A stretch of DNA of 64,000 nt, from NCBI RefSeq assembly GCF_003351045.1, contig NZ_QQZY01000001.1:496001-560000 (forward strand), written 5' to 3'. Shown in pieces: positions 1-64,000 of the stretch. Source of the DNA: Gaiella occulta (GTDB lineage Bacteria; Actinomycetota; Thermoleophilia; Gaiellales; Gaiellaceae). The first letter of the stretch is position 1. Every line of letters starts with the position of its first letter. The notes under the pieces were generated by a model. That model searched no databases. It saw only the letters and a program-made list of their open reading frames with translations, and was not told the DNA's origin. A program made the translations under genes and the position numbers.

Positions 1-87
1 CTCGTGGCTGCGGTGCTCGCCAACCAGCAGCCGCCGCCGAGTGGGCCGCCTGCCCCCGTCTTGAGTGCCAGTACGCTGCCGCGGTGA
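1..87 (+). CDS. 3' end of an unidentified gene
   Basis: An open frame enters from the left edge and stops at TGA 85-87. The visible 28 codons end in a proline- and alanine-rich tail (ANQQPPPSGPPAP), which looks like a disordered C-terminus. The stop overlaps the GTG start of the next gene as GTGA, the coupling style used throughout this window, which is the main reason to believe the frame. Function cannot be read from so little. Confidence 0.5.
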   Translation, partial: LVAAVLANQQPPPSGPPAPVLSASTLPR

Positions 88-1133
88 CCTTGGTCTCGAT
101 CTCGGGAGGCGCCGGCTTCCTCGGCCTGCACCTCGCCCGGCGCGTGCTCGCCGACGGCGCGGACGTCCGCACCCTCGACGTCGCGCCGCTCGATGATCCC
201 GGGCTCGAGCGCGCCGTCCGCGAAGGGCGCATGGAGGAGGTGTGCGGCGACGTGCGAGACGAGCGCGACGCGAGAGCGCTCGTGCGCGGCGCCGACGTTG
301 TCGTGCACGCGGCCGCGGCGCTGCCGATCCAGTCCTCACGGGAGGCGATTCGCTCCGTCAACGTCGACGGCGCCGCGACCGTGCTGGGGGCGGCCCTCGA
401 AGCGCGTGTGCGCCGCGTCGTGCTCATCTCGTCCACCGCCGTGTACGGCGTGCCGGAGCGGCACCCGATCGTCGAGGACGACCCGCTGGTCGGCGTCGGC
501 TGGTACGGCGCGTCGAAGATCGAGGCCGAGGCGCTGTGCGCCGCCTTCGGCCGGCGGGGGCTCGACACGGTGATCGTGCGGCCGAAGACGTTCGTCGGCC
601 CCGAGCGGCTCGGCGTGTTCGAGATCCTGTTCGACTGGATCCGCGAAGGGCGCCGCATCCCCGTTCTCGGCGACGGCGCCAACCGCTACCAGCTGCTCGC
701 CGTCGAGGATCTCGTCGAGGCGGTCGTGCGCAGCTTCGACGCACCGGTCGCCGGTGAGGCGCTGAACATCGGGGCGGGACACTTCGGCACGGTGCGCGAC
801 GACCTGCAGGCGCTGATCGACCACGCCGGCTCGGGATCGCGGCTGTGGCCGCTGCCCGTCAGACCCGCCGAGGTGGTGCTGCGCGCGCTCGAGCTCGCGC
901 GCCTGTCGCCGCTCGCCGAGTGGCACTACCGCACCGCGCACAGGGACTCGTTCGTCTCGATCGAGAAGGCCCGAGATCGGCTCGACTGGGAGCCGCGGCT
1001 CTCGAACGCCGAGACGCTGTGCGCCACCTACGACTGGTATCTCGAGCACCGTACGGAGATGCGCCGGGCCGGGACCACGCACCGGGTGCCGTGGAACCAG
1101 CAGGCGCTCGGCCTGCTGAAGCGCGTCAGCTGA
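84..1133 (+). CDS. NAD-dependent epimerase/dehydratase (extended SDR)
   Basis: This 349-residue protein has the extended short-chain dehydrogenase layout. It has an N-terminal Rossmann motif (SGGAGFLG, about 7-14), an acidic residue after strand 2 (LDVAP) expected for NAD(P), a serine in LISSTAVYG (about 115-122), and the catalytic YGASK (Tyr141, Lys145). Family members oxidise, epimerise or dehydrate nucleotide sugars, or act on 3-beta-hydroxysteroids. Nothing nearby fixes the substrate. The GTG start at 84 overlaps the stop of the upstream partial gene, so the two are probably co-transcribed. Length is normal and no key residue is missing. The fold is clear; the substrate is unknown. Confidence 0.88.
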   Translation: MTLVSISGGAGFLGLHLARRVLADGADVRTLDVAPLDDPGLERAVREGRMEEVCGDVRDERDARALVRGADVVVHAAAALPIQSSREAIRSVNVDGAATVLGAALEARVRRVVLISSTAVYGVPERHPIVEDDPLVGVGWYGASKIEAEALCAAFGRRGLDTVIVRPKTFVGPERLGVFEILFDWIREGRRIPVLGDGANRYQLLAVEDLVEAVVRSFDAPVAGEALNIGAGHFGTVRDDLQALIDHAGSGSRLWPLPVRPAEVVLRALELARLSPLAEWHYRTAHRDSFVSIEKARDRLDWEPRLSNAETLCATYDWYLEHRTEMRRAGTTHRVPWNQQALGLLKRVS

Positions 1134-1140
1134 CACGCTC

Positions 1141-1521
1141 CTAGGCCGTCGCGAAGACGGCGACGCCGTAGCGCGCGAACACCGGATCGGCCGTGACGAC
1201 GACCAGCTCCTCGAGCTGGGCCTGTGCGACGAGGATCCGGTCGAACGGGTCGCGATGGACAGGCGGCAGCGTGCCCGCCGCCCAGCCGTGCTCGACGGTG
1301 ACCGCGAGGGGCCGCACGTCGAACTTCTCCAGGCGAGCGGCGAGGCTGCCCGTGAAGCGCAGCTTGCCGAGGCGCGCCATCGTCGAGATCTCCCACGCGC
1401 TCGCCGCACTCACGTGAACCTCGTTCGCCACGTCGTCGATCGCGTCGACGGCGGCGCGGGAGAGCCGTCGCGAGCCCTCGAGCCACCAGAGCAGCGCGTT
1501 CGTGTCGAGCAGCAGCCTCAC
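1141..1521 (-). CDS. vapC: PIN-domain toxin of a type II toxin-antitoxin pair
   Basis: This is a 126-residue PIN ribonuclease. It has the N-terminal LLLDTNALLWW with the first catalytic Asp at residue 6, a central SAASAWEIS with the conserved Glu, and a late HRDPFDRILVAQA carrying another acidic ligand for Mg2+/Mn2+. The first Met overlaps the stop of the antitoxin gene as ATGA, the usual antitoxin-first order. The KLRF segment after the WEIS motif resembles the PIN subgroup paired with Phd/YefM antitoxins. It presumably cleaves RNA when free and is neutralised by its partner. Intact length and acidic residues suggest it is active. Confidence 0.85.
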   Translation of the reverse strand: MRLLLDTNALLWWLEGSRRLSRAAVDAIDDVANEVHVSAASAWEISTMARLGKLRFTGSLAARLEKFDVRPLAVTVEHGWAAGTLPPVHRDPFDRILVAQAQLEELVVVTADPVFARYGVAVFATA

Positions 1522-1808
1522 CGCTCATCGTCGACTGCGTCGGGGGTCTCCGGGTCGCTCGCACCCCAGAACAGCTGCGCGATCATCTCGTTCGTCTCGT
1601 CGCTGTCCCAGTCGTCCGCGAGCCAGATCTTCCCGCGCATCGATCCGTAGCCGCGCCGCCGTCCGCTGGGCCGCTCGAGCGGAAGGAGCCGCGCCCGGGG
1701 CTCGCCGGCCTTAGCGATCACGATCTCCTCCCCTGCGGCCGCGCGCTCGACGAGCCGGGAGAGATGCGTCTTCGCTTCGTGGATGTTGACTTGTTCGGGC
1801 ATGGCCAT
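1518..1808 (-). CDS. Phd/YefM-family antitoxin
   Basis: This 96-residue protein starts MPEQVNIHEAKTHLSRLV and contains AAAGEEIVIAKAGEPRARLLPL, the fold and sequence pattern of Phd/YefM antitoxins. The N-terminus binds DNA and the acidic tail (DDWDSDETNE) would wrap the PIN toxin. Two Met codons lie at the start (1808 and 1802); either is possible. It is the first gene of a two-gene unit and overlaps the toxin by four bases. A perfect inverted repeat directly upstream (1813-1831) is the likely self-binding operator. The family call is firm. Confidence 0.85.
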   Translation of the reverse strand: MAMPEQVNIHEAKTHLSRLVERAAAGEEIVIAKAGEPRARLLPLERPSGRRRGYGSMRGKIWLADDWDSDETNEMIAQLFWGASDPETPDAVDDER

Positions 1809-1812
1809 AATG

Positions 1813-1831
1813 GACTAGACTAAGTCTAGTC
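1813..1831 (-). promoter_or_regulatory. Inverted-repeat operator of the Phd/PIN module
   Basis: Two perfect 9-base arms (GACTAGACT and AGTCTAGTC) flank one central A, four bases upstream of the antitoxin start. On the minus strand a -10-like TATGAT lies slightly further upstream, so bound antitoxin/toxin complex would block RNA polymerase. Phd-family complexes autoregulate through such palindromes; binding here is inferred. Confidence 0.7.
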
Positions 1832-1879
1832 TGACCGGACTCTATCATATTCCCGCGCGCCGCGTGTCGTGCGTCGCCG

Positions 1880-2854
1880 TTACGGCACGAGCACGAGGGC
1901 GCCGCGGACGTCGCCGGAGCGGAGTCGTGCGAGCGCCTCGTTCGCCCGCTCGAGCGGAACGGCCTCGACCTCCGTCCGCACCGGAACGAGAGGGGCGAGC
2001 CGGAGGAAGCCCTCCCCGTCGGCGCGCGTCAGGTTCGCGACCGAGCGGAGGACGCGCTCCCCCCACAGCAACGCGTACGGGAAGGACGGGATGTCGCTCA
2101 TGTGGATGCCCGCGCAGACGACGACACCTCCCTTGCGGACATGGCCGAGCGCGACCGGCACGAGGTCGCCTGCCGGGGCGAAGATGATCGCGGCGTCGAG
2201 CTCGTCCGGCGGCCCCGTGTCCGTGCCGCCCGCCCAGGCGGCTCCCAGCGAGCGGGCGAGCTCCTGCGCCGGCGCATCGCCCGGGCGGGTGAGCGCGAAC
2301 ACCGTCTGGCCGCGGCCGGCGGCGACCTGGCAGACGATGTGCGCCGCCGCGCCGAAGCCGTAGAGCCCGACGGCGCGCGCGTCCGCGGCCATCCCGAGGG
2401 CGCGGTAGCCGATCAGGCCGGCGCACAGGAGCGGCGCAGCCTGCAGGTCGGAATAGTCATCCGGAACCGGGAAGCAATAGCGCTCGTCCGCCGTCACGAG
2501 CTCCGCGTATCCCCCGTCGAGGTCGTAGCCGGTGAAGCGCGCCCGCTCGCACAGGTTCTCCCGGTCGCTGTCGCAGTAGGGGCAGGCACCGCACGTCCAG
2601 CCGAGCCAGGGGACGCCGACGCGTGTGCCCGGCGCGAAGCGCCCCGCGCTCGCGATCACCTCGCCGACGATCTCGTGTCCCGGCACGAGCGGCAGCCTGG
2701 ACGGCGGGAGCTCGCCGTCGACGATGTGCAGGTCCGTGCGGCAGACGGCGCAGGCGCGCACGCGCAACAGCGCCTGGCCGGGGCCGGGAACGGGGTCGGG
2801 CAGCTCCCTGGAGCGGAGCGGGCTGCCGGGCGACTGCAGCACCATCGCCCTCAT
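1880..2854 (-). CDS. Zinc-dependent alcohol dehydrogenase
   Basis: This 324-residue medium-chain dehydrogenase should oxidise a primary alcohol or reduce an aldehyde with NAD(P). Catalytic zinc ligands are visible at Cys38 (AVCRTDLH), His60-Glu61 (GHEIVGEV) and Cys144. The structural-zinc set is Cys88, 91, 94 and 102 (CGACPYCDSDRENLC). The nucleotide-binding loop is GLYGFGAAAH (about 163-172). The compact size and this spacing fit the AdhA/'propanol-preferring' subgroup. The ATG at 2854 is chosen because GAGGGGG precedes it by about nine bases; the frame stays open upstream but runs antisense through the neighbour. It is divergent from a PLP enzyme, 36 bases away. Substrate unknown. Confidence 0.9.
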   Translation of the reverse strand: MRAMVLQSPGSPLRSRELPDPVPGPGQALLRVRACAVCRTDLHIVDGELPPSRLPLVPGHEIVGEVIASAGRFAPGTRVGVPWLGWTCGACPYCDSDRENLCERARFTGYDLDGGYAELVTADERYCFPVPDDYSDLQAAPLLCAGLIGYRALGMAADARAVGLYGFGAAAHIVCQVAAGRGQTVFALTRPGDAPAQELARSLGAAWAGGTDTGPPDELDAAIIFAPAGDLVPVALGHVRKGGVVVCAGIHMSDIPSFPYALLWGERVLRSVANLTRADGEGFLRLAPLVPVRTEVEAVPLERANEALARLRSGDVRGALVLVP

Positions 2855-2877
2855 CACCCGCCCCCTCGCTCGTTCCC

Positions 2878-2883
2878 TAAGCT
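2878..2883 (+). promoter_or_regulatory. -10 element of a probably leaderless promoter
   Basis: TAAGCT lies seven bases before the ATG at 2891, with no ribosome-binding site between. This is the spacing expected when transcription starts at the start codon, as seen at several other genes in this window. Inferred from pattern only. Confidence 0.5.
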
Positions 2884-2890
2884 TCCCGGC

Positions 2891-4048
2891 ATGCGCGACC
2901 TCCTCGAGTACCGCTCTGCGTTCCCGATCCTGGAGCACACGACCTACCTGATCAACCACTCGCTTGCGGCGATGCCCGGCAAGGCGGAGGAGCGCCTCGC
3001 CGAGTACGCGCGCATGTGGAAGGAGCGCGGCATCCGGGCGTGGGGCGAGGGCTGGTGGACGATGCCCATGACGGTCGGAGACCAGATCGGGCGCATCATC
3101 GGCGCCGCTCCCGGCTCGACCGTGATGCACCAGAACGTCGCGATCGCCGAGGCGATCGTGCTCTCCTGCTTCTTTCCGATCGACCCGGCCCGCAACCGCG
3201 TCGTCTACGAGCGGGCCAACTTCCCGTCGGTGCGCTACCTCTACCAGGCGCAGCCGGACATCGAGGTCGTCGTCTGCCAGGACGACGCGGCGATCGTCGA
3301 CGCGATCGACGAGCGCACGCTGCTCGTCCCCATCAGCCATGTGCTGTTCAAGACCGGCGAGATCCAGGACGTGGAGCCGATCATCCGGCGCGCTCACGAG
3401 GTGGGGGCGCACGTGATCCTCGACAGCTACCAGTCGGCCGGCATCATCCCCTTCGACGTCACCGCGCTGAACGTCGATTTCGCGGTCGGCGGCTCGGTGA
3501 AGTGGCTGTGCGGCGGGCCCGGGAACGGCTGGCTCTACGTGCGCCCCGACCTTGCCGAGCGGCTGGAGCCCACCTTCACCGGCTGGCAGGCGCACGAGCG
3601 CCCGTTCGGGTTCGAGGAGGAGATGGACTATGCCCCGGGGGCGGCGCGCTTCCTCACCGGCACGCCCAACGTGCCCGCGCTGTACGCGGCCACCGCCGGG
3701 TACGACCTCATCGAGGAGGTCGGCGTCGACCGCATCAGGGAGAACTCGCTGCGACAGACGCAACTGCTGATCGACCTCGCCGACGCGTCGGGCTTCGAGG
3801 TGCGAAGCCCACGCGAGCCGTCGCGGCGCGGCGGCACCGTCACGGTGCACGTGCCGGAGTTTCCCGCCGTCCACAAAGAGCTCGCGGAGCGGCAGATCCT
3901 CTGCGACTTCCGGCCGGACGCGGGCATCCGCCTCGGACCCCATTTCTTCAGCAGCGACGACGAGCTGCGCTTCACGATCGAGCAGATCGGGGACATCGTC
4001 GCAAGCGGCGCCTACGAGCGCCACCTGGGGGCCGTCGCCCGCCACTGA
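2891..4048 (+). CDS. Kynureninase-like class V aminotransferase-fold PLP enzyme
   Basis: This 385-residue fold-type I PLP enzyme carries the PLP-contacting Asp178 in LDSYQSAG and the Schiff-base Lys204 in GGSVKWLCGGPGNGW. That motif is much closer to kynureninase (KynU) than to cysteine desulfurase or serine-glyoxylate aminotransferases. KynU cleaves kynurenine to anthranilate, but no other tryptophan-degradation gene is near, so another beta-carbon-cleaving or aminotransferase activity is possible. The ATG at 2891 follows a -10-like TAAGCT by seven bases. It is divergent from the alcohol dehydrogenase; a joint role is only a guess. Length matches the family. Confidence 0.8.
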   Translation: MRDLLEYRSAFPILEHTTYLINHSLAAMPGKAEERLAEYARMWKERGIRAWGEGWWTMPMTVGDQIGRIIGAAPGSTVMHQNVAIAEAIVLSCFFPIDPARNRVVYERANFPSVRYLYQAQPDIEVVVCQDDAAIVDAIDERTLLVPISHVLFKTGEIQDVEPIIRRAHEVGAHVILDSYQSAGIIPFDVTALNVDFAVGGSVKWLCGGPGNGWLYVRPDLAERLEPTFTGWQAHERPFGFEEEMDYAPGAARFLTGTPNVPALYAATAGYDLIEEVGVDRIRENSLRQTQLLIDLADASGFEVRSPREPSRRGGTVTVHVPEFPAVHKELAERQILCDFRPDAGIRLGPHFFSSDDELRFTIEQIGDIVASGAYERHLGAVARH

Positions 4049-4180
4049 GCGCGGCTTCCTGCCGTCGCCCTACCGCGCCGTCCGCCTCGCTCTCGGATCC
4101 CCCGTCCTAGCGATCGCCGGATGCCGTCGTCGTTCGTAGGGTACGACGGACGTCCCACCAACGCGGCGGAGGAGAACAGC

Positions 4181-4462
4181 ATGAGACGAATCAGCAGGGC
4201 CAAGCTCACGGTCGTCGCGTTCGGGTTCGCCGGCGCCGCCCTCACGGTGGCCGCCCAGGCGTCCGACGGTGCCAAGGTGCGCCTCTGTCACGGGACGGCC
4301 TCGGCGAGCAACCCGTACGTGCTCATCGACGTGAGCGAGAGCGCTCTCGCAGGCCACTTCGACGGAACGGCACCCGGGCACGGCCGGAAGAACAACCCCG
4401 ACTTCGTGCTCGCGGCCGACAGAGCCGACTGCTCGGGCGGTCCGGGCGGCGGCGGGTTCTGA
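4181..4462 (+). CDS. Small secreted protein with CHGT...NPYVLI repeat motif
   Basis: This 93-residue protein begins MRRISRAKL followed by a hydrophobic run and AAQA/SDG, a standard Sec signal peptide with cleavage near residue 28. The mature part has CHGTASASNPYVLIDVSES, a motif common in secreted actinobacterial and environmental proteins of unknown function, then a second Cys (DCSGG) and a Gly-rich tail. The two cysteines could form a disulfide. The start is chosen at ATG 4181 because GGAGGAG lies just upstream; an earlier in-frame ATG at 4121 would bury the signal peptide. Function unknown. Confidence 0.7.
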   Translation: MRRISRAKLTVVAFGFAGAALTVAAQASDGAKVRLCHGTASASNPYVLIDVSESALAGHFDGTAPGHGRKNNPDFVLAADRADCSGGPGGGGF

Positions 4463-4667
4463 GGATCTATCGGCATCGCGCCACGGGACGCCCTGCGCCG
4501 TCGTCGAGCGCCGAGCCGGCACCCTCCCGCTCCTGACCCGCCCGCCCGCCTGATCTCGAACAGGCAGGCGGCCGTCATGTCCCTGCCGCCGTCGGTGAGG
4601 CGATGGTGGTCCCGGAGACGGCCGACGTCGTGCCGGCAGGAGCTCGCGAGGGCGTTCGCCGCGAAAC

Positions 4668-4683
4668 GGCGGACATGTCCGCC
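4668..4683. promoter_or_regulatory. Perfect 16-base palindrome upstream of the MFS gene
   Basis: GGCGGACATGTCCGCC is its own reverse complement and ends 64 bases before the MFS start. A second short inverted repeat (CGCCG-cgaaa-CGGCG) overlaps its left side. The position suits a repressor operator for the exporter, but no regulator gene is adjacent and GC-rich palindromes also arise by chance. Confidence 0.35.
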
Positions 4684-4747
4684 TTCACGGTTGCGCAGGC
4701 GGTAGTCGCCCGCGCCGCCGTACCCTTCCCCGGGTGGCGGGCCGCAG

Positions 4748-5935
4748 ATGACACCTGTGTCGAGGGCGCTCGCCGGATTCATGCTCGGCGCGGCAGGGAT
4801 GTTCGCGACGATGTACTCGACGCAGGCGATCCTGCCCGAGCTGTCGCGCGACTTCGGCGTGAGCCCGTCGCGGGCCGGGCTGTCGGTCTCCGTTGTCGTC
4901 GGCGCGGTCGCCCTCGGCGGCTGGGTGTGGGGGCCGGTCTCCGACCGGATCGGCCGCACGCGCACGATCCGGCTCGCAAGCCTGCTGCTCGTGCCGCCGA
5001 CGATCGGGGTTGCGCTCGCACCCGGGTTCGACGCGCTGCTCGCGTTCCGCGCGCTCCAGGGGCTCTGCATGCCGGGGCTGCTCGCGGTGGGAGCCCCGTA
5101 CGTCGTCGAGGCCTTCGTACCGCGAATCGGCTCCCGGGCGATGGGGTACTACGTGTCCGCGCTCGTCGCGGGCGGGCTGCTCGGGCGTCTGGGCGTGGCA
5201 CTCGCCGGCTCGCTCGTCGGCTGGCGGGCGGCGATCGGCTTCCTCGTCGTCCTCCCGCTCGCCGCGGCGGCGGCGATGCGTGGCTCGCTGCCCGAGCCGC
5301 CGCCGCCCGCGCGCGGCCACGGCGCGCTCCGCCACCTGCTCAACGGCCGCCTGCTCGCCGTCGCCGTTGCAGGCGGGTCGCTGTTCTTCGCGTTCGTCGG
5401 CACCTTCACCTATGTCGTCTACCGGCTCGAGCAGCCGCCCTTCTCGTACTCGGCGGCGGCGGCGAGCCTCGTCTTCGTGCTCTGGCTGCTGGGGCTGACG
5501 GGCCCGCTGGCCGGCCGGGCCGCGGACAGGGTCGGCTGGCGCCGGCTCACCGCGCTCGCGCTGGCGGCGTCCGCCATGGGGCTGCTGCTGACGCTCTCCG
5601 ACCGGCTGCCGCTCGTCGTTCCCGGGCTCGCGCTCGTGGCGGCGGCGATGTTCGCCGGCTACACGGCGACCCAGCTCGGCGTCGGCGACGCCGCCCTCGC
5701 CGACCGCGGCTCCGCGAGCGCGCTCTACTTCAGCACCTACTACGGCGCCGGCGCCCTCGGTGCATACCTCCCCGGCGTTGCGTGGGAGAGATGGGGTTGG
5801 ACGGGGGTCGCGTCCGTCGGCCTGGGATCACTGGCGCTCGCAGCGGCGGCGCTCGCCGCAGCCGGCGAGCGCCGCCCCCACATCAGTGCACGATCAGGAC
5901 GTCGCAGTGCGCATGTCGTGCGACGGCGCCGCTGA
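4748..5935 (+). CDS. MFS transporter, probably a drug/metabolite exporter
   Basis: This 395-residue membrane protein has about twelve hydrophobic segments. The first begins at residue 8, and it carries the MFS loop 2-3 motif A as [13 protein letters not shown] (about 63-75). The opening ([18 protein letters not shown]) resembles YnfM/arabinose-efflux-type exporters of the DHA1 family. A weak GGGTGG precedes the ATG. The 3' end overlaps the convergent stress-protein gene by 53 bases, so the Arg-rich C-terminal tail is coded opposite that gene's end. Substrate unknown; the 16-base palindrome upstream may control it. Confidence 0.82.
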
Positions 5936-6296
5936 CGCTCAGGCCGAGCAGGCGCTGCACGATTCCCGGCTCGCGCGTGCCGACGACGATCAGATCGGCG
6001 CCGCGCCCCTCCGCGAGCTCGACGATCGTGTCCGCAGGCTCCCCGAGCGCCGACACGAAGTCGGCGTCGAGCCCGTGCCCCTCGAGGATCTTGCGGGCCT
6101 GGGCGAGCTCCTCCGCGTGCAGCTCGGGAGAGTCGACCGGGTCGATGGGACCCATGCCGCGGCCGACCGGCGCCGCGAGCGGCGCCACGCTCGTGACGAT
6201 CACCTTCGATCCGAACGCCTGCGCGATCGCGGCGGCGCGCTCGAGCGCGCGCTTGGCCGGCTCGGTGTCGTCGTACCCGACAACGATGGTCTTCAT
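5883..6296 (-). CDS. Universal stress protein (UspA family)
   Basis: This 137-residue single-domain Usp begins [21 protein letters not shown], with the conserved Asp of the first strand-loop. It ends with the ATP-binding loop [19 protein letters not shown] and CDVLIVH. Usp proteins bind ATP or act as dimeric sensors during starvation and stress. The start is supported by AAGGAGG a few bases upstream. It is a close paralogue of the gene at 12815-13195, so the pair brackets the glutamine-synthetase/glx block. The convergent MFS gene overlaps its 3' end. Confidence 0.9.
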
Positions 6297-6416
6297 GCCT
6301 GCCTCCTTCTCTCGGGTGTCGACCGTAGTACAGCGCGTGCCGGCGCGACGCGCAACGGGGGAAAACCGCGGTCCGGCACGGGTTCCCCACGGGTCGCGCG
6401 CGAGCTCGGAGCGGCC

Positions 6417-6422
6417 TACGAT
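6417..6422 (+). promoter_or_regulatory. -10 element of a leaderless promoter
   Basis: TACGAT followed by exactly six bases and then GTG 6429. No ribosome-binding site fits, so transcription probably begins at the GTG. The same TAnnnT-N6-start arrangement occurs at 17533, 30041 and 53475 (minus strand), which raises confidence in each. Confidence 0.6.
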
Positions 6423-6428
6423 GCACCC

Positions 6429-8099
6429 GTGAAGCGCGCCGCAGCCGACATGGACACGGTGCTCACGCGCATCATCTCGACGGTCGCTTCCAGCATCGAG
6501 CTCGACGAGGTGCTGCGCGCGGTCGTGCGGCTGCTCTCCGACGCGAGCGCCGTGCACGCGTGCTTCGTCTACCTCCTCGACGACGGCGGCGAGCAACTCG
6601 TGCTGCGGGCCGCGGGAGAGCCGTACGAGCATCTGATCGGGCGCATCGTGCTGGAGCGCGGCAAGGGTCTCGCCTGGTGGGCGGCCCAGCACAACGAGCC
6701 GGCGTTCATCCCCGACAACCTGCTCGACGACCCTCGCGTCGAATACGTTCCCGAGCTCGAGGAGGAGCGGTTCCAGTCGCTCCTCAGCGTTCCCATCGCC
6801 GCACGCGACGGCACCGTGATCGGCGTCATCAGCGCCCACACCGAGGCGCCGCGCGAGTTCACGCAGGGCGAGGTCGAGTTCCTCGTCACGAGCGCGTCGC
6901 TCGTCGCAGGAGCGATCGAGAACGCGCGGCTGTACGAGGAGATGCGCACGCGCGTCCGTGAGCTGGAGGCGATCGCGGATCTCGCCGAGGCGATCGCCGG
7001 CGCACGGTCGCTCGACGAGCTCGTGCCCGAGGTCGCCTCCCGCGCCGTCGACCTGCTGGCGGCATCCGCCTGCCACGTGTACCTGCTCGAGCCCGGGGGC
7101 GAGGATCTGACGCTCCACGCCTCCGCGCCCGCGCGGGCGCCCGCGCGGGCGACGCTCAGACTGGCCGAGCTCGGCTCGGAGCTCGCGCGCGGCGGCCGGG
7201 CGTCGCAGGTCGCGGTCCCTCTCGTCGCCGGCGACGAGCTGCTCGGCCTGCTCGTCGCCGAGGCCAGCGCCGCCGCCGATCTCGCGCGTGCGGTCGCGAG
7301 CCAGACGGCGGTCGGGATCAAGAAGATCCAGCTCATCGAGCGCCTGACGGAGAAGAACCTGATCAAGGACTTCTTCGAGGATCTCGCCGCCGGAAGGGTG
7401 GGCGCAGACGTCGAGGGCCGCGCGGCCCGGCTCGGCTGCGACTTCGACCTGCCCTACATCGTGCTCGCCGCCGATCCCGCCGACGAGGCCCTCGAGCCCG
7501 CCCTGGCGGCCCTTCTGCCGGGCTCGCTGTTCGACCGGCGCGGCACGACCCTCCGCGGGCTCCTGCGTGTCCCGGCCGCAGGGCCGGAGCGGGTCGCCGC
7601 GAGCGTCCGGCGCGTGCACGCCGCCCAGACGGCTCCCGTGGCGATCGGGCTGTCGAGCCCGTGCACGGGCATCGGCACGTTCCGCGAGGGGTTCGAGGAG
7701 GCGCGCCAGGCGCTGCTCGGCAGCACCGTGCTCAAGCGCGAGGCGTCCGTGCTCGGCTTCGACGACCTCGGCGCCTACAAGTACATCCTCCGGATCGCGC
7801 TCGAGGGCGGCATCCGCGACGCGACGATCGAGGCGGTCTCCCGGCTCGCGGACTACGACCGGCAGCGAAGCGCCTCGCTGCTGCGGACGCTCGAGGAGTT
7901 CCTGCACCGGCGCGGCAACATCAGCGCCACCTCGGAAGCGCTCTACGTCCATCCGAACACGCTGCGACAGCGCCTGCGCCGGATCGGCGAGCTCTCGGGC
8001 ATCGACCTGCGCCGCGACGACTGGCTGATGGTCGAGATCGCCGTCAAGCTCGTACGGCTGCAGCTCGCGCTGGGTGCTTCCGACACACCTCCCTCGTAG
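6429..8099 (+). CDS. GAF-domain PucR/CdaR-type transcriptional regulator
   Basis: This regulator of about 556 residues has a first GAF sensor domain (about 20-170), a linker helix, a second GAF-like domain (about 180-305) and a middle region. The C-terminal PucR helix-turn-helix includes [19 protein letters not shown] (about 500-520). PucR/CdaR proteins control purine, sugar-acid or amino-acid catabolism in response to a small ligand. The gene lies 75 bases upstream of the glutamine-synthetase/glx operon on the same strand, so local control of nitrogen assimilation is likely but unproven. GTG 6429 is preferred over ATG 6450 because of the leaderless -10 six bases upstream. An internal APARAPARA repeat comes from GC-rich DNA. 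Confidence 0.85.
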
Positions 8100-8174
8100 A
8101 GGGTGGAGGTTCGCTCTATGTCCCCCCGGCCGCGGGAGTGATAGGAACCGCTCACCGAACGAGGAGGAGGACGA

Positions 8175-9539
8175 ATGGCAAGCGACGCGGCCCGGCTCGA
8201 GCAGATCCGCTCGACGATCGCGGACAGGGAGATCGAGTTCATCTTCGCGCAGTTCGTGGACATGTACGGCCGGCCGAGCGCCAAGCTCGTGCCGGCGGCG
8301 CAGCTCGACTCCCTCGTCGAGGACGGCGCCGGCTTCGCCGGCTTCGCTGCCGGCGAGATCGGGCAGTTGCCGAGCGACCCGGACATCGCCGCGATCCCCG
8401 ACCTCGACAGCTTCACGCCCGTCCCCTGGCAGCCGAACCTCGCGCGCTTCGCCTGCGACGTGACCGTCGAGGGCGAGGCCTGGCCGTACTGCCCGCGCAC
8501 GGTTCTCCGCAACGTGCTCGCGCAGGCCGCGGAGCAGGGCTACGAGTTCAAGATCGGGATCGAGCTCGAGTACTTCCTCGTGCAGCTCAACGCGGACGGC
8601 ACGATCGAGATCGCCGACAAGCGCGACACGCTCGAGAAGCCCTGCTACGACATGGCCGGCCTCACCCGCCAGTACGAGTTCCTCACGCGCGTGTCGAGGT
8701 ACTGCAACGAGCTCGGCTGGGGCAACTACGCGAACGACCACGAGGACGCGAATGGCCAGTTCGAGCAGAACTTCGAGTACGCCGACGCCCTCGTCACCTG
8801 CGACCGCGCGATCTTCTTCCGCTACATGGTGCACACGCTCGCCGAGCAGCACGGCGTCGTGGCGACGTTCATGCCGAAGCCGTTCACGACTCTCACCGGC
8901 AACGGCGCCCACTTCCACATGTCGCTGTGGAAGGACGGCGTCAACGTCTTCCTCGACGAGGGCGACTCGCGCGGGCTCGGCCTGTCGGAGTGCGCCTACA
9001 ACTTCATCGGCGGGCTCAAGGCGCACGCGCGCGCCTACAGCGCGCTGACGGCGCCGACGGTGAACTCGTACAAGCGGCTGAAGCTCGGCTCGACCGCGAG
9101 CGGTGCCACCTGGTCGCCCGTGTGGATCTCGTACGGCTACAACAACCGCACGCAGATGCTGCGCATCCCCGCGCCCGGGCGCATCGAGGACCGCACCGTC
9201 GACGGATCGTGCAACCCGTACCTGGCGGCGGCAGCGGTGCTCGCATCCGGCCTCGACGGCATCGCCAACAAGCTCGACGCGGGCGAGCCCAACGCGGAGA
9301 ACCTCTACAGCTTCCCGTACGAGGAGCTCGTCGGCCGCGGCCTGCGCTCGCTCCCTGCGACGCTGCACGAGGCGGTGGAGGAGCTCGAGCGGGACGACGT
9401 CCTGCGCGCGGCGCTCGGCCGCACGCGCGAGAACGAGGAGTACGTCGACTACTACCTCCGCGTCAAGCGCGACGAATGGTTCCGCTACCACGAGCAGGTG
9501 ACCCCCTGGGAGATCCGGGAGTACCTCACCCGCTTCTGA
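8175..9539 (+). CDS. Type III glutamine synthetase-family ligase (GlnT / gamma-glutamylmethylamide synthetase-like)
   Basis: This 454-residue ATP-dependent ligase joins glutamate to ammonia or methylamine. The GS beta-grasp region (about 1-110) is followed by the catalytic domain with [10 protein letters not shown] (metal-binding Glu), [10 protein letters not shown] (metal His and substrate loop), [14 protein letters not shown] (ATP/glutamate arginines) and [12 protein letters not shown]. Length and motifs fit GlnT/GMAS rather than the GlnA types of central nitrogen assimilation. A strong GAGGAGGAGG lies four bases before the ATG. The three genes that follow are glxB, glxC and glxD, the same neighbourhood seen in methylamine-users, where GMAS and N-methylglutamate synthase act together. 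Plain glutamine synthesis remains possible. Confidence 0.85.
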
Positions 9540-9540
9540 C

Positions 9541-9565
9541 GCGTATGGAAGATAGCTCCATATGC
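9541..9565 (+). terminator. Stem-loop directly after the glutamine synthetase gene
   Basis: GCGTATGGA and TCCATATGC form a 9-base stem (one G-U) around a 7-base loop, two bases after the stop. No T-tract follows. A further nested pair (TATGCG...CGCATA enclosing GGAAAC...GTTTCC) lies at 9561-9607. It could trim transcription or stabilise the upstream mRNA so the ligase is made in excess over GlxBCD. It might instead be a regulator site. Confidence 0.5.
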
Positions 9566-9661
9566 GTTCGAGAAGATTGTGGGAAACGGCGCTGTTTCCA
9601 GCGCATAGTGTGAAGGCGCCGGGACGCGGCAGTAGATCTTTCGTCCATAGAAGGAGCGGGG

Positions 9662-10567
9662 ATGTGCGGGATCGTCGGACTGTTCGCCAAATCGCCTGAG
9701 CTCGAGCAGCGTCTCGGCGTGCACCTCGCGGCGATGCTCGCGCAGATGTCCAACCGCGGCCCGGACAGCGCGGGCGTCGCCGTCTACCACGACCCGGCGC
9801 CACCCGGCTCGAGCAAGCTGACCCTCTACTCGGCCGATCCCGCACAGCAGTGGGGAGATCTCTGCGCCGAGCTCGCCGGCACCTTCGGCGCCGCGCACGA
9901 GAAGAGCGTGCGCGCCAGCCATGCCGTCGTCCTCGTCGACGCCGACGCCGGGGAGGCCGAGTCCTGGGTGCGGAGTCACCATCCCGAGCTTCGGGTCATG
10001 AGCGCCGGCACCGTGATCGAGATCTACAAGGAGGTGGGGCGACCCGAGGTCTTCGCCGAGCAGTTCCGCCTCACGGATCTGCAGGGCACGCACGCTCTCG
10101 GCCACACCCGTATGGCGACGGAGAGCCGCGTGACGACGGAGGGCTCGCATCCGTTCTCGACCGGCCTCGACCTCTGCCTCGTCCACAACGGCTCCCTCTC
10201 GAACCACAACACCCTGCGGCGCAAGCTGCAGCGCGAGGGCATCGAGTTCCAGACCGAGAACGACACCGAGGTCGCGGCCGGCTACCTCGCATGGCGGCTG
10301 CGCGAGGGCGCGTCGCTGGAGCAGGCGCTCGAGGGCTGCCTCGACGATCTCGACGGCTTCTACACGTTCGCGGTCGGGACTGCCGACGGATTCGCCGTGC
10401 TGCGCGACCCGATCGCGTGCAAGCCGGCCGTCCTCGCGGAGACCGACGACTGGGTCGCGATGGCGTCCGAGTACCACGCGATCGCCGTGCTGCCCGGCGC
10501 CGACGAGGCCCGCATGTGGGAGCCGGAGCCCGGCGTCGTGTACGTGTGGGAGAAGGCGGTCGTCTGA
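9662..10567 (+). CDS. glxB: Class II glutamine amidotransferase (GlxB / N-methylglutamate synthase subunit A-like)
   Basis: This 301-residue Ntn-type glutaminase has the catalytic Cys exposed at position 2 after Met removal (MCGIVGLF). It also has the NRGPDSAG substrate loop, GHTRMATES, the HPFS segment and LVHNGSLSN. These match GlxB and the amidotransferase domain of glutamate synthase. It would release ammonia from glutamine, or transfer methylamine from gamma-glutamylmethylamide, into the GlxD reaction chamber. An AAGGAG precedes the ATG. Its stop overlaps glxC by one base (TGATG). Being a separate subunit rather than part of one large GltB chain is typical of glx/mgs sets. Confidence 0.9.
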
Positions 10568-11280
10568 TGGTCGCCGACGCCGCGCTCGCCACCGAGGTCG
10601 TCGACCTCGCCGTCACGCCCCTGCGCGAGCTGAACCAGCGCCTCCACGACGTGGGGCGGACGGGCGCCGGGCCGGCACGCTGGCGCATCGTCAATCCCCG
10701 CGGCGCGCACGCGGTCGCCTGCGGGCTCGATGCGGAGCTCGAGGTCGAGATCGACGGGCACGTCGGCTACTACTGCGCCGGCATGAACCAGCACGCGAGC
10801 GTGCGGGTGAAGGGCAATGCCGGCACCGGTCTCGCGGAGAACATGATGTCGGGCACGGTCGTCGTCGAGGGCGGCGCGAGCCAGTCCGCGGGCGCCTCCG
10901 CGCACGGCGGCCTGCTCGTCGTCCACGGCGATGCCGCCGCGCGCTGCGGGATCTCGATGAAGGGCGTCGACATCGTCGTGCGGGGCTCGGTCGGCCACCT
11001 GAGCGCGTTCATGGCGCAGACGGGCCGTCTGGTCGTCTGCGGCGACGCGGGCGACTCGCTCGGCGACTCGATCTACGAGGCGCGCCTCTACGTACGCGGA
11101 GAGGTGGCGGGGCTCGGCGCCGACTGCATCGAGAAGGAGATGCGCGCGGAGCACGTCGAAGAGGTGCGGGAGCTGCTCGCCCGGGCGGGGATCGACGACG
11201 CCGCCGCGGAGGAGTTCCGGCGCTACGGGTCGGCGAGGCAGCTCTACACGTTCAAGGTCGACAACGCGGGGGCCTACTGA
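10567..11280 (+). CDS. glxC: GltB C-terminal beta-helix domain protein (GlxC / MgsB-like)
   Basis: This 237-residue protein consists mainly of the GXGXG beta-helix that ends large glutamate synthases. Repeats such as VRVKGNAGTGLAENM, VVVEGGASQSAGASAHGG and VVCGDAGDSLGDSIYE are visible across residues 75-190. In GltB this domain is structural and holds amidotransferase and synthase domains together; here it is a free subunit. One-base overlaps on both sides tie it to GlxB and GlxD, implying a stoichiometric complex. Residues 190-235 form a charged helical tail, useful for subunit docking by inference. Confidence 0.87.
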   Translation: MVADAALATEVVDLAVTPLRELNQRLHDVGRTGAGPARWRIVNPRGAHAVACGLDAELEVEIDGHVGYYCAGMNQHASVRVKGNAGTGLAENMMSGTVVVEGGASQSAGASAHGGLLVVHGDAAARCGISMKGVDIVVRGSVGHLSAFMAQTGRLVVCGDAGDSLGDSIYEARLYVRGEVAGLGADCIEKEMRAEHVEEVRELLARAGIDDAAAEEFRRYGSARQLYTFKVDNAGAY

Positions 11281-12689
11281 TGGCGGCGACCCTTCCGGGC
11301 GAGAGCTCTCGCGGCGGGGAGTGGCAGCCGGGCCTGCGCGAGTCGGCGCTGTTCGACCGCAACGTGATCGCCGAGATCCAGCGGGCCGCACGGGAGGGCA
11401 TCTACGACATCCGCGGGTTCGGCGCCAAGCGCCGTCTGCCGCACTTCGACGACCTGCTCTTCCTCGGCGCGAGCGTCTCGCGCTACCCGCTCGAGGGCTA
11501 CCGCGAGCGCTGTGACACGAACGTCACGCTCGGCACGCGCTTCGCGTCGAAGCCGCTCGAGCTGAAGATCCCGATCACGATCGCCGGCATGAGCTTCGGC
11601 GCCCTCTCCGCCCCCGCCAAGGAGGCGCTCGGACGGGCCGCCACCGAGGTCGGCACCTCGACGACGACCGGCGACGGCGGCATGACGCCCGAGGAGCGCG
11701 GCCACTCGAAGCTGCTCGTCTACCAGCTGCTGCCGTCCCGTTACGGCATGAACCCCGACGACCTGCGCAAGGCCGACGCGATCGAGGTCGTCGTCGGCCA
11801 GGGGGCGAAGCCCGGCGGCGGCGGCATGCTGCTCGGCCACAAGATCTCCGACCGGGTCGCGGCGATGCGCGACCTGCCGAAGGGGATCGACCAGCGCAGC
11901 GCCTGCCGGCACCCGGACTGGACGGGCCCCGACGATCTCGAGATCAAGATCGGCGAGCTGCGCGAGATCACCGACTGGGAGAAGCCGATCTTCGTCAAGG
12001 TCGGCGCCACGCGGACGTACTACGACGTGCAGCTCGCGGTGAAGGCGGGCGCCGACGTGATCGTCGTCGACGGCATGCAGGGCGGCACCGCCGCCACCCA
12101 GGACGTGTTCATCGAGCACGTCGGGATTCCGACGCTGTGCGCGCTCCCCCTTGCCGTGCAGGCGCTGCAGGAGCTCGGCCTCCACCGCGAGGTGCAGCTG
12201 GTCGTCTCGGGCGGCATTCGCAGCGGGGCGGACGTCGCGAAGGCGCTCGCGCTCGGTGCCGACGCCGTCTCCATCGGCACGGCGGCGCTGATCGCGATGG
12301 GCGACAACAGCCCCGACTACGAGACCGAATACCGCAAGATCGGCACCTCGGCCGGGTTCTACGACGACTGGCAGGCGGGCCGTGACCCGGCCGGCATCTC
12401 GACCCAGGACGACGAGCTCGCATCCCGCTTCGACCCCGTGCTCGGGGGCCGCAAGGTCGCGAACTACCTGCGCGTCCTGACGCTCGAGACGCAGACGCTC
12501 GCGCGCGCCTGCGGCAAGTCGCACGTGCACAACCTCGAGCCCGAGGACCTCGTCGCGCTCACGATCGAGGCGTCGCTGATGGCGCGCGTGCCCCTCGCCG
12601 GCATGCAGCTGCCGCTCATCGACGAGCTCGCGGTCAGGGTCGCGCCCCGCGTTGCGGGCGAGCGAGACCGTCCGGCCGCCCGCCGGTAG
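11280..12689 (+). CDS. glxD: FMN-dependent glutamate synthase domain protein (GlxD / MgsC-like), cluster ligands missing
   Basis: This 469-residue FMN barrel has TIAGMSFGALSAPAKEAL near the N-terminus, GQGAKPGGGGML, FVKVGATR, VVDGMQGGTAAT and the phosphate-binding VVSGGIRSGADVAKALALGA. It would condense the amino group released by GlxB with 2-oxoglutarate. The segment where glutamate synthases place the [3Fe-4S] cysteines reads GFYDDWQAGRDPAGISTQ here, with no Cys. The homologue at 63344-64000 retains CYHCHTGRCPVG. So this copy probably lacks the cluster and may take electrons another way or not at all. The start overlaps glxC by one base. Family assignment is strong. Confidence 0.87.
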   Translation: MAATLPGESSRGGEWQPGLRESALFDRNVIAEIQRAAREGIYDIRGFGAKRRLPHFDDLLFLGASVSRYPLEGYRERCDTNVTLGTRFASKPLELKIPITIAGMSFGALSAPAKEALGRAATEVGTSTTTGDGGMTPEERGHSKLLVYQLLPSRYGMNPDDLRKADAIEVVVGQGAKPGGGGMLLGHKISDRVAAMRDLPKGIDQRSACRHPDWTGPDDLEIKIGELREITDWEKPIFVKVGATRTYYDVQLAVKAGADVIVVDGMQGGTAATQDVFIEHVGIPTLCALPLAVQALQELGLHREVQLVVSGGIRSGADVAKALALGADAVSIGTAALIAMGDNSPDYETEYRKIGTSAGFYDDWQAGRDPAGISTQDDELASRFDPVLGGRKVANYLRVLTLETQTLARACGKSHVHNLEPEDLVALTIEASLMARVPLAGMQLPLIDELAVRVAPRVAGERDRPAARR

Positions 12690-12814
12690 CGGCGGGCCGC
12701 CGACCCGAGCCGCTCGGCGCCGCTCGTCTCGAGGATCTCGACCGAGGCCGGTTCCGGCCCGTCTACACGACCGACGTCGACGAGCACGGCAACACCGTGG
12801 GACTGTTGTCGGCC

Positions 12815-13195
12815 CTAGTGGACGATCAGGACGTCACAGCGGGCCCTGCGCTGCACGTTCTCGCTCACGGAGTGGCCGAGAAGCCGCTCGACCATGCTCG
12901 GCTCGCGCGTGCCGACGACGATCAGATCCGCCCCATTCGCCTCGGCGACCTCGACGATCGCCTCCGCCGGGTCGCCGACCGCCTCCACGAGCTCTGCCTC
13001 GACGCCCATCTTCTCGAGGAGGGAGCCCGCGTTCCGCAGGTCGGAGCCGTCGTCGCGACTCTCGCCGCCGATCAGCACGGGAACGACGCTCGTCACCACG
13101 AGTCGCGCACCGTAGCGGCGTGCCATCTCACCAGCACGCTCGATCGCACGGTCGGAGGGGTCGGACTCGTTGTAGCCGACGACGATCGTCTTCAT
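12815..13195 (-). CDS. Universal stress protein (UspA family), second copy
   Basis: This 126-residue Usp domain ([21 protein letters not shown] to CDVLIVH) has the ATP loop VVGTREPSMVERLLGHSVSE. The start at 13195 has AAGGAGA upstream; a longer version starting ten codons earlier (MTPKGDLMK) is less likely because it would include that site. The first and last strands are nearly identical to the gene at 5883-6296, so these are recent-looking paralogues in the same orientation. It lies tail-to-tail with the glx operon. Confidence 0.9.
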   Translation of the reverse strand: MKTIVVGYNESDPSDRAIERAGEMARRYGARLVVTSVVPVLIGGESRDDGSDLRNAGSLLEKMGVEAELVEAVGDPAEAIVEVAEANGADLIVVGTREPSMVERLLGHSVSENVQRRARCDVLIVH

Positions 13196-13282
13196 CAGGT
13201 CTCCTTTCGGGGTCACACCGAACTATCGAGGACGCCGCGGCGCTGGTGATCGGGGAAACCCCCGGTTCGTGCGCGCGGCTCT

Positions 13283-13570
13283 CTACTGACTCTGTGCGAG
13301 CGGCACGTCGTGGTCGCTGTCGCCCAGGCCGAGCGACCGGCGGAGCTCGGAGCCCCAGTTCGGGTGCCGCCCGATGCAGGTCGGGCAGACGCGCAGCGCG
13401 GCACCCTGGAGCCCGGGATGGTCGATCACGGCGCCGGGTGGGAGCACGAGTCGCCCCCACGCAGCGCCCGAAAGCAGGCCGTCGGCCTGCTTTCGGTTGC
13501 AGAGAGCGCAGTGAAGGTAGAGCCGGGCCAATGACTCGTGCTCAACCCCAAGGGCCGATGAAGGGGCCAC
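13283..13570 (-). CDS. Small CxxC...CxxC protein, unknown function
   Basis: Up to 95 residues contain HCALCNRKQ and, about 40 residues later, RVCPTCIGRHP. The two CxxC pairs probably hold one zinc. The GTG at 13570 would overlap the upstream 50-residue gene by 29 bases; a TTG at 13531 gives an 82-residue form that keeps both pairs and avoids the overlap. It is the last of four minus-strand genes starting with the Amt transporter, so it may be co-transcribed with it. No family recognised. The paired cysteines at sensible spacing argue for a real gene. Confidence 0.55.
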   Translation of the reverse strand: MAPSSALGVEHESLARLYLHCALCNRKQADGLLSGAAWGRLVLPPGAVIDHPGLQGAALRVCPTCIGRHPNWGSELRRSLGLGDSDHDVPLAQSQ

Positions 13571-13694
13571 CGCGGTCGGTCAACAGGATCGCGACGACGA
13601 CGACGACGCACAGGAGCGAGAGGCCGATCATGAACGGCGCGACCCGGCTGTCCTCCTTCTGCTGCGGGGGGAAGTCGATCTGCTTGCCTGCCAA
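13542..13694 (-). CDS. Small single-span membrane protein (50 residues)
   Basis: An open frame beginning with TTG 13694 encodes a short polar head (AGKQIDFPPQQKEDSRVAP), one membrane span (MIGLSLLCVVVVVAILL) and a short tail ending in GPWG. AGGAGG sits eight bases before the TTG, an excellent ribosome-binding site that decides the start. It lies 16 bases after the 78-residue membrane-protein gene and belongs to the same minus-strand unit as the ammonium transporter. Possibly an accessory peptide of the transporter or of a respiratory enzyme; no homologue recognised. Confidence 0.6.
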   Translation of the reverse strand: MAGKQIDFPPQQKEDSRVAPFMIGLSLLCVVVVVAILLTDRGGPFIGPWG

Positions 13695-13710
13695 CGGATG
13701 ATCCTCCTCT

Positions 13711-13947
13711 CTACGCCGCGCTCGGCGGGGTGGGCTCGACTGGGCCGAGAGCGCCCGAAGCGCGAAGCGCGGCGGCCTGATGCTCGAGCTTGCCGTTCTC
13801 CATGGTCACGAATCCGATCACGGCTGCGACCATGAGGATGATTCCGAGCACGGTGAGGATGTAGGTGCCGGTCGAGTTGGCGCCGCCCCAGGTCCAGAAC
13901 TCGGCGATGTCCTCGCTCCACTTGTCGTAGGGGAAGCTGTTGAACAT
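13711..13947 (-). CDS. Small membrane protein downstream of Amt (78 residues)
   Basis: This 78-residue protein starts MFNSFPYDKWSEDIAEFWTWGG. It has one clear hydrophobic span (YILTVLGIILMVAAVIGFVTM, about 29-49) and a soluble tail rich in Ala and Pro. TAAGGAGG, which also contains the stop of the transporter gene, lies just upstream of the ATG, so it is translated from the same message nine bases after Amt. The aromatic N-terminus looks amphipathic and could lie at the membrane surface. A partner or regulator of the transporter is the simplest inference. Confidence 0.75.
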   Translation of the reverse strand: MFNSFPYDKWSEDIAEFWTWGGANSTGTYILTVLGIILMVAAVIGFVTMENGKLEHQAAALRASGALGPVEPTPPSAA

Positions 13948-13956
13948 CGGGCCTCC

Positions 13957-15414
13957 TTATGCTCCGACCTTGACGGTCTGTTTGCGCGTAGCCGAGTGGT
14001 AGGCGTCGAGCAGGATCGGCGCTGCCTCGACCTCGTCGCCGTCGGGCGTCACGATCACCTCCGGCACGCGCTCGAACTCCGGGTAGAAGTCCTGCTGGAA
14101 CTCGGCCAGGTCGAGGCCCTCGAGCTCGACCTCCGGCGGCACGCGCAGCAGGTTCAGCTTCTTCAGCACCCAGCTGAGGACGTACCCGGGCAGGAAGGCG
14201 AGCGGCAGGAAGGCCATCATCCCCATCAGCTGGCCGCCGAACGAGACGGGGATGTTGTTGATCCCCGTGGGGTATCCGCCCGCGAAGATGCCGACGAGGA
14301 AGACGCCGTAGAAGCCGCAAAACCCGTGCACGGCGACCGCGCCGACGGCATCGTCGAGCCGGAGCTTCTTCTCGATCCAGGTGCCGACCCACACCGCCAG
14401 CATGCCACCGGAGGCCGCGAGGAGGTAGGCGAGCGACGGATGATAGACGTCGGCGCCGGCGGAGACGGCGATCACGCCCGCAAGGCCGCCCGACAGCGTC
14501 CAGAACGGATCGCCCTTGCTCGCGAACCAGGCGCCGGTGAACCCTCCGGCGAACCCGATCGTGATCACCATTGCGATCGCCCCGAGCGTCGTCGGCGAGA
14601 GATAGATGTTGAGCCAGCCCGGGAAGACGGTGGACTGGATCACGAGACACGCTGCGTAGAAGCCGTAGAAGCCCGTGAAGATCAACATCAGCCCGAGCAG
14701 CGTCATGTGCGTGTTGTGCGGTCTGAAGCTCCTTGCTCTACCCGCGACGTCGTACTTGCCGATCCGTGGGCCGAGGTTGAGCAGGACACCGAGCGTGAAG
14801 GCGCCGGCCACGCCGTGCACGACGAGAGACGCGATCGCGTCGTGGAAGCCGAAGCGCGTCACGAGCCAGCCGCCGGAGCTCCATCCCCACGCCGCGTCCA
14901 TGATCCACACGAACGACCCGAGCACGATCGTCAGCATCAGATAGGCGGAGAGGCGGACACGCTCGATGAGCGCTCCCGACATGATCGAGCCGGTTGTCCA
15001 CGAGAAGAGGAGGAAGGCGAGGAAGAAGACGAGGCTGACGTGATCCTGGAGATTCGGCCCCAGGCCTGCGCTCCACGGCGCGGTCAGGCCGCAGAATCCC
15101 GGCAGAGCGTCCGGGCTTGCGTGCCCGCTCTTCGGCCAGCCTTCCTGGAAGCAGCCGTACACGTACCAGCCGAAGTAGTAGAACGTCGGTGTGACCACGG
15201 CGATCGTGAGGATGTTCTTCATCGCCGTCGACATGACGTTCTTGCGCCGTGCGATGCCTGCCTCGTATGCCATGAAGCCGGCGTGGATCAGCCACATGAC
15301 AACGACCGTGAAGAAGTAGAACTGCTCGGTCAGGATCTGCGAGTCGAGCTTGATCTGCCTTTCGAGATCCTGAATTGTCGTCTCCGCGAGCAACGACATC
15401 AGCGACGAACCCAT
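13957..15414 (-). CDS. amt: Amt-family ammonium (or methylammonium) transporter
   Basis: This 485-residue protein has about eleven membrane spans. The pore twin histidines are visible in ASLVVHGVAGAF and AVAVHGFCGFYG. The span with AGFMAYEAGIARRKNV is the Amt signature region, and the aspartate-containing helix is WGWSSGGWLV...FHDAIASL. The extramembrane C-tail (ELEGLDLAEFQQDFYPEF) resembles the regulatory tail of many Amt proteins. The insert CFQEGWPKSGHASPDALPGFCG (two Cys) in the loop after the third span is unusual and may form an external disulfide. GGAGG precedes the ATG. The nearby GS/glx genes suggest uptake of ammonium or methylammonium. Confidence 0.88.
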   Translation of the reverse strand: MGSSLMSLLAETTIQDLERQIKLDSQILTEQFYFFTVVVMWLIHAGFMAYEAGIARRKNVMSTAMKNILTIAVVTPTFYYFGWYVYGCFQEGWPKSGHASPDALPGFCGLTAPWSAGLGPNLQDHVSLVFFLAFLLFSWTTGSIMSGALIERVRLSAYLMLTIVLGSFVWIMDAAWGWSSGGWLVTRFGFHDAIASLVVHGVAGAFTLGVLLNLGPRIGKYDVAGRARSFRPHNTHMTLLGLMLIFTGFYGFYAACLVIQSTVFPGWLNIYLSPTTLGAIAMVITIGFAGGFTGAWFASKGDPFWTLSGGLAGVIAVSAGADVYHPSLAYLLAASGGMLAVWVGTWIEKKLRLDDAVGAVAVHGFCGFYGVFLVGIFAGGYPTGINNIPVSFGGQLMGMMAFLPLAFLPGYVLSWVLKKLNLLRVPPEVELEGLDLAEFQQDFYPEFERVPEVIVTPDGDEVEAAPILLDAYHSATRKQTVKVGA

Positions 15415-15541
15415 GCGCCCTCCCTCAGGCCGCTTCGGCTAACGAGAGCCGAGCCTACGAAACGCCGTGTCGGGCATCTATGGGGAGCCGGGCTATCGTT
15501 GACGGGCAGCATGTGGAGGTTTGTTACATAGCCGTGGAGGG

Positions 15542-15889
15542 CTACGGCTCGAGCACCGCGCCGGTTCGCCCGTCGACCCGCACGACGCGGTACCGGGTCG
15601 GATTGCCGTCCGCGTCGACGTCGTAGAGCGAGACTGCCCACACCGCGCGCGGAGGGATACCCTGCTGGACGAGGCGGATCTGCATCCGATCCGGGGTGAA
15701 CGAGACCGCGGCCCGGGCGATCTTCTCGGCCTGTTGCTGCGAGACGGTGCGATCGGACGACGCGCAACCTCGTGCGACGAGGAGCGCGGCGAGCAGTACG
15801 ATGCCGACCGCAGCGAGCCGGAACGCCCAGCTGTCGCGGAGATCGCGCCGGGCGCTATCCACGCGCCTGGCGTCTGCGGACGACGACAT
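15542..15889 (-). CDS. Membrane-anchored PepSY-like small protein
   Basis: This protein of about 115 residues has a basic head, one membrane span (FRLAAVGIVLLAALLVARGCA, about 24-44) and an extracytoplasmic domain. That domain has QQAEKIARAAVSF and ends YRVVRVDGRTGAVLEP, the shape of a single PepSY-like repeat. The start is ATG 15889; GTG 15895 is an alternative. It overlaps the end of the upstream membrane-protein gene by about 35 bases, indicating coupling. It lies between the FAD oxidoreductase and Amt on the same strand. Function unknown. Confidence 0.6.
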   Translation of the reverse strand: MSSSADARRVDSARRDLRDSWAFRLAAVGIVLLAALLVARGCASSDRTVSQQQAEKIARAAVSFTPDRMQIRLVQQGIPPRAVWAVSLYDVDADGNPTRYRVVRVDGRTGAVLEP

Positions 15890-16067
15890 AGCCACGCAAG
15901 AGCAGATAGCCGACGAAATGTGTCATGAGCACGAGCAGGAGCCACCAGAACCACCACACGTAATGCGGCCGTAGCTCGCGCAGCTCGATCACCGTGAGAT
16001 AGAGCGCGACGGCGAGCGTGAGCACGAGCACCCACGGTGCGTAGCCGAGCAACAGGAAGACGAGCAC
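15855..16067 (-). CDS. Small two-span membrane protein
   Basis: This 70-residue, very hydrophobic protein has two spans (FLLLGYAPWVLVLTLAVAL and WWFWWLLLVLMTHFVGYLLL) joined by a short charged loop, ending in an Arg-rich tail (VVVRRRQARG). The GTG at 16067 has GAGG about eight bases before it. It overlaps the following PepSY-like gene by 35 bases. The aromatic cluster WWFWW resembles small respiratory or transporter accessory subunits, but no family is recognised. Confidence 0.6.
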   Translation of the reverse strand: MLVFLLLGYAPWVLVLTLAVALYLTVIELRELRPHYVWWFWWLLLVLMTHFVGYLLLRGYVVVRRRQARG

Positions 16068-16176
16068 GAGCGCATCCTCGGGCAGCGGGCGTCGGCGCGC
16101 AAGGGGCCGGGCGTGCAGAACCCACCCTCGTGTCCGCCCGGGAGATCGCGGCGGCGCCGGCCTCGATCTCTTCGGG

Positions 16177-17490
16177 TCAGCTCCAGGGATAAGGCGAGTT
16201 CGAGACGGGGTGCAGGTCGCCCGTCGCGAAGCGCTCGAAGCGGAACGGGTACAGCAGGCTCGAGTGCTCGCCCTGCAGTACCTTCGCCACCTCGCGCCCG
16301 ACGCCGATCATCTTGTAGCCGTGGTTCGAGTCGAGGATCGCGTAGACGTTCGGCTTCAGGTAGTCGAACACCGGGAAGTTGTCGGCGCTGAACGAGCCGA
16401 CGCCGCCCGAGCGCGCCTGCTTGTAGAGCGGCCGGCAGCCCTCGAAGCGCGCCATCGCGTGGGAGAGCGCGGCGCACCACATGTCGGGGAAGCCCGGGTC
16501 GACGTCCGTGGTGGAGGGGTACGGGTCGAGCTGCACGTCGCCGTCGACCGTGAGCGGCGAGGCGCCGCCCTGCACGCCGTGGCGGTCGCGCTTGAAGTAG
16601 ATGCCCCAGAGCTCGTCGGTGACCAGCTTCCCGTCGTCGCCGGTCAGGGGCGCGTCGGTGTCGAGGTGGATCACGGGCGGGGCGCCGCCGTCGGCCGTCG
16701 CGAACATGAGCGGGTCGACCGTGATCTCGCCCTCCTGCAGGTTCCAGTACGTCCACATGCGCACGTCGTGCCGCACGTCGCCCGCGGGCGTGCGCACGTC
16801 GATCGTGTCGGGCAGCCCGAGCATGCGCCAGAAGTGCTGGGCCCACGGGCCGGGCGCGATCACGAGCTGCTCGCCGATCGCGATGCGGCCGTGGTCGGTC
16901 TCGACCGCGGTGGCGACGTCGCCGGCGCCGAGCTCGATCCCCGTCACCTCGACGCCGGAGAGCACGGACACGCCCGCGCCGGTGCACTTGTCGACGAGCC
17001 CCTGCACCGACTCCTGGTTGAACGCGAAGCCACCCTGGTGCTCGTGCAGGCAGACGGTGACGCCGCGGGCGCGCCAGTCGGGGAACAGCTTCCGCATGTG
17101 CGCCGTGACCGCGCTCTCGCCCACGATCAGCTCCGAGCGGTAGCCGATGCGCTCCTGGCGCTCGAACACGGCGACGAGGTCGCTCTCCTGCGCCTTCGGC
17201 CCGAGCGCGATGTAGCCGACCGGGTTGTAGTGGTAGGCGGCCGCGTCCGACTCCCACACCTCGACGCAGGCCTGCATGAGCTCGCTCATCGCCGGCTGGA
17301 AGTAGTTGTTGCGCACGACGCCGCAGGCGATGCCGGACGCGCCGGCGCCCGGGCGGGCCTTGTCGAGCACTACGATGTCCGCGCCCGACCCGGCACCGCG
17401 CGCCTCGAGCTCCCCGGCGAGGTGGTAGGCGGTCGAGAGACCGTGGATGCCGGCGCCGACGACGACATACTGAGACGAAACGGGGATCAT
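16177..17490 (-). CDS. FAD-dependent amine oxidoreductase (sarcosine oxidase beta/DadA-like)
   Basis: This 437-residue DAO-family flavoprotein has an N-terminal dinucleotide fold (VVVGAGIHGLSTAYHL, about 8-23), an acidic residue for the ribose (VVLDKARPG), GASGIACGVVRNNYF and a C-terminal AILDSNHGYKMIGVG that closes the FAD site. The family oxidises N-methyl or secondary amines such as sarcosine or N-methylglutamate and makes an imine. GGGAGG precedes the ATG at 17490. It is a paralogue of the protein at 61500-62768; both lie close to glutamate-synthase-like FMN proteins. It is divergent from an IclR regulator. No partner subunits of a heterotetrameric oxidase are adjacent. Confidence 0.85.
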   Translation of the reverse strand: MIPVSSQYVVVGAGIHGLSTAYHLAGELEARGAGSGADIVVLDKARPGAGASGIACGVVRNNYFQPAMSELMQACVEVWESDAAAYHYNPVGYIALGPKAQESDLVAVFERQERIGYRSELIVGESAVTAHMRKLFPDWRARGVTVCLHEHQGGFAFNQESVQGLVDKCTGAGVSVLSGVEVTGIELGAGDVATAVETDHGRIAIGEQLVIAPGPWAQHFWRMLGLPDTIDVRTPAGDVRHDVRMWTYWNLQEGEITVDPLMFATADGGAPPVIHLDTDAPLTGDDGKLVTDELWGIYFKRDRHGVQGGASPLTVDGDVQLDPYPSTTDVDPGFPDMWCAALSHAMARFEGCRPLYKQARSGGVGSFSADNFPVFDYLKPNVYAILDSNHGYKMIGVGREVAKVLQGEHSSLLYPFRFERFATGDLHPVSNSPYPWS

Positions 17491-17532
17491 GAGTAATTGC
17501 CTCCCGGGCAACAGTGTGTCAAAATAAGACCC

Positions 17533-17538
17533 TATAAC
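17533..17538 (+). promoter_or_regulatory. -10 element of the IclR gene, leaderless
   Basis: TATAAC, then six bases, then ATG 17545. The 54-base space between the divergent genes also holds TTGCC-tcccg-GGCAA at 17497-17511, an imperfectly placed but exact inverted repeat that overlaps the ribosome-binding site of the oxidoreductase and could be the IclR operator. Confidence 0.55.
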
Positions 17539-17544
17539 CGTACC

Positions 17545-18315
17545 ATGGCCCGCACCGGATCTCCAGCCACCCGTCACGTCGCCGCCGTCGAGCGGGCGGT
17601 CGCCGTGCTCGACGCGCTGGTCGGCGGCGAGCTGGGGACGAACGAGGTGGCACGGCGCACGGGCCTCAACGCGAGCACCGCCTCGCGCCAGCTCGCGACC
17701 CTGGTGGCGGCGGGTCTCGTCGCGCACGTGGAGGAGACGGGGCGCTACAGGCTCGGTCCGCGGCTCGTCGAGCTCGGCAACGCCGCCCTCGCCGGGCTCG
17801 ACGTGCGCGATCTCGCGCGCCCGCACCTGCGGGCGCTGTCGCACGCGACCGGGGAGACCGCCACCCTGTCCGTGCCCGGAGATCCCGACGCGATCACCGT
17901 CGACTTCGTGCAGAGCCCGTCGTCGGTGCAGAGCGTCGCGCGGCTCGGTCGCCCGAGCGTCGCGCACGCGACGGCAACCGGCAAGGTCGCGCTCGCCTTC
18001 GGCGAGGTGGAGCTGCCGCCGGGAAGGCTGCGGCCCTACACCGCGCGCACCATCACCGACCGTGCGGCGCTCGCGCGCGAGATCGCCGTCGTGCGGGAGC
18101 GCGGCTACGCCGTCGCGCTGAGAGAGCGGGAGGACGACCTCAACGCCGTCGCCGCCCCGGTCTGCGACAGCCGCGGCGACCTCGTCGCCGTCATCGGCGT
18201 GCAGGGGCCGGCGTCCCGCTTCACCCCCGCTGCCATCGACGCCTCGCTCCCCGTGCTGCGCGAGCGCGCCGCCGCGGTGTCGGGCGCGATCGGCGGCGAC
18301 GGCGCAGAACCGTGA
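17545..18315 (+). CDS. IclR-family transcriptional regulator
   Basis: This 256-residue protein has a winged helix at residues 8-70 (VERAVAVLDAL, LGTNEVARRTGLNASTASR, GLVAHVEETGRYRLGPRL). The IclR effector-binding domain follows, including SVARLGRPSVAHATATGKV and AVAAPVCDSRGDLVAVIGV. IclR proteins commonly repress or activate a neighbouring catabolic gene in response to its substrate, so the divergent FAD amine oxidoreductase is the natural target. The leaderless start at 17545 is chosen over an upstream in-frame codon at 17497. It ends directly against the convergent EamA gene. Confidence 0.88.
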   Translation: MARTGSPATRHVAAVERAVAVLDALVGGELGTNEVARRTGLNASTASRQLATLVAAGLVAHVEETGRYRLGPRLVELGNAALAGLDVRDLARPHLRALSHATGETATLSVPGDPDAITVDFVQSPSSVQSVARLGRPSVAHATATGKVALAFGEVELPPGRLRPYTARTITDRAALAREIAVVRERGYAVALREREDDLNAVAAPVCDSRGDLVAVIGVQGPASRFTPAAIDASLPVLRERAAAVSGAIGGDGAEP

Positions 18316-19140
18316 TCACGAGGCGAGGAGCGCGATCCCGGCGGCGACGAGCGCCGCGCCGGCGAGGCGCGAGCGCGTGACGCGCTCGCGCAGGAGGGGA
18401 GCGGCGAGCGCGGTCGCGAGCACGACGCTCGTCTCGCGCACGGCCGCGACGGAGGCGGCCGAGGCGCGCTCGAGCGCGGCGAGCACGAGAGCGTAGGCGG
18501 CGAACGTGGCGAGACCGGCGAGGACGGCGGGGAAACCGAGCTCGGCGCGGACGCGCGCCCGTCCCTTGACGAGCAGCACCGTGCCGGCGTAGCCGATCGT
18601 CGCCGGGATCATGCTCAGCTCGAGGTAGGTGATCGGCGCGGCGTAGCGGATGCCGTGCTTGTCGAGCAGGGTGTAGGCGGCGATGCAGGCCGCGATTCCG
18701 AGCGCGAAGGCGAGACCCCCGGAGCGGGAGGGCCGGCGCAGGCCGCGCACGAGGAGGACACCGGCGGCGACGAGGAAGACCCCGGCCACCTGGGCGGCGG
18801 AGGTCGCCTGAGCGAGCGCGGTGCCGCCGACGACGAGCACGAGCACCGGCGCGAGGCCGCGTGCGAGCGGGTAGACGAACGACAGCTCGGCCTTGCGGTA
18901 GGCGGTCGCGAGGAGCGCGAAGTAGATGAGCTGGAGGACGGAGGTGACGGCGATGAACGGCCACACGCGCGCGTCCAGACGCCACGTCGCAGCCGTCACC
19001 GGCGCGAACGCGACGACCGCCGTGACGAGCGCGATCGCCGTCGCGCTCTCGGGGTCGCGCGCGCGCGCGAGCAGCAGGTTCCAGAAGGCGTGCAGGAACG
19101 CGGCGGCGAGCGCGAGCAGGAGAGCGGGGAGCGGCACCAC
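18316..19140 (-). CDS. EamA/DMT-superfamily transporter
   Basis: This membrane protein of about 274 residues has ten hydrophobic segments arranged as two five-span halves, the EamA repeat. Typical features are AFLHAFWNLLLARA in span 1, AELSFVYPLARGLAPVLV closing the first half and ASAASVAAVRETSVVLA in the second half. Such proteins export amino acids or small metabolites. The GTG at 19140 is preferred because a longer version would run through the divergent HAD gene; minus-strand TAACCT lies five bases upstream, consistent with a leaderless start. Substrate unknown. Confidence 0.78.
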   Translation of the reverse strand: MVPLPALLLALAAAFLHAFWNLLLARARDPESATAIALVTAVVAFAPVTAATWRLDARVWPFIAVTSVLQLIYFALLATAYRKAELSFVYPLARGLAPVLVLVVGGTALAQATSAAQVAGVFLVAAGVLLVRGLRRPSRSGGLAFALGIAACIAAYTLLDKHGIRYAAPITYLELSMIPATIGYAGTVLLVKGRARVRAELGFPAVLAGLATFAAYALVLAALERASAASVAAVRETSVVLATALAAPLLRERVTRSRLAGAALVAAGIALLAS

Positions 19141-19145
19141 CGGGC

Positions 19146-19155
19146 AGGTTAGGCT
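19146..19155. promoter_or_regulatory. Overlapping divergent -10 elements (EamA gene and HAD gene)
   Basis: Plus-strand TAGGCT (19150-19155) lies ten bases before ATG 19166. Minus-strand TAACCT (19151-19146) lies five bases before GTG 19140. They share two bases, so only one polymerase could open here at a time. This would make the two genes mutually exclusive or coordinately controlled. Pattern-based inference. Confidence 0.4.
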
Positions 19156-19165
19156 ATTCCCCTGG

Positions 19166-19810
19166 ATGGCGGCCGCGGCCTTGATCTTCGACTTCAACGG
19201 CACCCTCTCGCACGACGAGCCGGTGCTGTGCGCGATCTACGGGGAGATGTTCGCACGGCACGGGAGGCCGCTCGCCCCCGCCGACTACTACGGGCAGCTC
19301 GCGGGCCTGAGCGAGGAGGCGATCATCAGCGGCTGGCTCGGCGTGCGCGGGTCGGAGCTCGAGGCGCTGATGGTGGAGCGAGTCGACCGCTACCGCGCGA
19401 GGGCGGGCAACGGCCACACGGTGAGCGAGGAGGTGCGCGCCGCCGTCCGCCACGCCGCCGCCCGTGTGCCCGTCGCGATCGTGTCCGGCGCCTTCCGAGC
19501 CGAGATCGAGCCCGTCATCGAGGCGGCGGGGATCGCATCGCTGTTCTCGGCCGTCGTGACGGCCGACGACGTCACGGACGGCAAGCCGCACCCCGCCGGC
19601 TACCTGCGTGCGCTCGAGCTGCTCGGCGGCGAGCTCGAGCCGGCCCAGGTCGTCGCCTTCGAGGACACCGAGGCGGGCGTCGCCTCGGCGAAGGCGGCGG
19701 GGCTGCGCTGCATCGCGGTCGGCGGCACGCTGCCCGCGGAGCGGCTCGCCCGCGCCGACGAGATCGTGCCGGGCATCGACGTCTCCGTCGTGCGCCGACT
19801 CGTCGGATGA
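19166..19810 (+). CDS. HAD-superfamily hydrolase (phosphoglucomutase/phosphonatase-like)
   Basis: This 214-residue HAD enzyme has motif I IFDFNGTLSHD with nucleophile Asp (about residue 9) and Asn in place of the usual second Asp, a helical cap (about 18-85), motif II VAIVSGAF, and motifs III/IV DGKPHPAGY and VVAFEDTEAGVASAKAAG. The cap type fits beta-phosphoglucomutase or phosphatases of the GPH subgroup. The Asn substitution is known in some family members and could alter acid-base catalysis. It overlaps the phosphodiesterase gene that follows by four bases (ATGA), so the pair may release and then dephosphorylate glycerol or sugar phosphates. Confidence 0.85.
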   Translation: MAAAALIFDFNGTLSHDEPVLCAIYGEMFARHGRPLAPADYYGQLAGLSEEAIISGWLGVRGSELEALMVERVDRYRARAGNGHTVSEEVRAAVRHAAARVPVAIVSGAFRAEIEPVIEAAGIASLFSAVVTADDVTDGKPHPAGYLRALELLGGELEPAQVVAFEDTEAGVASAKAAGLRCIAVGGTLPAERLARADEIVPGIDVSVVRRLVG

Positions 19811-20493
19811 TCGTGATCGCCCATCGGGGCGCGTCGTATGACGAGCGCGAGAACACGCCGGCCGCCTTCGAGCGTGCGATAGCGGTCGGCGCCGAGTACG
19901 TCGAGTTCGACGTGCAGGCGTCCCGCGACGGCGGGCTCGTCGTCTTCCACGACCTCGAGCTCGACCGTCTGACGCCGGCGACAGGCCCGCTGCGCGACCG
20001 TCCGCTTGCGGAGCTGCGCGAGCTCGGCATCCCGACGCTCGAGGAGGTGCTCGCGCTCACGTCCGGGAGGATCGGCGTCATGGCCGAGCTGAAGAGCCCC
20101 CGTCTCTATCGCCGCCACGACATCGTCGCCCGCACGGTCGAGCTGCTCGATGCGGACGCGGTCGTCGTCTCGTTCGAGCAGGCCGCCATCCTGGAGACGA
20201 GGCGGCTGCGCCCCGAGCTGCGCACCGTGCAGCACGTGGGGTTCGGCGTCTCGATCCGCGCGGCTGCGCGCTACGCCTGGGCCGCCGGCTTCGACGACCG
20301 CCGTGCCAGCGCGCGCGGGCTCGCACGTGCCCGCGCCCACGGCCTGCAGGCGCTCGTCTACACGGTCAACGAGCCGGAGCGGGCGCGCGCGCTCGCGGCT
20401 CTCGGCGCCGACGGGATCTTCAGCGACCGCCCCGATCTCGTGCGGCGCGGCCTCGCCTCCTTCGGCGAGCGCGGTGGCGCCGACCTGGCGTAG
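19807..20493 (+). CDS. Glycerophosphodiester phosphodiesterase
   Basis: This 228-residue GDPD barrel has the catalytic HRG in IVIAHRGASYDERENTP, the metal-binding EFDVQASRDGGLVVFHDLELDR split across residues 35-60, and a C-terminal YTVNEPERARALAALGADG...SDRPD. It hydrolyses glycerophosphodiesters to glycerol 3-phosphate plus an alcohol (choline, ethanolamine, inositol). There is no signal peptide, so it acts in the cytoplasm and needs an importer; an ABC importer of the right general class lies at 21220-25214. Glycerophosphocholine as a source of choline would link it to the betaine genes, but that is inference. Confidence 0.9.
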   Translation: MIVIAHRGASYDERENTPAAFERAIAVGAEYVEFDVQASRDGGLVVFHDLELDRLTPATGPLRDRPLAELRELGIPTLEEVLALTSGRIGVMAELKSPRLYRRHDIVARTVELLDADAVVVSFEQAAILETRRLRPELRTVQHVGFGVSIRAAARYAWAAGFDDRRASARGLARARAHGLQALVYTVNEPERARALAALGADGIFSDRPDLVRRGLASFGERGGADLA

Positions 20494-20505
20494 GCTTCCT
20501 ATCTC

Positions 20506-21204
20506 GTGCTGGTTGCCGCTGTCTATCCGACGCTCTCGAACGGCGAGCTGTTGCTGCGCCTCGTGGAGGCGGGCGGGCTGTCGCTCGCGATCGGCCTGGA
20601 GCGGGAGATCCGCGATCGCGCGGCGGGGCTGCGCACGCACCTGTTCGTCGGCCTCGGATCCGCCCTGTTCACGCTCATCAGCGCCTACGGCTTCCACGAC
20701 CTCATCGCCGCCGGACCCGCCGTCGTGCGCACCGACCCGACCCGGATCGCGGCCCAGATCGTCACCGGCATCGGCTTCCTCGGGGCGGGGGCGATCATCC
20801 GCAGCGGCATGTCGGTGCGCGGGCTGACGAGCGCCGCGACGCTCTGGGTCGTCGCCGCGATCGGAATGGCCTGTGCGGCGGGGATGTTCGTCGCCGCCGG
20901 CGTCACCACCATCGTCGTCCTCGTCGGCCTCGGGCCGCTGCGCGTGGTCGGACGCTCGCTCGTCACCAACATCCGGCACGATCACTGCGTGCTACGGGTC
21001 AGCCTCGTCGAAGGCGCCTCCGCCTGGCCGGTGCTCGGCATCGTCCAGGAGGTCGGCGCCTCGGTACGGCGTGTCGAGTTGCGCGACGACGAGGAGGAGG
21101 GACGCTGGCTGACCGTCGAGTGCGAGCTGCCCGGCGGGCTGCGGGCCTCGCAGGTCGCCGACCTGGTCGCCTCCGACGAGAGCGTCTCCTCCGTCGACTG
21201 GTGA
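20506..21204 (+). CDS. MgtC/SapB-family membrane protein
   Basis: This 232-residue protein has an MgtC domain of about five spans (residues 12-150) with LAIGLEREIRDRAAGLRTHLFVGLGSA and the hallmark IVTGIGFLGAGAIIR...VRGLTSAATLWVVAAIGMACA. A cytoplasmic ACT-like tail (about 160-232) follows. MgtC proteins modulate Mg2+ limitation responses or ATP synthase activity; the exact role in actinomycetes is unclear. GTG 20506 is twelve bases after the phosphodiesterase stop. Family call strong, role open. Confidence 0.85.
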   Translation: MLVAAVYPTLSNGELLLRLVEAGGLSLAIGLEREIRDRAAGLRTHLFVGLGSALFTLISAYGFHDLIAAGPAVVRTDPTRIAAQIVTGIGFLGAGAIIRSGMSVRGLTSAATLWVVAAIGMACAAGMFVAAGVTTIVVLVGLGPLRVVGRSLVTNIRHDHCVLRVSLVEGASAWPVLGIVQEVGASVRRVELRDDEEEGRWLTVECELPGGLRASQVADLVASDESVSSVDW

Positions 21205-21219
21205 GGCCCGGGACGGGCC

Positions 21220-22323
21220 CTAGGCCACCTGGACGGACGGCTCCGGCCGGACGTCGCTCTCCGCGAGGCTGAGCAGCCGCGCCGCGTCCGCCGGGAAGCC
21301 GGCGACGACCCGCGTGCCCACGCTCAGCGGCTCCGCCTGCGCGCTCGAGAGGTCGGCGGTGAGGCTGCGTGCGCCGTCGTCCTCGACGCGCACCCGGGTG
21401 ACCGAGCCGAGGAAGGTGCGTGCGACCACCTCGCCGACGATCGTGCCGTCGCCCCTCGTGCCGTCGCCCACCGGCACGATGTCGACCGTCTCGGGGCGGA
21501 CGAGGCACAGCACCTTCTCGCCGCGCGGCAGGTCGCGGGCCGCGTCGACGCGGAAGCGCGCTCCGGCATAGTCGATCGTGCCGCCGTCGCCGACCGTCGC
21601 CACGAGGCGGTTCATCGTGCCGATGAACTCGGCCACGAACGGTGTCGCAGGCGACCCGTACATCTCGGCCGGCGACCCGATCTGCTCGATCTTGCCGCCG
21701 TACATGACGGCGACGCGGTCGGAGATCGAGAGCGCCTCCTCCTGGTCGTGCGTGACGTAGATCGTCGTGATCCCGAGCTCGAGCTGGATGCGGCGGATCT
21801 CCTCGCGCAGCTGCACGCGCACCTTGGCGTCAAGCGCCGACAGGGGCTCGTCGAGGAGGAGCACGCTCGGCTCGATCGCGAGCGCGCGCGCGAGGGCGAC
21901 CCGCTGCTGCATGCCGCCGGAGAGCTGATGGGGGTAGCGCTTGCCGGCGTGGCCGAGCCCGATCAGCTCCAGCAGCTCGGCCGCCCGCGCGCGCCGTTGC
22001 GCACGCGACTGCTTGCGAATCCTGAGTCCGAACTCGACGTTGCGCTCCGCGGTCATGTTCGGGAACAGGCTGTAGGCCTGGAAGACCATCCCGATGTCGC
22101 GGCGGTTGGGCGGCACGCCGGTCACGTCCTTGCCGTCGATCAGCACCCGGCCGGAGGTCGGGCGGTCGAAGCCCGCGATCAGCCGGAGCGCGGTCGTCTT
22201 GCCGCAGCCGGACGGGCCGAGCAGAGAGAGGAACTCACCGCTCGGGACGTTCAGGTCGATACCGGCGAGGGCGACGACCTCGCCGAACCGCCGGTGGAGC
22301 CCATGCAGTTCGACGCTTGCCAT
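21220..22323 (-). CDS. ABC transporter ATPase (PotA/FbpC/PhnT class)
   Basis: This 367-residue ATPase has Walker A GPSGCGKTT, Q-loop MVFQAYSLFPNMT, signature LSGGMQQR, Walker B VLLLDEPLSALDAK and H-loop YVTHDQEEA. A C-terminal TOBE domain (about 285-360) binds regulatory or substrate signals. The subgroup serves spermidine/putrescine, Fe3+ or 2-aminoethylphosphonate importers. It is the third cistron after the binding protein and two permeases, with GGAGG twelve bases before the ATG and only two bases after the permease stop. It energises uptake at the inner face of the membrane. Substrate not fixed by sequence. Confidence 0.92.
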   Translation of the reverse strand: MASVELHGLHRRFGEVVALAGIDLNVPSGEFLSLLGPSGCGKTTALRLIAGFDRPTSGRVLIDGKDVTGVPPNRRDIGMVFQAYSLFPNMTAERNVEFGLRIRKQSRAQRRARAAELLELIGLGHAGKRYPHQLSGGMQQRVALARALAIEPSVLLLDEPLSALDAKVRVQLREEIRRIQLELGITTIYVTHDQEEALSISDRVAVMYGGKIEQIGSPAEMYGSPATPFVAEFIGTMNRLVATVGDGGTIDYAGARFRVDAARDLPRGEKVLCLVRPETVDIVPVGDGTRGDGTIVGEVVARTFLGSVTRVRVEDDGARSLTADLSSAQAEPLSVGTRVVAGFPADAARLLSLAESDVRPEPSVQVA

Positions 22324-22325
22324 CG

Positions 22326-23120
22326 CTATCTCGTACCTCCGTTCTGGGCCTGGCGGCCGCGGCCGACGAACAGGAGGGCGAGCATCGCCGCCCATGTGAT
22401 GCCGAAGGCGAGGAGGGTCACCGCCGCCGCGGGGTAGGCCTTGTTCTGGTTGATGTATTGGATGTAGACCGGGAACGTCTTGAACTGGGCGAGGCTCGCG
22501 ATCGTGAACTCGCCCATCACGATCGCGAGCGTCAGGAAGGCAGCGGCGAGCGCCGCTCCCTTGATGTTCGGGAGAATCACCTGCAGCAGCGTCGTCCGCC
22601 AGTTCGCGCCGAGGCTCTGCGACGCCTCGGTGAGGGTGTGCACGTCGATCGACCGGAAGCCGGTGTCGAGCGAGAAGTACATGTACGGGAAGGAGAGGAT
22701 GACGTAGGCGCCGACGAGGAAGCCGTACGGCTCGGCATAGAACCACGACGGCGTGCCCCGGTAGAAGTCCAGCAAGCCGACGACGAGGATGATCGGCGCC
22801 ACCACGAACGGGACGAGCGCGAGGAAGCCGATCACGGGACGCAGGCGCGGCAGCTTCAGATGCACCCAGTAGATCGTGGGGACGAGCAGCGCGAGCGCGA
22901 TCGCGATCGTCTCGAGCGCGACGACGGCCGACAGCTTGATCGTGCGCCAGAACTCCGGGTCGTGGAGGATCGTGCCGTAGTTGGCGAGCGTGCAGCACAG
23001 ACCCGTCTGGTCGTTCTTCAGGCTGAACAGCAGCGTCGCGACGAGCGGAAGCAGGAAGTAGGCGGCCCCGATCGCGAGCCAGACGACCGCAGACGGCGCG
23101 ATGAAGCGGCGCGGCGTCAT
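22326..23120 (-). CDS. ABC transporter permease, second subunit
   Basis: This 264-residue permease has six spans (first LAIGAAYFLLPLVATLLFS) and the ATPase-contacting EAA loop LTEASQSLGANWRTTLLQVILPNIKG, split around residues 165-190. It is PotC/PhnV-like. The start overlaps the stop of the upstream permease gene by four bases (ATGA), so the two are made in equal amounts. The loop LKNDQTGLCCTLANYG between spans 1 and 2 holds two adjacent cysteines, which is unusual for the family. Confidence 0.88.
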   Translation of the reverse strand: MTPRRFIAPSAVVWLAIGAAYFLLPLVATLLFSLKNDQTGLCCTLANYGTILHDPEFWRTIKLSAVVALETIAIALALLVPTIYWVHLKLPRLRPVIGFLALVPFVVAPIILVVGLLDFYRGTPSWFYAEPYGFLVGAYVILSFPYMYFSLDTGFRSIDVHTLTEASQSLGANWRTTLLQVILPNIKGAALAAAFLTLAIVMGEFTIASLAQFKTFPVYIQYINQNKAYPAAAVTLLAFGITWAAMLALLFVGRGRQAQNGGTR

Positions 23121-23938
23121 CGCACCCACCTCGAGCTGATGCGCTGGAGCGGGACGTAGATCAGCATCATCACTCCGAGCACCGCGAACATCCCGAACGC
23201 GAGCGCCTGCCCGAGGTGCGGGTCGTCCAGCACGTCGCCGCTCAGGAAGAAGCCGATGACGATCGGAACGAGGCTGACGCCGCCGCCGGTGAGCCCGTAC
23301 GCGGTGGCGTACGCGGCGAACGCGTTGCCGAAGAGCAGCACGATCGCGCCGAGCAGCGACGGGAAGAGGATGGGGAAGCCGACGTAGCGCCAGAACTCGA
23401 ACGCGTTTGCGCCGAGGCTCGCGGATGCCTCCCGCCACTCGCGTCGCAGCCCGTCGACGGCGGGCGAGATCACGAGGATCATGAGCGGGATCTGGAAGTA
23501 CAGGTAGACGATCTCGATACCCGTCTTGGAGAACAGCGAGAAGCCGTGCTCGTACGGGTTGAGGCCGAGCCGCTCGGTCATGAACTGGGTCACCACCCCG
23601 ATCGTCCCGAGCGTGGCGATGAACGCAAAGGCGAGCGGGATGCCCGCGAAGTTCGCCGCGACGCCGGAGAACGTCGTCAGGGCGGTGCGGATCCACCGTG
23701 GCGAGCCGTCGCGGATGGCGGCATACGCGATCAGGAGGCCGACGATGCCGCCGAGGAAGGCGGTCACGAGGCTCACCTCGATGCTGTTGCGAAAGGCGGT
23801 GCGGTACGGCTCGTCGAAGAGGGCCGCCACGTTGTCGAACGTGAACCCGCCGTCCTTGCCGCTCTGGAACGCGCCCGTGAGCACGTTGCCCGCAGGCAGG
23901 AGCAGGAAGAAGAGGGCGTACGCGAAGAACGGCAGCAC
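23117..23938 (-). CDS. ABC transporter permease, first subunit
   Basis: This is a PotB/PhnU-like permease with six spans; the first is FFAYALFFLLLPAGNVLTG and the EAA loop is REASASLGANAFEFWRYVGFP (about 175-195). The frame is open far upstream, but the only conventional start between the binding-protein stop and span 1 is GTG 23938, giving 273 residues. The ATG at 24136 would overlap the binding-protein gene by 113 bases and is rejected. No good ribosome-binding site precedes the GTG, so translation may be weak. A strong hairpin (23963-23990) lies in the gap. Confidence 0.8.
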   Translation of the reverse strand: MLPFFAYALFFLLLPAGNVLTGAFQSGKDGGFTFDNVAALFDEPYRTAFRNSIEVSLVTAFLGGIVGLLIAYAAIRDGSPRWIRTALTTFSGVAANFAGIPLAFAFIATLGTIGVVTQFMTERLGLNPYEHGFSLFSKTGIEIVYLYFQIPLMILVISPAVDGLRREWREASASLGANAFEFWRYVGFPILFPSLLGAIVLLFGNAFAAYATAYGLTGGGVSLVPIVIGFFLSGDVLDDPHLGQALAFGMFAVLGVMMLIYVPLQRISSRWVR

Positions 23939-23962
23939 GCCGATCCAGGCAAGCGAACGCCG

Positions 23963-23990
23963 CCCCCGGCCGGGTAGGCCCGGCCGGGGG
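23963..23990 (-). terminator. Perfect 12-base hairpin between binding-protein and permease genes
   Basis: CCCCCGGCCGGG and CCCGGCCGGGGG pair without mismatch around a 4-base loop, 33 bases after the binding-protein stop. There is no T-tract. In binding-protein importers such intercistronic stems protect the upstream mRNA and reduce downstream expression, giving excess binding protein. That is the likely role here. Confidence 0.7.
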
Positions 23991-24023
23991 GAGGCGTCGT
24001 TTCCGGTGCCCGCGTCCAGCGTG

Positions 24024-25214
24024 CTACGCGCCGACTTTGCCGGGCCAGTCGGTCTTGATGGTGCTCCGCGCGTCGGCGATCTGCTTGCGGTTCGCGAACC
24101 GCACCTTCGCGTATGCGGCCGGATCGGGAAGCGCATCGATGAGCGCCTTCGGGACGACCTTCCGCGCCACCATGTCGTTGAAGAGCGCCGGGTGCGAGAA
24201 CCCCTTGAGCCAGATCAGCTGGCCCTGGTCGGAGTACAGGAACTCCTGCCACAGCCGGGCGGCCCACGGGTGCGGCGCCGTCGCGTTGATCGCCTGGCAG
24301 TAGTACGCCCCGTACACCCCGTCCGACGGGATCACGGTCTTGATCTTCGCCGCCGGGAAGTTCTTCCCGTAGGCGAGGTTCAGGTAGTCCCAGTCGATCG
24401 TGATCGGCGTCTGGCCGGACGCGATCGTCTGGGGTGTCGCCTGCACGGGAATGAAGTTGCCGACGCTCTTCAGCCGTGCGAAGAAGTCGATTCCCGGGCC
24501 GATGTTGTTGAGGGAGCCGCCGTTGGCGAGCGACGCCGAGAACACGCCCGCGACGGCGGAGCCCGACGAGAGGGGGCTGCCGTTCAGGGCGACCTTGTTC
24601 TTGTACTCGGGCTTGAGCAGGTCCTTCCAGCTCTTCGGCACGTTCGGCACGACGGCCGTGTTGACGCCCATCGAGACGACGCCCCAGTAGTCGCCGACCC
24701 AGAAGCCGCGCCCGTCCTTCATGGCCCGAGGCACCTTCCGGAAGTTCGTCGTGTAGTACTTGGCGTACAGGCCCTCGTTGGCGCCGTCGATCGCGAACGA
24801 CGGGCCCACGTCGAGCACGTCCGGGGCCCGCGGGTCGCCCTTCAGCGAGCGCACGGCCTGATTCTCCTGGGCCGACGACGCGTCGGGATCCGCGCTCGTG
24901 ATCGGGATGCCGAACTTCTTCGAGAAGGTCGAGATCATCTCGCCGTAGTTCGCCCAGTCGGGGGGGAGGGCGATCACGTTCAGGCGACCTTCCTTCTTGG
25001 CTTCCGCGACGAACTCCTTCAGCGAAAGCGTGCGACCCAGCAGCGGCGGCTCCTTCAACGCCTGCTTGCGGGCTGCGAGCGCCGCGGCCGGGGACGACAG
25101 GATCGTCAGGCCGGCGCCGGCGACGAGGCCGCGCTTGAGGAGGCTTCGGCGACCGATGCGCTCCTCCTCGAGCCTCCGCAGGAACTCGTACTCTTGCTCC
25201 TGGAACTCTTCCAT
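24024..25214 (-). CDS. Tat-exported solute-binding protein of the ABC importer
   Basis: This 396-residue binding protein has a long N-region with the twin-arginine motif GRRSLLKRGLVAGAGLTILS (about 21-40) and a cleavage-like AAALA, so it is folded before export. The mature part has the two-lobed SBP fold: KEGRLNVIALPPDWANYG, ADPDASSAQ, DVLDVGPSFA, NTAVVPNVPKSWKDLLKPEY, ITIDWDYLNLAYG. These resemble polyamine, iron or phosphonate binding proteins (SBP_bac_6/PotD group). GGGAGG precedes the ATG. It is first in an operon with two permeases and the ATPase. The phosphoesterase neighbours hint at an organophosphate ligand. Confidence 0.88.
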   Translation of the reverse strand: MEEFQEQEYEFLRRLEEERIGRRSLLKRGLVAGAGLTILSSPAAALAARKQALKEPPLLGRTLSLKEFVAEAKKEGRLNVIALPPDWANYGEMISTFSKKFGIPITSADPDASSAQENQAVRSLKGDPRAPDVLDVGPSFAIDGANEGLYAKYYTTNFRKVPRAMKDGRGFWVGDYWGVVSMGVNTAVVPNVPKSWKDLLKPEYKNKVALNGSPLSSGSAVAGVFSASLANGGSLNNIGPGIDFFARLKSVGNFIPVQATPQTIASGQTPITIDWDYLNLAYGKNFPAAKIKTVIPSDGVYGAYYCQAINATAPHPWAARLWQEFLYSDQGQLIWLKGFSHPALFNDMVARKVVPKALIDALPDPAAYAKVRFANRKQIADARSTIKTDWPGKVGA

Positions 25215-25343
25215 TGACCCTCCCGTTCGTGTGCGAGTGAGGCTCGATCGTGCACGCAGAGCCCGAGAACTTCAAGTGCGCCCACCAGTAAAACACGAAA
25301 CGTCTACCCTTTGGAAGGTGCAACCGCGGCGGAGGCCCGACGC

Positions 25344-26243
25344 ATGACTCCCTGGCAGGCCTCCGGGCCCTGGCTGCGCTGCGCGCTGCACGCCCACACG
25401 ACGAACTCCGACGGCGAGCTCGCGCCGCGGATGCTCGTCAAGCACTACGAGCGCGCCGGCTACGACGTGCTCGCGATCACCGACCACTGGCACCGCACCG
25501 AGGCGCCGTCGGGCCGCGTGCTCGTGATCCCCGGTGCCGAGCTCAACTGCCTGCTGCCGGCCGGGCGCGACGGCCATGTGCTGGCGCTCGGGGTCGACGC
25601 CGACCCCGGAGAGCTCGGCGAGCGGCTCGATCTCGCCGGCACCGCCGGGTGGATCGTCGCGCACGGCGGCGTCGCCTACCTGGCGCATCCGTACTGGACG
25701 GGGGCGACGCCCGGGACGCTCGAGCTACCCGCCGAGGTGTCGGGGATCGAGGTCTACAACGCGGGCTGCGAGCTCGAGATCGGGCGCGGCCTCTCTGCCG
25801 TGCACTGGGACGAGCTGCTCGCGGCGGGCCACGCGTGCCACGCGATCGCGGCCGACGACACCCATCATCCCGGGTTCGACTCCGATCTCGCGTGGACGTG
25901 GGTGCGCGCCGAGCGCAGCGCGGAGGCCGTCCTCGAGGCGCTCCGCTCGGGCTGCTTCTACGCCAGCACCGGGCCGCTCCTGACGGACGTCCGCGTCGGC
26001 GACGGTGCCGTCGAGGTGGAGTGCAGCCCGTGCCGGTCGGTGACGCTGCTCACCGGCGTCTCGAGCGGCGCCGCCGTGCACGCCGGCCGGCTCGGCTACA
26101 GCTACGCGGCCGAGATCGTCGACCGCACGCACGACGGGCTCATCACCGCCGCCAGGCTCGTCCTGCCGGAGACGGCGCCCTACGCGAGGGTCGAGGTCGT
26201 CGACGCCGCCGGCAAGACGGCGTGGAGCAACCGCGTCGCATGA
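25344..26243 (+). CDS. PHP-domain metal-dependent phosphoesterase
   Basis: This 299-residue PHP hydrolase has metal-ligand motifs LHAHTTNSDGE (about 13-23), AITDHWHR, the Glu in PGAELNC, YLAHPYW and the late ADDTHHPG. PHP enzymes of this form cleave phosphate monoesters or nucleotide 3',5'-bisphosphates. The ATG at 25344 has CGGAGG nine bases upstream and is preferred over TTG 25311. A -10-like TACCCT sits at 25305. It is divergent from the binding-protein gene of the ABC importer, so regulation may be shared. A C-terminal extension beyond about 225 looks like a beta-rich domain. Confidence 0.82.
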   Translation: MTPWQASGPWLRCALHAHTTNSDGELAPRMLVKHYERAGYDVLAITDHWHRTEAPSGRVLVIPGAELNCLLPAGRDGHVLALGVDADPGELGERLDLAGTAGWIVAHGGVAYLAHPYWTGATPGTLELPAEVSGIEVYNAGCELEIGRGLSAVHWDELLAAGHACHAIAADDTHHPGFDSDLAWTWVRAERSAEAVLEALRSGCFYASTGPLLTDVRVGDGAVEVECSPCRSVTLLTGVSSGAAVHAGRLGYSYAAEIVDRTHDGLITAARLVLPETAPYARVEVVDAAGKTAWSNRVA

Positions 26244-26322
26244 TCGCCGCTCGCGTCGCTGCGACACGGCCTCGCGCCGCCCCGTAGGCTTTCCCCGTCA
26301 ATCCTGAACGAGAGAGGGACGA

Positions 26323-28593
26323 GTGACGACAGTCGAGGAGCCGCGCAGCGAGCGCGCGTCGTTCATCCGGGCAGACGGCAAGGAGAAGGTGACGGGAGCG
26401 GGCCGCTACACCGCCGACCTGAGCCTGAAGGGCGAGCTCCACGCGGCGTTCCGCTACGCGGACCACACGCACGCCCGCATCCTCCGCATCGACGCGACCG
26501 CGGCCCGGGCGCTCCCGGGCGTGCTCGCGGTGATCACGCACGAGGACGTGCCCGACGTGCTGTACGGCGGCATGGTGCAGGATCGCAGGCTGTTCGCCCG
26601 CGACACCGTGCGCTTCGAGGGCGACATCGTCGCCGCTGTCGCGGCGCTGACGCCCGAGATCGCCAGGCAGGCCGCGGCGCTCGTCGAGGTCGACTACGAG
26701 CCGCTTCCGGTCGTGACGGACTTCGACGCGGCGATGGCCGACGGCGCCATCCTCGTGCATCCCGACTGGGAGGCGTACGAGGGCGACGAGGCGCTCGGCC
26801 GCAACGGCAACACGCTCGGCTACTCGACGATCGTCAAGGGCGACGCGGACGCCGCCATGGCCGGCGCCGACGTCGTCGTCCGCGGGCGCTACGTCACCGA
26901 TCCGGTGCAGGGTGTGCCGATCGAGCCGCGCGCCGTGATCGCCGAGTGGCACGGCGACCGCGTCACCGTGTGGTCGTCGACCCAGGTGCCGTACGCTGCA
27001 CGCGCCGGCGTCGCGCGGACGCTGCAGATCCCCGAGTCGCACGTGCGCGTGATCGTGCCGCTGCTCGGCGGCGGCTTCGGCGCCAAGTGCGACTTCCACT
27101 TCGAGGGCCACGTGGCGGCGCTCGCGCGGGCCGCCGGACGCCCTGTGAAGCTCGTCTTCTCGCGGCACGAGGAGTTCTTCGCGGTCGGGCACCGGCGCGA
27201 GGGGATGGTGATCGAGCTGGAGACCGGAGCACGCCGCGACGGCACGCTCGTCGCCCGCCGGGCACGGCTCGTCCTCGACAAGGGCGCCTACTGCGGCGAG
27301 GGCGGCTTCTTCGCGCAGCTCGCCGCCATGCACGCCTGCGGGCCGTACGAGATCGAGAACATCTCCGTCGCCTCCTACCTGAACTACTCGAACAACCAGC
27401 CCTCGTCGTCGATCCGCGCTCCGACCGCGCCGCAGGTCGTGTGGGCGCTCGAGCAGCACATGGACGAGCTCGCCGAGGCGCTCGGGCTCGACCCCGTCGA
27501 GCTGCGCCGGCGCACGCTGATCGAGGACGGCTCCGAGGGGCCGACGCGGCAGAAGCTCGAGCGGATCGCGATGAAGGAGACGCTCGAGCGGGCGGTCGAG
27601 ATGATCGGCTACGGGCAGGAGCTGCCGGAGGACGAGGCGATCGGCGTCGCCTGCGGCTGGTGGCCGTGCTTCGCCGCGAACGCCGGCGCCTACGTCCAGC
27701 TCAACCACGACGGCACCGGCACGATCGTCACGGGCGCGCAGGAGAACGGCACGGGCGCGGTGATGGCGATGGCGGCCTTCGTCGCCGAGGAGCTCGGCAT
27801 GCGCCCCGGCGACTTCACGATCCACTATCAGGACACCGACGCGGCGCCGTGGGACATGGGCTCGTGCGGCTCGCAGACGACGTTCAACAGCGCCCGCGCG
27901 GTGCTGGCCGCGACCGCCGAGGTGCGCGAGCAGCTGCTCGACGCCGCCGCCGAGCAGCTCGAGGCGGCGCGCGGCGATCTCGAGCTCGCAGCCGGCGTCG
28001 TGCGGGTGAAGGGCTCGCCCGACAAGGCGGTCGCGATCGCCGACCTGGCGAGCAGCGGCACGTTCCACGGCAAGGGCTCGGGCGATCTGCCCGAGGCGCC
28101 GCCCGTGCAGGCGGAGGGGTGTGTCGGCCGGCTCGGGCTCGAGTCGTTCCTCGCGCCGCAGCTGATGACCCACGCCGTGCGCGTCAAGGTCGACCGCGAG
28201 ACGGGCGTCGTGCGCGTGCTGCAGGTGGCGGCGGCACACGACTCCGGCCGCATCCTCAACCGGATGGGCGCCGACGGCCAGGTCTACGGCGGCGTCGTGA
28301 TGGGCATCGGGCAGGCCCTGTCGGAGGGCACGGTGCTCGACGGCGAGGGCCGGCACCGCAACGCGCACCTGCTCGACTACAAGCTCGTCACCGCCGCGGA
28401 TGCGCCGCGCATCGACATCGCATGGATCGAGACGGACACGCCGAACGCGGGCCCGCGCGGGTCGAAGGGCGTCGGCGAGCCGCCGTGCGTGCCGACGGCG
28501 GGCGCGGTGGCGAACGCCGTGGCCAGGGTGATCGGGAAGCACCTCGACCGGCTGCCGATGACGCCCGAGCGTGTGTGGGAGGCCGGGGCGTGA
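26323..28593 (+). CDS. Molybdenum hydroxylase large subunit (xanthine dehydrogenase/CoxL family)
   Basis: This 756-residue Mo-cofactor subunit begins with ADGKEKVTGAGRYTADL, the usual opening of the family. It carries EPRAVIAEW, the cofactor loop PLLGGGFGAK (about 245-254), a second cofactor segment MGSCGSQTTFNSA, and the catalytic base in KGVGEPPCVP (about 713-722). It hydroxylates a heterocycle or aldehyde using water. The active-site loop does not contain the AYRCSFR of CO dehydrogenase, so CO is unlikely. GTG 26323 follows GAGAGGGA. Its stop overlaps the FAD subunit gene as GTGA. Substrate unknown. Confidence 0.9.
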   Translation: MTTVEEPRSERASFIRADGKEKVTGAGRYTADLSLKGELHAAFRYADHTHARILRIDATAARALPGVLAVITHEDVPDVLYGGMVQDRRLFARDTVRFEGDIVAAVAALTPEIARQAAALVEVDYEPLPVVTDFDAAMADGAILVHPDWEAYEGDEALGRNGNTLGYSTIVKGDADAAMAGADVVVRGRYVTDPVQGVPIEPRAVIAEWHGDRVTVWSSTQVPYAARAGVARTLQIPESHVRVIVPLLGGGFGAKCDFHFEGHVAALARAAGRPVKLVFSRHEEFFAVGHRREGMVIELETGARRDGTLVARRARLVLDKGAYCGEGGFFAQLAAMHACGPYEIENISVASYLNYSNNQPSSSIRAPTAPQVVWALEQHMDELAEALGLDPVELRRRTLIEDGSEGPTRQKLERIAMKETLERAVEMIGYGQELPEDEAIGVACGWWPCFAANAGAYVQLNHDGTGTIVTGAQENGTGAVMAMAAFVAEELGMRPGDFTIHYQDTDAAPWDMGSCGSQTTFNSARAVLAATAEVREQLLDAAAEQLEAARGDLELAAGVVRVKGSPDKAVAIADLASSGTFHGKGSGDLPEAPPVQAEGCVGRLGLESFLAPQLMTHAVRVKVDRETGVVRVLQVAAAHDSGRILNRMGADGQVYGGVVMGIGQALSEGTVLDGEGRHRNAHLLDYKLVTAADAPRIDIAWIETDTPNAGPRGSKGVGEPPCVPTAGAVANAVARVIGKHLDRLPMTPERVWEAGA

Positions 28594-29495
28594 GCGTCCG
28601 CTCCTTCACCACCGCCGCAACCCTCGACGATGCGCTCGCGGCGATGGCGGCGGGTGCGCGCCCGGTCGCGGGCGGCACCGATCTCGTCGTCGGCGCCCGG
28701 CAGGGCAAGGCGCCGCTGCCGGAGAGCATCGTCGCGATCCACCGGCTGGCGGAGCTCCACGGCATCGAGGAGGCGGGGGCGGGGCTGCGGCTCGGCGCGC
28801 TCGTGCGCCACGCGGAGATCGTCTCCAGCGGTCTCGTACGGGAGCGCTTCAGCGCGCTCGCGGACGCGTCCGCGATCGTCGGCTCCCACGCGACGCGCGC
28901 CCAGGGAACGATCGGCGGCAACCTCATGAACGCCTCGCCCGCCATGGAGACGGGCGGACCGCTGATGTGCTTCGGCGCCACCGCCACCCTGCGCTCGGCG
29001 GCGGGCGAGCGCATCGTGCCCGTCGAGCAGCTGTTCGCCGGCCCCGGTCGCACGATCGCAGAGGCCGGCGAGCTGCTCGTCGCCGTCGCCGTGCCGGCGC
29101 AGCCGGCCGGAACGGGCAGCTGCTACGTGCGGCTCGAGTACCGCCGCCAGATGGAGATCGCGGTCGTCGGCGCCACCGCGGTGGTCGCGCTCGACGGCGG
29201 CCGGGTGACGCACGCGCGCATCGCGATCACGGCGCTCGCGCCGACGATCCGGCGTGTTCCCGACGCCGAGGCGGCGCTCGCCGGCTCCGACGGCGGCCGC
29301 GCCGCGGCCGAAGCGGCCGCGCAGGCGGCCGCGCAGGCCGCCTCTCCCATCTCCGACGTCCGCGCCTCGGAGCGCTACCGGCGCGCGATGGCCGCGGTGA
29401 TCACGCGCCGCGCGATCCTCGCCGCCGTCGCCCGCGCGCGCGGCGAGCACGTGCCCGTACCCGCCAGTCCTACGCTGCACGGAGGTCTCTCGTGA
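28590..29495 (+). CDS. Molybdenum hydroxylase FAD subunit
   Basis: This 301-residue CoxM/XdhB-type subunit has FAD-binding motifs ARPVAGGTDLVVGAR (about 24-38) and ATRAQGTIGGNLMNASPA (about 101-118), and a CO_deh_flav_C domain at about 175-285. It passes electrons from the Fe-S subunit to NAD or another acceptor. An Ala-rich stretch (RAAAEAAAQAAAQAAS) marks a flexible helix. GTGA overlaps at both ends couple all three genes. The Tyr-containing loop that contacts NAD in xanthine dehydrogenase is not evident to me, so the acceptor is open. Confidence 0.9.
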   Translation: MSVRSFTTAATLDDALAAMAAGARPVAGGTDLVVGARQGKAPLPESIVAIHRLAELHGIEEAGAGLRLGALVRHAEIVSSGLVRERFSALADASAIVGSHATRAQGTIGGNLMNASPAMETGGPLMCFGATATLRSAAGERIVPVEQLFAGPGRTIAEAGELLVAVAVPAQPAGTGSCYVRLEYRRQMEIAVVGATAVVALDGGRVTHARIAITALAPTIRRVPDAEAALAGSDGGRAAAEAAAQAAAQAASPISDVRASERYRRAMAAVITRRAILAAVARARGEHVPVPASPTLHGGLS

Positions 29496-29953
29496 AGGTC
29501 GCTGCCACGCTCACGGTCAACGGCGTCGCGTATCCGCTCGATCTCGACCCGGCTACGAGCCTGCTGCACGCCGTGCGCGACGCGATCGGGCTGACTGGGT
29601 CGAAGGAGGGCTGCGACGACTCCGAGTGCGGCGCCTGCATGATGCTCCTGGACGGCAGGCCGGTGAACGCGTGCTCGTACCTCGCTCTGCAGGCGGAGGG
29701 CAGCGAGGTCACCACCGTCGAGGGCCTCGCGGCGGGCGAGACGCTCGCGCCGCTGCAGGAGGCCTTCCTCGAGCAGGGCGGCGTCCAGTGCGGCTTCTGC
29801 ACGCCGGGGATGCTCGTGTCGGCGACGGCGCTGCTCGCGGCGAATCCGCATCCGAGCGAGGACGAGGTGCGTGTGGGGCTGGCGGGAAACCTGTGCCGCT
29901 GCACCGGCTACGACGGGATCGTCAGGGCCGTGCTGAGCGTCGCAGGGTCGTAA
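29492..29953 (+). CDS. Molybdenum hydroxylase 2Fe-2S subunit
   Basis: This 153-residue CoxS/XdhC-type protein carries two [2Fe-2S] clusters. The plant-ferredoxin-like site is GCDDSECGACMML plus the Cys of VNACSY (about 43-65). The second site is QCGFCTPGM and NLCRCTGYDG (about 100-150). It relays electrons from the Mo centre to the flavin subunit. The gene order large-FAD-FeS differs from the common FAD-FeS-large order. All expected cysteines are present, so the enzyme should be functional once Mo cofactor is supplied from elsewhere in the genome. Confidence 0.92.
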   Translation: MKVAATLTVNGVAYPLDLDPATSLLHAVRDAIGLTGSKEGCDDSECGACMMLLDGRPVNACSYLALQAEGSEVTTVEGLAAGETLAPLQEAFLEQGGVQCGFCTPGMLVSATALLAANPHPSEDEVRVGLAGNLCRCTGYDGIVRAVLSVAGS

Positions 29954-30030
29954 CCCGTCACGGTGGATCGCACCGCGCGGAACGCTCGACTGACCGAGTG
30001 AGGGCGCGTCACTCGCGATAATGAGTCTTG

Positions 30031-30049
30031 ATGAGTGCGATACACTCAT
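30031..30049 (+). promoter_or_regulatory. Operator and leaderless promoter of the RHH/VapC pair
   Basis: ATGAGTG and CACTCAT are perfect 7-base arms around five bases. The right arm overlaps a -10 (TACACT, 30041-30046) that is six bases before GTG 30053. A further TGAGT half-site lies at 30022. The RHH antitoxin is the likely ligand, repressing its own promoter. Confidence 0.65.
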
Positions 30050-30052
30050 GCT

Positions 30053-30313
30053 GTGAGTAAGCGACTCCAGATACTCCTCGACGAGCGCGAGCTGCGCGAC
30101 ATCCGGCGTGCCGCGAACCGCGCCGGGCAGACCGTCTCCGAATGGGCGCGGCAGGCGATGCGTGCGCATGCCCGCGCTGGTGGCTCGAACGCCGACCCTG
30201 CTCGCAAGCTCGCGGTCATCCAATCCGCGGCGGCGCACGCCTTTCCGACGGCGGAGATCGACGAGATGCTCGCACAGATCGAAGCGGGCTACGCCGAGAC
30301 GAAGCCTGCGTGA
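30053..30313 (+). CDS. vapB: Ribbon-helix-helix antitoxin
   Basis: This 86-residue protein starts VSKRLQILLDERELRDIR, the beta-strand and first helix of an RHH DNA-binding domain, then AGQTVSEWARQAMR as the second helix. The C-terminal FPTAEIDEMLAQIEAGY should bind and block the PIN toxin. GTG 30053 is favoured by the leaderless promoter; GTG 30035 is also in frame but lies inside the operator. It overlaps the toxin gene by four bases. Confidence 0.8.
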   Translation: MSKRLQILLDERELRDIRRAANRAGQTVSEWARQAMRAHARAGGSNADPARKLAVIQSAAAHAFPTAEIDEMLAQIEAGYAETKPA

Positions 30314-30705
30314 TCTTCGTCGACTCGAACATCCCGATGTACCTGGTCGGAGCGGAGCACCCCAACAAGGCTCGAGCGCAGCTCGTCCTGCAGACGGCGG
30401 TGGCAGAGGGTGAACGGCTGGTGACCGACGTCGAGGTTCTCCAGGAGATCCTTCACCGCTACGCGGCGATCGGCCGACTCGACGCGATTCAGCCCGCGTT
30501 CGACGCCCTCCTCGGTGTCGTCGACGAGGTGTTCGCGATCGAGCAGGCCGACGTCGACCAGGCGAAGAACGTCCTCCTCGGCGCGATGTCGTTCAGCGCC
30601 CGTGACGCGCTGCACATCGCGGTGCTCGAGCGGCGCGGCGTCAGGCAGGTGATGAGCTTCGACTCGCACTTCGACCGCCGCTCCGGCCTCACGCGGGTCT
30701 CATGA
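30310..30705 (+). CDS. vapC: PIN-domain toxin, second type II module
   Basis: This 131-residue PIN ribonuclease has VIFVDSNIPMYLVG (Asp5), VTDVEVLQEILHRY (conserved Glu), FSARDALHIAV and SFDSHFDRR, so all four acidic positions are present. The GTG start overlaps the antitoxin stop as GTGA. It belongs to a different PIN subgroup from the toxin at 1141-1521, and its partner is RHH rather than Phd. It lies between the molybdenum hydroxylase operon and the convergent end of the betaine operon. Confidence 0.87.
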   Translation: MIFVDSNIPMYLVGAEHPNKARAQLVLQTAVAEGERLVTDVEVLQEILHRYAAIGRLDAIQPAFDALLGVVDEVFAIEQADVDQAKNVLLGAMSFSARDALHIAVLERRGVRQVMSFDSHFDRRSGLTRVS

Positions 30706-30866
30706 GCGATCGCGCGGCGCGGGCCGATCGACTCTCGCCCGCCGCGGAGGGACAGCTCGGGATCTCCGCGCGGTGTATGGGGACGGTGACATACCGCCTT
30801 CCGATCGTGCCCTCGAAGCGGTCGCCGGCTGGGAGGATGTGCCGGTAGCGGGCGTCCGTGCGATCC

Positions 30867-32516
30867 TCACGGACTCGCGTGTCGATAGTACGGGGCGTCC
30901 GAGGGCGGCAGCGGCGTGTTGCCGAGGATCAGGTCGGCGGCCTTCTCCGCCACCATCATCGTCGGCGCATAGATGTTCCCGTTCGTCACGAACGGGAACA
31001 CGGAGGCGTCCACGACGCGCAGGCCGTCGACGCCGTGCACGCGCATCGAGGCCGGGTCGACGACCGCCTGCGCGTCCGTCCCCATACGGCACGTGCACGA
31101 CGGGTGCAGCGCCGTCTCGCCGTCGCGCGCGACCCAGTCGAGGATCTCCTCGTCCGTCTCCACCGACGGCCCCGGCGAGGTCTCCCCCGCGTTGAACGGC
31201 TCGAAGGCGGGCTGGGTGAGGATGGTGCGCGCGCAGCGCACCGCCTCGACCCACTCGCGCCGGTCCTGCTCTGTCGAGAGGTAGTTGAAGCGCAGCGCCG
31301 GGTGCACGCGCGGGTCGCTCGAGGTGATCTTGACCGAGCCGCGCGCGTCCGAGTACATCGGGCCGACGTGCACCTGGTAGCCGTGGCCGCCCTCCGGCTG
31401 GGTGCCGTCGTAGCGGATCGCGAGCGGCAGGAAGTGGAACATCAGGTTGGGGTAGGCGACCTCGTCGTTGGAGCGGACGAAGCCGCCGGCCTCGAAGTGG
31501 TTCGTCGCGCCGGGCCCCCGGCGCAGGAACAGCCATTGGAACCCGATCCAGGGCCGGTTGCGGAACTTCAGCGCCGGCTGCATCGAGACGGGCCGCTTCG
31601 AGGCGTACTGCACGTACACCTCCAGGTGGTCCTGCAGGTTCTCGCCCACGCCGGGCAGGTCGTGCACGGCGCGGATGCCGAGCCGCTCGAGCTCTGCCGC
31701 GTTGCCGATGCCCGACAGCTGCAGCAGCTGCGGCGAGTTGATCGCGCCGCCACAGAGGATCACCTCGCGCGCGCGGACGACCTCGGCTCCGCGCCGTCCC
31801 ACGACTTCGACCCCCGTCGCCCTCGTGCCGTCGCACACCACGCGCGACACGAAGGTGCGGCAGCGCACCTCCAGGTTCGGCCGCGCCATCACCGGATGGA
31901 GGTACGCGCGTGCCGCGCTGAGCCGGCGCCCGCGGTGGATGTTGCGGTCGAACTTCGCGAAGCCCTCCTGCCGGTAGCCGTTGACGTCGTCGGTGAGCGG
32001 GTAGCCGGCCTGCTGCACGGCGTCGAAGAACGCCTGGAAGAGCGGGCTCGTCGCCGGGCCGCGCTCGAGCACGAGCGGCCCCTGGCCGCCGCGCCACTCG
32101 TTGCTGCCGGCGAGGCAGGTCTCCATACGCTTGAAGTAGGGAAGGCAGTGCGCGTAGTCCCAGCGCTCGAGCCCCGGCACCGTCGCCCAGCGCTCGTAGT
32201 CGAGCGGGTTGCCGCGCTGGAAGATCATCCCGTTGATGCTCGACGAGCCGCCGAGCACCTTGCCGCGCGCGTGGTAGATACGCCGCCCGTGCATGTGCGG
32301 CTCCGGCTCGGACTCGTACTTCCAGTCGTAGAAGCGGTTGCCGATCGGGAACGCGAGGCCGGCGGGCATGTGGATGAAGACGTCCCACAGCGAGTCCGGC
32401 CGGCCCGCCTCGAGCACGAGCACGCGCGTCGAGGGGTCGGCGCTGAGCCGGTTGGCGAGCGCGCACCCGGCGGAGCCGCCGCCGACGATGACGAAGTCCC
32501 AGACCTTCTCGCTCAT
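30867..32516 (-). CDS. betA: GMC-family oxidoreductase, choline dehydrogenase-like
   Basis: This 549-residue FAD enzyme has the GMC signatures [16 protein letters not shown] (about 9-24), [15 protein letters not shown] (about 83-97) and [16 protein letters not shown] (about 261-276). The C-terminal active site includes [11 protein letters not shown] with the catalytic His, and [13 protein letters not shown]. The HPSCTCRMG form is typical of choline dehydrogenases (BetA), which make betaine aldehyde, but other alcohols are possible. It begins nine bases after the MetF-like gene, so it is the last cistron of the corrinoid operon. No betaine aldehyde dehydrogenase is present in the window. Confidence 0.85.
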
Positions 32517-32525
32517 GAGGTCAGC

Positions 32526-33383
32526 CTACGCACGGGCGAGCCGCCGGCGCCGCCAGCGCTCGGTGTCGGCGACGTCGTTGAACGTGAAGATGTGGAAGCC
32601 CGCGATCTTCCGCTCGGGGTCGCGCAGGGCCGGCTCGAGGCCGCGGATGAGCGGGTCGGGGCTGAAGCCCCCGGGCTTGAGGAAGCGGCCGACGAAGCCG
32701 GCGTTCTTGCGCAGGAAGCGCGCAGACTCGCCGATCCCGATCCGCGCCGAGACGCGGACGAGCTTGGCCCGCGGCACCACGCCGGGCAGACCGACGAGGA
32801 TCGGCAGGCGCGTGCCGCGAGCCCACACGGCGTCGACCCAGCGCACCGTCAGCGACGGGTCGAAGCAGATCTGGCTCGCGATGTAGGTGGCGAAGCGGGA
32901 CTTCTCGAACATGGCGGCGATCGTCGTCTCGTCGTCGATCGTCGGGTGGCTCTCGGGATAGCCGGTGATGCCGATGTCGGCGAACGGATGGCCCAGCTCG
33001 TCGAGCGCCGCGAGCAGCGCCGCCGCGCCGGCGAACTCCCCGGCCGGCCGCTCGGCGTCGCCGGCGACGACGAACACGTCGCGCACGCCCATCGCGTCCA
33101 TCCGCTGCACGACCTCCGCGAGGTGGGAGCGGTCGCGCACGAGCCGGGCCGACAGGTGCGGGACGACCGCATACCCCTGCGCCGCGAAGCGCTCCGCATG
33201 GTCGAGCGTGACGTCGAGTCCCTTCGTCGGCGAGGCGGTGACGGTGAGCGTGACGTCGCGCGGCACGTGCTCGAGCACCTGCTCCTCGACGCCCGCGAGC
33301 GGGATCACCTCGTAGCGCGAGGCGCGCAGGAGCTCCGCGAGACGGGCCGCGGACGAGGTCTCGGGGGAGGCGAGCCCGGCCAT
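32526..33383 (-). CDS. MetF-like methylenetetrahydrofolate reductase family protein
   Basis: This 285-residue TIM barrel is of the MTHFR family: VTLTVTASPTKGLDVTL at strand 1-2, VPHLSARLVRD, VFVVAGDAERPAGEF, IGITGYPESHPTI (the YPE-H motif near the flavin) and IASQICFDPS. It is shorter and more divergent than housekeeping MetF. In a demethylation operon it would run in the oxidising direction, converting the methyl-THF formed by the neighbouring methyltransferase to methylene-THF for energy or serine synthesis. It overlaps the MttB-family gene by one base (TGATG). Electron acceptor not evident. Confidence 0.82.
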   Translation of the reverse strand: MAGLASPETSSAARLAELLRASRYEVIPLAGVEEQVLEHVPRDVTLTVTASPTKGLDVTLDHAERFAAQGYAVVPHLSARLVRDRSHLAEVVQRMDAMGVRDVFVVAGDAERPAGEFAGAAALLAALDELGHPFADIGITGYPESHPTIDDETTIAAMFEKSRFATYIASQICFDPSLTVRWVDAVWARGTRLPILVGLPGVVPRAKLVRVSARIGIGESARFLRKNAGFVGRFLKPGGFSPDPLIRGLEPALRDPERKIAGFHIFTFNDVADTERWRRRRLARA

Positions 33384-34924
33384 CAGACGTTCGAGTCCGG
33401 GAAGGAGGCTTTCCTGCGCTCGATCCACTCGCGCAGCTCCTCGTCGATGGCGTCGTCGATCGGCGGCGGCTCGTACTCGGCCAGCATCCGCTTCCAGATC
33501 GGGTTCGCGCGCCGTGCCGACTCGATCCCGCCCTCCAGGCTCCACTGCTCGAAGCTCGAGTTGTCGGCGACCGGCGAGCGGTAGAACGCCGTCTCGAAGT
33601 TGGCGAGCGTGTGCGGATGGCCGAGGAAGTGGGTGCCGGGCTCGTTCGTGAGCAGGGCGTCGATCGCCTGTCCGTTCTCCGACAGGTCGACTCCGCGCGC
33701 GAATGCGTGCCACATGCCGAGCTGGTCGTGGTCGAGCACGAACTTCTCGTAGCCCATCGTCAGACCGCCCTCGAGCCAGCCGGCGGCGTGGAGCACGAAG
33801 TTGACGCCGCCGAGCACGGTCGGCTGCATCGTGTTCGTCGACTCGTACGCGGCCTGCGCGTCGGCGAGCTTCGACGCCGTCAGTGCGCCGCCGGAGCGGA
33901 AGGGGACGCCGAGGCGGCGTGCGAGCGCGGCCATCGCGTAGAGCACGAGCGCGGGCTCGGGCGTGCCGAACGTCGGCGCTCCCGACTGCATCGACAGCGA
34001 CGAGGCGAACGAGCCGAGCACGACGGGGGCGCCCGGGCGCACGAGCTGGACGTACGTCATGCCCGACAGCGCCTCGGCGAGCGTCTGCGTGACCGTCCCC
34101 GCCACCGTCGCCGGGCTCATCGCGCCGGCGAGGATGAACGGCGTCATCAGCACCGCCTGGTTCGCCCGCGCGTACGCGCGCGCCGCGCCGAGCATCGTCG
34201 AGTCCCACACCATCGGCGAGTTGGCGTTGATCAGGCTGAGGATGACCGTGTGCTCCTCCATGAAGTCGGCGCCGAAGACGATGCGCGCCATCTCGACGGT
34301 GTCCTCGGCACGCTCCGGGTGCGTGACCGAGCCCATGAACGGCTTGTCCGAGTAGCGCAGGTGCGCGTACACCATGTCGTAGTGCCGCTTGTTGACCGGC
34401 AGGTCGACGGGCTCGCACACCGTGCCGCCCGAGTGGTGCAGGTACGGCGAGACGTAGGCGAGCTTGACGAAGTTGCGGAAGTCCTCGATCGTGCCGTAGC
34501 GGCGCCCGTTGTCGAGGTCGCTGACGAACGGCGAGCCGTAGGCGGGCGCGAAGACGGTGTTCATGCCGCCGATCTCGACGTTGTTGGCGGGATTGCGGGC
34601 AACCTGCGTGAACGTGCGCGGCGCGGTCGCCTGCACGATCTGGCGGCACATGCCGCGCGGGAAGCGCACACGCTCTCCGTCGACGTCCGCGCCCGCGTCG
34701 CGCAGCAGCGCGAGCGCTTCCGGGGAGTCGCGGAACTCGATACCCACCTGCTCCAGGAGCGTGTCGGCGTTGTGCTCGATCAGCTCCAGCCCCTCGGCGG
34801 AGAGCACCTCGAACGGCGCCATCGTGCGTGTCAGGAACGGCACACGGTCGACGGCGGTGCTCGCACGCAGCGCCTGGCGCCCTGCGCGGCCCCCGCTGCG
34901 GCGCCCGGATCTCGTCTCGCTCAT
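33383..34924 (-). CDS. mttB: MttB-superfamily quaternary amine:corrinoid methyltransferase (non-pyrrolysine)
   Basis: This 513-residue member of the trimethylamine methyltransferase family reads through with no in-frame amber codon. It is therefore of the MtgB/MtpB type, which acts on quaternary amines, rather than the pyrrolysine MttB. Recognisable segments include LLEQVGIEFRDSPEAL, FAPAYGSPFVSDLDNGRRYG, YLHHSGGTVCEP, LINANSPMVWD and TFGTPEPALVLYAMAALARR. Known relatives demethylate glycine betaine, proline betaine, carnitine or gamma-butyrobetaine onto a corrinoid protein. GAGGAGA precedes the ATG. The corrinoid protein, the THF methyltransferase and the activator are all in the same operon. 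The exact substrate is open. Confidence 0.88.
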   Translation of the reverse strand: MSETRSGRRSGGRAGRQALRASTAVDRVPFLTRTMAPFEVLSAEGLELIEHNADTLLEQVGIEFRDSPEALALLRDAGADVDGERVRFPRGMCRQIVQATAPRTFTQVARNPANNVEIGGMNTVFAPAYGSPFVSDLDNGRRYGTIEDFRNFVKLAYVSPYLHHSGGTVCEPVDLPVNKRHYDMVYAHLRYSDKPFMGSVTHPERAEDTVEMARIVFGADFMEEHTVILSLINANSPMVWDSTMLGAARAYARANQAVLMTPFILAGAMSPATVAGTVTQTLAEALSGMTYVQLVRPGAPVVLGSFASSLSMQSGAPTFGTPEPALVLYAMAALARRLGVPFRSGGALTASKLADAQAAYESTNTMQPTVLGGVNFVLHAAGWLEGGLTMGYEKFVLDHDQLGMWHAFARGVDLSENGQAIDALLTNEPGTHFLGHPHTLANFETAFYRSPVADNSSFEQWSLEGGIESARRANPIWKRMLAEYEPPPIDDAIDEELREWIERRKASFPDSNV

Positions 34925-34955
34925 CTCGCTCTCCTCTCGTGCGGGGCCCGCCTGC

Positions 34956-36992
34956 TCACGCCGTGCCCCTCGATGTCGTGGGGCGACCGCGCCGGCGTGA
35001 GCGCCCGTCGCGGTCGGAAGTCTGTGCGCCGCTCCGCGGCGGCAGCGCCACGACCGAGGACAGCCGCTCGTACGGGTCGCTGTCGTGCGGGATCGCCATC
35101 GCGCCGACGAAGTGCTCCTGGAAGCGCGGTTCCACGGCGGTCTCGACCTTCTCGACGCGGCGTACGGCGTCCTCGATCTCGGCGCGCGCCTTGCGGTCGA
35201 GCAGGGCGATCCGCGCTCCGGTGCCGGCGGCGTTGCCCGCCGAGGTGACGTGCGCCGGGTCGCAGTCGGGGACGAGCCCGAGGACGAGCGCACGCACCGG
35301 GTCGATGTGGGCGCCGAAGGCGCCCGCAAGCCGGATGCGGTCGACCTGCTCGATGCCGTAGCGGTCCATCAGCAGCCGGCAGCCGGCGTACAGCGCTCCC
35401 TTGGCGAGCTGGATCTGGCGCACGTCGTTCTGCGTGATCGTCAACTCCGGCTCGCCCGCCCAGAGCACGTACGAGAACGTGCGCTCGTTCGCGACGAGCC
35501 TCGGCGTGCGCTCGGCGAGCCTCCCGTCGATCGTGCCGTCGGTCGTGAGGATGCCCGCGAGGTGGAGCTCGGCGATCGCCTCGATGATCCCGGAGCCGCA
35601 CACGCCGGTGACCCGCGCGCCGGCGAAGCCGGGCTCGTCCGACCAGGCGTCGCAGCCGATCACCCTCACGCGCGGCTCGAGCGTGTCGGGGTCGATGCGC
35701 ACGCGCTCGATCGCGCCCGGTGCGGCCCGCTGCCCGCAGCTGATCTGCGCGCCTTCGAAGGCCGGGCCCGTGGGGCTCGAGGCCGCGAGCAGCCGGCGGC
35801 GGTTGCCGAGCACGATCTCCGCGTTCGTCCCGACGTCCACGATCAGGGTGACCTCGTCTGCGAGGTGCGGTCCCTCCGAGAGGATGACGCCGGCCGTGTC
35901 CGCCCCGACATGCCCGGCGATACAGGGCAGCACGTAGGCGCGCGCGCCCGCGTTCACCGGCAGGCCGAGGTCGGTCGCGCGCATGCGCAGCGCCTCGTCG
36001 ACGGCGAGCGCGAACGGGGCGCCGCCGAGCTCGGTCGGGTCGATGCCGAGCAGGAGGTGGTGCATGATCGGGTTGCCGACGAGCGTGATCTCGAGCACGT
36101 CGTCGCGGTCGACAGCGGCGTCGCGGGCGAGCTCGGCGGTCAGCTTGGCGAGGCAGCCGCGCACGACCTTCGTCAGCTCCTTCTCGGAGCCGGGGTTCAT
36201 CATCACGTAGGAGACGCGGCTCATCAGATCCTCGCCGAAGCGAATCTGCGGGTTCATCTCGCCCGCAGAGGAGAGCACGTCGCCCGTGCGCAGGTCGCAC
36301 AGGTGCCCGGCGACCGTCGTCGAGCCGATGTCGAAGGCAATGCCGAAGGCGGCGTCGTGGAAGCCGGGCCAGATCGCCGTCACCGCGCCGCCGTCGTGCA
36401 CGGCGACCGTCACGCTCCAGGCGCCCGAACTTCGTGGCTCTGGGCCACGTGCGCGGAGGGCGCGCTGGAGCGCCCTGACCACATGGGGGTCGAAGGCGAG
36501 CCGCGTCAGGCCCCATTCCCGCTCGAGCGCCTCGCGCAGGCGGGTGAGGTCGCTCGTCCCCACGGCGAGGTCCGGCTCGGCGACCTCCACGTAGTAGAGG
36601 CGCACGACCGGGTCGATCTCGATCGGATGGGCGTCGGCCTCCTTGCGCACGACCTGGCGGTAGACCTGGCTCTCGGGCGGCACGTCGATGACCACGTCGC
36701 CGGCGATGCGGGCGGTGCAGCCGAGCCGCCGGCCGCCCGCCAGCGGCCGCTCGCGGGCGTAGGAGCGCTCGACCTCGCCGACGGGGCTGAGATGCGTCGC
36801 ATCCGAGGTGATCCCGTGCTTGGCGTGCTCGCCCTCGCTCACCTCCACCTGGCAGCGCCCGCAGATACCGCGGCCGCCGCAGACGGAGTCGATGTCCACC
36901 CCGAGCCTGCGCGCGGCCTCGAGCACCGTCGTGCCGTCGGCGAAGCTGCCGCGCCGGCCGGACGGGGTGAACACCACCAGGCGCTCGGTCAC
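34956..36992 (-). CDS. RACo-like corrinoid activation protein (2Fe-2S + ASKHA domain)
   Basis: This 678-residue protein combines an N-terminal [2Fe-2S] ferredoxin domain (Cys38, 44 and 47 in CGGRGICGRC, and Cys92) with a linker (about 115-200) and a C-terminal ASKHA ATPase-like domain starting at AFDIGSTTVAGH (about 219-230). That domain also has GNPIMHHLLLGI, VDVGTNAEIVLGN, GPAFEGAQISCGQ and GVCGSGIIEAIAEL. RACo proteins use ATP and a low-potential electron to return accidentally oxidised Co(II) corrinoid to Co(I). GTG 36992 overlaps the upstream stop (GTGA). Its presence supports real corrinoid catalysis. Confidence 0.9.
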   Translation of the reverse strand: MTERLVVFTPSGRRGSFADGTTVLEAARRLGVDIDSVCGGRGICGRCQVEVSEGEHAKHGITSDATHLSPVGEVERSYARERPLAGGRRLGCTARIAGDVVIDVPPESQVYRQVVRKEADAHPIEIDPVVRLYYVEVAEPDLAVGTSDLTRLREALEREWGLTRLAFDPHVVRALQRALRARGPEPRSSGAWSVTVAVHDGGAVTAIWPGFHDAAFGIAFDIGSTTVAGHLCDLRTGDVLSSAGEMNPQIRFGEDLMSRVSYVMMNPGSEKELTKVVRGCLAKLTAELARDAAVDRDDVLEITLVGNPIMHHLLLGIDPTELGGAPFALAVDEALRMRATDLGLPVNAGARAYVLPCIAGHVGADTAGVILSEGPHLADEVTLIVDVGTNAEIVLGNRRRLLAASSPTGPAFEGAQISCGQRAAPGAIERVRIDPDTLEPRVRVIGCDAWSDEPGFAGARVTGVCGSGIIEAIAELHLAGILTTDGTIDGRLAERTPRLVANERTFSYVLWAGEPELTITQNDVRQIQLAKGALYAGCRLLMDRYGIEQVDRIRLAGAFGAHIDPVRALVLGLVPDCDPAHVTSAGNAAGTGARIALLDRKARAEIEDAVRRVEKVETAVEPRFQEHFVGAMAIPHDSDPYERLSSVVALPPRSGAQTSDRDGRSRRRGRPTTSRGTA

Positions 36993-37897
36993 GCGGCGGC
37001 AGCCTTCCGCCGGCCCTCGCGGCCGCCGCGGCGGCCGCCCTGGGGCCCGTCCGGCGTGTCGCCGTGCCGGGCGATCCAGGCGGCGCAATGCTCGTCGTTG
37101 CCCATCAGCACGTCCGCTGCCCAGACGGCCTTGCGCATCTCCTCGTGCAGCGGGCTCGTGATCGCCGAGGTCATGCCGGACGCGATCGCCATCGGCAGGA
37201 ACGCCGCGTTGAGGCCGGGCCGGTTGGGGAGGCCGAAGCTGATGTTCGAGGCGCCGCAGGTCGTGTTGACGCCGAGCTCCTCGCGCAGCCGCCGCACGAG
37301 CCGGAAGACCTGGCGGCCGGCGCTTCCGACGGCGCCGATCGGCATCACGAGCGGGTCGACGACGACGTCCTGCCTGGGGATGCCGTGGTCGTGCGCGCGT
37401 GAGACGATCTTGCGCGCGACCTCGAAGCGCACGTCCGGATCCTCGGAGATGCCGGTCTCGTCGTTCGAGATCGCGACGACCGCGGCGCCGTGACGGGCGA
37501 CGAGCGGCAGCACGCGCTCCATCTGCTCGTCCTCGCCGGTGACGGAGTTGACGAGCGCCTTGCCCTCGTAGACGGAGAGGCCGGACTCGAGCGCCGCCAC
37601 CACCGACGAGTCGATGCAGAGCGGCACGTCGGTGACCGACTGCACGAGCTGGATGGTCTGCGCGAGGATGGCGGGCTCGTCGGCGAGCGGGATGCCGGCG
37701 TTCACGTCGAGCATCTGCGCGCCCGCCTCCACCTGCGCTATCGCGTCGGCGACGACCGTGTCGAAGTTGCCGGCCGCCATCTCGGCTGCGAGCTGCTTGC
37801 GCCCGGTCGGGTTGATGCGCTCGCCGATGATCACGAACGGCCGCTCGAAGCCGATCACGACCTCCTTCGAGGCCGAGGTCAGAACCGTCTCGCTCAC
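36989..37897 (-). CDS. Methyltetrahydrofolate:corrinoid methyltransferase (MtgA/AcsE-like)
   Basis: This protein of about 302 residues is a pterin-binding (DHPS-like) barrel with VIIGERINPTGRKQL (about 22-36), MLDVNAGIPLADE, LCIDSS, LVNSVTGED and VVVDPLVMPIG. It transfers the methyl group between methyl-corrinoid and tetrahydrofolate. A basic Gly/Arg tail (GGRRGGREGRRKAAAA) is an unusual addition at the C-terminus. GTG 37897 has AAGGAGA upstream and overlaps the small upstream gene's stop by GTGA. It is the acceptor half of the demethylation system formed with MttB and the corrinoid protein. Confidence 0.9.
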   Translation of the reverse strand: MSETVLTSASKEVVIGFERPFVIIGERINPTGRKQLAAEMAAGNFDTVVADAIAQVEAGAQMLDVNAGIPLADEPAILAQTIQLVQSVTDVPLCIDSSVVAALESGLSVYEGKALVNSVTGEDEQMERVLPLVARHGAAVVAISNDETGISEDPDVRFEVARKIVSRAHDHGIPRQDVVVDPLVMPIGAVGSAGRQVFRLVRRLREELGVNTTCGASNISFGLPNRPGLNAAFLPMAIASGMTSAITSPLHEEMRKAVWAADVLMGNDEHCAAWIARHGDTPDGPQGGRRGGREGRRKAAAA

Positions 37898-38193
37898 CCT
37901 GTCTCCTTTCCGCTCGCGCGGACGAGCCGCTCGAGGATGTCGTCGGTATAGGCGGCCTGCAGCCGCTCGGCCTCCTCGGCGACCGCGGCCTCGAGGTCGG
38001 GGCCGCAGGCCCGCTGCTCGCGCCGCCACTCCTCGAGGTAGGCGTCGGTGCCGCTCAGCCCCGCGCGCATCGCCGCCGCGTCGATCGCCTCCTGGAAGCG
38101 GGGGGGCAGCTGCACGGCCACGCGGACGCGCGCCTCCTTCGCGGTCACCTGCGCGGGGATGTCCCGCCACCAGATCACCGTCAGCTCAGGCAA
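37894..38193 (-). CDS. Small 'virulence factor'-family protein of corrinoid operons
   Basis: This 99-residue protein (ELTVIWWRDIPAQVTAK...VAVQLPPRFQEAIDAAAMRAG...YLEEWRRE) has the IWWRDIPAQV start and the short alpha/beta layout of the family labelled 'virulence factor' (Pfam PF13769). That label is uninformative. To my knowledge such proteins often accompany methyl-THF:corrinoid methyltransferase genes. The TTG at 38193 overlaps the DUF1638 stop by eight bases. Its position between corrinoid protein and methyltransferase suggests a subunit or assembly factor. The name should not be read as pathogenicity. Confidence 0.75.
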   Translation of the reverse strand: MPELTVIWWRDIPAQVTAKEARVRVAVQLPPRFQEAIDAAAMRAGLSGTDAYLEEWRREQRACGPDLEAAVAEEAERLQAAYTDDILERLVRASGKETG

Positions 38194-38881
38194 CCGGCGT
38201 CCCCGCGACGAAACGGGTCAGCGACGGTACGAGCTCGCCGTAGCCGGTGCGCCGTTGCTCGAACGCGAGCCCGAGGAACGCGGCGGCCGCCCGGGCGCGC
38301 TCGCCGAGCGCCGCGTCGTCTGTCTGCGCGAGGTAGACGAGCCGTCTGTAGTTCCCGAACATCAACGGCACGAGCTCGGGGTGCGCGTCGAGCTTGAGCC
38401 CGCGGACGACGAGCGCGTCGAAGTGCCGCGCGAGGAAGTCCGTCAGGTAGAAGGTCGCGGGCTCGTCCTCCTGCATCGCGTCCCAGGCGTCGTTGCCGGC
38501 GAGGAAGCCGTAGCAGTGGGCGCCCGGGAGCCGCTCGACGCCGTGCCGCTCGAGCACGCGGTCGAGCGCCCCCGCGGTGCCGCAGTCGGCGTAGGCGACG
38601 AACACGCGCTCGTAGCGGCCGGCGATCTCCGTGAGCTTCGCGTCGACGGCGCCGGCGATCTTCGCCGGCGTCGAGTGCAGCTTCGCGGGCAGGCAGCGGA
38701 CGTCGACGTGCGTCCAGCCGTTGAGGCCGATCACGGCGAGCACCTCGCGCGCGATCGCTCCGCAGGCCAGGATGAGGACGTCCGGCCGCTCCGGCGCGGG
38801 GAAGACGACCTCCGACTCCACGGCGCCCGACGGCGGCGCGGAGCTCGCCGCGGCCGCGGCAGAGATGTCGTTCTCGCTCAA
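38186..38881 (-). CDS. DUF1638 protein of corrinoid operons
   Basis: This 231-residue DUF1638-family protein has a disordered N-terminal 35 residues, then VLILACGAIAREVLAVI, YADCGTAGALDRVLERHG, HCYGFLAGNDAW, ATFYLTDFLARHFDALV and LGLAFEQRRTGYGEL. Three conserved-looking Cys/His spots (ACG, DCGT, HCYGF) could bind metal. No biochemical role is known to me. The TTG start (38881) overlaps the corrinoid-protein stop. Its strict placement next to the corrinoid protein argues for a role in cobalamin loading or in protecting the Co(I) state; that is inference only. Confidence 0.8.
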   Translation of the reverse strand: MSENDISAAAAASSAPPSGAVESEVVFPAPERPDVLILACGAIAREVLAVIGLNGWTHVDVRCLPAKLHSTPAKIAGAVDAKLTEIAGRYERVFVAYADCGTAGALDRVLERHGVERLPGAHCYGFLAGNDAWDAMQEDEPATFYLTDFLARHFDALVVRGLKLDAHPELVPLMFGNYRRLVYLAQTDDAALGERARAAAAFLGLAFEQRRTGYGELVPSLTRFVAGTPVA

Positions 38882-39573
38882 CGGGCCGCCGCCGCGCGAC
38901 GTGCGAGGACGAGGGCCTGTGCGGTCTCGGAGGCGACGGCGGCGTCGCGGCAGTAGGCGTCGGCGCCGATCGCCTTGCCGAACTCCTCGTTGAGGGGGGC
39001 GCCGCCGACGAGCACGATGTAGTCGTCGCGGATCCCCTTCTCCTTCATCGTGTCGATGACGACCTTCATGTACGGCATCGTCGTCGTGAGCAGCGCGGAC
39101 ATGCCGAGGATGTCGGGCTCGTGCTCCTCGAGCGCGGCGAGGTAGTTCTCGACCGGGTTGTTGATGCCGAGATCGATCACCTCGAAACCGGCGCCCTCGA
39201 GCATCATCGCGACGAGGTTCTTGCCGATGTCGTGGATGTCGCCCTTGACGGTGCCGATCACGATCTTCCCGATGCGCTCGACGCCGGTCTCGGCCAGGAG
39301 CGGCCGCAGGATCTCCATGCCGGCCTTCATCGCGTTGGCGGCGAGCAGCACCTCGGGCACGAACAGGATGCCGTCGCGGAAGTCGATGCCGACGATCCGC
39401 ATGCCCTCGACGAGGGCGTCGTTGAGCACCCTGTCGGCCGACCAGCCGCGCTCGAGCAGCAGGTTCGTGCCGGTCACGATCTCCTCGGCGAGGCCGTCGT
39501 AGAGGTCGTCGTGCATCTGGCTCACGAGCTCGTCGTCGGGCAGGGACGCGAGATCGATCTCTTCGTCACTCAT
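38878..39573 (-). CDS. Corrinoid-binding methyl carrier protein (MtgC/MttC-like)
   Basis: This 231-residue protein has the two-domain MtrC/MttC layout. A helical cap domain occupies residues 10-95 (NLLLERGWSADRVLNDALVEG). A Rossmann-like B12 domain has the cobalt-ligand motif GDIHDIGKNL (His114), a Ser in GMSALLTTTM and the nucleotide-tail motif VGGAPLNEEFG. It carries the methyl group from MttB-family enzyme to MtgA. It overlaps both neighbours by four bases. All elements needed for base-off/His-on B12 binding are present. This is the most diagnostic protein of the operon. Confidence 0.93.
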   Translation of the reverse strand: MSDEEIDLASLPDDELVSQMHDDLYDGLAEEIVTGTNLLLERGWSADRVLNDALVEGMRIVGIDFRDGILFVPEVLLAANAMKAGMEILRPLLAETGVERIGKIVIGTVKGDIHDIGKNLVAMMLEGAGFEVIDLGINNPVENYLAALEEHEPDILGMSALLTTTMPYMKVVIDTMKEKGIRDDYIVLVGGAPLNEEFGKAIGADAYCRDAAVASETAQALVLARRAAAAR

Positions 39574-40340
39574 GCGGCACCTCTCTTCAGGTCGTCGTAG
39601 CCGAGGCGTGTGGACAGGACATCGGCCTCGCGGCGGCACAGCCGCCCGAGGTCGTCGAGCAGGTCGCCGTGCAGGCGCACGGTCGGGCCGGAGATGCTCA
39701 GCGCGGCGACCACGCCGCCGCGCGCGTCGCGCACGGGCGCTGCGACGGCCCAGAGCCCCGGCTCGAGCTCCTCCACCGCGGTCGCGTAGCCGCGGGCGCG
39801 GACCGTCTCGAGGTCGCGCTCGAGCGCCTGCGGCTCGATGATCGTGCGGGGCGCGAGCGGCTCGAGGGGCTCCCGCGGCAGCGGCAGCGTGCCGTAGGCG
39901 TAGAAGACCTTGCCGAGCGCCGACCCGTGCGGCGGCACGCTGCGGCCGACCCAGTTCGTGGAGCCGAGGATGTGGCGGCTGTCGCGCTGGTCGAGCTGCT
40001 CGACGGCGTGCGGCGTTGCGACGCCGAGATTGACGGTCTCGCCGCTTGCCGCCGCGAGGTGGTCGAGCGCGTCGGCGGCGAGCTCGACGAGGTCGGCCTC
40101 GCCGGTCTCGCGCCGTGCGAAGCGCTGCAGCACCGGCCCCGCGCGCAGGCTGCCGCGGGCGGCGTCGCGCTGCACGAGCCCCTGGCGCTCGAGCGCCCCG
40201 ACGAGCCGGGAGGTGGTGCTCTTCGGCAGCCCGGTGCGCTCCGACAGCTCGCCCACGCTCGGCGGCTCGACGCTCTCCACCACGTGCACGAGGAGCTGGG
40301 CGGCGCGGTCGATGGACTGGGTTCCGGTCTGTGCGGTCAT
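39570..40340 (-). CDS. IclR-family regulator of the corrinoid operon
   Basis: This 256-residue protein has a winged helix (IDRAAQLLVHVV, PSVGELSERTGLPKSTTSRL, GLVQRDAARGSL) and the IclR ligand domain (VPPHGSALGKVFYAYG, WAVAAPVRDARGGVVAALSISG). It is the first gene of the nine-gene minus-strand unit and its stop overlaps the corrinoid-protein start, so it controls its own operon. ATG 40340 is chosen; ATG 40355 in frame is possible. A strong palindrome lies 18 bases upstream. The ligand is probably the amine substrate or a demethylated product. Confidence 0.88.
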   Translation of the reverse strand: MTAQTGTQSIDRAAQLLVHVVESVEPPSVGELSERTGLPKSTTSRLVGALERQGLVQRDAARGSLRAGPVLQRFARRETGEADLVELAADALDHLAAASGETVNLGVATPHAVEQLDQRDSRHILGSTNWVGRSVPPHGSALGKVFYAYGTLPLPREPLEPLAPRTIIEPQALERDLETVRARGYATAVEELEPGLWAVAAPVRDARGGVVAALSISGPTVRLHGDLLDDLGRLCRREADVLSTRLGYDDLKRGAA

Positions 40341-40357
40341 CGAATGAAGGCCCATAC

Positions 40358-40377
40358 TGTGGAACACTAGTTCCACA
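40358..40377 (-). promoter_or_regulatory. IclR operator candidate
   Basis: TGTGGAAC and GTTCCACA are perfect 8-base arms around ACTA. IclR-family operators typically have a TGGAA...TTCCA form, and this one lies directly ahead of the IclR gene that heads the corrinoid operon. It is the only evident palindrome in the 140-base gap before the HTH gene at 40482. Confidence 0.75.
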
Positions 40378-40481
40378 CTATGATTCTAGAGTCTCGCAGC
40401 GGCGCCGTCAACGGACAGGCACGCTGCCGCGGGCGCCCGTTGCGACGGGCGTTCCCGTCTCCACGCAGCGCGGGAACCGGG

Positions 40482-40997
40482 TCACGCTCTCGAGGACTCT
40501 GCCCGCTTCGTCGCCTTCGTGTCCGCCTGTGCCGTGGCGCCGAGCGGCTCGACGGTGTCGCCGAAGCGTGCGGAGAGCAGGAGGTGTCCGCCGAGGGCTC
40601 GCACGTACGACCGCGCGGTCGAGAGTCGGACGTCGCGGCGCCGCTCGAGCTTCGAGACCTCCGGCTGTGTCATCCCGAGCCGGGACGCGAGCTCCTGCTG
40701 CGTCAGCCCCTGCCGAAGACGGAGCGCACGCAGGGCCGAGCCGGTGTGCGGCGAGAGGCTCGTGCCGCGCCGCCGCTCGATCCACGACCTCCACAGGCTC
40801 GACGTGCCGGGCATCGGGTGGCGTTCCACGAGATGGATGACCCGTTCGGCGACCGGCCCCCACGGGTCGCGCGCGATCTCGTCGAGCACCGGCTTCCAGT
40901 CGGCGAGATCACCGCGCTCGAGAAGATCGTCGAGCGCCGCGAGCCCGAGCTCCGCGGTAGGCGTTGCGGGCTCGACATCGAGGTGCCGGTGGCGCAT
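40482..40997 (-). CDS. XRE-family HTH protein, partner of the nucleotidyltransferase
   Basis: This 171-residue protein has a helical N-terminal half with a WKPVLDEIARDPWGPVAERV segment, and a Cro/C1-type HTH at about 95-150 (LRQGLTQQELASRLGMTQPEVSKLE). The tail RFGDTVEPLG resembles HigA-like antitoxins. It overlaps the nucleotidyltransferase gene by one base, so the two are coupled with the enzyme translated first. Role as antitoxin and autorepressor is inferred from this pairing. It lies between the two amine-catabolic operons, apparently inserted there. Confidence 0.75.
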   Translation of the reverse strand: MRHRHLDVEPATPTAELGLAALDDLLERGDLADWKPVLDEIARDPWGPVAERVIHLVERHPMPGTSSLWRSWIERRRGTSLSPHTGSALRALRLRQGLTQQELASRLGMTQPEVSKLERRRDVRLSTARSYVRALGGHLLLSARFGDTVEPLGATAQADTKATKRAESSRA

Positions 40998-41686
40998 CAC
41001 GCCGGCTCGTCCACGAGCGCGTCGAGCATCGCCCGCGCAAGCTCGTCGCACGCCGCGACCACCGTACCCCAATGACGCCATCGCGGCTCCAGCTTCCGGT
41101 ACGTTCGGAGGTCGACGTCGGAGAGGTCGTACGGGGCCGGCTGCGCCAGTTGCTTCGCGAGCTGCGTCGCGATGCGGTGCCCGCCGGCGCCGATCTGGTC
41201 CTCGTAATACGCGTCGAGTCCGAGTGCGACCGAGGCTGCCGATTCCACCCCGAGCCGGTCGGCGAGCGCCACGAGATCGAGATAGTCGCGTGTCGCGTTG
41301 CGGCGCAGGACCAGCCACGCCTTGACCCGGGTCATCTCCTCGAGGGTCGGCACGCGCAGCCTCCCCGCCGGCGTCTCGACCTCCTCGACCTCGAGCGGTC
41401 GGCGCCTGACGAGTTGCCGCACACCCGTCTCGATGCCGTCGAGGCTGCCGAGGATCAGAACCGGCCGGTTCACCCGGGCGGTCGTCCACCCGTCTGCCTG
41501 TTCCAGGTGCGCGAGGACGTCGTCGAAGCGGGTTCGCAGGTCCGTGAGCACATGATCGTCGTCGAACGAGACGCGGTGGGAGGCGTGCATCGACGCCGCC
41601 GTGCCTCCGACGAGGACGGCGTCCGGGAGCAGCTCCTGCAACCGCGCGGCCGCCGCGAGCACCTGATGCCAGTCGCTCTCCGTCAT
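40997..41686 (-). CDS. AbiEii-like nucleotidyltransferase (probable toxin)
   Basis: This 229-residue protein has the minimal nucleotidyltransferase signature VLVGGTAASMHASHRVSFDDDHVLTD (Gly-Gly, then the His-Arg-Ser-Asp-Asp metal site, about 25-50) and the downstream RVPTLEEMTRVKAWLVLRRN...RDYLDLVALA typical of AbiEii/DUF1814-like enzymes. These nucleotidylate or pyrophosphorylate RNA or other targets. Its HTH partner gene follows with a one-base overlap. The promoter is a perfect TATAAT with an overlapping inverted repeat. Anti-phage or stress toxin by family analogy; the order enzyme-then-HTH is less common than antitoxin first. Confidence 0.75.
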   Translation of the reverse strand: MTESDWHQVLAAAARLQELLPDAVLVGGTAASMHASHRVSFDDDHVLTDLRTRFDDVLAHLEQADGWTTARVNRPVLILGSLDGIETGVRQLVRRRPLEVEEVETPAGRLRVPTLEEMTRVKAWLVLRRNATRDYLDLVALADRLGVESAASVALGLDAYYEDQIGAGGHRIATQLAKQLAQPAPYDLSDVDLRTYRKLEPRWRHWGTVVAACDELARAMLDALVDEPA

Positions 41687-41689
41687 GGT

Positions 41690-41704
41690 GTATAAGTATT
41701 ATAC
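41690..41704 (-). promoter_or_regulatory. Promoter and operator of the nucleotidyltransferase/HTH pair
   Basis: GTATAA-gta-TTATAC is a perfect inverted repeat that contains the minus-strand -10 TATAAT (41703-41698), eleven bases before ATG 41686. Binding of the HTH partner would cover the -10, giving autoregulation. This AT-rich site stands out in a GC-rich region. Confidence 0.65.
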
Positions 41705-41826
41705 CTCATAAGGTTTGAGTCGCAACGCGAACGGGCGGCCGTCTCTCGGGAGCATCGGGCGCGGCCTCTCGCGCCCGGGCGGGCGGCGCCGTCGAGCGGT
41801 GACGGCGGCGTCGCCTCGAGGCGCGG

Positions 41827-43770
41827 TCAGGGGCGTTCGAGCGACTCGGCGAGCAGCGTCGCCACGTCGGCGACCCGCATCTCGGCGCCGTTCTGGCGCA
41901 CACCGTCGTCGAGCATGACGGTGCAGAACGGGCAGGCGACGGCGAGTGTGCCGGCGCCGGTCGCGACCGCCTCGCGCGCGCGCTCCTCGTTGATCTGGCC
42001 GCCGCGCTCCTCCATCCACATGTGCGCGCCGCCGGCGCCGCAGCAGAACGTGCGCTTGCCGCTGCGTGCCATCTCGAGCGGCTTGCCGATGCGCGACACG
42101 ATCTCGCGCGGGGCGGAGACGACGTCGTTGTGGCGGGCCAGGTAGCACGAGTCGTGGTACGTGATCTCCTCGCTGCCTGCGACCGGCTGCAGCTTCCCCT
42201 CCTGCAGCAGCTCGGCGAGCAGCTCGGTGTGGTGGACGACCTCGTAGCTGCCGCCGAAGTCCGGGTACTCGTTGGCGAGCGTGTTGAAGCAGTGCGGGCA
42301 GCTCGCGACGATCTTCTTCACTCCGGCCTCGTTCATCGTCGCCACGTTCTGCTGGGCGAACGTCTGGAACGTGTACTCGTTGCCCATGCGGCGCGCTGGG
42401 TCGCCGGTGCAGCTCTCGCGCGGGCCGAGGATGGCGAAGTCGACGCCGGCGGCCTGCAGCAGCTTCGCCGTCGACCGGGCCGTCAGCCGCGCCCGCTCGT
42501 CGAACGAGGCGGCGCAGCCGACCCAGTAGAGCACCTCGGGCGGCGGCTCGCCCGGCTGCAGCACCCGCACGTCGAGGCCGTCCGCCCAGTCGGCCCGCTC
42601 GGCCTGCGGCTTGCCCCACGGGTTCGACGAGCGCTCGACGTCGCGCAGCATCGTGCCCGCCTCCGCCGGGAAGCGCGACTCGACCATGACGAGGTGCCGG
42701 CGCAGGTCGACGATGTGATCGACGTGCTCGATCGACACGGGGCACTCGTGGACGCAGGCGCCGCACGTGACGCAGTCCCAGACGACGTCGTCGGAGACGG
42801 CGTTCGGCACGAGCGCGGACGGCTCGAACGGCTCGCCGCCGTTGCGCGCGGCGAGCACCTTCGGGCCCTCCGCGAAGAGCTGGTCGCGCAGGCCCATGAT
42901 GAGCAGCTTCGGAGAAAGCTCCTTGCCCGTCGCATAGGCGGGGCAGACGTCCTGGCAGCGCCCGCACTCGGTGCACGACATCGTGTCGACCATCTGCTTC
43001 CACGTCATGTCCGCGACCGTCGCCGAGCCGAAGCGCAGGTCGGCCTCGTCCTCGGCCTCGAAGTCCAGCGGTTCGAGCCGCCCTCGCGCGCGCGTGCGCC
43101 CGAAGAAGACGTTGACGGCGGCCGTCGCGATGTGCAGGTGCTTGGAGTGGGGCAGGTAGGCGAGGAAGCCGAGCACGAGCAGCACGTGCGCCCAGACGGA
43201 GACCCGCTCCAGCACGTCGGTCGCCGTCCCCCCTCCGAACAGGCCCGCGATCGTGTCGGAGACGGGCGCCCAGGCGTCGGGAGCCTCGTTCAGCCCGAGC
43301 GCGATGCGCGACGCGTGCCAGGCGAGCAGGGTCAGCACGATGCCGGCGATCCACGCCAGGATGAGGTCGGCCTCGCCGAGGTGGCTGCCCTCGAAGCGCC
43401 TGGGCCGCTGCACCTTGCGGATCCACACCGCGGCCAGGACGCCGGCCAGCACGAGCAACGAGAACAGGTCGACGAGGAACGCGAACCAGCCCTGGCGCGC
43501 GAGCCAGGGCAGCGTCCAACCCTCGTCGACGGCACCGAGCAGCGCCATCAGGATGGTGGGGAAGAGGACGAGGAAGCCCCAGAAGATGAGGGCGTGCACG
43601 AGGCCGGGCACGAGCCGCTGGAACAGCTTCCGCTGCCCGAGCACGACGACGGCCTCGTTGCGCAGGCGCAGCGGGACGTCGTCCGAGCGGTCGACGGGCT
43701 TGCCCATGCGCACGAGCCGGGCGAGCAGCAGCGCCCGGCGCGCGAACGCGCCGCCCGCCACGAGCAGCAC
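41827..43770 (-). CDS. EtfD/DgcB-like membrane Fe-S oxidoreductase
   Basis: This protein of about 647 residues has about five membrane spans (residues 1-235, NarI-like, with SWxHxLL-type histidines such as SVWAHVLLVLGFL). A soluble part follows with two [4Fe-4S] sites (CTECGRCQDVCPAY and CVTCGACVHECPV) and two CCG domains (SCPHCFNTLANEYP, FCCGAGGAHMW). It closely fits EtfD of mycobacteria and DgcB of dimethylglycine users, which pass electrons from ETF to menaquinone. The gene directly follows etfBA. No good ribosome-binding site is seen; GTG 43770 is the first conventional start after the EtfA stop and leaves a very short lead to span 1. Confidence 0.85.
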   Translation of the reverse strand: MLLVAGGAFARRALLLARLVRMGKPVDRSDDVPLRLRNEAVVVLGQRKLFQRLVPGLVHALIFWGFLVLFPTILMALLGAVDEGWTLPWLARQGWFAFLVDLFSLLVLAGVLAAVWIRKVQRPRRFEGSHLGEADLILAWIAGIVLTLLAWHASRIALGLNEAPDAWAPVSDTIAGLFGGGTATDVLERVSVWAHVLLVLGFLAYLPHSKHLHIATAAVNVFFGRTRARGRLEPLDFEAEDEADLRFGSATVADMTWKQMVDTMSCTECGRCQDVCPAYATGKELSPKLLIMGLRDQLFAEGPKVLAARNGGEPFEPSALVPNAVSDDVVWDCVTCGACVHECPVSIEHVDHIVDLRRHLVMVESRFPAEAGTMLRDVERSSNPWGKPQAERADWADGLDVRVLQPGEPPPEVLYWVGCAASFDERARLTARSTAKLLQAAGVDFAILGPRESCTGDPARRMGNEYTFQTFAQQNVATMNEAGVKKIVASCPHCFNTLANEYPDFGGSYEVVHHTELLAELLQEGKLQPVAGSEEITYHDSCYLARHNDVVSAPREIVSRIGKPLEMARSGKRTFCCGAGGAHMWMEERGGQINEERAREAVATGAGTLAVACPFCTVMLDDGVRQNGAEMRVADVATLLAESLERP

Positions 43771-43802
43771 CGCCGCGAGGGCGGCAGCGGAGAGCGCGGT
43801 GC

Positions 43803-44750
43803 CTATGCTCCCCTCGCCTTCCGGATCGCGGCCGAGATCGCCGGCAGCACCTCGTGCAGGTCGCCGACGACGGCGTAGTCGGCCACCGACATGATCGGAG
43901 CCTCCGCGTCGGTGTTGACGGCGAGGATCCGCTTCGCGCCCTTGCACCCCGCGATGTGCTGGGTTGCCCCGGAGACGCCGCAGGCGATGTAGATCTCCGG
44001 CGCGATCTTGTTGCCCGTCTGCCCGACCTGCTCGGTGTGCGGGCGCCAGCCCGCCATCGTGACGGCGCGCGAGCATCCGACCGCGCCGCCGAGCAGCCCC
44101 GCGAGATCCTCGATCGGCGCGAAGCCCTCGGCCGAGCCGACTCCCCTGCCGCCGCTGACGACGACCTTCGCGTCCGCGAGCGAGACACCGCCGGCGGCCG
44201 GCGCCAGGCGGTCGCGGACGCGCACGACGAGATCCGCGTCGGCGAGAGCCGGCGTGAACGGCTCGACCGCCCCGGGACTGCCGGGCTCCGCCCCGGCGAC
44301 CGCGTGGGGAGCGACGGTGAGGAGCGCCCGGCCGGCATGGAGGAGCGCCTCCTCGAGCAGGCTGCCGCCCCAGCGGACGCGGGTGAGCGCGATCGGGTCG
44401 CCCGGCGTGACGGACGTGCAGTTCGCGGCGAGCGGCTCCCCGAGGCGCGCGGCCGCGCGCGCCATCGCATCGGTCGCGTGCTCGGAGCCGGGCGCCACGA
44501 TCGCCGTCGCGCCGGTCCTGCCGGCCAGATCGCACACGATCGCCGCCCACGCATCGGGCGCGAACGCCTCCAGCGCCTCGTGCTCGGCCACATGGGCGAC
44601 GTCGGCCGGCACGCCCGCGGCCGCCTCGCGTCCGCCCGGGCCGATCAGGAGCGCGTGCACCGGGCCGCCGAGGCCGCGGGCGAGCGCGAGCGCCTGCAGC
44701 GAGACCTCCGTGGCGACGCCCTCGGCGTGCTCGACCAGCACGAGGTTCAC
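43803..44750 (-). CDS. etfA: Electron transfer flavoprotein alpha subunit
   Basis: This 315-residue EtfA has an N-terminal alpha/beta domain (LVLVEHAEG, VAPGSEHATDAMARAAARLG) and the C-terminal FAD domain with VVVSGGRGVGS, VGQTGNKIAPEI, GVSGATQHIAG and ILAVNTDAEAPIMSVADY, the classical FAD signature. It accepts electrons from the dimethylglycine dehydrogenase-like enzyme encoded upstream and hands them to the EtfD-like protein encoded downstream. GTG start overlaps the EtfB stop by four bases. All FAD-binding residues seem intact. Confidence 0.93.
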   Translation of the reverse strand: MNLVLVEHAEGVATEVSLQALALARGLGGPVHALLIGPGGREAAAGVPADVAHVAEHEALEAFAPDAWAAIVCDLAGRTGATAIVAPGSEHATDAMARAAARLGEPLAANCTSVTPGDPIALTRVRWGGSLLEEALLHAGRALLTVAPHAVAGAEPGSPGAVEPFTPALADADLVVRVRDRLAPAAGGVSLADAKVVVSGGRGVGSAEGFAPIEDLAGLLGGAVGCSRAVTMAGWRPHTEQVGQTGNKIAPEIYIACGVSGATQHIAGCKGAKRILAVNTDAEAPIMSVADYAVVGDLHEVLPAISAAIRKARGA

Positions 44751-45514
44751 GAGACCACCCCGATCCGCTGCAGCAGCTCGACGACGGCGGGCGCGGCGTC
44801 CGCGCCGCGTCCGAGCAACTCGGCCTGCTTCGACTCGCCCTCCGGGACGACGAGCCGCGACAGCTCGAGCCGCGAGGCCGGCCTCTCCGGCGTCGAGACG
44901 TCGAGCGGCTTGCGGCCCGCCCGCATGCGGCCCGGCACGGAGGGGTAACGCGGCAGGTTGAGCCCCTCGAGCACGGTGACGACGGCAGGGAGCGGCAGCT
45001 CGTACACGTCGCGGCCTCCGCCGAGCTCCTGTTCGCAGCGCACGGAGGCTCCCTCGACGGCGACGCCCTTGATCCCCGTCACGCAGGGGCGGCCGAGCGC
45101 GCGGGCGACCCGGATGCCGACCTGGTAGCCGCCGGAGTCCGCCGACTCGTTGCCGAAGAAGATCAGGTCGAACGAGCCGGAGGCCGCCTCGTCGGCGCGG
45201 ACGGCGTCGAGGATCGCGTCGGCGGTCGCCTCCGGATCCCACTCCTCCCCGCCGGTCCGGAGGTGCAGCCCGCGGTCGATCCCCATCGCCATCGCGTCGC
45301 GCAGCTGCTCCTCCGCATCGGGCGGGCCCAGCGTGAGCACGACCGACTCGCCGCCGTGCCGCTCGACGAGGCGCACGGCCTCCTCGACGCCGCACTCCTC
45401 GTGCGGGCTGATCGTGAAGCCGAGATGGCGCGTCTCGATCGCCTGCGCGTCGTCGCTGAGCACGATCCTGCCGCCCGTCATCGGAACCCGCTTCACGCAC
45501 ACGAGGACTCTCAC
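44747..45514 (-). CDS. etfB: Electron transfer flavoprotein beta subunit
   Basis: This 255-residue EtfB starts VRVLVCVKRVPMTGGRI. It contains ISPHEECGVEEAVRL, VVLTLGPPDAEEQLRDAMAMGIDRG, DLIFFGNESADSGGYQVG and a C-terminal recognition/anchor region (LELSRLVVPEGES). Its AMP site supports the EtfA subunit. The GTG at 45514 overlaps the dehydrogenase stop (GTGA) and its own stop overlaps etfA, so the three proteins come from one tightly coupled message. Its sequence is distinct enough from housekeeping EtfB to suggest a dedicated amine-oxidation ETF. Confidence 0.92.
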   Translation of the reverse strand: MRVLVCVKRVPMTGGRIVLSDDAQAIETRHLGFTISPHEECGVEEAVRLVERHGGESVVLTLGPPDAEEQLRDAMAMGIDRGLHLRTGGEEWDPEATADAILDAVRADEAASGSFDLIFFGNESADSGGYQVGIRVARALGRPCVTGIKGVAVEGASVRCEQELGGGRDVYELPLPAVVTVLEGLNLPRYPSVPGRMRAGRKPLDVSTPERPASRLELSRLVVPEGESKQAELLGRGADAAPAVVELLQRIGVVS

Positions 45515-48027
45515 GACCGGATTCTCGCGTTCTCGGGATCGAAGATGGGCGTCGGCCCGACCACGGCGACGGTGACGGGGTAGCGCTCGTTCATGTATTC
45601 GACGGCGAGCTCGGACGATCCCTCGACGGCGTGCTCGGGCGGGAGATAGGCGAGCAGGATGTACTTGCCGATCGACGGCCCGGCGCCCGCGCTCGTGACG
45701 TAGGAGCGCCGGCCCTTGCGGTCGCTGAGCGGCGTGCCGTCGCGGAGCGTGATCGGCTCGCGGCCGAGCGGGTAGCGCTTGACGCCGGCCGCCGAGGTGT
45801 GGTCGTCGACCGTGAGCGTGCAGAGGATCGCGGCCGGCTCCTCCTCGCGGTGGCGCAGGTGGGCTTCCTTGCCGACGAAGTCCTGCTCCTTCACCTTCGG
45901 CCGCTGCATGCCCGCCTCGACGACCGTGTACTCGCTCTCGAGCTCGGCGCCGTAGGCGCGATAGCACTTCTCGAGGCGCCCGGTGGTGCCGTAGACGCCG
46001 ATCCCGCAGGCGGTGAGACCGTGCGGAGCGCCCGCTTCGAAGAGGACGTCCCAGAGCCGGCCGCCCTGCTCCATCGGCACGTACAGCTCCCAGCCGAGGT
46101 CGCCGACGTAGGAGATGCGCGAGGCGAGCACGAGCTGCGAGCCGATCTCGATCGTCCGGCAGCTGCCGAACGGGAAGCCCTCGTGGGTGACGTCGTCGGA
46201 GGTGACGCTCGAGAGGATGTCGCGGGCACGCGGCCCCCACAGGCCGATCGTCGTCCAGGCGCTCGTGACGTCGACGAGGCTCGCCGAGCCGTCCTCGGGC
46301 AGGAGGTCGACGAAGAGCTTGCGGTCGGCCATGCCGTGGGCGCCCCCCGTGACGATCCGGAACTCCCGCTCGCCGAGCCGCATGATCGTGAGGTCGGACC
46401 TGAAGCCGCCTCCCGGGCTCAGCACCGGTGTGTAGACGACCCGGCCGACCGGCACGTCCATCTGCGCGAGCACCGCGCGCTGCAGGGCGTCGAGGGCGCC
46501 CGCTCCCTTCACGTCGAAGACGGCGAAGGCGGAGAGGTCGAAGATGCCGGCGTGCTCCCGCATGGCGAGGTGCTCGGCGTTGATGATCGGCGACCACCAG
46601 CGGGCATCCCACTCCGCCTCGCGGGGCTCGACGCCGTAGCGCTCGACGAGCGGTGCGTTCGCCTCGTACCACTGCGGGCGCTCCCAGCCTGCCGCTTCGT
46701 AGAAGACCGCCCCCAGCGCCTCCTCCCGCGCGTGCATCGGCGAGCGGCGGATGCCGCGCTCGCTCGACCACTGCTCGGCCGGGTGCACGATCCCGTACGT
46801 CTTGGGGAACGCCTCGAACGTGCGCGCCTTCACGTGCGCTCGCGTCTTCTGGTGGTCGTGGAAGCGCGCGATGTCGGAGGAGTGCAGGTCGATGTGCGAC
46901 TCGCCGTGCACCATCCACTCCGCCACCGACTTGCCGACGGCCGGGCCTTCCTTCACCCACACGGCGGCCGCCGACCAGAGGCCCTTCACCTCCGGGGTCT
47001 CGCCGAGGATCGGCATCCCGTCGGGCGTGAGCGAGATGAGCCCGTTGATCGCGTACTTCACCCCGACCGACTCGTCGCCCACGATCTCGGGCATCAGCTC
47101 GAGTGCGTGCTCCATCTGCGGCGCGAAGTCGGCCTGCGTGAACGGGAACTCGGTCGGAGACAGGGCCGCCGCCTCGATCGAGGGGATCTCCTCGGGGTCG
47201 TGCAGGATCGAGCGGTGCGCGTAGGAGCCGATCTCGAGGCCGACACCGTCCTGGCGCTCGTACATGAACACGTCCATGTCGCGCACGATCGGGAACTCGA
47301 TCGCCTTCGTGCTCTTCTCGAAGCGCGGCACCGGGCCGACGTCGATCATCTGGTGCACCGCCGGCGTGAGGGGGATGTGGGCGCCGGCCATGCGCGCGAG
47401 CAGGGGGCTCCAGACGCCGCAGGCGATGACGACGACCTCCGCCTCGATCGTGCCGCGCGAGGTGTGGAGGCGCCGGATGCGCCCGCGCTCGACGTCCATG
47501 GCGCTCACGTCCGTGTTCGCGAACACCTGCAGGGCGCCCGCCGCGACGCCGCGCTCGCGCATGATCGTGCCGGCGCGCAGCGAGTCGACGACGGAGACGG
47601 TCGGGCAGTAGAAGCCACCGAGCAGGATCGTCTCGTCGATGAACGGCACGAGCTCCTTGATCTCGGCCGGGGTGACGAGCCGCGCCGAGTCGACGCCCCA
47701 CGACTTCGCCGACGCCATCCGCCGCCGCAGCTCCTCCATGCGCTCCTCGGTCCGCGCCACCTCGATGCCGCCGCATTCGGTGTTGACGTCCATCTCCCGG
47801 TATTGACGCTGCGACTCCAGCGTGAGCTGCGTCATCTCCTTGGAGTGGTCGACCGGGAAGATGAAGTTGGACGCGTGGCCGGTGGAGCCGCCCGGGTTCG
47901 GCAGCGGGCCCTTGTCGATCAGCACCACGTCGGACCACCCGAGCCGGGTGAGGTGGTAGGCGAGACTGTTGCCGACGATGCCACAGCCGATCACGACGGC
48001 TCTCGCGCTGCTCGGGAAGGTGCTCAT
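45511..48027 (-). CDS. Dimethylglycine/sarcosine dehydrogenase-like FAD-THF protein
   Basis: This 838-residue protein has an FAD-binding DAO domain (AVVIGCGIVGNSLAYHL, about 10-26; GGSTGHASNF, whose His occupies the covalent-flavin position) to about residue 370. A FAO_M linker and a GcvT-like folate domain (about 430-835; GIFDLSAFAVFDVKGAGA, GPRARDILSSV, ISYVGDLGWELYVP, DFVGKEAHL) follow. Such enzymes remove an N-methyl group oxidatively and load formaldehyde on THF. The usual WHAAG context around the flavin His is changed (GHASN). It heads an operon with etfBA and the EtfD-like gene, 36 bases after a GntR regulator. Likely substrate: dimethylglycine or another tertiary amine made by MttB. 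Confidence 0.88.
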   Translation of the reverse strand: MSTFPSSARAVVIGCGIVGNSLAYHLTRLGWSDVVLIDKGPLPNPGGSTGHASNFIFPVDHSKEMTQLTLESQRQYREMDVNTECGGIEVARTEERMEELRRRMASAKSWGVDSARLVTPAEIKELVPFIDETILLGGFYCPTVSVVDSLRAGTIMRERGVAAGALQVFANTDVSAMDVERGRIRRLHTSRGTIEAEVVVIACGVWSPLLARMAGAHIPLTPAVHQMIDVGPVPRFEKSTKAIEFPIVRDMDVFMYERQDGVGLEIGSYAHRSILHDPEEIPSIEAAALSPTEFPFTQADFAPQMEHALELMPEIVGDESVGVKYAINGLISLTPDGMPILGETPEVKGLWSAAAVWVKEGPAVGKSVAEWMVHGESHIDLHSSDIARFHDHQKTRAHVKARTFEAFPKTYGIVHPAEQWSSERGIRRSPMHAREEALGAVFYEAAGWERPQWYEANAPLVERYGVEPREAEWDARWWSPIINAEHLAMREHAGIFDLSAFAVFDVKGAGALDALQRAVLAQMDVPVGRVVYTPVLSPGGGFRSDLTIMRLGEREFRIVTGGAHGMADRKLFVDLLPEDGSASLVDVTSAWTTIGLWGPRARDILSSVTSDDVTHEGFPFGSCRTIEIGSQLVLASRISYVGDLGWELYVPMEQGGRLWDVLFEAGAPHGLTACGIGVYGTTGRLEKCYRAYGAELESEYTVVEAGMQRPKVKEQDFVGKEAHLRHREEEPAAILCTLTVDDHTSAAGVKRYPLGREPITLRDGTPLSDRKGRRSYVTSAGAGPSIGKYILLAYLPPEHAVEGSSELAVEYMNERYPVTVAVVGPTPIFDPENARIRS

Positions 48028-48063
48028 GACATGGGTCTCCTCATCGGTCGGTGGTTGTCGCGA

Positions 48064-48717
48064 TCAGAGCACGGCGCGGATCGCCCGCTCGAAGCCTTCG
48101 ATATGGCGGCGCATGACGTCCTCGGCGCGGCGCGGATCGCCGTCGCAGATCGCCTCGAGCAACTCGCGGTGCTCGGTCACGGCGTGCTCGAGCCGGGGCA
48201 CGCGGTCGAGGGCGAGGAACCAGATGCGCAGGGTGAGGATGTAGTACTCGTTCAGCGTCGACTCGATGAACGGGTTGTGCGCGCAGCGGTACACGTGGCG
48301 GTGGATGCGCTGGTCGAGCTCGATCAGCGTGCGCTCGTCGTGCTCGTCCGCAGCGCCGGGCAGCTCGGCGAGGAACGCCCGCGCCGCCGTGCGCTCCTCC
48401 GCGGCGGCACGCTCGGCGGCGCAGCGCGCGGCGAAGCTCTCGAGCACGATGCGCGCCTCCGACAGCGCCGCCAGATCGCCCACGTCGACGGGCGCCACGA
48501 CGATGCCGCGCCGCGGGTAGACCTCGACGAGCTTCTCCTGCGCGAGCGTCCGCAGCGCCTCCCGCACCGGCGTCCGCCCGAAGCCGAGCCGCTCCATCAG
48601 CTCGCGCTCGCTGACGGGGGCGCCCGGCGGCAGCTCGAGCGAGACGATCAGCTCGCGGATGCGATAGGCGGCGCGCTCGCTGAGCGACGCCGCCTCGTCG
48701 GCGTCGGGCTGGAACAC
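48064..48717 (-). CDS. GntR/FadR-family regulator
   Basis: This 217-residue protein has a winged helix (RIRELIVSLELPPGAPVSERELMERLGFGRTPVREALRTL, residues 20-60) and an FCD effector domain with the metal-binding His pattern (RIHRHVYRCAHN, HRELLEAI, MRRHIEGF). FCD-GntR proteins respond to small carboxylates or amino acids. Divergence is absent; it is co-oriented with the dehydrogenase operon that follows by 36 bases. GTG 48717 is the chosen start. A 9-base-arm palindrome lies 20 bases upstream, so it probably regulates its own transcript and the demethylation operon with it. Confidence 0.88.
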   Translation of the reverse strand: MFQPDADEAASLSERAAYRIRELIVSLELPPGAPVSERELMERLGFGRTPVREALRTLAQEKLVEVYPRRGIVVAPVDVGDLAALSEARIVLESFAARCAAERAAAEERTAARAFLAELPGAADEHDERTLIELDQRIHRHVYRCAHNPFIESTLNEYYILTLRIWFLALDRVPRLEHAVTEHRELLEAICDGDPRRAEDVMRRHIEGFERAIRAVL

Positions 48718-48737
48718 GGAGGGGGGAGGGGCCGAAG

Positions 48738-48760
48738 TTGATATACGAGACGTATATCAA
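48738..48760 (-). promoter_or_regulatory. GntR operator candidate
   Basis: TTGATATAC and GTATATCAA are perfect 9-base arms around GAGAC. The TTGATATAC-type half-site resembles FCD/FadR-family operators. It lies between the end of the betaine-importer operon and the regulator gene, 20 bases before the GTG. The AT-rich arms are exceptional in this GC-rich sequence. Confidence 0.75.
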
Positions 48761-48838
48761 ACGAAGGGGAGGCGCGCCGCTCGGAACGAGAAAGGAGAGC
48801 GGTGCGCCTCCCCGCGGAGGAGACGTTGCTCTGGCGGG

Positions 48839-49816
48839 CTACTTGCCGAGCCAGGCGTTGACCTTGGCCTGGTGGCCCTTGACCCAGATCTCCGCCGCCT
48901 TGTCCGGCTTCATCTTCTTGCCGGCGATGAGGTTGGCGACGGCGTTCTGGTCAGCCGACGTCCACTTGAACCGCTTGATCACGGCCAGCGCCGGCGAGCC
49001 GCTCTTCGCGAACTTGCCGCTCACCAGCTTGTCGAGCACGTAGGACGGGTACTCGCAGGCGAACTTCTTCGGATCGCCGCCCTTCTTCTCGTCGTCCAGG
49101 CAGCCCTTGAAGCGCTTCGGCAGCTGCACCCGCACGAGGTCGTACTGCGCGTTCAGGTACTGCGGGTCGTACCAGTAGAAGATCACGGGCTTCTTCTGCT
49201 TGTAGAGCTGGCTCCAGCGTGCCACCTGCGCGGGCTCGGCGCCGGCGACGACGTGCTTGAAGTCGAGCCCGAGGCCCTTGATCAGCATCCGGTCCTTCTG
49301 CACGTACGACGGGTCGCCGCCGAGGAACATCCCCTGCGAGCCCAACTCCGGCGACTTGAACACGCTCTCCTTGCCCTTCAGCCCCTTCCACGTCTTGAAC
49401 TGCGGGTACTGCTTGAGCAGGTAGCGCGGGATGTACCAGCCGATGACGCCGACGATGCCGTTGCCGCCGACCTTCACCACCGACCCGTTCTTCGTGTACT
49501 GCGGGAACGAGGCCAGGTTCTGCCAGTCCTCGAGCACGACGTCGATCTTGCCGTCGGCCATGGCCTGGAAGTTCGGCTGGCCCTCGGTGATGTTCGTCAC
49601 CTTCACCTTGCAGCCGAGGTTCTTCTCGAGCACGTACTTGACGACGTAGACGTTCGACGTCGACCCCGCCCACGCGTTCTCGTTGAGCACGACCGTGCCG
49701 CACGCCGTCGAGCGCGTGCCGCCGCCCATCGCGCTCGCCGACACGACGAGCGCCGCCAGCGCCACGATCGCGACCCCGGCCAGGCGCAGACGTCTCGCAG
49801 TGAGACGATCCCTCAT
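48839..49816 (-). CDS. proX: Glycine betaine/quaternary amine binding protein (ProX/OpuAC)
   Basis: This 325-residue OpuAC-family binding protein has a Sec-type signal peptide (basic MRDRLTARRLRL, hydrophobic AGVAIVALAALVVSASA, cleavage near 30). The mature part contains NENAWAGSTSNVYVVKYVLEK, VVLEDWQNL, KPVIFYWYDPQYLNAQY and WTSADQNAVANLIAG. The Trp/Tyr residues in these segments could form the aromatic cage for a trimethylammonium group. There is no lipobox Cys at the cleavage point. AAGGAGGG precedes the ATG. Third gene of the importer operon, 35 bases after the permease. It sets substrate choice for the system. Confidence 0.88.
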   Translation of the reverse strand: MRDRLTARRLRLAGVAIVALAALVVSASAMGGGTRSTACGTVVLNENAWAGSTSNVYVVKYVLEKNLGCKVKVTNITEGQPNFQAMADGKIDVVLEDWQNLASFPQYTKNGSVVKVGGNGIVGVIGWYIPRYLLKQYPQFKTWKGLKGKESVFKSPELGSQGMFLGGDPSYVQKDRMLIKGLGLDFKHVVAGAEPAQVARWSQLYKQKKPVIFYWYDPQYLNAQYDLVRVQLPKRFKGCLDDEKKGGDPKKFACEYPSYVLDKLVSGKFAKSGSPALAVIKRFKWTSADQNAVANLIAGKKMKPDKAAEIWVKGHQAKVNAWLGK

Positions 49817-49851
49817 TCGACCCTCCTTGTTTGTGTGTGTCACCCGGACGT

Positions 49852-51846
49852 TCAACCAACCTCCTCCCGCCGCGCGCGCCGCGTTCCCTGCGTCACGCGG
49901 TCGAGCGCGATACCGAGCGCGAGGATCGCGAGCGACGTGATCACGCCCTGCCCGAACTGCCCGCGCACGAGCCCCTGCGCCACCTCGTAGCCGAGGCCGC
50001 CGGAGCCGATGAGGCCGCCGATGACGACGACGGCGAGGACCATGATGATGCCCTGGTTGATGCCGAGCATGATTGCATCCCCCGCAAGCGGCACCTTCAC
50101 CTTCGTCAGGATCTGGCGCCGCGTGGCGCCGAACGCTCCCGCCGCCTCGACCGCTTCGGGGGCCACGTCGCGCACGCCGCGCTCGACGAGACGGATCACG
50201 ACGGGGAACGCGTACAGCACGCCGGCGACGATGCCGGGCACGATCGAGACGGGCATCAGGTAGATGAACGGGATGATGTAGACGAGCTGCGGCAGCGTCT
50301 GCAGCACGTCGTTCAGCGGCCGCAGGATCTTCGACGCCGTGGCGCTCTCCGCCGCCAGCACGCCGAGCGCGACGCCGATCGCAACGGCGATCACCGTCGC
50401 CACGAGCACCTGCGACAGCGTGTCCATCGCGAGCGGCCAGACGCCCATGACGCCGATCGCCGCGAGCATCAGGAACGTCGTCACGGCGGGGCGGAGGCCG
50501 CTGACGACGAGCGCGATCAGCGTCAGCCCGCCGACGGTGACGAACCAGGGCGCCCCGATGAGGAACCCCTGCAGCGGCAGCAGCGCCTTCGTGAGCACGA
50601 AGTTCCCGACCGGCTCGGTGACGGCGAAGACCGGCGAGGTCGGGTCCTGCACGTAGTCGAGCACCGACTGGATGCGCGCGAGCAGCCAGTCCTGCACCGT
50701 CGCCACCCTGCCGCCCGGTGTCTCGTCCGGGTAGACGCCCGAGACGCCCGCGAGCTTCGCCGCCAGCACCGCGCCGGCGACGGCGGCGGCGGCGGCGAGC
50801 GTCTGCAGGCGCAGCCGCCGGCGCGCCGCGTCGGTGAGGTGGCGCCTGGCGGGATCGGTGCGGTCGGCGATCGCCTCGGTGGCGCGGTCGAGCGTCATCG
50901 CCATGATCACGATCGCGAAGCCGCCCAGGATCGCGAGCGCGGGGTTCGAGTAGAGGCCGCTCGTGACGACGGCACCGAGGCCGCCGCCGCCGATGAGCCC
51001 GGCGATGACGACCATCGAGAGCGCGAAGAGGATCGTCTGGTTGACGCCGAGGAGCAGCATGCGCCGTGCAAGCGGCAACTGCACCTTCGCGAGCATCTGG
51101 CCGCGGGTCGACCCCATCGACGCGGCCGCCTCGACCGTGTTCACGGGCACGCCGCGGATACCGAGCGCGGTGATGCGGACCGCGGGCGGGATCGCGTAGA
51201 TCATCGTCGACACGACCGCCGCGGCGGGGCCGACCGAGAACAGGATCACGACGGGCATCAGGTACGCGAACGCGGGAACGATCTGCATCGCGTCGAGCAC
51301 CGGGCCGATCGCCCGCTGGAAGCGGTCGGAGCGGCCGGCGGCGATGCCGAGCGGGATGCCCACGAGCAGCGAGAGGCCGACGGACGCGAGCATGAGCGCG
51401 AGCGTCTCGATGCTCGCCTGCCAGAGCCCGAGCGCGGCATACGAGCCGAAGCCGCCGAGCACGATGAGCGCGGCGCGCAGGCCGCCGAAGCGGAGGACGA
51501 CGAGCGTGCCGGTCGCGGCGGCTCCGGCCCACGTCAGCCACAGGATGCCGTCGGTGAGCCATGTCACGAGGTCGTCGACGAACGTCCGGAACCCGTCGAA
51601 GATCGTGAACACGGTGCTCTTGTGCGTGGCGGAGCGCTGGTCGAGCAGCCACGACTGGAATGCGTCGAGGTGTGCCGAGAGGCCGTTCCAGGCGAGGCTG
51701 TCCGGCCACGGGTAGTCGAGCCCGCGGGCCCGGTAGGCCAGCACCATCACTGCCGCGATCGCCGCGACCCGCACGAGCCGGCCGCGCCACCAGGGCCGGT
51801 GCGCGACGACCGCCGGCGCCGCCGGCGCGCCGGTCGCGACCGACAT
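49852..51846 (-). CDS. proW: Fused double ProW permease of the betaine importer
   Basis: This 664-residue protein contains two complete ProW-type permease domains. The first (about 95-290) has GSTRGQMLAKVQLPLARRMLLLG as its EAA loop. The second (about 410-640) has GATRRQILTKVKVPLAGDAIMLG. A linker of about 100 residues lies between, with an extra span and a short external segment (SGVYPDETPGGRVATVQDW). Most ProU/Opu systems use a homodimer of one permease; here both halves are covalently joined and have diverged, which allows asymmetry. TGATG overlap with ProV couples translation. N-terminal extension of about 90 residues includes one or two further spans. Confidence 0.88.
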   Translation of the reverse strand: MSVATGAPAAPAVVAHRPWWRGRLVRVAAIAAVMVLAYRARGLDYPWPDSLAWNGLSAHLDAFQSWLLDQRSATHKSTVFTIFDGFRTFVDDLVTWLTDGILWLTWAGAAATGTLVVLRFGGLRAALIVLGGFGSYAALGLWQASIETLALMLASVGLSLLVGIPLGIAAGRSDRFQRAIGPVLDAMQIVPAFAYLMPVVILFSVGPAAAVVSTMIYAIPPAVRITALGIRGVPVNTVEAAASMGSTRGQMLAKVQLPLARRMLLLGVNQTILFALSMVVIAGLIGGGGLGAVVTSGLYSNPALAILGGFAIVIMAMTLDRATEAIADRTDPARRHLTDAARRRLRLQTLAAAAAVAGAVLAAKLAGVSGVYPDETPGGRVATVQDWLLARIQSVLDYVQDPTSPVFAVTEPVGNFVLTKALLPLQGFLIGAPWFVTVGGLTLIALVVSGLRPAVTTFLMLAAIGVMGVWPLAMDTLSQVLVATVIAVAIGVALGVLAAESATASKILRPLNDVLQTLPQLVYIIPFIYLMPVSIVPGIVAGVLYAFPVVIRLVERGVRDVAPEAVEAAGAFGATRRQILTKVKVPLAGDAIMLGINQGIIMVLAVVVIGGLIGSGGLGYEVAQGLVRGQFGQGVITSLAILALGIALDRVTQGTRRARREEVG

Positions 51847-52937
51847 CAGGACCCCTCGCCCGCGATCGCCTTCAGCACGTCGACGCGGTCGACGACGCCG
51901 ACGACCTCGTCGCCCTGCACGGCGACGACCGGCTTCTCGCTCGCCGCGAGCACCGGCACCGCGCTGCGCACCGTCGTGCCGACGTCGACCCGCGGGCCGT
52001 CGAGCGCCTCGCCCGGGTGGGGGTCGCGCATGATCCAGCGCAGCGTGAGCACGTGGCTGCGCGGCACGTCGCGGACGAAGTTCTCCACGTACTCGTCCGC
52101 GGGCGAGCCGACGAGCTCCTCGGGCGTGCCGAGCTGCACGATCGCGCCGTCGCGCATGATCGCGATGCGATCGCCGAGGCGGAGCGCCTCGGGCAGGTCG
52201 TGCGTGATGAACACCATCGTCTTCCCCGTCTCGACCTGCAGCCGGCACACCTCGTCCTGCATGTCGCGGCGGATGAGCGGGTCGAGCGCGCTGAACGGCT
52301 CGTCGTAGAGCATCACGGCGGGGTCGACGGCGAACGCGCGCGCCACTCCGACACGCTGCTGCATGCCACCGGAGAGCTGGTCGGGGAACGCGTTCTCGAC
52401 GTCCTCGAGGCCGACGAGCCGGAGCATCTCCCGCGCGCGGGAGATGCGCTCGGCCTTGGGGACGCCCTGGATCTCGAGCCCGAAGGCGACGTTGTCGACC
52501 ACGCGCCGGTGCGCGAGCAGGCCGAAGTGCTGGAACACCATCGAGACGTCGCGGCGCCGCAGCTCGCGCAGGCCGGCGGCGCTCGCACGGCTGACGTCGC
52601 GGTCGCCGATCCGGATCGCTCCCGCCGTCGGCTCGATGAGCCTGATCAGCGTGCGCACGAGGGTCGACTTTCCGGAGCCCGAGAGGCCCATGACGACGAA
52701 CACCTCGCCCGGCCATACCTCGAACGAGACGTCGCGCACCGCCGCCACGCAGCCCGTCTTCGCGCGCAGCTCGGCGCGGGGAAGGTCGGCGTCCGCGCTG
52801 CCGACGATGCGGTCGGCGCCCGGTCCGAAGATCTTCCACACGCCGTCGGCGCGGATCAGCGGCTCGCCGCTGCGCCCCGCGCCGCCGCCCACCGGATCGG
52901 GTGCGACGTGGTCGGCGGTCACGGTCGGTGTGCTCAT
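51846..52937 (-). CDS. proV: Betaine importer ATPase (ProV/OpuAA) with C-terminal CBS-like region
   Basis: This 363-residue ATPase has Walker [10 protein letters not shown] (about 83-91), Q-loop [14 protein letters not shown], signature [10 protein letters not shown], Walker [14 protein letters not shown] and H-loop [10 protein letters not shown]. The C-terminal 80 residues have a CBS-like pattern ([33 protein letters not shown]), used in OpuA to sense ionic strength. The N-terminal extension of about 25 residues ([15 protein letters not shown]) looks flexible. It is the first gene of the importer operon. Uptake may thus serve osmoprotection, catabolism, or both. Confidence 0.92.
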
Positions 52938-53111
52938 GCGCGCGGCTCCCTCGGGCAGCTCGTGGGTCGAAGACCGTCGATCATAAACCCGTGCCGCCGG
53001 CGCGTCGCCCGCCTGCCGCCGCGGCTGTGCGAGTCGGGAGCCGGACGAGGCAGGCGGTCCGCTCCCGCAGCGCCCGCAGCGCCCTGTGGTGGCGGCGCGT
53101 CCCCGGCACGG

Positions 53112-53468
53112 CTACTCGGGGCGCAGGTTCCAGCTCGGCATGCGCTCGCGCGCCCGTGCCGTCGCCCGCCGGCGCGCCATCGGCACGACGAGGAGCGCGT
53201 GCGCCATCACGAGCATGAAGAGCAGGAACGCGAACTGCACGCCGCTGAAGATCGTGAGCGGGACGAGCACGCCGGCGAGGAGGAGCGGCGGCCCGAGCAC
53301 GAGCAGCCGGTAGCGGCGGACGCCGTGCAGCAGCGCCTCGTACTCGGCGCGCGGGATCTGCGCCGTGTCCCACGTCTTCCCGCACGCGCCGCAGCGCCAG
53401 CGCTCGCCGTAGGGGACGCTCTCCGCCGCGCCGCAGTCGCAGGTGATCGTGAGCGGCGGGGCGTGCAC
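53112..53468 (-). CDS. Zinc-ribbon two-span membrane protein
   Basis: This protein of about 118 residues has an N-terminal zinc ribbon (TITCDCGAAE and RWRCGACGKTWD), then two spans (LLVLGPPLLLAGVLVPLTIF and FAFLLFMLVMAHALLVVPMA), and a basic tail. The GTG at 53468 is picked because TACGAT lies exactly six bases upstream, the leaderless pattern of this genome; a longer ORF would start at 53513. It is divergent from the APC permease. Unknown role; the fold suggests a membrane-tethered sensor or assembly factor. Confidence 0.65.
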   Translation of the reverse strand: MHAPPLTITCDCGAAESVPYGERWRCGACGKTWDTAQIPRAEYEALLHGVRRYRLLVLGPPLLLAGVLVPLTIFSGVQFAFLLFMLVMAHALLVVPMARRRATARARERMPSWNLRPE

Positions 53469-53474
53469 GAGGCG

Positions 53475-53480
53475 ATCGTA
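53475..53480 (-). promoter_or_regulatory. -10 element of the zinc-ribbon protein gene
   Basis: Minus-strand TACGAT is followed by six bases and GTG 53468, identical in form to the promoter at 6417. It supports a leaderless start. Confidence 0.55.
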
Positions 53481-53623
53481 GCGCGCGCGGGCCGTCCGAC
53501 ATCGGTTGCCCATACGGCAATTGCATTTCCCGGCACTTGGAATTCGCCGTGGCGAGTGTTACGTTCGCCCCCAGAGCGGCCCGAGACGGCCGTGGATCCG
53601 GGACTTCGGACGGAGGTTGCAAG

Positions 53624-55123
53624 GTGGCGACAGCTGCGGTCGAGGAACGTCAACTCCTCAAGACGCTTCGGTGGTATGACGGGTTCGTCATCGCGCTCGC
53701 GAACCCCGGCTTTCTGCTCGGCTCGCTCGGCTTCTCGGTCGGCGACCTCGGCGGGTGGGGCGCGGCGCTCCTGTGGGGCATCTCCGCCGTCGTCGCCGTG
53801 TTCATCAACACGATCTACTCCGAGCTTGCGACGATGTTCCCGGAGAAGTCCGGCGGGCTCGCGCTCTACGCCCACGAGGCGTGGCGCAAGTACACGACCC
53901 TGATCGGGCCGGTCGCCACCTTCGGGTACTGGATCGGCTGGTCGGTCGTGCTCTCCGTCAACGGCCTCTTCGTCGGGTCGATCATCCAGGGCGCCTGGTT
54001 CTCGGGCGAGCCGGGCGGCAGCTACCTCGGCGCGGACGGCTACTTCTCCGTGTTCGGGCTGACCCAGTTCGGCCTGCCGGCGGCGATCGCGATCGGGCTC
54101 ATCCTCGCCGTGTGGCTGTTCAACGTCTACGGCGCCCGCGTCGGCGTCACGTTCGGCTACGTCGCGGGCGCGCTGCTCATGATCCCGCTGTTCGTGATGA
54201 TGATCCTGCCGTTCGTCAACGGCAGCTTCGACGGTGCGAACCTCCAGAACAACCTCAACAACGGCGGCCTCGCCTGGGGCGGCCTCCAGCTCGCGCTCGT
54301 CTGGCTCTGGCTGATGTGCTGGTCGGCCTGGGGCGTCGACGTGTGCGCCACGTTCGCGCCCGAGTACAAGGACACGGTGCGCGACACCAAGCTGGCGCTC
54401 CGCTCGGCCGCCCTGTTCTCGATGTTCGTGTACATCCTGCTGCCGATCGCGTTCGTCGGCGGCGCCGGCGCGAAGACCGTCAGCGGCTACGACTACGTCG
54501 GCGGCATGCTCGCGATCTCGGGCACCTCGTCGGCGCTCCTCAAGGACGTCTTCGTCGTCTGCATCGTCGCGAGCTTCGTGATCACGATGAACTCGGCGAC
54601 CGCGGACGGCGGGCGCGCCCTGTTCGGGATCTCCCGCGACGGCATGACGATCAGGGAGCTCGGCGTGCTCAACAGGCACAGCGTGCCGGGCAACGCGATG
54701 ACCGTCGACATGGTCGTCAACATCCTGTTCGTGCTGCTCGTCGGCAACATCTTCGGCGTGCTCGCGGCGAGCAACCTCGGGTACGTGCTCGCGCACATGT
54801 TCGCGCTGTCCGGGTACGTGCTGCTGCGCCGTGACCGGCCCGACTGGCCGCGGCCGATCAAGCTCGGGGCGGTGTGGACGCCGATCGCCGGCATTCTCGC
54901 CGTCTGGTGCCTGATCCTGACGATCGTCGGGTTCGGCTGGTTCCAGAACGCGGCCGGCGGCTACGGGGGCACGAAGGAGAAGGTGATCGGCCTCGGCGTC
55001 CTCGTCGTCGGCCTGCTGCTGTTCTTCTTCCGCCGCATCGTGCAGGACAAGGAGGCACCGCACTGGCGCGAGGACGTGCCGCTCGTGCCGGATGCTGCGG
55101 GCGCCGGCAGCCGGGCCGGGTAG
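53624..55123 (+). CDS. APC-superfamily amino acid/amine permease
   Basis: This 499-residue transporter has twelve or so spans. It starts LKTLRWYDGFVIALANPGFLLGSLG, the APC opening with a broken first helix at the Gly-rich site. It continues with FINTIYSELATMFPEKSGGLALYAHEAWRK (the second helix and the loop to helix 3) and LALVWLWLMCWSAWGVDVCATFAPEYKD (helix 6 region). GGAGG is seven bases before the GTG. It likely imports an amino acid or methylated amine by proton or sodium symport. A strong hairpin terminator follows. Being adjacent to the betaine importer and the second demethylation module suggests a related substrate. Confidence 0.82.
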   Translation: MATAAVEERQLLKTLRWYDGFVIALANPGFLLGSLGFSVGDLGGWGAALLWGISAVVAVFINTIYSELATMFPEKSGGLALYAHEAWRKYTTLIGPVATFGYWIGWSVVLSVNGLFVGSIIQGAWFSGEPGGSYLGADGYFSVFGLTQFGLPAAIAIGLILAVWLFNVYGARVGVTFGYVAGALLMIPLFVMMILPFVNGSFDGANLQNNLNNGGLAWGGLQLALVWLWLMCWSAWGVDVCATFAPEYKDTVRDTKLALRSAALFSMFVYILLPIAFVGGAGAKTVSGYDYVGGMLAISGTSSALLKDVFVVCIVASFVITMNSATADGGRALFGISRDGMTIRELGVLNRHSVPGNAMTVDMVVNILFVLLVGNIFGVLAASNLGYVLAHMFALSGYVLLRRDRPDWPRPIKLGAVWTPIAGILAVWCLILTIVGFGWFQNAAGGYGGTKEKVIGLGVLVVGLLLFFFRRIVQDKEAPHWREDVPLVPDAAGAGSRAG

Positions 55124-55140
55124 CTCGCGCGCGCATCGCC

Positions 55141-55174
55141 GCGACGGGGCCCCGTGGACGCGGGGCCCCGTCGC
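55141..55174 (+). terminator. Perfect 14-base hairpin after the permease gene
   Basis: GCGACGGGGCCCCG and CGGGGCCCCGTCGC pair fully around a 6-base loop, 17 bases after the permease stop. No T-tract follows, as is common in GC-rich actinomycetes. It ends five bases before the -10-like CACAAT of the next gene, separating two transcripts. Confidence 0.75.
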
Positions 55175-55190
55175 ACGTCACAATCGGCGT

Positions 55191-56168
55191 ATGAGCACCG
55201 ATTCGCTGCCCGAGGAGTTCGGCATCGCCCTGCGCGGCGGCTTCGCCGTCGGCGCGCTCGAGGGCCTCGGCGACAGCGTCTTCGACGAGGTGCCGGAGCC
55301 CGAGGCGCTCGAGGTCGGGGAGGGGCTCGGGCTCGACCCGGCGGTTGAGTTCCGGCGCACGCTCGGCATGTTCGCCACCGGCGTCACCGTGATCACGACG
55401 CAGGTGGGGGGCGAGGCGCACGGGATGACGGTGAACGCGTTCATGTCGGTGTCGCTGCGGCCGCCGCTCGTGCTCATCTCCGTCGACCGGCGCGCGAGGA
55501 TGAACGCGTTGCTGCGCGAGGGCGCGCGCTACGGCATCAGCGTGCTCGCCGCCGGCCAGACGTCGCTGTCCGACCACTTCGCCGGCCGGAGGCGCGACGA
55601 CGCCCTCGAGCCGCTGTTCGAGATCGTGCGCGAGACGCCGCTCGTCGAGGGCGCGCTCGCGCACCTCGTCGCCCGCGTCGTGCGCTCGTACTGGGGCGGC
55701 GACCACTCGCTCTTCCTCGGCCGCGTCGAGTACATCCGCTACGGCGAAGGGCAGCCGCTGCTGTTCCACGGCGGGCGCTACGAGCGACTCGTGCGGGATC
55801 CGCGCGTGCTCGCGGCGCTGCCGCGGGAGCTGCTCGACCCGATCCTCGCCCGTGGGGTCGAGCGCGCCGTCGGGGACGGCGAGGCGATCTCGCGCAGCGG
55901 CGAGCCCGCCGACACGCTCTCGCTCGTGCTCGAGGGCACCGTGCTCGTCGAGCGGCCCGGACGCACCGTCCGGCTCGGTGCGGGAGAGCTGATCGGCGAG
56001 ATCGAGGTGCTCGACGGCGGCCCCCGCATCGCAGACGTCACCGCCCAGGGGCCGGTGCGTCTGCAGCAGGTCTCTCGCGCGGATCTGCTCGCGGCGCTCG
56101 AGGCCGAGCCGGCGGCGGCGCGGGCGCTGATCGAGGTGCTGGCCGGCAGGTTCCGCGAGACGGTGTAG
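55191..56168 (+). CDS. Flavin reductase-like domain fused to a cyclic-nucleotide-binding domain
   Basis: This 325-residue protein has an acidic N-terminal region (about 1-48). It is followed by a FMN-binding flavin-reductase domain (about 50-205: FRRTLGMFATGVTVITT, GMTVNAFMSVSLRPPLVLISVD, FLGRVEYIRYGEGQPLLFHGGRY). A C-terminal cNMP-binding-like fold (about 225-320: ISRSGEPADTLSLVLEG, ELIGEIEVLDGGPRIADVTAQG, VLAGRF) completes it. HpaC-like reductases supply reduced flavin to a monooxygenase; here the second domain may gate activity by cAMP or a similar ligand. CACAAT six bases upstream of the ATG suggests a leaderless start. No oxygenase partner is next to it. Confidence 0.82.
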   Translation: MSTDSLPEEFGIALRGGFAVGALEGLGDSVFDEVPEPEALEVGEGLGLDPAVEFRRTLGMFATGVTVITTQVGGEAHGMTVNAFMSVSLRPPLVLISVDRRARMNALLREGARYGISVLAAGQTSLSDHFAGRRRDDALEPLFEIVRETPLVEGALAHLVARVVRSYWGGDHSLFLGRVEYIRYGEGQPLLFHGGRYERLVRDPRVLAALPRELLDPILARGVERAVGDGEAISRSGEPADTLSLVLEGTVLVERPGRTVRLGAGELIGEIEVLDGGPRIADVTAQGPVRLQQVSRADLLAALEAEPAAARALIEVLAGRFRETV

Positions 56169-56185
56169 GAGCCTCCGCGGCGAGA

Positions 56186-57106
56186 TCAGGCGCCGGGAAG
56201 CGCCTCGAGCCGGAAGCCGCCCGCCTGCTCGAGCGCGCTGATGCGCTCTTCCAGGGGCGGGTGGGTCTGGAAGAGGCCGGCGAGGAAGCCGCCGGCGCCG
56301 CGCACGAGGCGGGTGGGGCTCTCGATGAACAGGTGCGCCGTGGCGCGGTCGGCGTAGGCGATCTCCTGCGTGTCGAGCTGAAGGCGGCGCAGCGCGAGGG
56401 CCATCGCCTCCGGGTCGTTGAGGATCGCCGCGGCGCTCGCGTCGGCGAGGAACTCGCGGCGGCGGCTGAGCGCCATCTGCAGCATCACGGCGGCGAGCGG
56501 CGCGAGCAGCAGCGCCACGAGCGCCGCCACGATCTGGAGCGGGTTGCGGTCGCGGTTGCCGCGCCCGCCGCCGAAGAAGGCGAGGCGGAAGGCGAAGTCG
56601 CTGATCATCGCGACGACCCCGACGAGCACGGCCGCGAGGGTCATCAGTCGTACGTCGCGGTTGCGGATGTGGGAGATCTCGTGGGCGAGCACGGCCTCGA
56701 GCTCGCGGCTCGGCATCAGCCGCCGCAGGCCGGTCGTGACGCCGACGTACACCGACGACGGCCGCGAGCCCGCGGCGAAGGCGTTCGGCGCAGGGTCGTC
56801 GACGAGGTAGACGGGCGGCGTCGCCGGCAGCCCGGCCGCGATCGAGACGTTCTCGACGAGGCGGTAGAGCTCCCGGTCGTCGCTCTTCCGCAGCGGCACG
56901 GCGCGGGTGAGGGCGCCGATCATGCGCCCGGCGTTCCACCACGCGAACAGCCCGTAGGCGAGCCCGAACGCGAGCAGCCCGACCGCGCCGGCCTCGCCGA
57001 CGTACACGGTCGAGGCCGCGGCGACGCCGGCGACGAGGAGGGCGAACATGCCGACGACGAGTGCGGTTCGCAGGCGGTTGGCGCGGATCTGCTGCTGGAG
57101 CGTCAC
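56186..57106 (-). CDS. htpX: HtpX-family membrane metalloprotease (M48)
   Basis: This 306-residue protease has two N-terminal spans (VVGMFALLVAGVAAAST and AVGLLAFGLAYGLFAWW) and the zinc motif VLAHEISHIRNRD (about 139-151) with the downstream Glu in REFLADASAA. Two further spans lie in between. HtpX degrades misfolded membrane proteins during envelope stress. It starts at GTG 57106, eleven bases after the lemA stop, the frequent lemA-htpX pairing. All zinc ligands are visible. Its 3' end faces the flavin-reductase gene. Confidence 0.9.
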   Translation of the reverse strand: MTLQQQIRANRLRTALVVGMFALLVAGVAAASTVYVGEAGAVGLLAFGLAYGLFAWWNAGRMIGALTRAVPLRKSDDRELYRLVENVSIAAGLPATPPVYLVDDPAPNAFAAGSRPSSVYVGVTTGLRRLMPSRELEAVLAHEISHIRNRDVRLMTLAAVLVGVVAMISDFAFRLAFFGGGRGNRDRNPLQIVAALVALLLAPLAAVMLQMALSRRREFLADASAAAILNDPEAMALALRRLQLDTQEIAYADRATAHLFIESPTRLVRGAGGFLAGLFQTHPPLEERISALEQAGGFRLEALPGA

Positions 57107-57117
57107 GGACGGTTCGG

Positions 57118-57675
57118 CTACTGCTGGAAGCTCACGGGCACGGGCGCGCGCTCGTCCTGCTCGGCCGCGAAGAACTCGCGCGGGCGGAACCCGAGCGGCC
57201 GCGCGAGCAGGAGCGAGGGGAACGTCTGCGTCGCCGTGTTGAAGGCGAGCACCGTCGCGTTGTAGTAGCGGCGGGCGGCGGCGATCTTGTCCTCGGTGTC
57301 GGTCAGATCCGCCTGCAGCTGCAGGAAGTTCTGCGACGCCTTCAGGTCGGGGTACGCCTCTGCGACCGCGAACAGGCGGCCGAGCGCCTGGCCGAGCAGC
57401 GAGTCGGCCGCGCCCGCCGCGGCCGGTGACGAGGCCCCGGCGACGGCGGCCCGGGCGTTCGTGACCTCCTCGAACACGTCCCGCTCGTGCGCCGCGTACC
57501 CCTTCACCGACTCGACGAGGTTCGGGATGAGGTCGTTGCGCCGCTTCAGCTGCACGTCGATGTTCGACCAGCCCGTGTCCACCTCGTTGCGCAGCCGGAC
57601 GAGGCGGTTGAAGAGGACGACGGCGACGACGAGCAGCGCGACGACGACGCCGATCGCCACGAGGGCGGCGGTCAC
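57118..57675 (-). CDS. lemA: LemA-family membrane protein
   Basis: This 185-residue protein has one N-terminal span (LVAIGVVVALLVVAVVLFNRLV), then the conserved helical domain: RNEVDTGWSNIDVQLKRRNDLIPNLVESVKGYAAHE, FAVAEAYPDLKASQNFLQLQ, DTEDKIAAARRYYNATVLAFN. The function of LemA is not settled. It overlaps the DUF1989-GcvT gene by four bases (GTGA), so a stress-type membrane pair (lemA-htpX) is translated from the tail of an amine-catabolic message. That joining is unusual. Confidence 0.9.
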   Translation of the reverse strand: MTAALVAIGVVVALLVVAVVLFNRLVRLRNEVDTGWSNIDVQLKRRNDLIPNLVESVKGYAAHERDVFEEVTNARAAVAGASSPAAAGAADSLLGQALGRLFAVAEAYPDLKASQNFLQLQADLTDTEDKIAAARRYYNATVLAFNTATQTFPSLLLARPLGFRPREFFAAEQDERAPVPVSFQQ

Positions 57676-60011
57676 GAGCGCGGCCTCGTCTTGTCCGGGT
57701 CGTAGAACGGGTACCGCACCACCGTCGCCGGGATGCGCTTCTGCTGGCCGTCGAGCTTGCCGACCTCCACCTCGGTGCCGATCTCGGCGTACTGGATCGC
57801 CATCCGGCAGAGCGCGATGTTCTTCTTCAGGATCGGCGAGCGCGTGCCGCTCGTGACGACGCCGACCTGCGAGCGGCCGACGTGCACGCAGTCGCCGTGG
57901 CCGGCCGTCTCGTTGCCCTGCAGCTCGAGACCGACGAGCGTGCGCTGCGGGTGCGCGCGCCGCTGCGCGAGCGCCTCCTTGCCGACGAAGTCCTCCTCCT
58001 TGCCGGGGGTCACCGTGAAGCCGATGCCCGCCTCGAACGGGTCGACCTGGTCGTCGAACTCGTAGCCGGCGAAGATCAGGCCGGCCTCGATGCGCAGCAT
58101 GTCGAGCGCGTCGAGGCCGAGCGGCTGCAGCCCGTGCGGGGTGCCCGCCTCCATGACCGCGTCCCAGACGGCCGGCGCGTCCTGCGGGTGGCAGAAGAGC
58201 TCGTAGCCGAGCTCGCCCGAGTAGCCCGTGCGCGAGGCGATCAGCGGGATCCCCTGCGGCCCGTGCAGGCGCGCGACGGAGAAGCGGAACCACTTCAGCT
58301 CCGGGAACGGCGTCTGCGCCGGCGCCGTCCACACGACCCGCGAGAGGATCTCGCGCGAGGCCGGGCCCTGCACGGCCACGTTGTGCAGGTCGTCCGTCGA
58401 CTCCTTCACCCACACGCGCAGCCCCAGGCGCTCCGCCTGCTCGCGCAGCCAGATGCCGTCGTACTCGCAGCCGCCGACGAAGCGGAAGTTGTCCGGCGCG
58501 AGGCGGAACACGGTGCCGTCGTCGAGCATGCCGCCGGTCTCGTTGCACATCGCCGTGTAGACCACCTGGCCGTCGGCGAGGCGGCGGATGTCGCGCGTCA
58601 TCGTCGCCTGCAGCAGCGCCTCCGCGTCCGGCCCCAGGATCTCGAACTTGCGCAGCGGCGACAGGTCCATGATCGCCGCCCGCTCGCGGCAGGCCCAGTA
58701 CTCGGCGACGGCGCCCAGGTTGTCGTATGCCGTCGGCAGCCAGTAGCCGTTGTACTCGGTCATGCGCCCGGTGCGGGCGGACGTGCGCGGGTGGAAGCCG
58801 GTCTCCCTCGTCAGCTTCGGCTCCGCGTCGGGCGTGACGCGATGTGCGATCGCGGCCGAGAAGCGCTCCTTGGCGGGATAGACGCGCACGTGCACCTCCG
58901 TCGGGTTCCAGGCGTTCGCGGGGTCGATGTCGGACGGGCAGGCGCTCGACAGGCACACGAGGTCGGTCATCGCCCGCAGCAGCACGTAGTCGCCGGGCCG
59001 CGACCACGGCTCGTCGACGACGTACAGGTTGTGCGCGTCGAAGGCCGTGTTGAAGAAGAAGTTGATCGCCGGCCAGCCGGTGCGCGGCTCGATCGTGTAC
59101 GGCCCGAGCTGCGCGTTGAAGTTGTCGGAGCAGTTGACGTGGCCGAAGTAGCCCATGTCCTCGTAGTACTTGCGCGTGCAGGCGAGGCCGAACGTGTCGT
59201 GGCGGCCGACCGTGTCGCGGACGACCTCGACGAGCGGCTCGAGGTCGTGGTCGAAGAACTTCGAGCACAGCCCGGGGGAGGGGTACGCGTTCCCCATCAA
59301 CGACCGCGTGGCGGTGGCGTCGAGGCCGCGCTCCTTGCCGTCCTGCAGCTTGGGCGCGCTGAAGGCGAGGAAGTCGGAGCACTGGCGGCCGCGCACGTCG
59401 ATGACCTGGATGAACTCGCCCGCTCTCACCTCGTAGGCGAGGGCGGAGGCCCGGTCGACCTGGAAGTCGAGGCGCGGCTCGGCGAGCGGCTCCGGCAGCG
59501 CCGGCTCGAGCGGCCCGCGGGCCGGCTCGGCGCGGCGCACTTCGAGCTGCAGGTCCGAGGCCGGGATGCCGCCCTCGACGACGGGCTCGCCCTGCGGCGC
59601 CCCCACGACGACGATCACCTCGCGCTCGGCGCGGAAGACCTGCTCGGCGCCCGGCGGCGTGAAGCGGTCGAAGACCTCGACCGCGGCCGCCTCGCTCGGG
59701 TCGAAGCCCGTCCTCGCGAGCCGTGCCACGATCGTCTCTGCGCCGTCCCCGCCCCGCTCGACGAGCGAGCGCAGCACCGTCGCGCGTGCCGTCGGCGCCG
59801 TGCCGAGGCCGGCGAAGTCGTCGCGCCCGTCCGGCGCGAGCACGGTCAGCTCCGCGCGCTGGCCGCCGTCGAGGTCGCGCACCGTGATCCGGTCGTCCGG
59901 CCGGAGGGCGACGACGGTCGCCGCCCCCCGCCGGACGCGGTAGATCTCGCGCGCCGGGTCGCTGGGCAAGAGCCCCGGGACACGCAGACGTGGGCGCGAT
60001 GCGACGGCCAC
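57672..60011 (-). CDS. DUF1989-GcvT fusion protein
   Basis: This protein of about 779 residues has three parts. The first is a DUF1989-like N-terminal segment (about 20-160; YRVRRGAATVVALRPDDRI). The second is a full DUF1989 (urea carboxylase-associated) domain (about 185-385; YEVRAGEFIQVIDVRGRQCSDFLAF, KYYEDMGYFGHVNCSDNFNAQL, CLSSACPSDIDPANAWNPTEVHV) with Cys residues likely to bind metal. The third is a GcvT-like folate domain (about 400-779; RAAIMDLSPLRKFEILGPDA, SRTGYSGELGYELFCH, DFVGKEALA). It probably moves a one-carbon unit from a methylated amine to THF. GTG 60011 is five bases after the acyl-CoA dehydrogenase stop. Confidence 0.82.
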   Translation of the reverse strand: MAVASRPRLRVPGLLPSDPAREIYRVRRGAATVVALRPDDRITVRDLDGGQRAELTVLAPDGRDDFAGLGTAPTARATVLRSLVERGGDGAETIVARLARTGFDPSEAAAVEVFDRFTPPGAEQVFRAEREVIVVVGAPQGEPVVEGGIPASDLQLEVRRAEPARGPLEPALPEPLAEPRLDFQVDRASALAYEVRAGEFIQVIDVRGRQCSDFLAFSAPKLQDGKERGLDATATRSLMGNAYPSPGLCSKFFDHDLEPLVEVVRDTVGRHDTFGLACTRKYYEDMGYFGHVNCSDNFNAQLGPYTIEPRTGWPAINFFFNTAFDAHNLYVVDEPWSRPGDYVLLRAMTDLVCLSSACPSDIDPANAWNPTEVHVRVYPAKERFSAAIAHRVTPDAEPKLTRETGFHPRTSARTGRMTEYNGYWLPTAYDNLGAVAEYWACRERAAIMDLSPLRKFEILGPDAEALLQATMTRDIRRLADGQVVYTAMCNETGGMLDDGTVFRLAPDNFRFVGGCEYDGIWLREQAERLGLRVWVKESTDDLHNVAVQGPASREILSRVVWTAPAQTPFPELKWFRFSVARLHGPQGIPLIASRTGYSGELGYELFCHPQDAPAVWDAVMEAGTPHGLQPLGLDALDMLRIEAGLIFAGYEFDDQVDPFEAGIGFTVTPGKEEDFVGKEALAQRRAHPQRTLVGLELQGNETAGHGDCVHVGRSQVGVVTSGTRSPILKKNIALCRMAIQYAEIGTEVEVGKLDGQQKRIPATVVRYPFYDPDKTRPRS

Positions 60012-60016
60012 CGGGA

Positions 60017-61417
60017 TCAGGCCTGCGCCGGTTCCTTGGACTGCTGCGCCTCGGCCTCGGCGAGCAGCTGCTGGGCCAGCTCGCGCTTGGCCGCGGCGTC
60101 GAGCTTCTTCACCTCGTTCTCGACGACACGGCGGTTGTACGACTGGTTCCAGTAGTCGAGCGACTCGAACCCGAGCAGCACGGCCTTGCCCACGAACTGC
60201 CGCAGCACCTCGTTCGTCGGGCCCATCACCCAGCCGGCCTTGGCGTCGCGCAGGTAGCGCTCGAGCTCCATGTCGCGCTTGTAGCCGGAGCCGCCGCACG
60301 CGTGCAGCATCTTGTCGACGACGTGCGCGGTGTTCTTCGCCGCCTCGAACTTGATCTGCCACAGCCAGTGCAGGTAGTCGGCCCGCGCCGTCTCGCCCGG
60401 CTGCAGCGTCCGGCGGTTGTCGTCGGTCGCCCGGTCGCACGCCTGCGCGACCGAGTAGACGAAGAGCCGGCAGGCGTTGGTGTCCATCACGGCCTCGCCG
60501 ACGTAGTCCTGGATCGTCGGGTAGTCCGCCACGCGCATGCCCACGTCGACGTGCTTCTTGCGGGTCGTGTGGCGCTTGGCGATGTCGACCGCGCCGAGCG
60601 CGATGCCGTTCCAGCACGACGAGGAGCCGATCAGGAACCACGGGTCGACCGCCTCGTCGTTGGAGGAGGCGCCGTCGCCGACCGGGCCGACGATCTGGTC
60701 GCCGGGGATCTCGACGTTCTCGACCTGGATCGGGCCCGACTGGTTGCCGCGCAGGCCGAGCGCGTCCCACAGGGCCGGCTGCGCCTGCACGTCCTCCTTG
60801 TCGACGACGAACACGGAGAGGTCGTCGTAGCCCTTGAAGTCCGGGCTCGTCGTCTGCACGACGTAGAAGTCCGCGAAGCCGCCCGACGTCGTCCACGACG
60901 CCTTCTTGTTGATCCTGTAGCCGCCGTTGAGGCGCTCCGCCCGCGACGACACCGGGTACCAGAAGTGCGAGCCGGTCTCCGGGTCGGAGTAGGAGAGCGT
61001 GCCGATCTTGCCGCTGTTGAGCGGACGGATGTACTTGTCGATCAGCTCCGGCGTCGGCCGCAGCATGATCGCCGCCACCGCGCCCATGTGCATCACGTAG
61101 CACATCGCCGTCGACGCGCAGCCGTAGCGCGCGATCGTCTCGGCCGTCATCGCGAACGCGACGTGGTTCTCGCCGAGGCCGCCGTACTCTTCCGGCACGC
61201 ACAACCCGAGGAACCCGTGCTCCCCGAGCAGCTCGAGGTTCCGGCGCGGATAGAGGAGCTCATCGTCCGAGCGCTTCGCGTTCGCCCGCATCTCCTTCTC
61301 GCACAACTCGATCAGGGTGGCGCGAAGCTCCTTCTGGCGGTCGGTCAGGACCCAGTCGGGATCCCACTCGTGCCCGAGTCCCCAGAACGGCTCGGATCCC
61401 CAGACTTTCTCGGACAT
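60017..61417 (-). CDS. Acyl-CoA dehydrogenase-family flavoprotein
   Basis: This 466-residue protein has ACAD N-terminal helices (about 35-140), a beta-domain (SYSDPETGSHFWYPVSSRAE, KASWTTSGGFADFYVVQTT, NQSGPIQVENVEIPGDQIVG) and a C-terminal helical domain (HTTRKKHVDVGMRVADYPTIQDYVGEAV, MLHACGGSGYKRDMELERYLRDAKAGWVMGPTNEV). The position of the usual catalytic Glu near 'GpTNEVLR' contains the sequence PTNEVLRQF, so the base appears retained. ACADs oxidise acyl-CoA thioesters, but members beside DUF1989/GcvT genes may act on amine-derived substrates. GGAGG precedes the ATG. Electrons would go to ETF. Confidence 0.85.
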   Translation of the reverse strand: MSEKVWGSEPFWGLGHEWDPDWVLTDRQKELRATLIELCEKEMRANAKRSDDELLYPRRNLELLGEHGFLGLCVPEEYGGLGENHVAFAMTAETIARYGCASTAMCYVMHMGAVAAIMLRPTPELIDKYIRPLNSGKIGTLSYSDPETGSHFWYPVSSRAERLNGGYRINKKASWTTSGGFADFYVVQTTSPDFKGYDDLSVFVVDKEDVQAQPALWDALGLRGNQSGPIQVENVEIPGDQIVGPVGDGASSNDEAVDPWFLIGSSSCWNGIALGAVDIAKRHTTRKKHVDVGMRVADYPTIQDYVGEAVMDTNACRLFVYSVAQACDRATDDNRRTLQPGETARADYLHWLWQIKFEAAKNTAHVVDKMLHACGGSGYKRDMELERYLRDAKAGWVMGPTNEVLRQFVGKAVLLGFESLDYWNQSYNRRVVENEVKKLDAAAKRELAQQLLAEAEAQQSKEPAQA

Positions 61418-61499
61418 CAGTACCTCCAACGGCGGATCGGCCCGGTCGCCGGGGTCATCGTACGTGACCCTCCCGGCCGGACGAGGACAGGGTACGTGC

Positions 61500-62768
61500 T
61501 CACGTCCACGGATAGGGGCTCGCGGACACGGGATGCAGCGCGGACTGCTCGAAGCGGGAGAGGGAGAACGGCTCGAGCTCCGGCGCACGCTCGCCGAGAA
61601 GGTCGGCGGCGGCGAGCTTGCCGAGCGCGAGCATCTTGAAGCCGTGGTTCGAGTCGAGCACGGCGTACGCGTTGCCGCGCACGTAGTCGACGACGGGGTA
61701 GCTGTCGGGGGTGAAACAGGTGGGTGCGGAGAACGACGAGCTCGTCCACGCCCCCGGCGCGTCGAAGCGGCCGAGCGCGAAGCGCAGCGCCTCGTGCATC
61801 GCCTCGTCGAAGGACGGGTCGGTGGCGCCCTCGCTCGGGTGCGAGGGGCCGTACGGGTCGAGCGCGCAGTCGCCGTCGAGCGCCACGGGCAGGCCGCCGC
61901 AGGCGATGCCGCCGCCGATGCCGGGACGGAAGTAGATGCCCCACGGCACGGGCAGGAGCGGCTCGCCGGCCGGGGCGAGCGGTACGTCGGCGTCGAGATG
62001 GACGACGGGCGCCCGCGGGTCGAGCGCCGCGCCCGCGTGCGCGTAGTCGCCCTCCCGCACCTGCCAGTAGTGGAAGGCCGGCGCTGTCGAGCCGCCGCCG
62101 ATCGACAGCTCCGCGGGCAGGCCGAGCAGCGCCCACAGGTCGCGGATCCACGGGCCGGGCGCGAGCACGACGGCTTCGCAGGCGATGGCGCCCGACGTCG
62201 TCTCGACGTGCTCGACCGTGTCGCCGTGGAGGTCGAAGCCGGTCACCTCGACGCCCTCGTGGATGCGCACGCCCGCCGAGCGCGCGATGCCGGCGAGCGC
62301 CGCGACCGTGGTGGCGGCGTCGGCCCAGCCGCTGCGTTGCTCGTGCAGCACGGCCGTGATGCCCTGCGCGCGCCAGTCGGGGAAGAGGCCGCGCATGTGT
62401 GCCGCCGCCGCGTCGGGGCCGCGGGAGAGGCGCGAGGGGTAGCCGATCGCAGCGTGCTGCTGCGCGATGCGCTCGAGGTCGGCCGCCTGCGCCTCCGGCA
62501 CGGCGGCGACGTAGCCGACCTGGCGGAAGCCGAACAGCTCCGGGTCGAGCTCGAAGATCTCCACCGACTGGCGCACGATCTCGTTGATCGCCGGCGAGAG
62601 GTAGAAGTTCCGCACGATCCCGCCCGAGATGCCGGAGGCGCCGCCACCGACGCGGCCCTTGTCGAGCACGACGACGTCGGCGCCCGCCTCGGCGAGGTGG
62701 GCGGCGGTCGAGAGGCCGTGCACGCCGGCCCCGACGACGACGAATCGCGCGGACGTGGGGAGAGTCAT
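61500..62768 (-). CDS. FAD-dependent amine oxidoreductase, second copy
   Basis: This 422-residue DAO-family enzyme is a paralogue of that at 16177-17490. It has FVVVGAGVHGLSTAAHL (about 9-25), VVLDKGRVGGGASGISGGIVRNFYL, FPDWRAQGITAVLHEQ, and the C-terminal AYAVLDSNHGFKMLALGKLA. It shares the SGG/CGIVRN segment and the closing SPYPW with its paralogue. It likely oxidises an N-methyl or secondary amine. AAGGA precedes the ATG. It is upstream of the ACAD on the same strand with 82 bases between, so the module reads oxidoreductase, ACAD, DUF1989-GcvT. Confidence 0.86.
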   Translation of the reverse strand: MTLPTSARFVVVGAGVHGLSTAAHLAEAGADVVVLDKGRVGGGASGISGGIVRNFYLSPAINEIVRQSVEIFELDPELFGFRQVGYVAAVPEAQAADLERIAQQHAAIGYPSRLSRGPDAAAAHMRGLFPDWRAQGITAVLHEQRSGWADAATTVAALAGIARSAGVRIHEGVEVTGFDLHGDTVEHVETTSGAIACEAVVLAPGPWIRDLWALLGLPAELSIGGGSTAPAFHYWQVREGDYAHAGAALDPRAPVVHLDADVPLAPAGEPLLPVPWGIYFRPGIGGGIACGGLPVALDGDCALDPYGPSHPSEGATDPSFDEAMHEALRFALGRFDAPGAWTSSSFSAPTCFTPDSYPVVDYVRGNAYAVLDSNHGFKMLALGKLAAADLLGERAPELEPFSLSRFEQSALHPVSASPYPWT

Positions 62769-62791
62769 CGTTCCTTCGATCTGGTCGACCT

Positions 62792-62879
62792 GGGATCTGG
62801 GTGGAGGGTTTCCGGCCGCGAAGCAGGCCGCTTCGGGGATCTGCCCGCCCGCGGGGCGGGACACGGCGGTCGGGATCTG
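62792..62879. repeat. Three GGGATCTG octamers in one intergenic gap
   Basis: GGGATCTG occurs at 62792-62799, 62836-62843 and 62872-62879, spaced 44 and 36 bases apart, all in one orientation. A related GCGCGGATCCCGCGC lies at the right end. They sit upstream of the FAD oxidoreductase and may be binding sites for a regulator; chance in GC-rich DNA is possible. Confidence 0.4.
62844..62860 (-). terminator. Small GC hairpin after the gene at 62908-63351
   Basis: CCCGCC and GGCGGG flank five bases, 48 bases past the stop of the unrecognised gene. It may end the glutamate-synthase-like transcript before the FAD oxidoreductase gene. It is short, and no T-tract is present. Confidence 0.35.
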
Positions 62880-62907
62880 CGAGCGCGGATCCCGCGCTAG
62901 CGGAGAG

Positions 62908-63351
62908 TCAGTGCAACGGCGCCTCCCAGCCTTCGAGCACGGGCGGCTTCCACTCGCTGCCGACCGTCCGCGACCCCGCGACCCAGGGCCCGAGCTCGGG
63001 CTGCGGGAACTTGCAGTGCGTCTCCTTCAGCCGGATGCCGTAGGAGTTGCCCGACTGCAGGTGCGTGATGAGCACCTTGCGCGCGATCTCGTTCTCCCGC
63101 CCTGCGGGGATCGGGAAGTAGATCTTCAGGAACGAGTTCGAGTAGCGGTCGAACACCGCCGGCGTGCCGTCCTCGGACAGCAGCTCCACGTCCTCGAGCC
63201 AGTTGATGTCGTCGCCCGGCGTCGCCGCGTCGAGATCGACGTCCTCGACGAGCGAGATGTCCTCCTGGTAGGGGAACCGGTGCCCGGAGAGGAACTCGGC
63301 GTCGATGCTCTTGATCTTCTCGGGCTCGGAATAGGCGAGGTGCTCACTCAC
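62908..63351 (-). CDS. Unrecognised 147-residue protein coupled to an FMN glutamate-synthase-like protein
   Basis: This 147-residue soluble protein has an acidic N-terminal half (YQEDISLVEDVDLDAATPGDD) and a basic, aromatic C-terminal half (SFLKIYFPIPAGRENEIARKVLITHLQ, GIRLKETHCKFPQPELGPWV). No membrane span or signal peptide is visible. I do not recognise a family. The GTG start overlaps the upstream FMN-protein stop by eight bases, so they are translationally coupled. A subunit of that enzyme, perhaps in the place glxC would take, is the best guess. Confidence 0.7.
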   Translation of the reverse strand: MSEHLAYSEPEKIKSIDAEFLSGHRFPYQEDISLVEDVDLDAATPGDDINWLEDVELLSEDGTPAVFDRYSNSFLKIYFPIPAGRENEIARKVLITHLQSGNSYGIRLKETHCKFPQPELGPWVAGSRTVGSEWKPPVLEGWEAPLH

Positions 63352-64000
63352 CGCTCATCACCTCCGCGTGTGCCGGCAGGTAGTCGACGGGATACTCGAG
63401 GTGCTTCTCGAGCAGGCGCTCGATCTTGGCGAGCGTCTTCTCCTCGCTGACGCCGGGGATCCAGCTCGTGCCGGCGAGCGGCACCTTCGCCATCGCGGCC
63501 GCCTCGACCGTGAGAGCGCACAGGTCCTCGGGCTCCAGCGAGTGGATGTTCGTCTTGCCGCAGGCGCGGGCGAGCATCTGCACCTCGAGCGTCAGCGTGT
63601 GCAGGAAGTTGTAGACCCGCTCCGCCGCGTCCTCGACCCGCAGGCGCTTGCGCAGCTCGGGGTCCTGCGTCGCCACCCCGACCGGGCAGCGGCCCGTGTG
63701 GCAGTGGTAGCAGTGGCCGGCGGGGACGCCGATCGTGCCCTCGTAGTCGGTGACCCCCGGGATCTCCTTGTTGCAGTTGAGCGCCATCAGCGCCGAGTGG
63801 CCGATAGCGACCGCCTTCGCGCCGAGCGCGAGCGCCTTGGCAACGTCGCCGCCGTTGCGGATGCCGCCCGCGACGACGAGGTCGATCTCGTCCGCGAGCC
63901 CGACGTCCTCGAGCGCGCGCCGCGCCTCGGGGATCGCCGCCATCAGCGGGATGCCCGTCTCCTCCGTGGCGACGTGCGGGCCCGCGCCCGTGCCGCCCTC
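63344..64000 (-). CDS. FMN glutamate synthase-like protein, C-terminal part (runs off the window)
   Basis: The frame is open from the right edge (EGGTGAGPHVATEETGIP) to a stop at 63344, about 218 residues seen. It has the FMN/phosphate site VAGGIRNGGDVAKALALGA, the [3Fe-4S] cysteines GHCYHCHTGRCPVGVATQ, and the C-terminal EVQMLARACGKTNIHSLEPEDL. It is homologous to GlxD at 11280-12689 but keeps the cluster ligands. The beginning lies outside the window, so partner subunits cannot be seen. It is coupled to the unrecognised gene downstream. Confidence 0.85.
   Translation of the reverse strand, partial: EGGTGAGPHVATEETGIPLMAAIPEARRALEDVGLADEIDLVVAGGIRNGGDVAKALALGAKAVAIGHSALMALNCNKEIPGVTDYEGTIGVPAGHCYHCHTGRCPVGVATQDPELRKRLRVEDAAERVYNFLHTLTLEVQMLARACGKTNIHSLEPEDLCALTVEAAAMAKVPLAGTSWIPGVSEEKTLAKIERLLEKHLEYPVDYLPAHAEVMSGE

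Follow-up and report, generated by a model that had tools for sequence, protein, structure and literature searches.

The Amt-family channel gene of the window, the whole 64,000-nucleotide stretch of Gaiella occulta DNA analysed here, is followed on the same strand by three tiny genes, T1, T2 and T3, that are real and under purifying selection. T1 is the core partner of this Amt group; T2 is a feature of its main actinobacterial clade, and the only family in which T3 turned up is that of the window. We regard the Amt as probably, though well short of certainly, a methylammonium permease with dedicated tiny membrane subunits. A functional link of T1 to this Amt is very likely, methylated amines are the likely substrate, and the balance leans towards T1 being a true subunit.

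The three genes behind amt

The initial annotation described a 78-residue membrane protein, a 50-residue single-span protein with a TTG start and a good ribosome-binding site, and a CxxC/CxxC protein behind the transporter gene. The ORFs and their re-read coordinates agree with this for T1 and T2, which are preceded by aaggagg and gaggagg, respectively. The third gene is also real, with a different start: an alignment of 13 homologues displaces the proposed start at 13570 in favour of the TTG at 13531, which lacks a strong ribosome-binding site. With this start, amt, T1, T2 and T3 lie strictly head to tail. The locus comprises the following features.

8175..9539, plus strand: type III glutamate-ammonia ligase family (TIGR03105 above cut-off), candidate gamma-glutamylmethylamide synthetase
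9662..10567, plus strand: MgsA-like class II glutamine amidotransferase (PF13522), gene order as in related locus L083
10567..11280, plus strand: MgsB/GlxC-like protein, 237 aa from MVADAAL, order as glxC in L083
11280..12689, plus strand: MgsC-like FMN glutamate-synthase-domain protein, sub-cut-off matches only, order as in L083
12815..13195, minus strand: universal stress protein (PF00582), likely start at the ATG at 13195
13283..13531, minus strand: T3, TTG start, 82 aa, CxxC...CPxC, without a span, 10 nt behind T2
13542..13694, minus strand: T2, TTG start, 50 aa, one span, 16 nt behind T1
13711..13947, minus strand: T1, ATG start, 78 aa, one predicted span, 9 nt behind amt
13957..15414, minus strand: amt, Amt-family channel, 485 aa, PF00909
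15542..15895, minus strand: PepSY-like protein with an N-terminal hydrophobic stretch, upstream of amt (PF03413 at 23.5 bits, cut-off 24)
15855..16067, minus strand: T0, very hydrophobic, 70 aa, with homologues in related loci
16177..17490, minus strand: FAD-dependent DAO-family oxidoreductase, candidate N-methylglutamate or methylated-amine dehydrogenase

Same-order homologues, low omega and a canonical-Amt control place T1 to T3 beyond chance and rule out chance ORFs or overlapping reading frames. The median NG86 omega is 0.40 for T1, 0.26 for T2 and 0.31 for T3 (36 pairs each). The idea that T1 is a C-terminal piece of amt split off by a frameshift was rejected, as T1 has its own start and ribosome-binding site; no T1-Amt fusion was found among the Amt proteins inspected. 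Neither the window proteins nor the scanned homologues of T1, T2 and T3 matched a Pfam or NCBIfam family above cut-off.

For the control, a mechanical test looked for an ORF of 40-130 aa with a hydrophobic stretch, starting -20 to 300 nt behind amt. Such an ORF follows amt in 44 of 45 loci of this Amt group, or 36 of 37 once eight duplicate loci are dropped, as in the counts of unique loci. In the single miss, L068, the contig ends within the T1 frame; the T1 profile gives this locus 57 bits. Among canonical Amt loci of the class the ORF was found in 1 of 30, and a P-II gene lies behind amt in 14 of the 30. Canonical plasmid-borne Amts gave two such ORFs in seven loci, both unannotated in a gene table known to be incomplete. 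Loci with less than 300 nt downstream (L031, L034 and L076) were left out.

T1 is predicted to have an acidic and aromatic N-terminal segment outside, one span and a basic C-terminus inside. Lysine and arginine are more frequent after the span in 19/19 proteins, which predicts an N-out/C-in orientation. T2, with a GPFIGPWG tail, has more of them before the span in 15/16 and is predicted to lie the opposite way, N-in/C-out. The AlphaFold monomer of T1 (mean pLDDT 81) places a short helix at residues 7-18, on the outer side, and a long one across the membrane at 26-63. Profiles of T1 and T2 returned nothing from PDB sequences. The four cysteines of T3 are invariant in 13/13 homologues, and its predicted model is of moderate confidence (pLDDT 75). 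The searches placed T3 in no known zinc-ribbon family: a PDB profile search was empty, and Foldseek found no PDB match at E<=0.001, its best rows being mostly poorly fitting ribosomal proteins.

Conservation of the tiny genes beside amt

The initial annotation had suggested that the small genes serve as accessory peptides of an ammonium or methylammonium channel. The search it proposed, for small genes beside amt in relatives, found them within the phylum and outside it, and this conservation supports the suggestion, which the neighbouring genes narrow to methylated amines; that they bind or regulate the channel would be a further step. Genome contigs scanned with the Amt as query yielded 21 loci, drawn from Thermoleophilia, Acidimicrobiia and other Actinomycetota. 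In 20 of these the ORFs behind amt could be read, and the remaining locus ends inside amt. Together with further genome regions and the window, these make up 40 unique loci of this Amt group in actinobacteria, of which 32 belong to the main clade. Where a main-clade locus extends 700 nt or more downstream (29 unique loci), T1 is present in 29, T2 in 29 and T3 in 15, and nine have T1a, a further one-span ORF of about 40 aa between amt and T1. Of the 15 T3 carriers, 14 make up the whole branch of the Amt tree that includes the window; the other, L079, is too short for the tree. The universal stress protein gene then comes after T3 in several related loci. PepSY-like and T0 homologues occur in 29/32 and 28/32 unique main-clade loci, respectively, when the fetched stretch is read on either strand, and their position varies.

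T1-type ORFs also follow all seven readable deeper actinobacterial Amts (L055, L056, L057 and L072-L075; 48-53% identity); the eighth such locus, L076, is cut and stands outside this count. In L075 the amt copy is split into two frames (3836-5057, minus strand).

Whole-genome searches gave the same picture. The Amt was found in 33/399 class genomes (E<=1e-60) and 6/396 phylum genomes (E<=1e-80). Among 149 class genomes, the T1 protein matched in nine at E<1e-4 and the T2 profile in 11 at E<1e-10, each beside an Amt of this group; two weaker T1 and two weaker T2 matches lie in long unrelated frames. All three matches of the T1 profile at E<1e-10 in 396 phylum genomes lie beside this Amt. Weak T1 matches (1e-4 to 0.01) away from this Amt, in 16 phylum and two class genomes, look like chance. 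Three genomes (G053, G394 and G437) carry the Amt and are missed by the T1 profile, and a T1-type ORF was seen in them on reading. T3 matched at E<1e-10 in seven genomes, all of the window's family, and one genome has a second T3-like copy away from the amt contig (G051:C86:7235-7411).

Outside the phylum, tblastn of plasmids found Amt relatives at 43-47% identity in Rhodobacterales and on one Pseudomonas plasmid. The Ruegeria Amt as query reached further proteins at 32-33% identity in Methylobacterium sp. DM1 and Aminobacter niigataensis DMFA1. Ten Pseudomonadota loci were fetched, of which one, on a Parasedimentitalea plasmid (L128), has amt in pieces; it was left uncounted and is the only amt seen without a detected T1. 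In the nine intact copies, an annotated hypothetical gene of 58-71 codons begins -4 to 53 nt behind amt in all nine, and eight pass the hydropathy test (Ponticoccus L087 fails, at 1.3). Thioclava plasmid matches H2, H3, H5 and H8 lie outside this sample. L119 and L120, from Methylobacterium sp. DM1 and Aminobacter niigataensis DMFA1, respectively, are Amt-like proteins annotated as hypothetical on conjugative plasmids, with a tiny one-span gene directly behind.

The T1 proteins split into subtypes, and the subtype of Ruegeria and Ponticoccus L087 also occurs behind the actinobacterial Amts that group with theirs. In the Amt tree this grouping, with the actinobacterial B Amts, is found at 99/100; the tree used 10 of the 28 canonical controls, and its long branches were flagged by the tool. 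The T1s of Ruegeria and Ponticoccus reached 45.4 and 38.1 bits with a profile of T1 subtype B, where the best of 3300 block-shuffled decoys had 34.2. With profile T, the outgroup A members stayed at 12.6-27.9, below the best decoy (29.7), and an hhalign comparison of main-clade and Pseudomonadota T1s was weak (probability 9%, E 0.0036). The most remote T1s are tied to the window's T1 solely through intermediates, and those of L119 and L120 solely through position and shape.

The Amt pore and the methylamine genes

The window Amt matches PF00909 at E 3.1e-61 over profile positions 4-397 of 399. It falls below the cut-offs of TIGR00836 (219.7 against 343.3), the AmtB equivalog PRK10666 (85.6 against 657) and marine_trans_1 (184 against 514). 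We aligned 43 Amts of the group, 36 actinobacterial and seven from plasmids, with E. coli AmtB; Amts shorter than 330 aa were left out of this pore table and of the tree, and L119 and L120 stand outside both. D160, W148, F107, H168, F215 and H318 are kept in 43/43. The outer vestibule differs, with F103A, Q104F and S219C in 43/43 (E. coli mature numbering). Among the canonical controls, position 103 is F or Y in 28/28 and position 219 is S in 27/28. The window Amt carries N216Y in addition, and the L119 and L120 Amts have other replacements (F103R, F107A/T, S219T/V).

According to the part of the review PMC10433425 available to us, the S1 site consists of S219, W148 and F107, and an S219A change in AmtB enhances uptake of methylammonium and ammonium. 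The AmtB-type S1 site is incomplete in this group, as W and F are kept and position 219 is C in 43/43. The initial annotation had also called a CF...FC loop of the transporter unusual, and the loop is real: both cysteines occur in 29/30 main-clade Amts (the remaining row is a gap) and are absent from the deeper relatives and from the 28 controls. An outer-side disulfide between them is plausible from the sequence. A third, very divergent Amt-like protein lies at G000:C3:248987-250240 (PF00909 at 112 bits in G000 and 90 in G003).

Genes of GmaS-type and of MgsA-, MgsB- and MgsC-like proteins adjoin the amt cluster on the other strand. The ligase family is assigned above cut-off, and the Mgs genes are named from their domains and from an order shared with annotated relatives; no pathway-specific model for N-methylglutamate pathway genes matched at the window locus. 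A second MgsC-type protein begins near the end of the window (63452-64000; G000:C1:559452-560741, minus strand), with 52% identity to the first. MgsC-type matches occur in 24/149 class genomes, including 11/11 T2 carriers (Fisher p 1.8e-10) and, assuming that the list of Amt carriers covers the 149-genome sample, 13/13 Amt carriers. Eleven of the remaining 136 class genomes have them as well, so the pathway can do without this transporter.

Among the 22 unique loci that extend 3.5 kb or more to both sides, GlnA3/Mgs-type genes were found in 13, DAO genes in 11 and at least one of the two in 18. Of the remaining four, L072 and L075 carry genes for DmmA-like proteins and haem-dependent N-demethylases, and the stretches fetched for L058 and L029 are free of all these methylamine genes. 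In L018 the third, very divergent Amt-like protein (L018:4351-5712) lies directly upstream of the DAO gene and about 2.3 kb upstream of the group's amt. Among the Pseudomonadota, annotated dimethylamine monooxygenase (dmm) genes lie beside L081, L083 and L087, and glnT with Mgs-type genes beside L083, L085 and L087. Aminomethyltransferase-type genes are near L084 and L086, and a dimethylformamidase gene is near L120; no methylamine-type gene is annotated near Thioclava L082 or Methylobacterium L119. The parts of PMC5520151 and PMC7574528 available to us draw amt in roseobacter methylamine clusters with dmm, gmaS and mgs, a genomic setting like that of the window amt. The cluster legends in those parts do not name a small partner gene, and PMC7574528 mentions two putative transporter subunits, without names.

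A GAF/PucR-type regulator is encoded at window 5760-8099 (plus strand). In lineages f7, f9 and f10 (L063-L071) a homologue is transcribed divergently from its neighbour amt, so this protein may be the methylamine regulator.

Possible roles of T1, T2 and T3

In the reading we prefer, Amt would form the pore and T1 its constant partner, probably packed against it as a stoichiometric subunit. In the main actinobacterial clade T2 would join as a second subunit. T3 would be a family-specific addition, perhaps with the regulatory role that GlnK plays for canonical AmtB. Once inside, methylammonium would pass to GmaS and MgsABC of the same cluster. KdpF and CydX are small single-span subunits of other membrane complexes, and like them T1 and T2 are single-span proteins of fewer than 80 aa encoded beside a large membrane partner. 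Here the partner is an Amt-family channel, and the likeness drawn is one of size and gene setting. The fixed adjacency could also reflect operon function without binding.

T1 and T2 might instead be regulators that, in the role of GlnK, bind Amt transiently and shut or open it at high methylamine or ammonium. We consider this possible yet doubtful. The comparison with E. coli AmtB-GlnK bears on it from both sides. The two share the Amt fold by sequence, the pore His, D160, W148, F107 and F215, and an amt gene with a small partner gene; they differ in F103A, Q104F, S219C and a changed tail, and the partner here is single-span, not a soluble P-II. The genome's only P-II match adjoins its canonical amt, leaving the window amt without a P-II neighbour. 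The window Amt tail reads GLDLAEFQQDFYPEF where E. coli AmtB has GLDVNSHGENAY, and the HGE stretch, which matters for GlnK in E. coli AmtB, is not kept. Both points favour regulators, although the first also counts for the preferred reading. Regulators are favoured as well by Methanosarcina sP36, which in the part of PMC10714827 available to us is a small protein acting on, and inhibiting, an Amt. The same source gives sP36 no transmembrane helix and proposes that it mediates binding of GlnK1 to AmtB1, whereas T1 and T2 each have one span. T1 also sits directly behind amt in 29/29 main-clade loci and in the deeper relatives, and the one amt lacking a detected T1 is the broken plasmid copy L128; this constancy fits a subunit better than a transient regulator. 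In a literature search with most subscription journals outside its reach, sP36 was the published small partner of Amt that emerged, and nothing was found on T1 to T3.

The preferred reading of T1 as a subunit can be taken further. A hetero-oligomeric Amt branch spanning Actinomycetota and Pseudomonadota would have partly lost the outer ammonium site (F103A, S219C), and the acidic, aromatic outer helix of T1 would cap the vestibule, complete a site for methylated ammonium and set the choice of substrate. We offer this as a speculation that is unlikely to hold in full.

It is improbable, in our estimate, that Amt is an ordinary ammonium channel recovering ammonia from methylamine breakdown, with the tiny genes serving another membrane step. 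The PF00909 match and the conserved pore would suit such a channel, and the PepSY-like and T0 genes are also nearby. Against it, T1 keeps its place behind amt where the DAO gene lies nearer or farther or is missing from the stretch fetched, the vestibule substitutions are uniform in the 43 aligned Amts, and the same genome has a canonical Amt with P-II. That Amt is a sensor rather than a carrier, with T1 to T3 carrying the signal out, is very unlikely: its best PDB sequence matches are 6eu6 and 8qj3, which we take to be sensor-type Amts, and Kuenenia Amt5 is given as binding only in the available part of PMC10433425, but the twin His, the Phe gate and D160 are intact and the genes that recur next to it encode catabolic enzymes and, in some lineages, a PucR-type regulator.

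Methylated amines make up an important pool of nitrogen. The literature searched contained no settled account of their uptake by bacteria and no paper that brought together the methylamine pathway, Amt and either Thermoleophilia or Actinobacteria. Published descriptions present Amt channels as homotrimers acting alone or with GlnK. The constant tiny gene behind this Amt suggests that channels thought to be solitary have a tiny partner. A constant microprotein partner together with uniform vestibule changes offers a testable handle on methylated-amine uptake and on the partners of Amt channels, and points to a possible function for small hypothetical genes in roseobacters, methylotrophs and soil actinobacteria.
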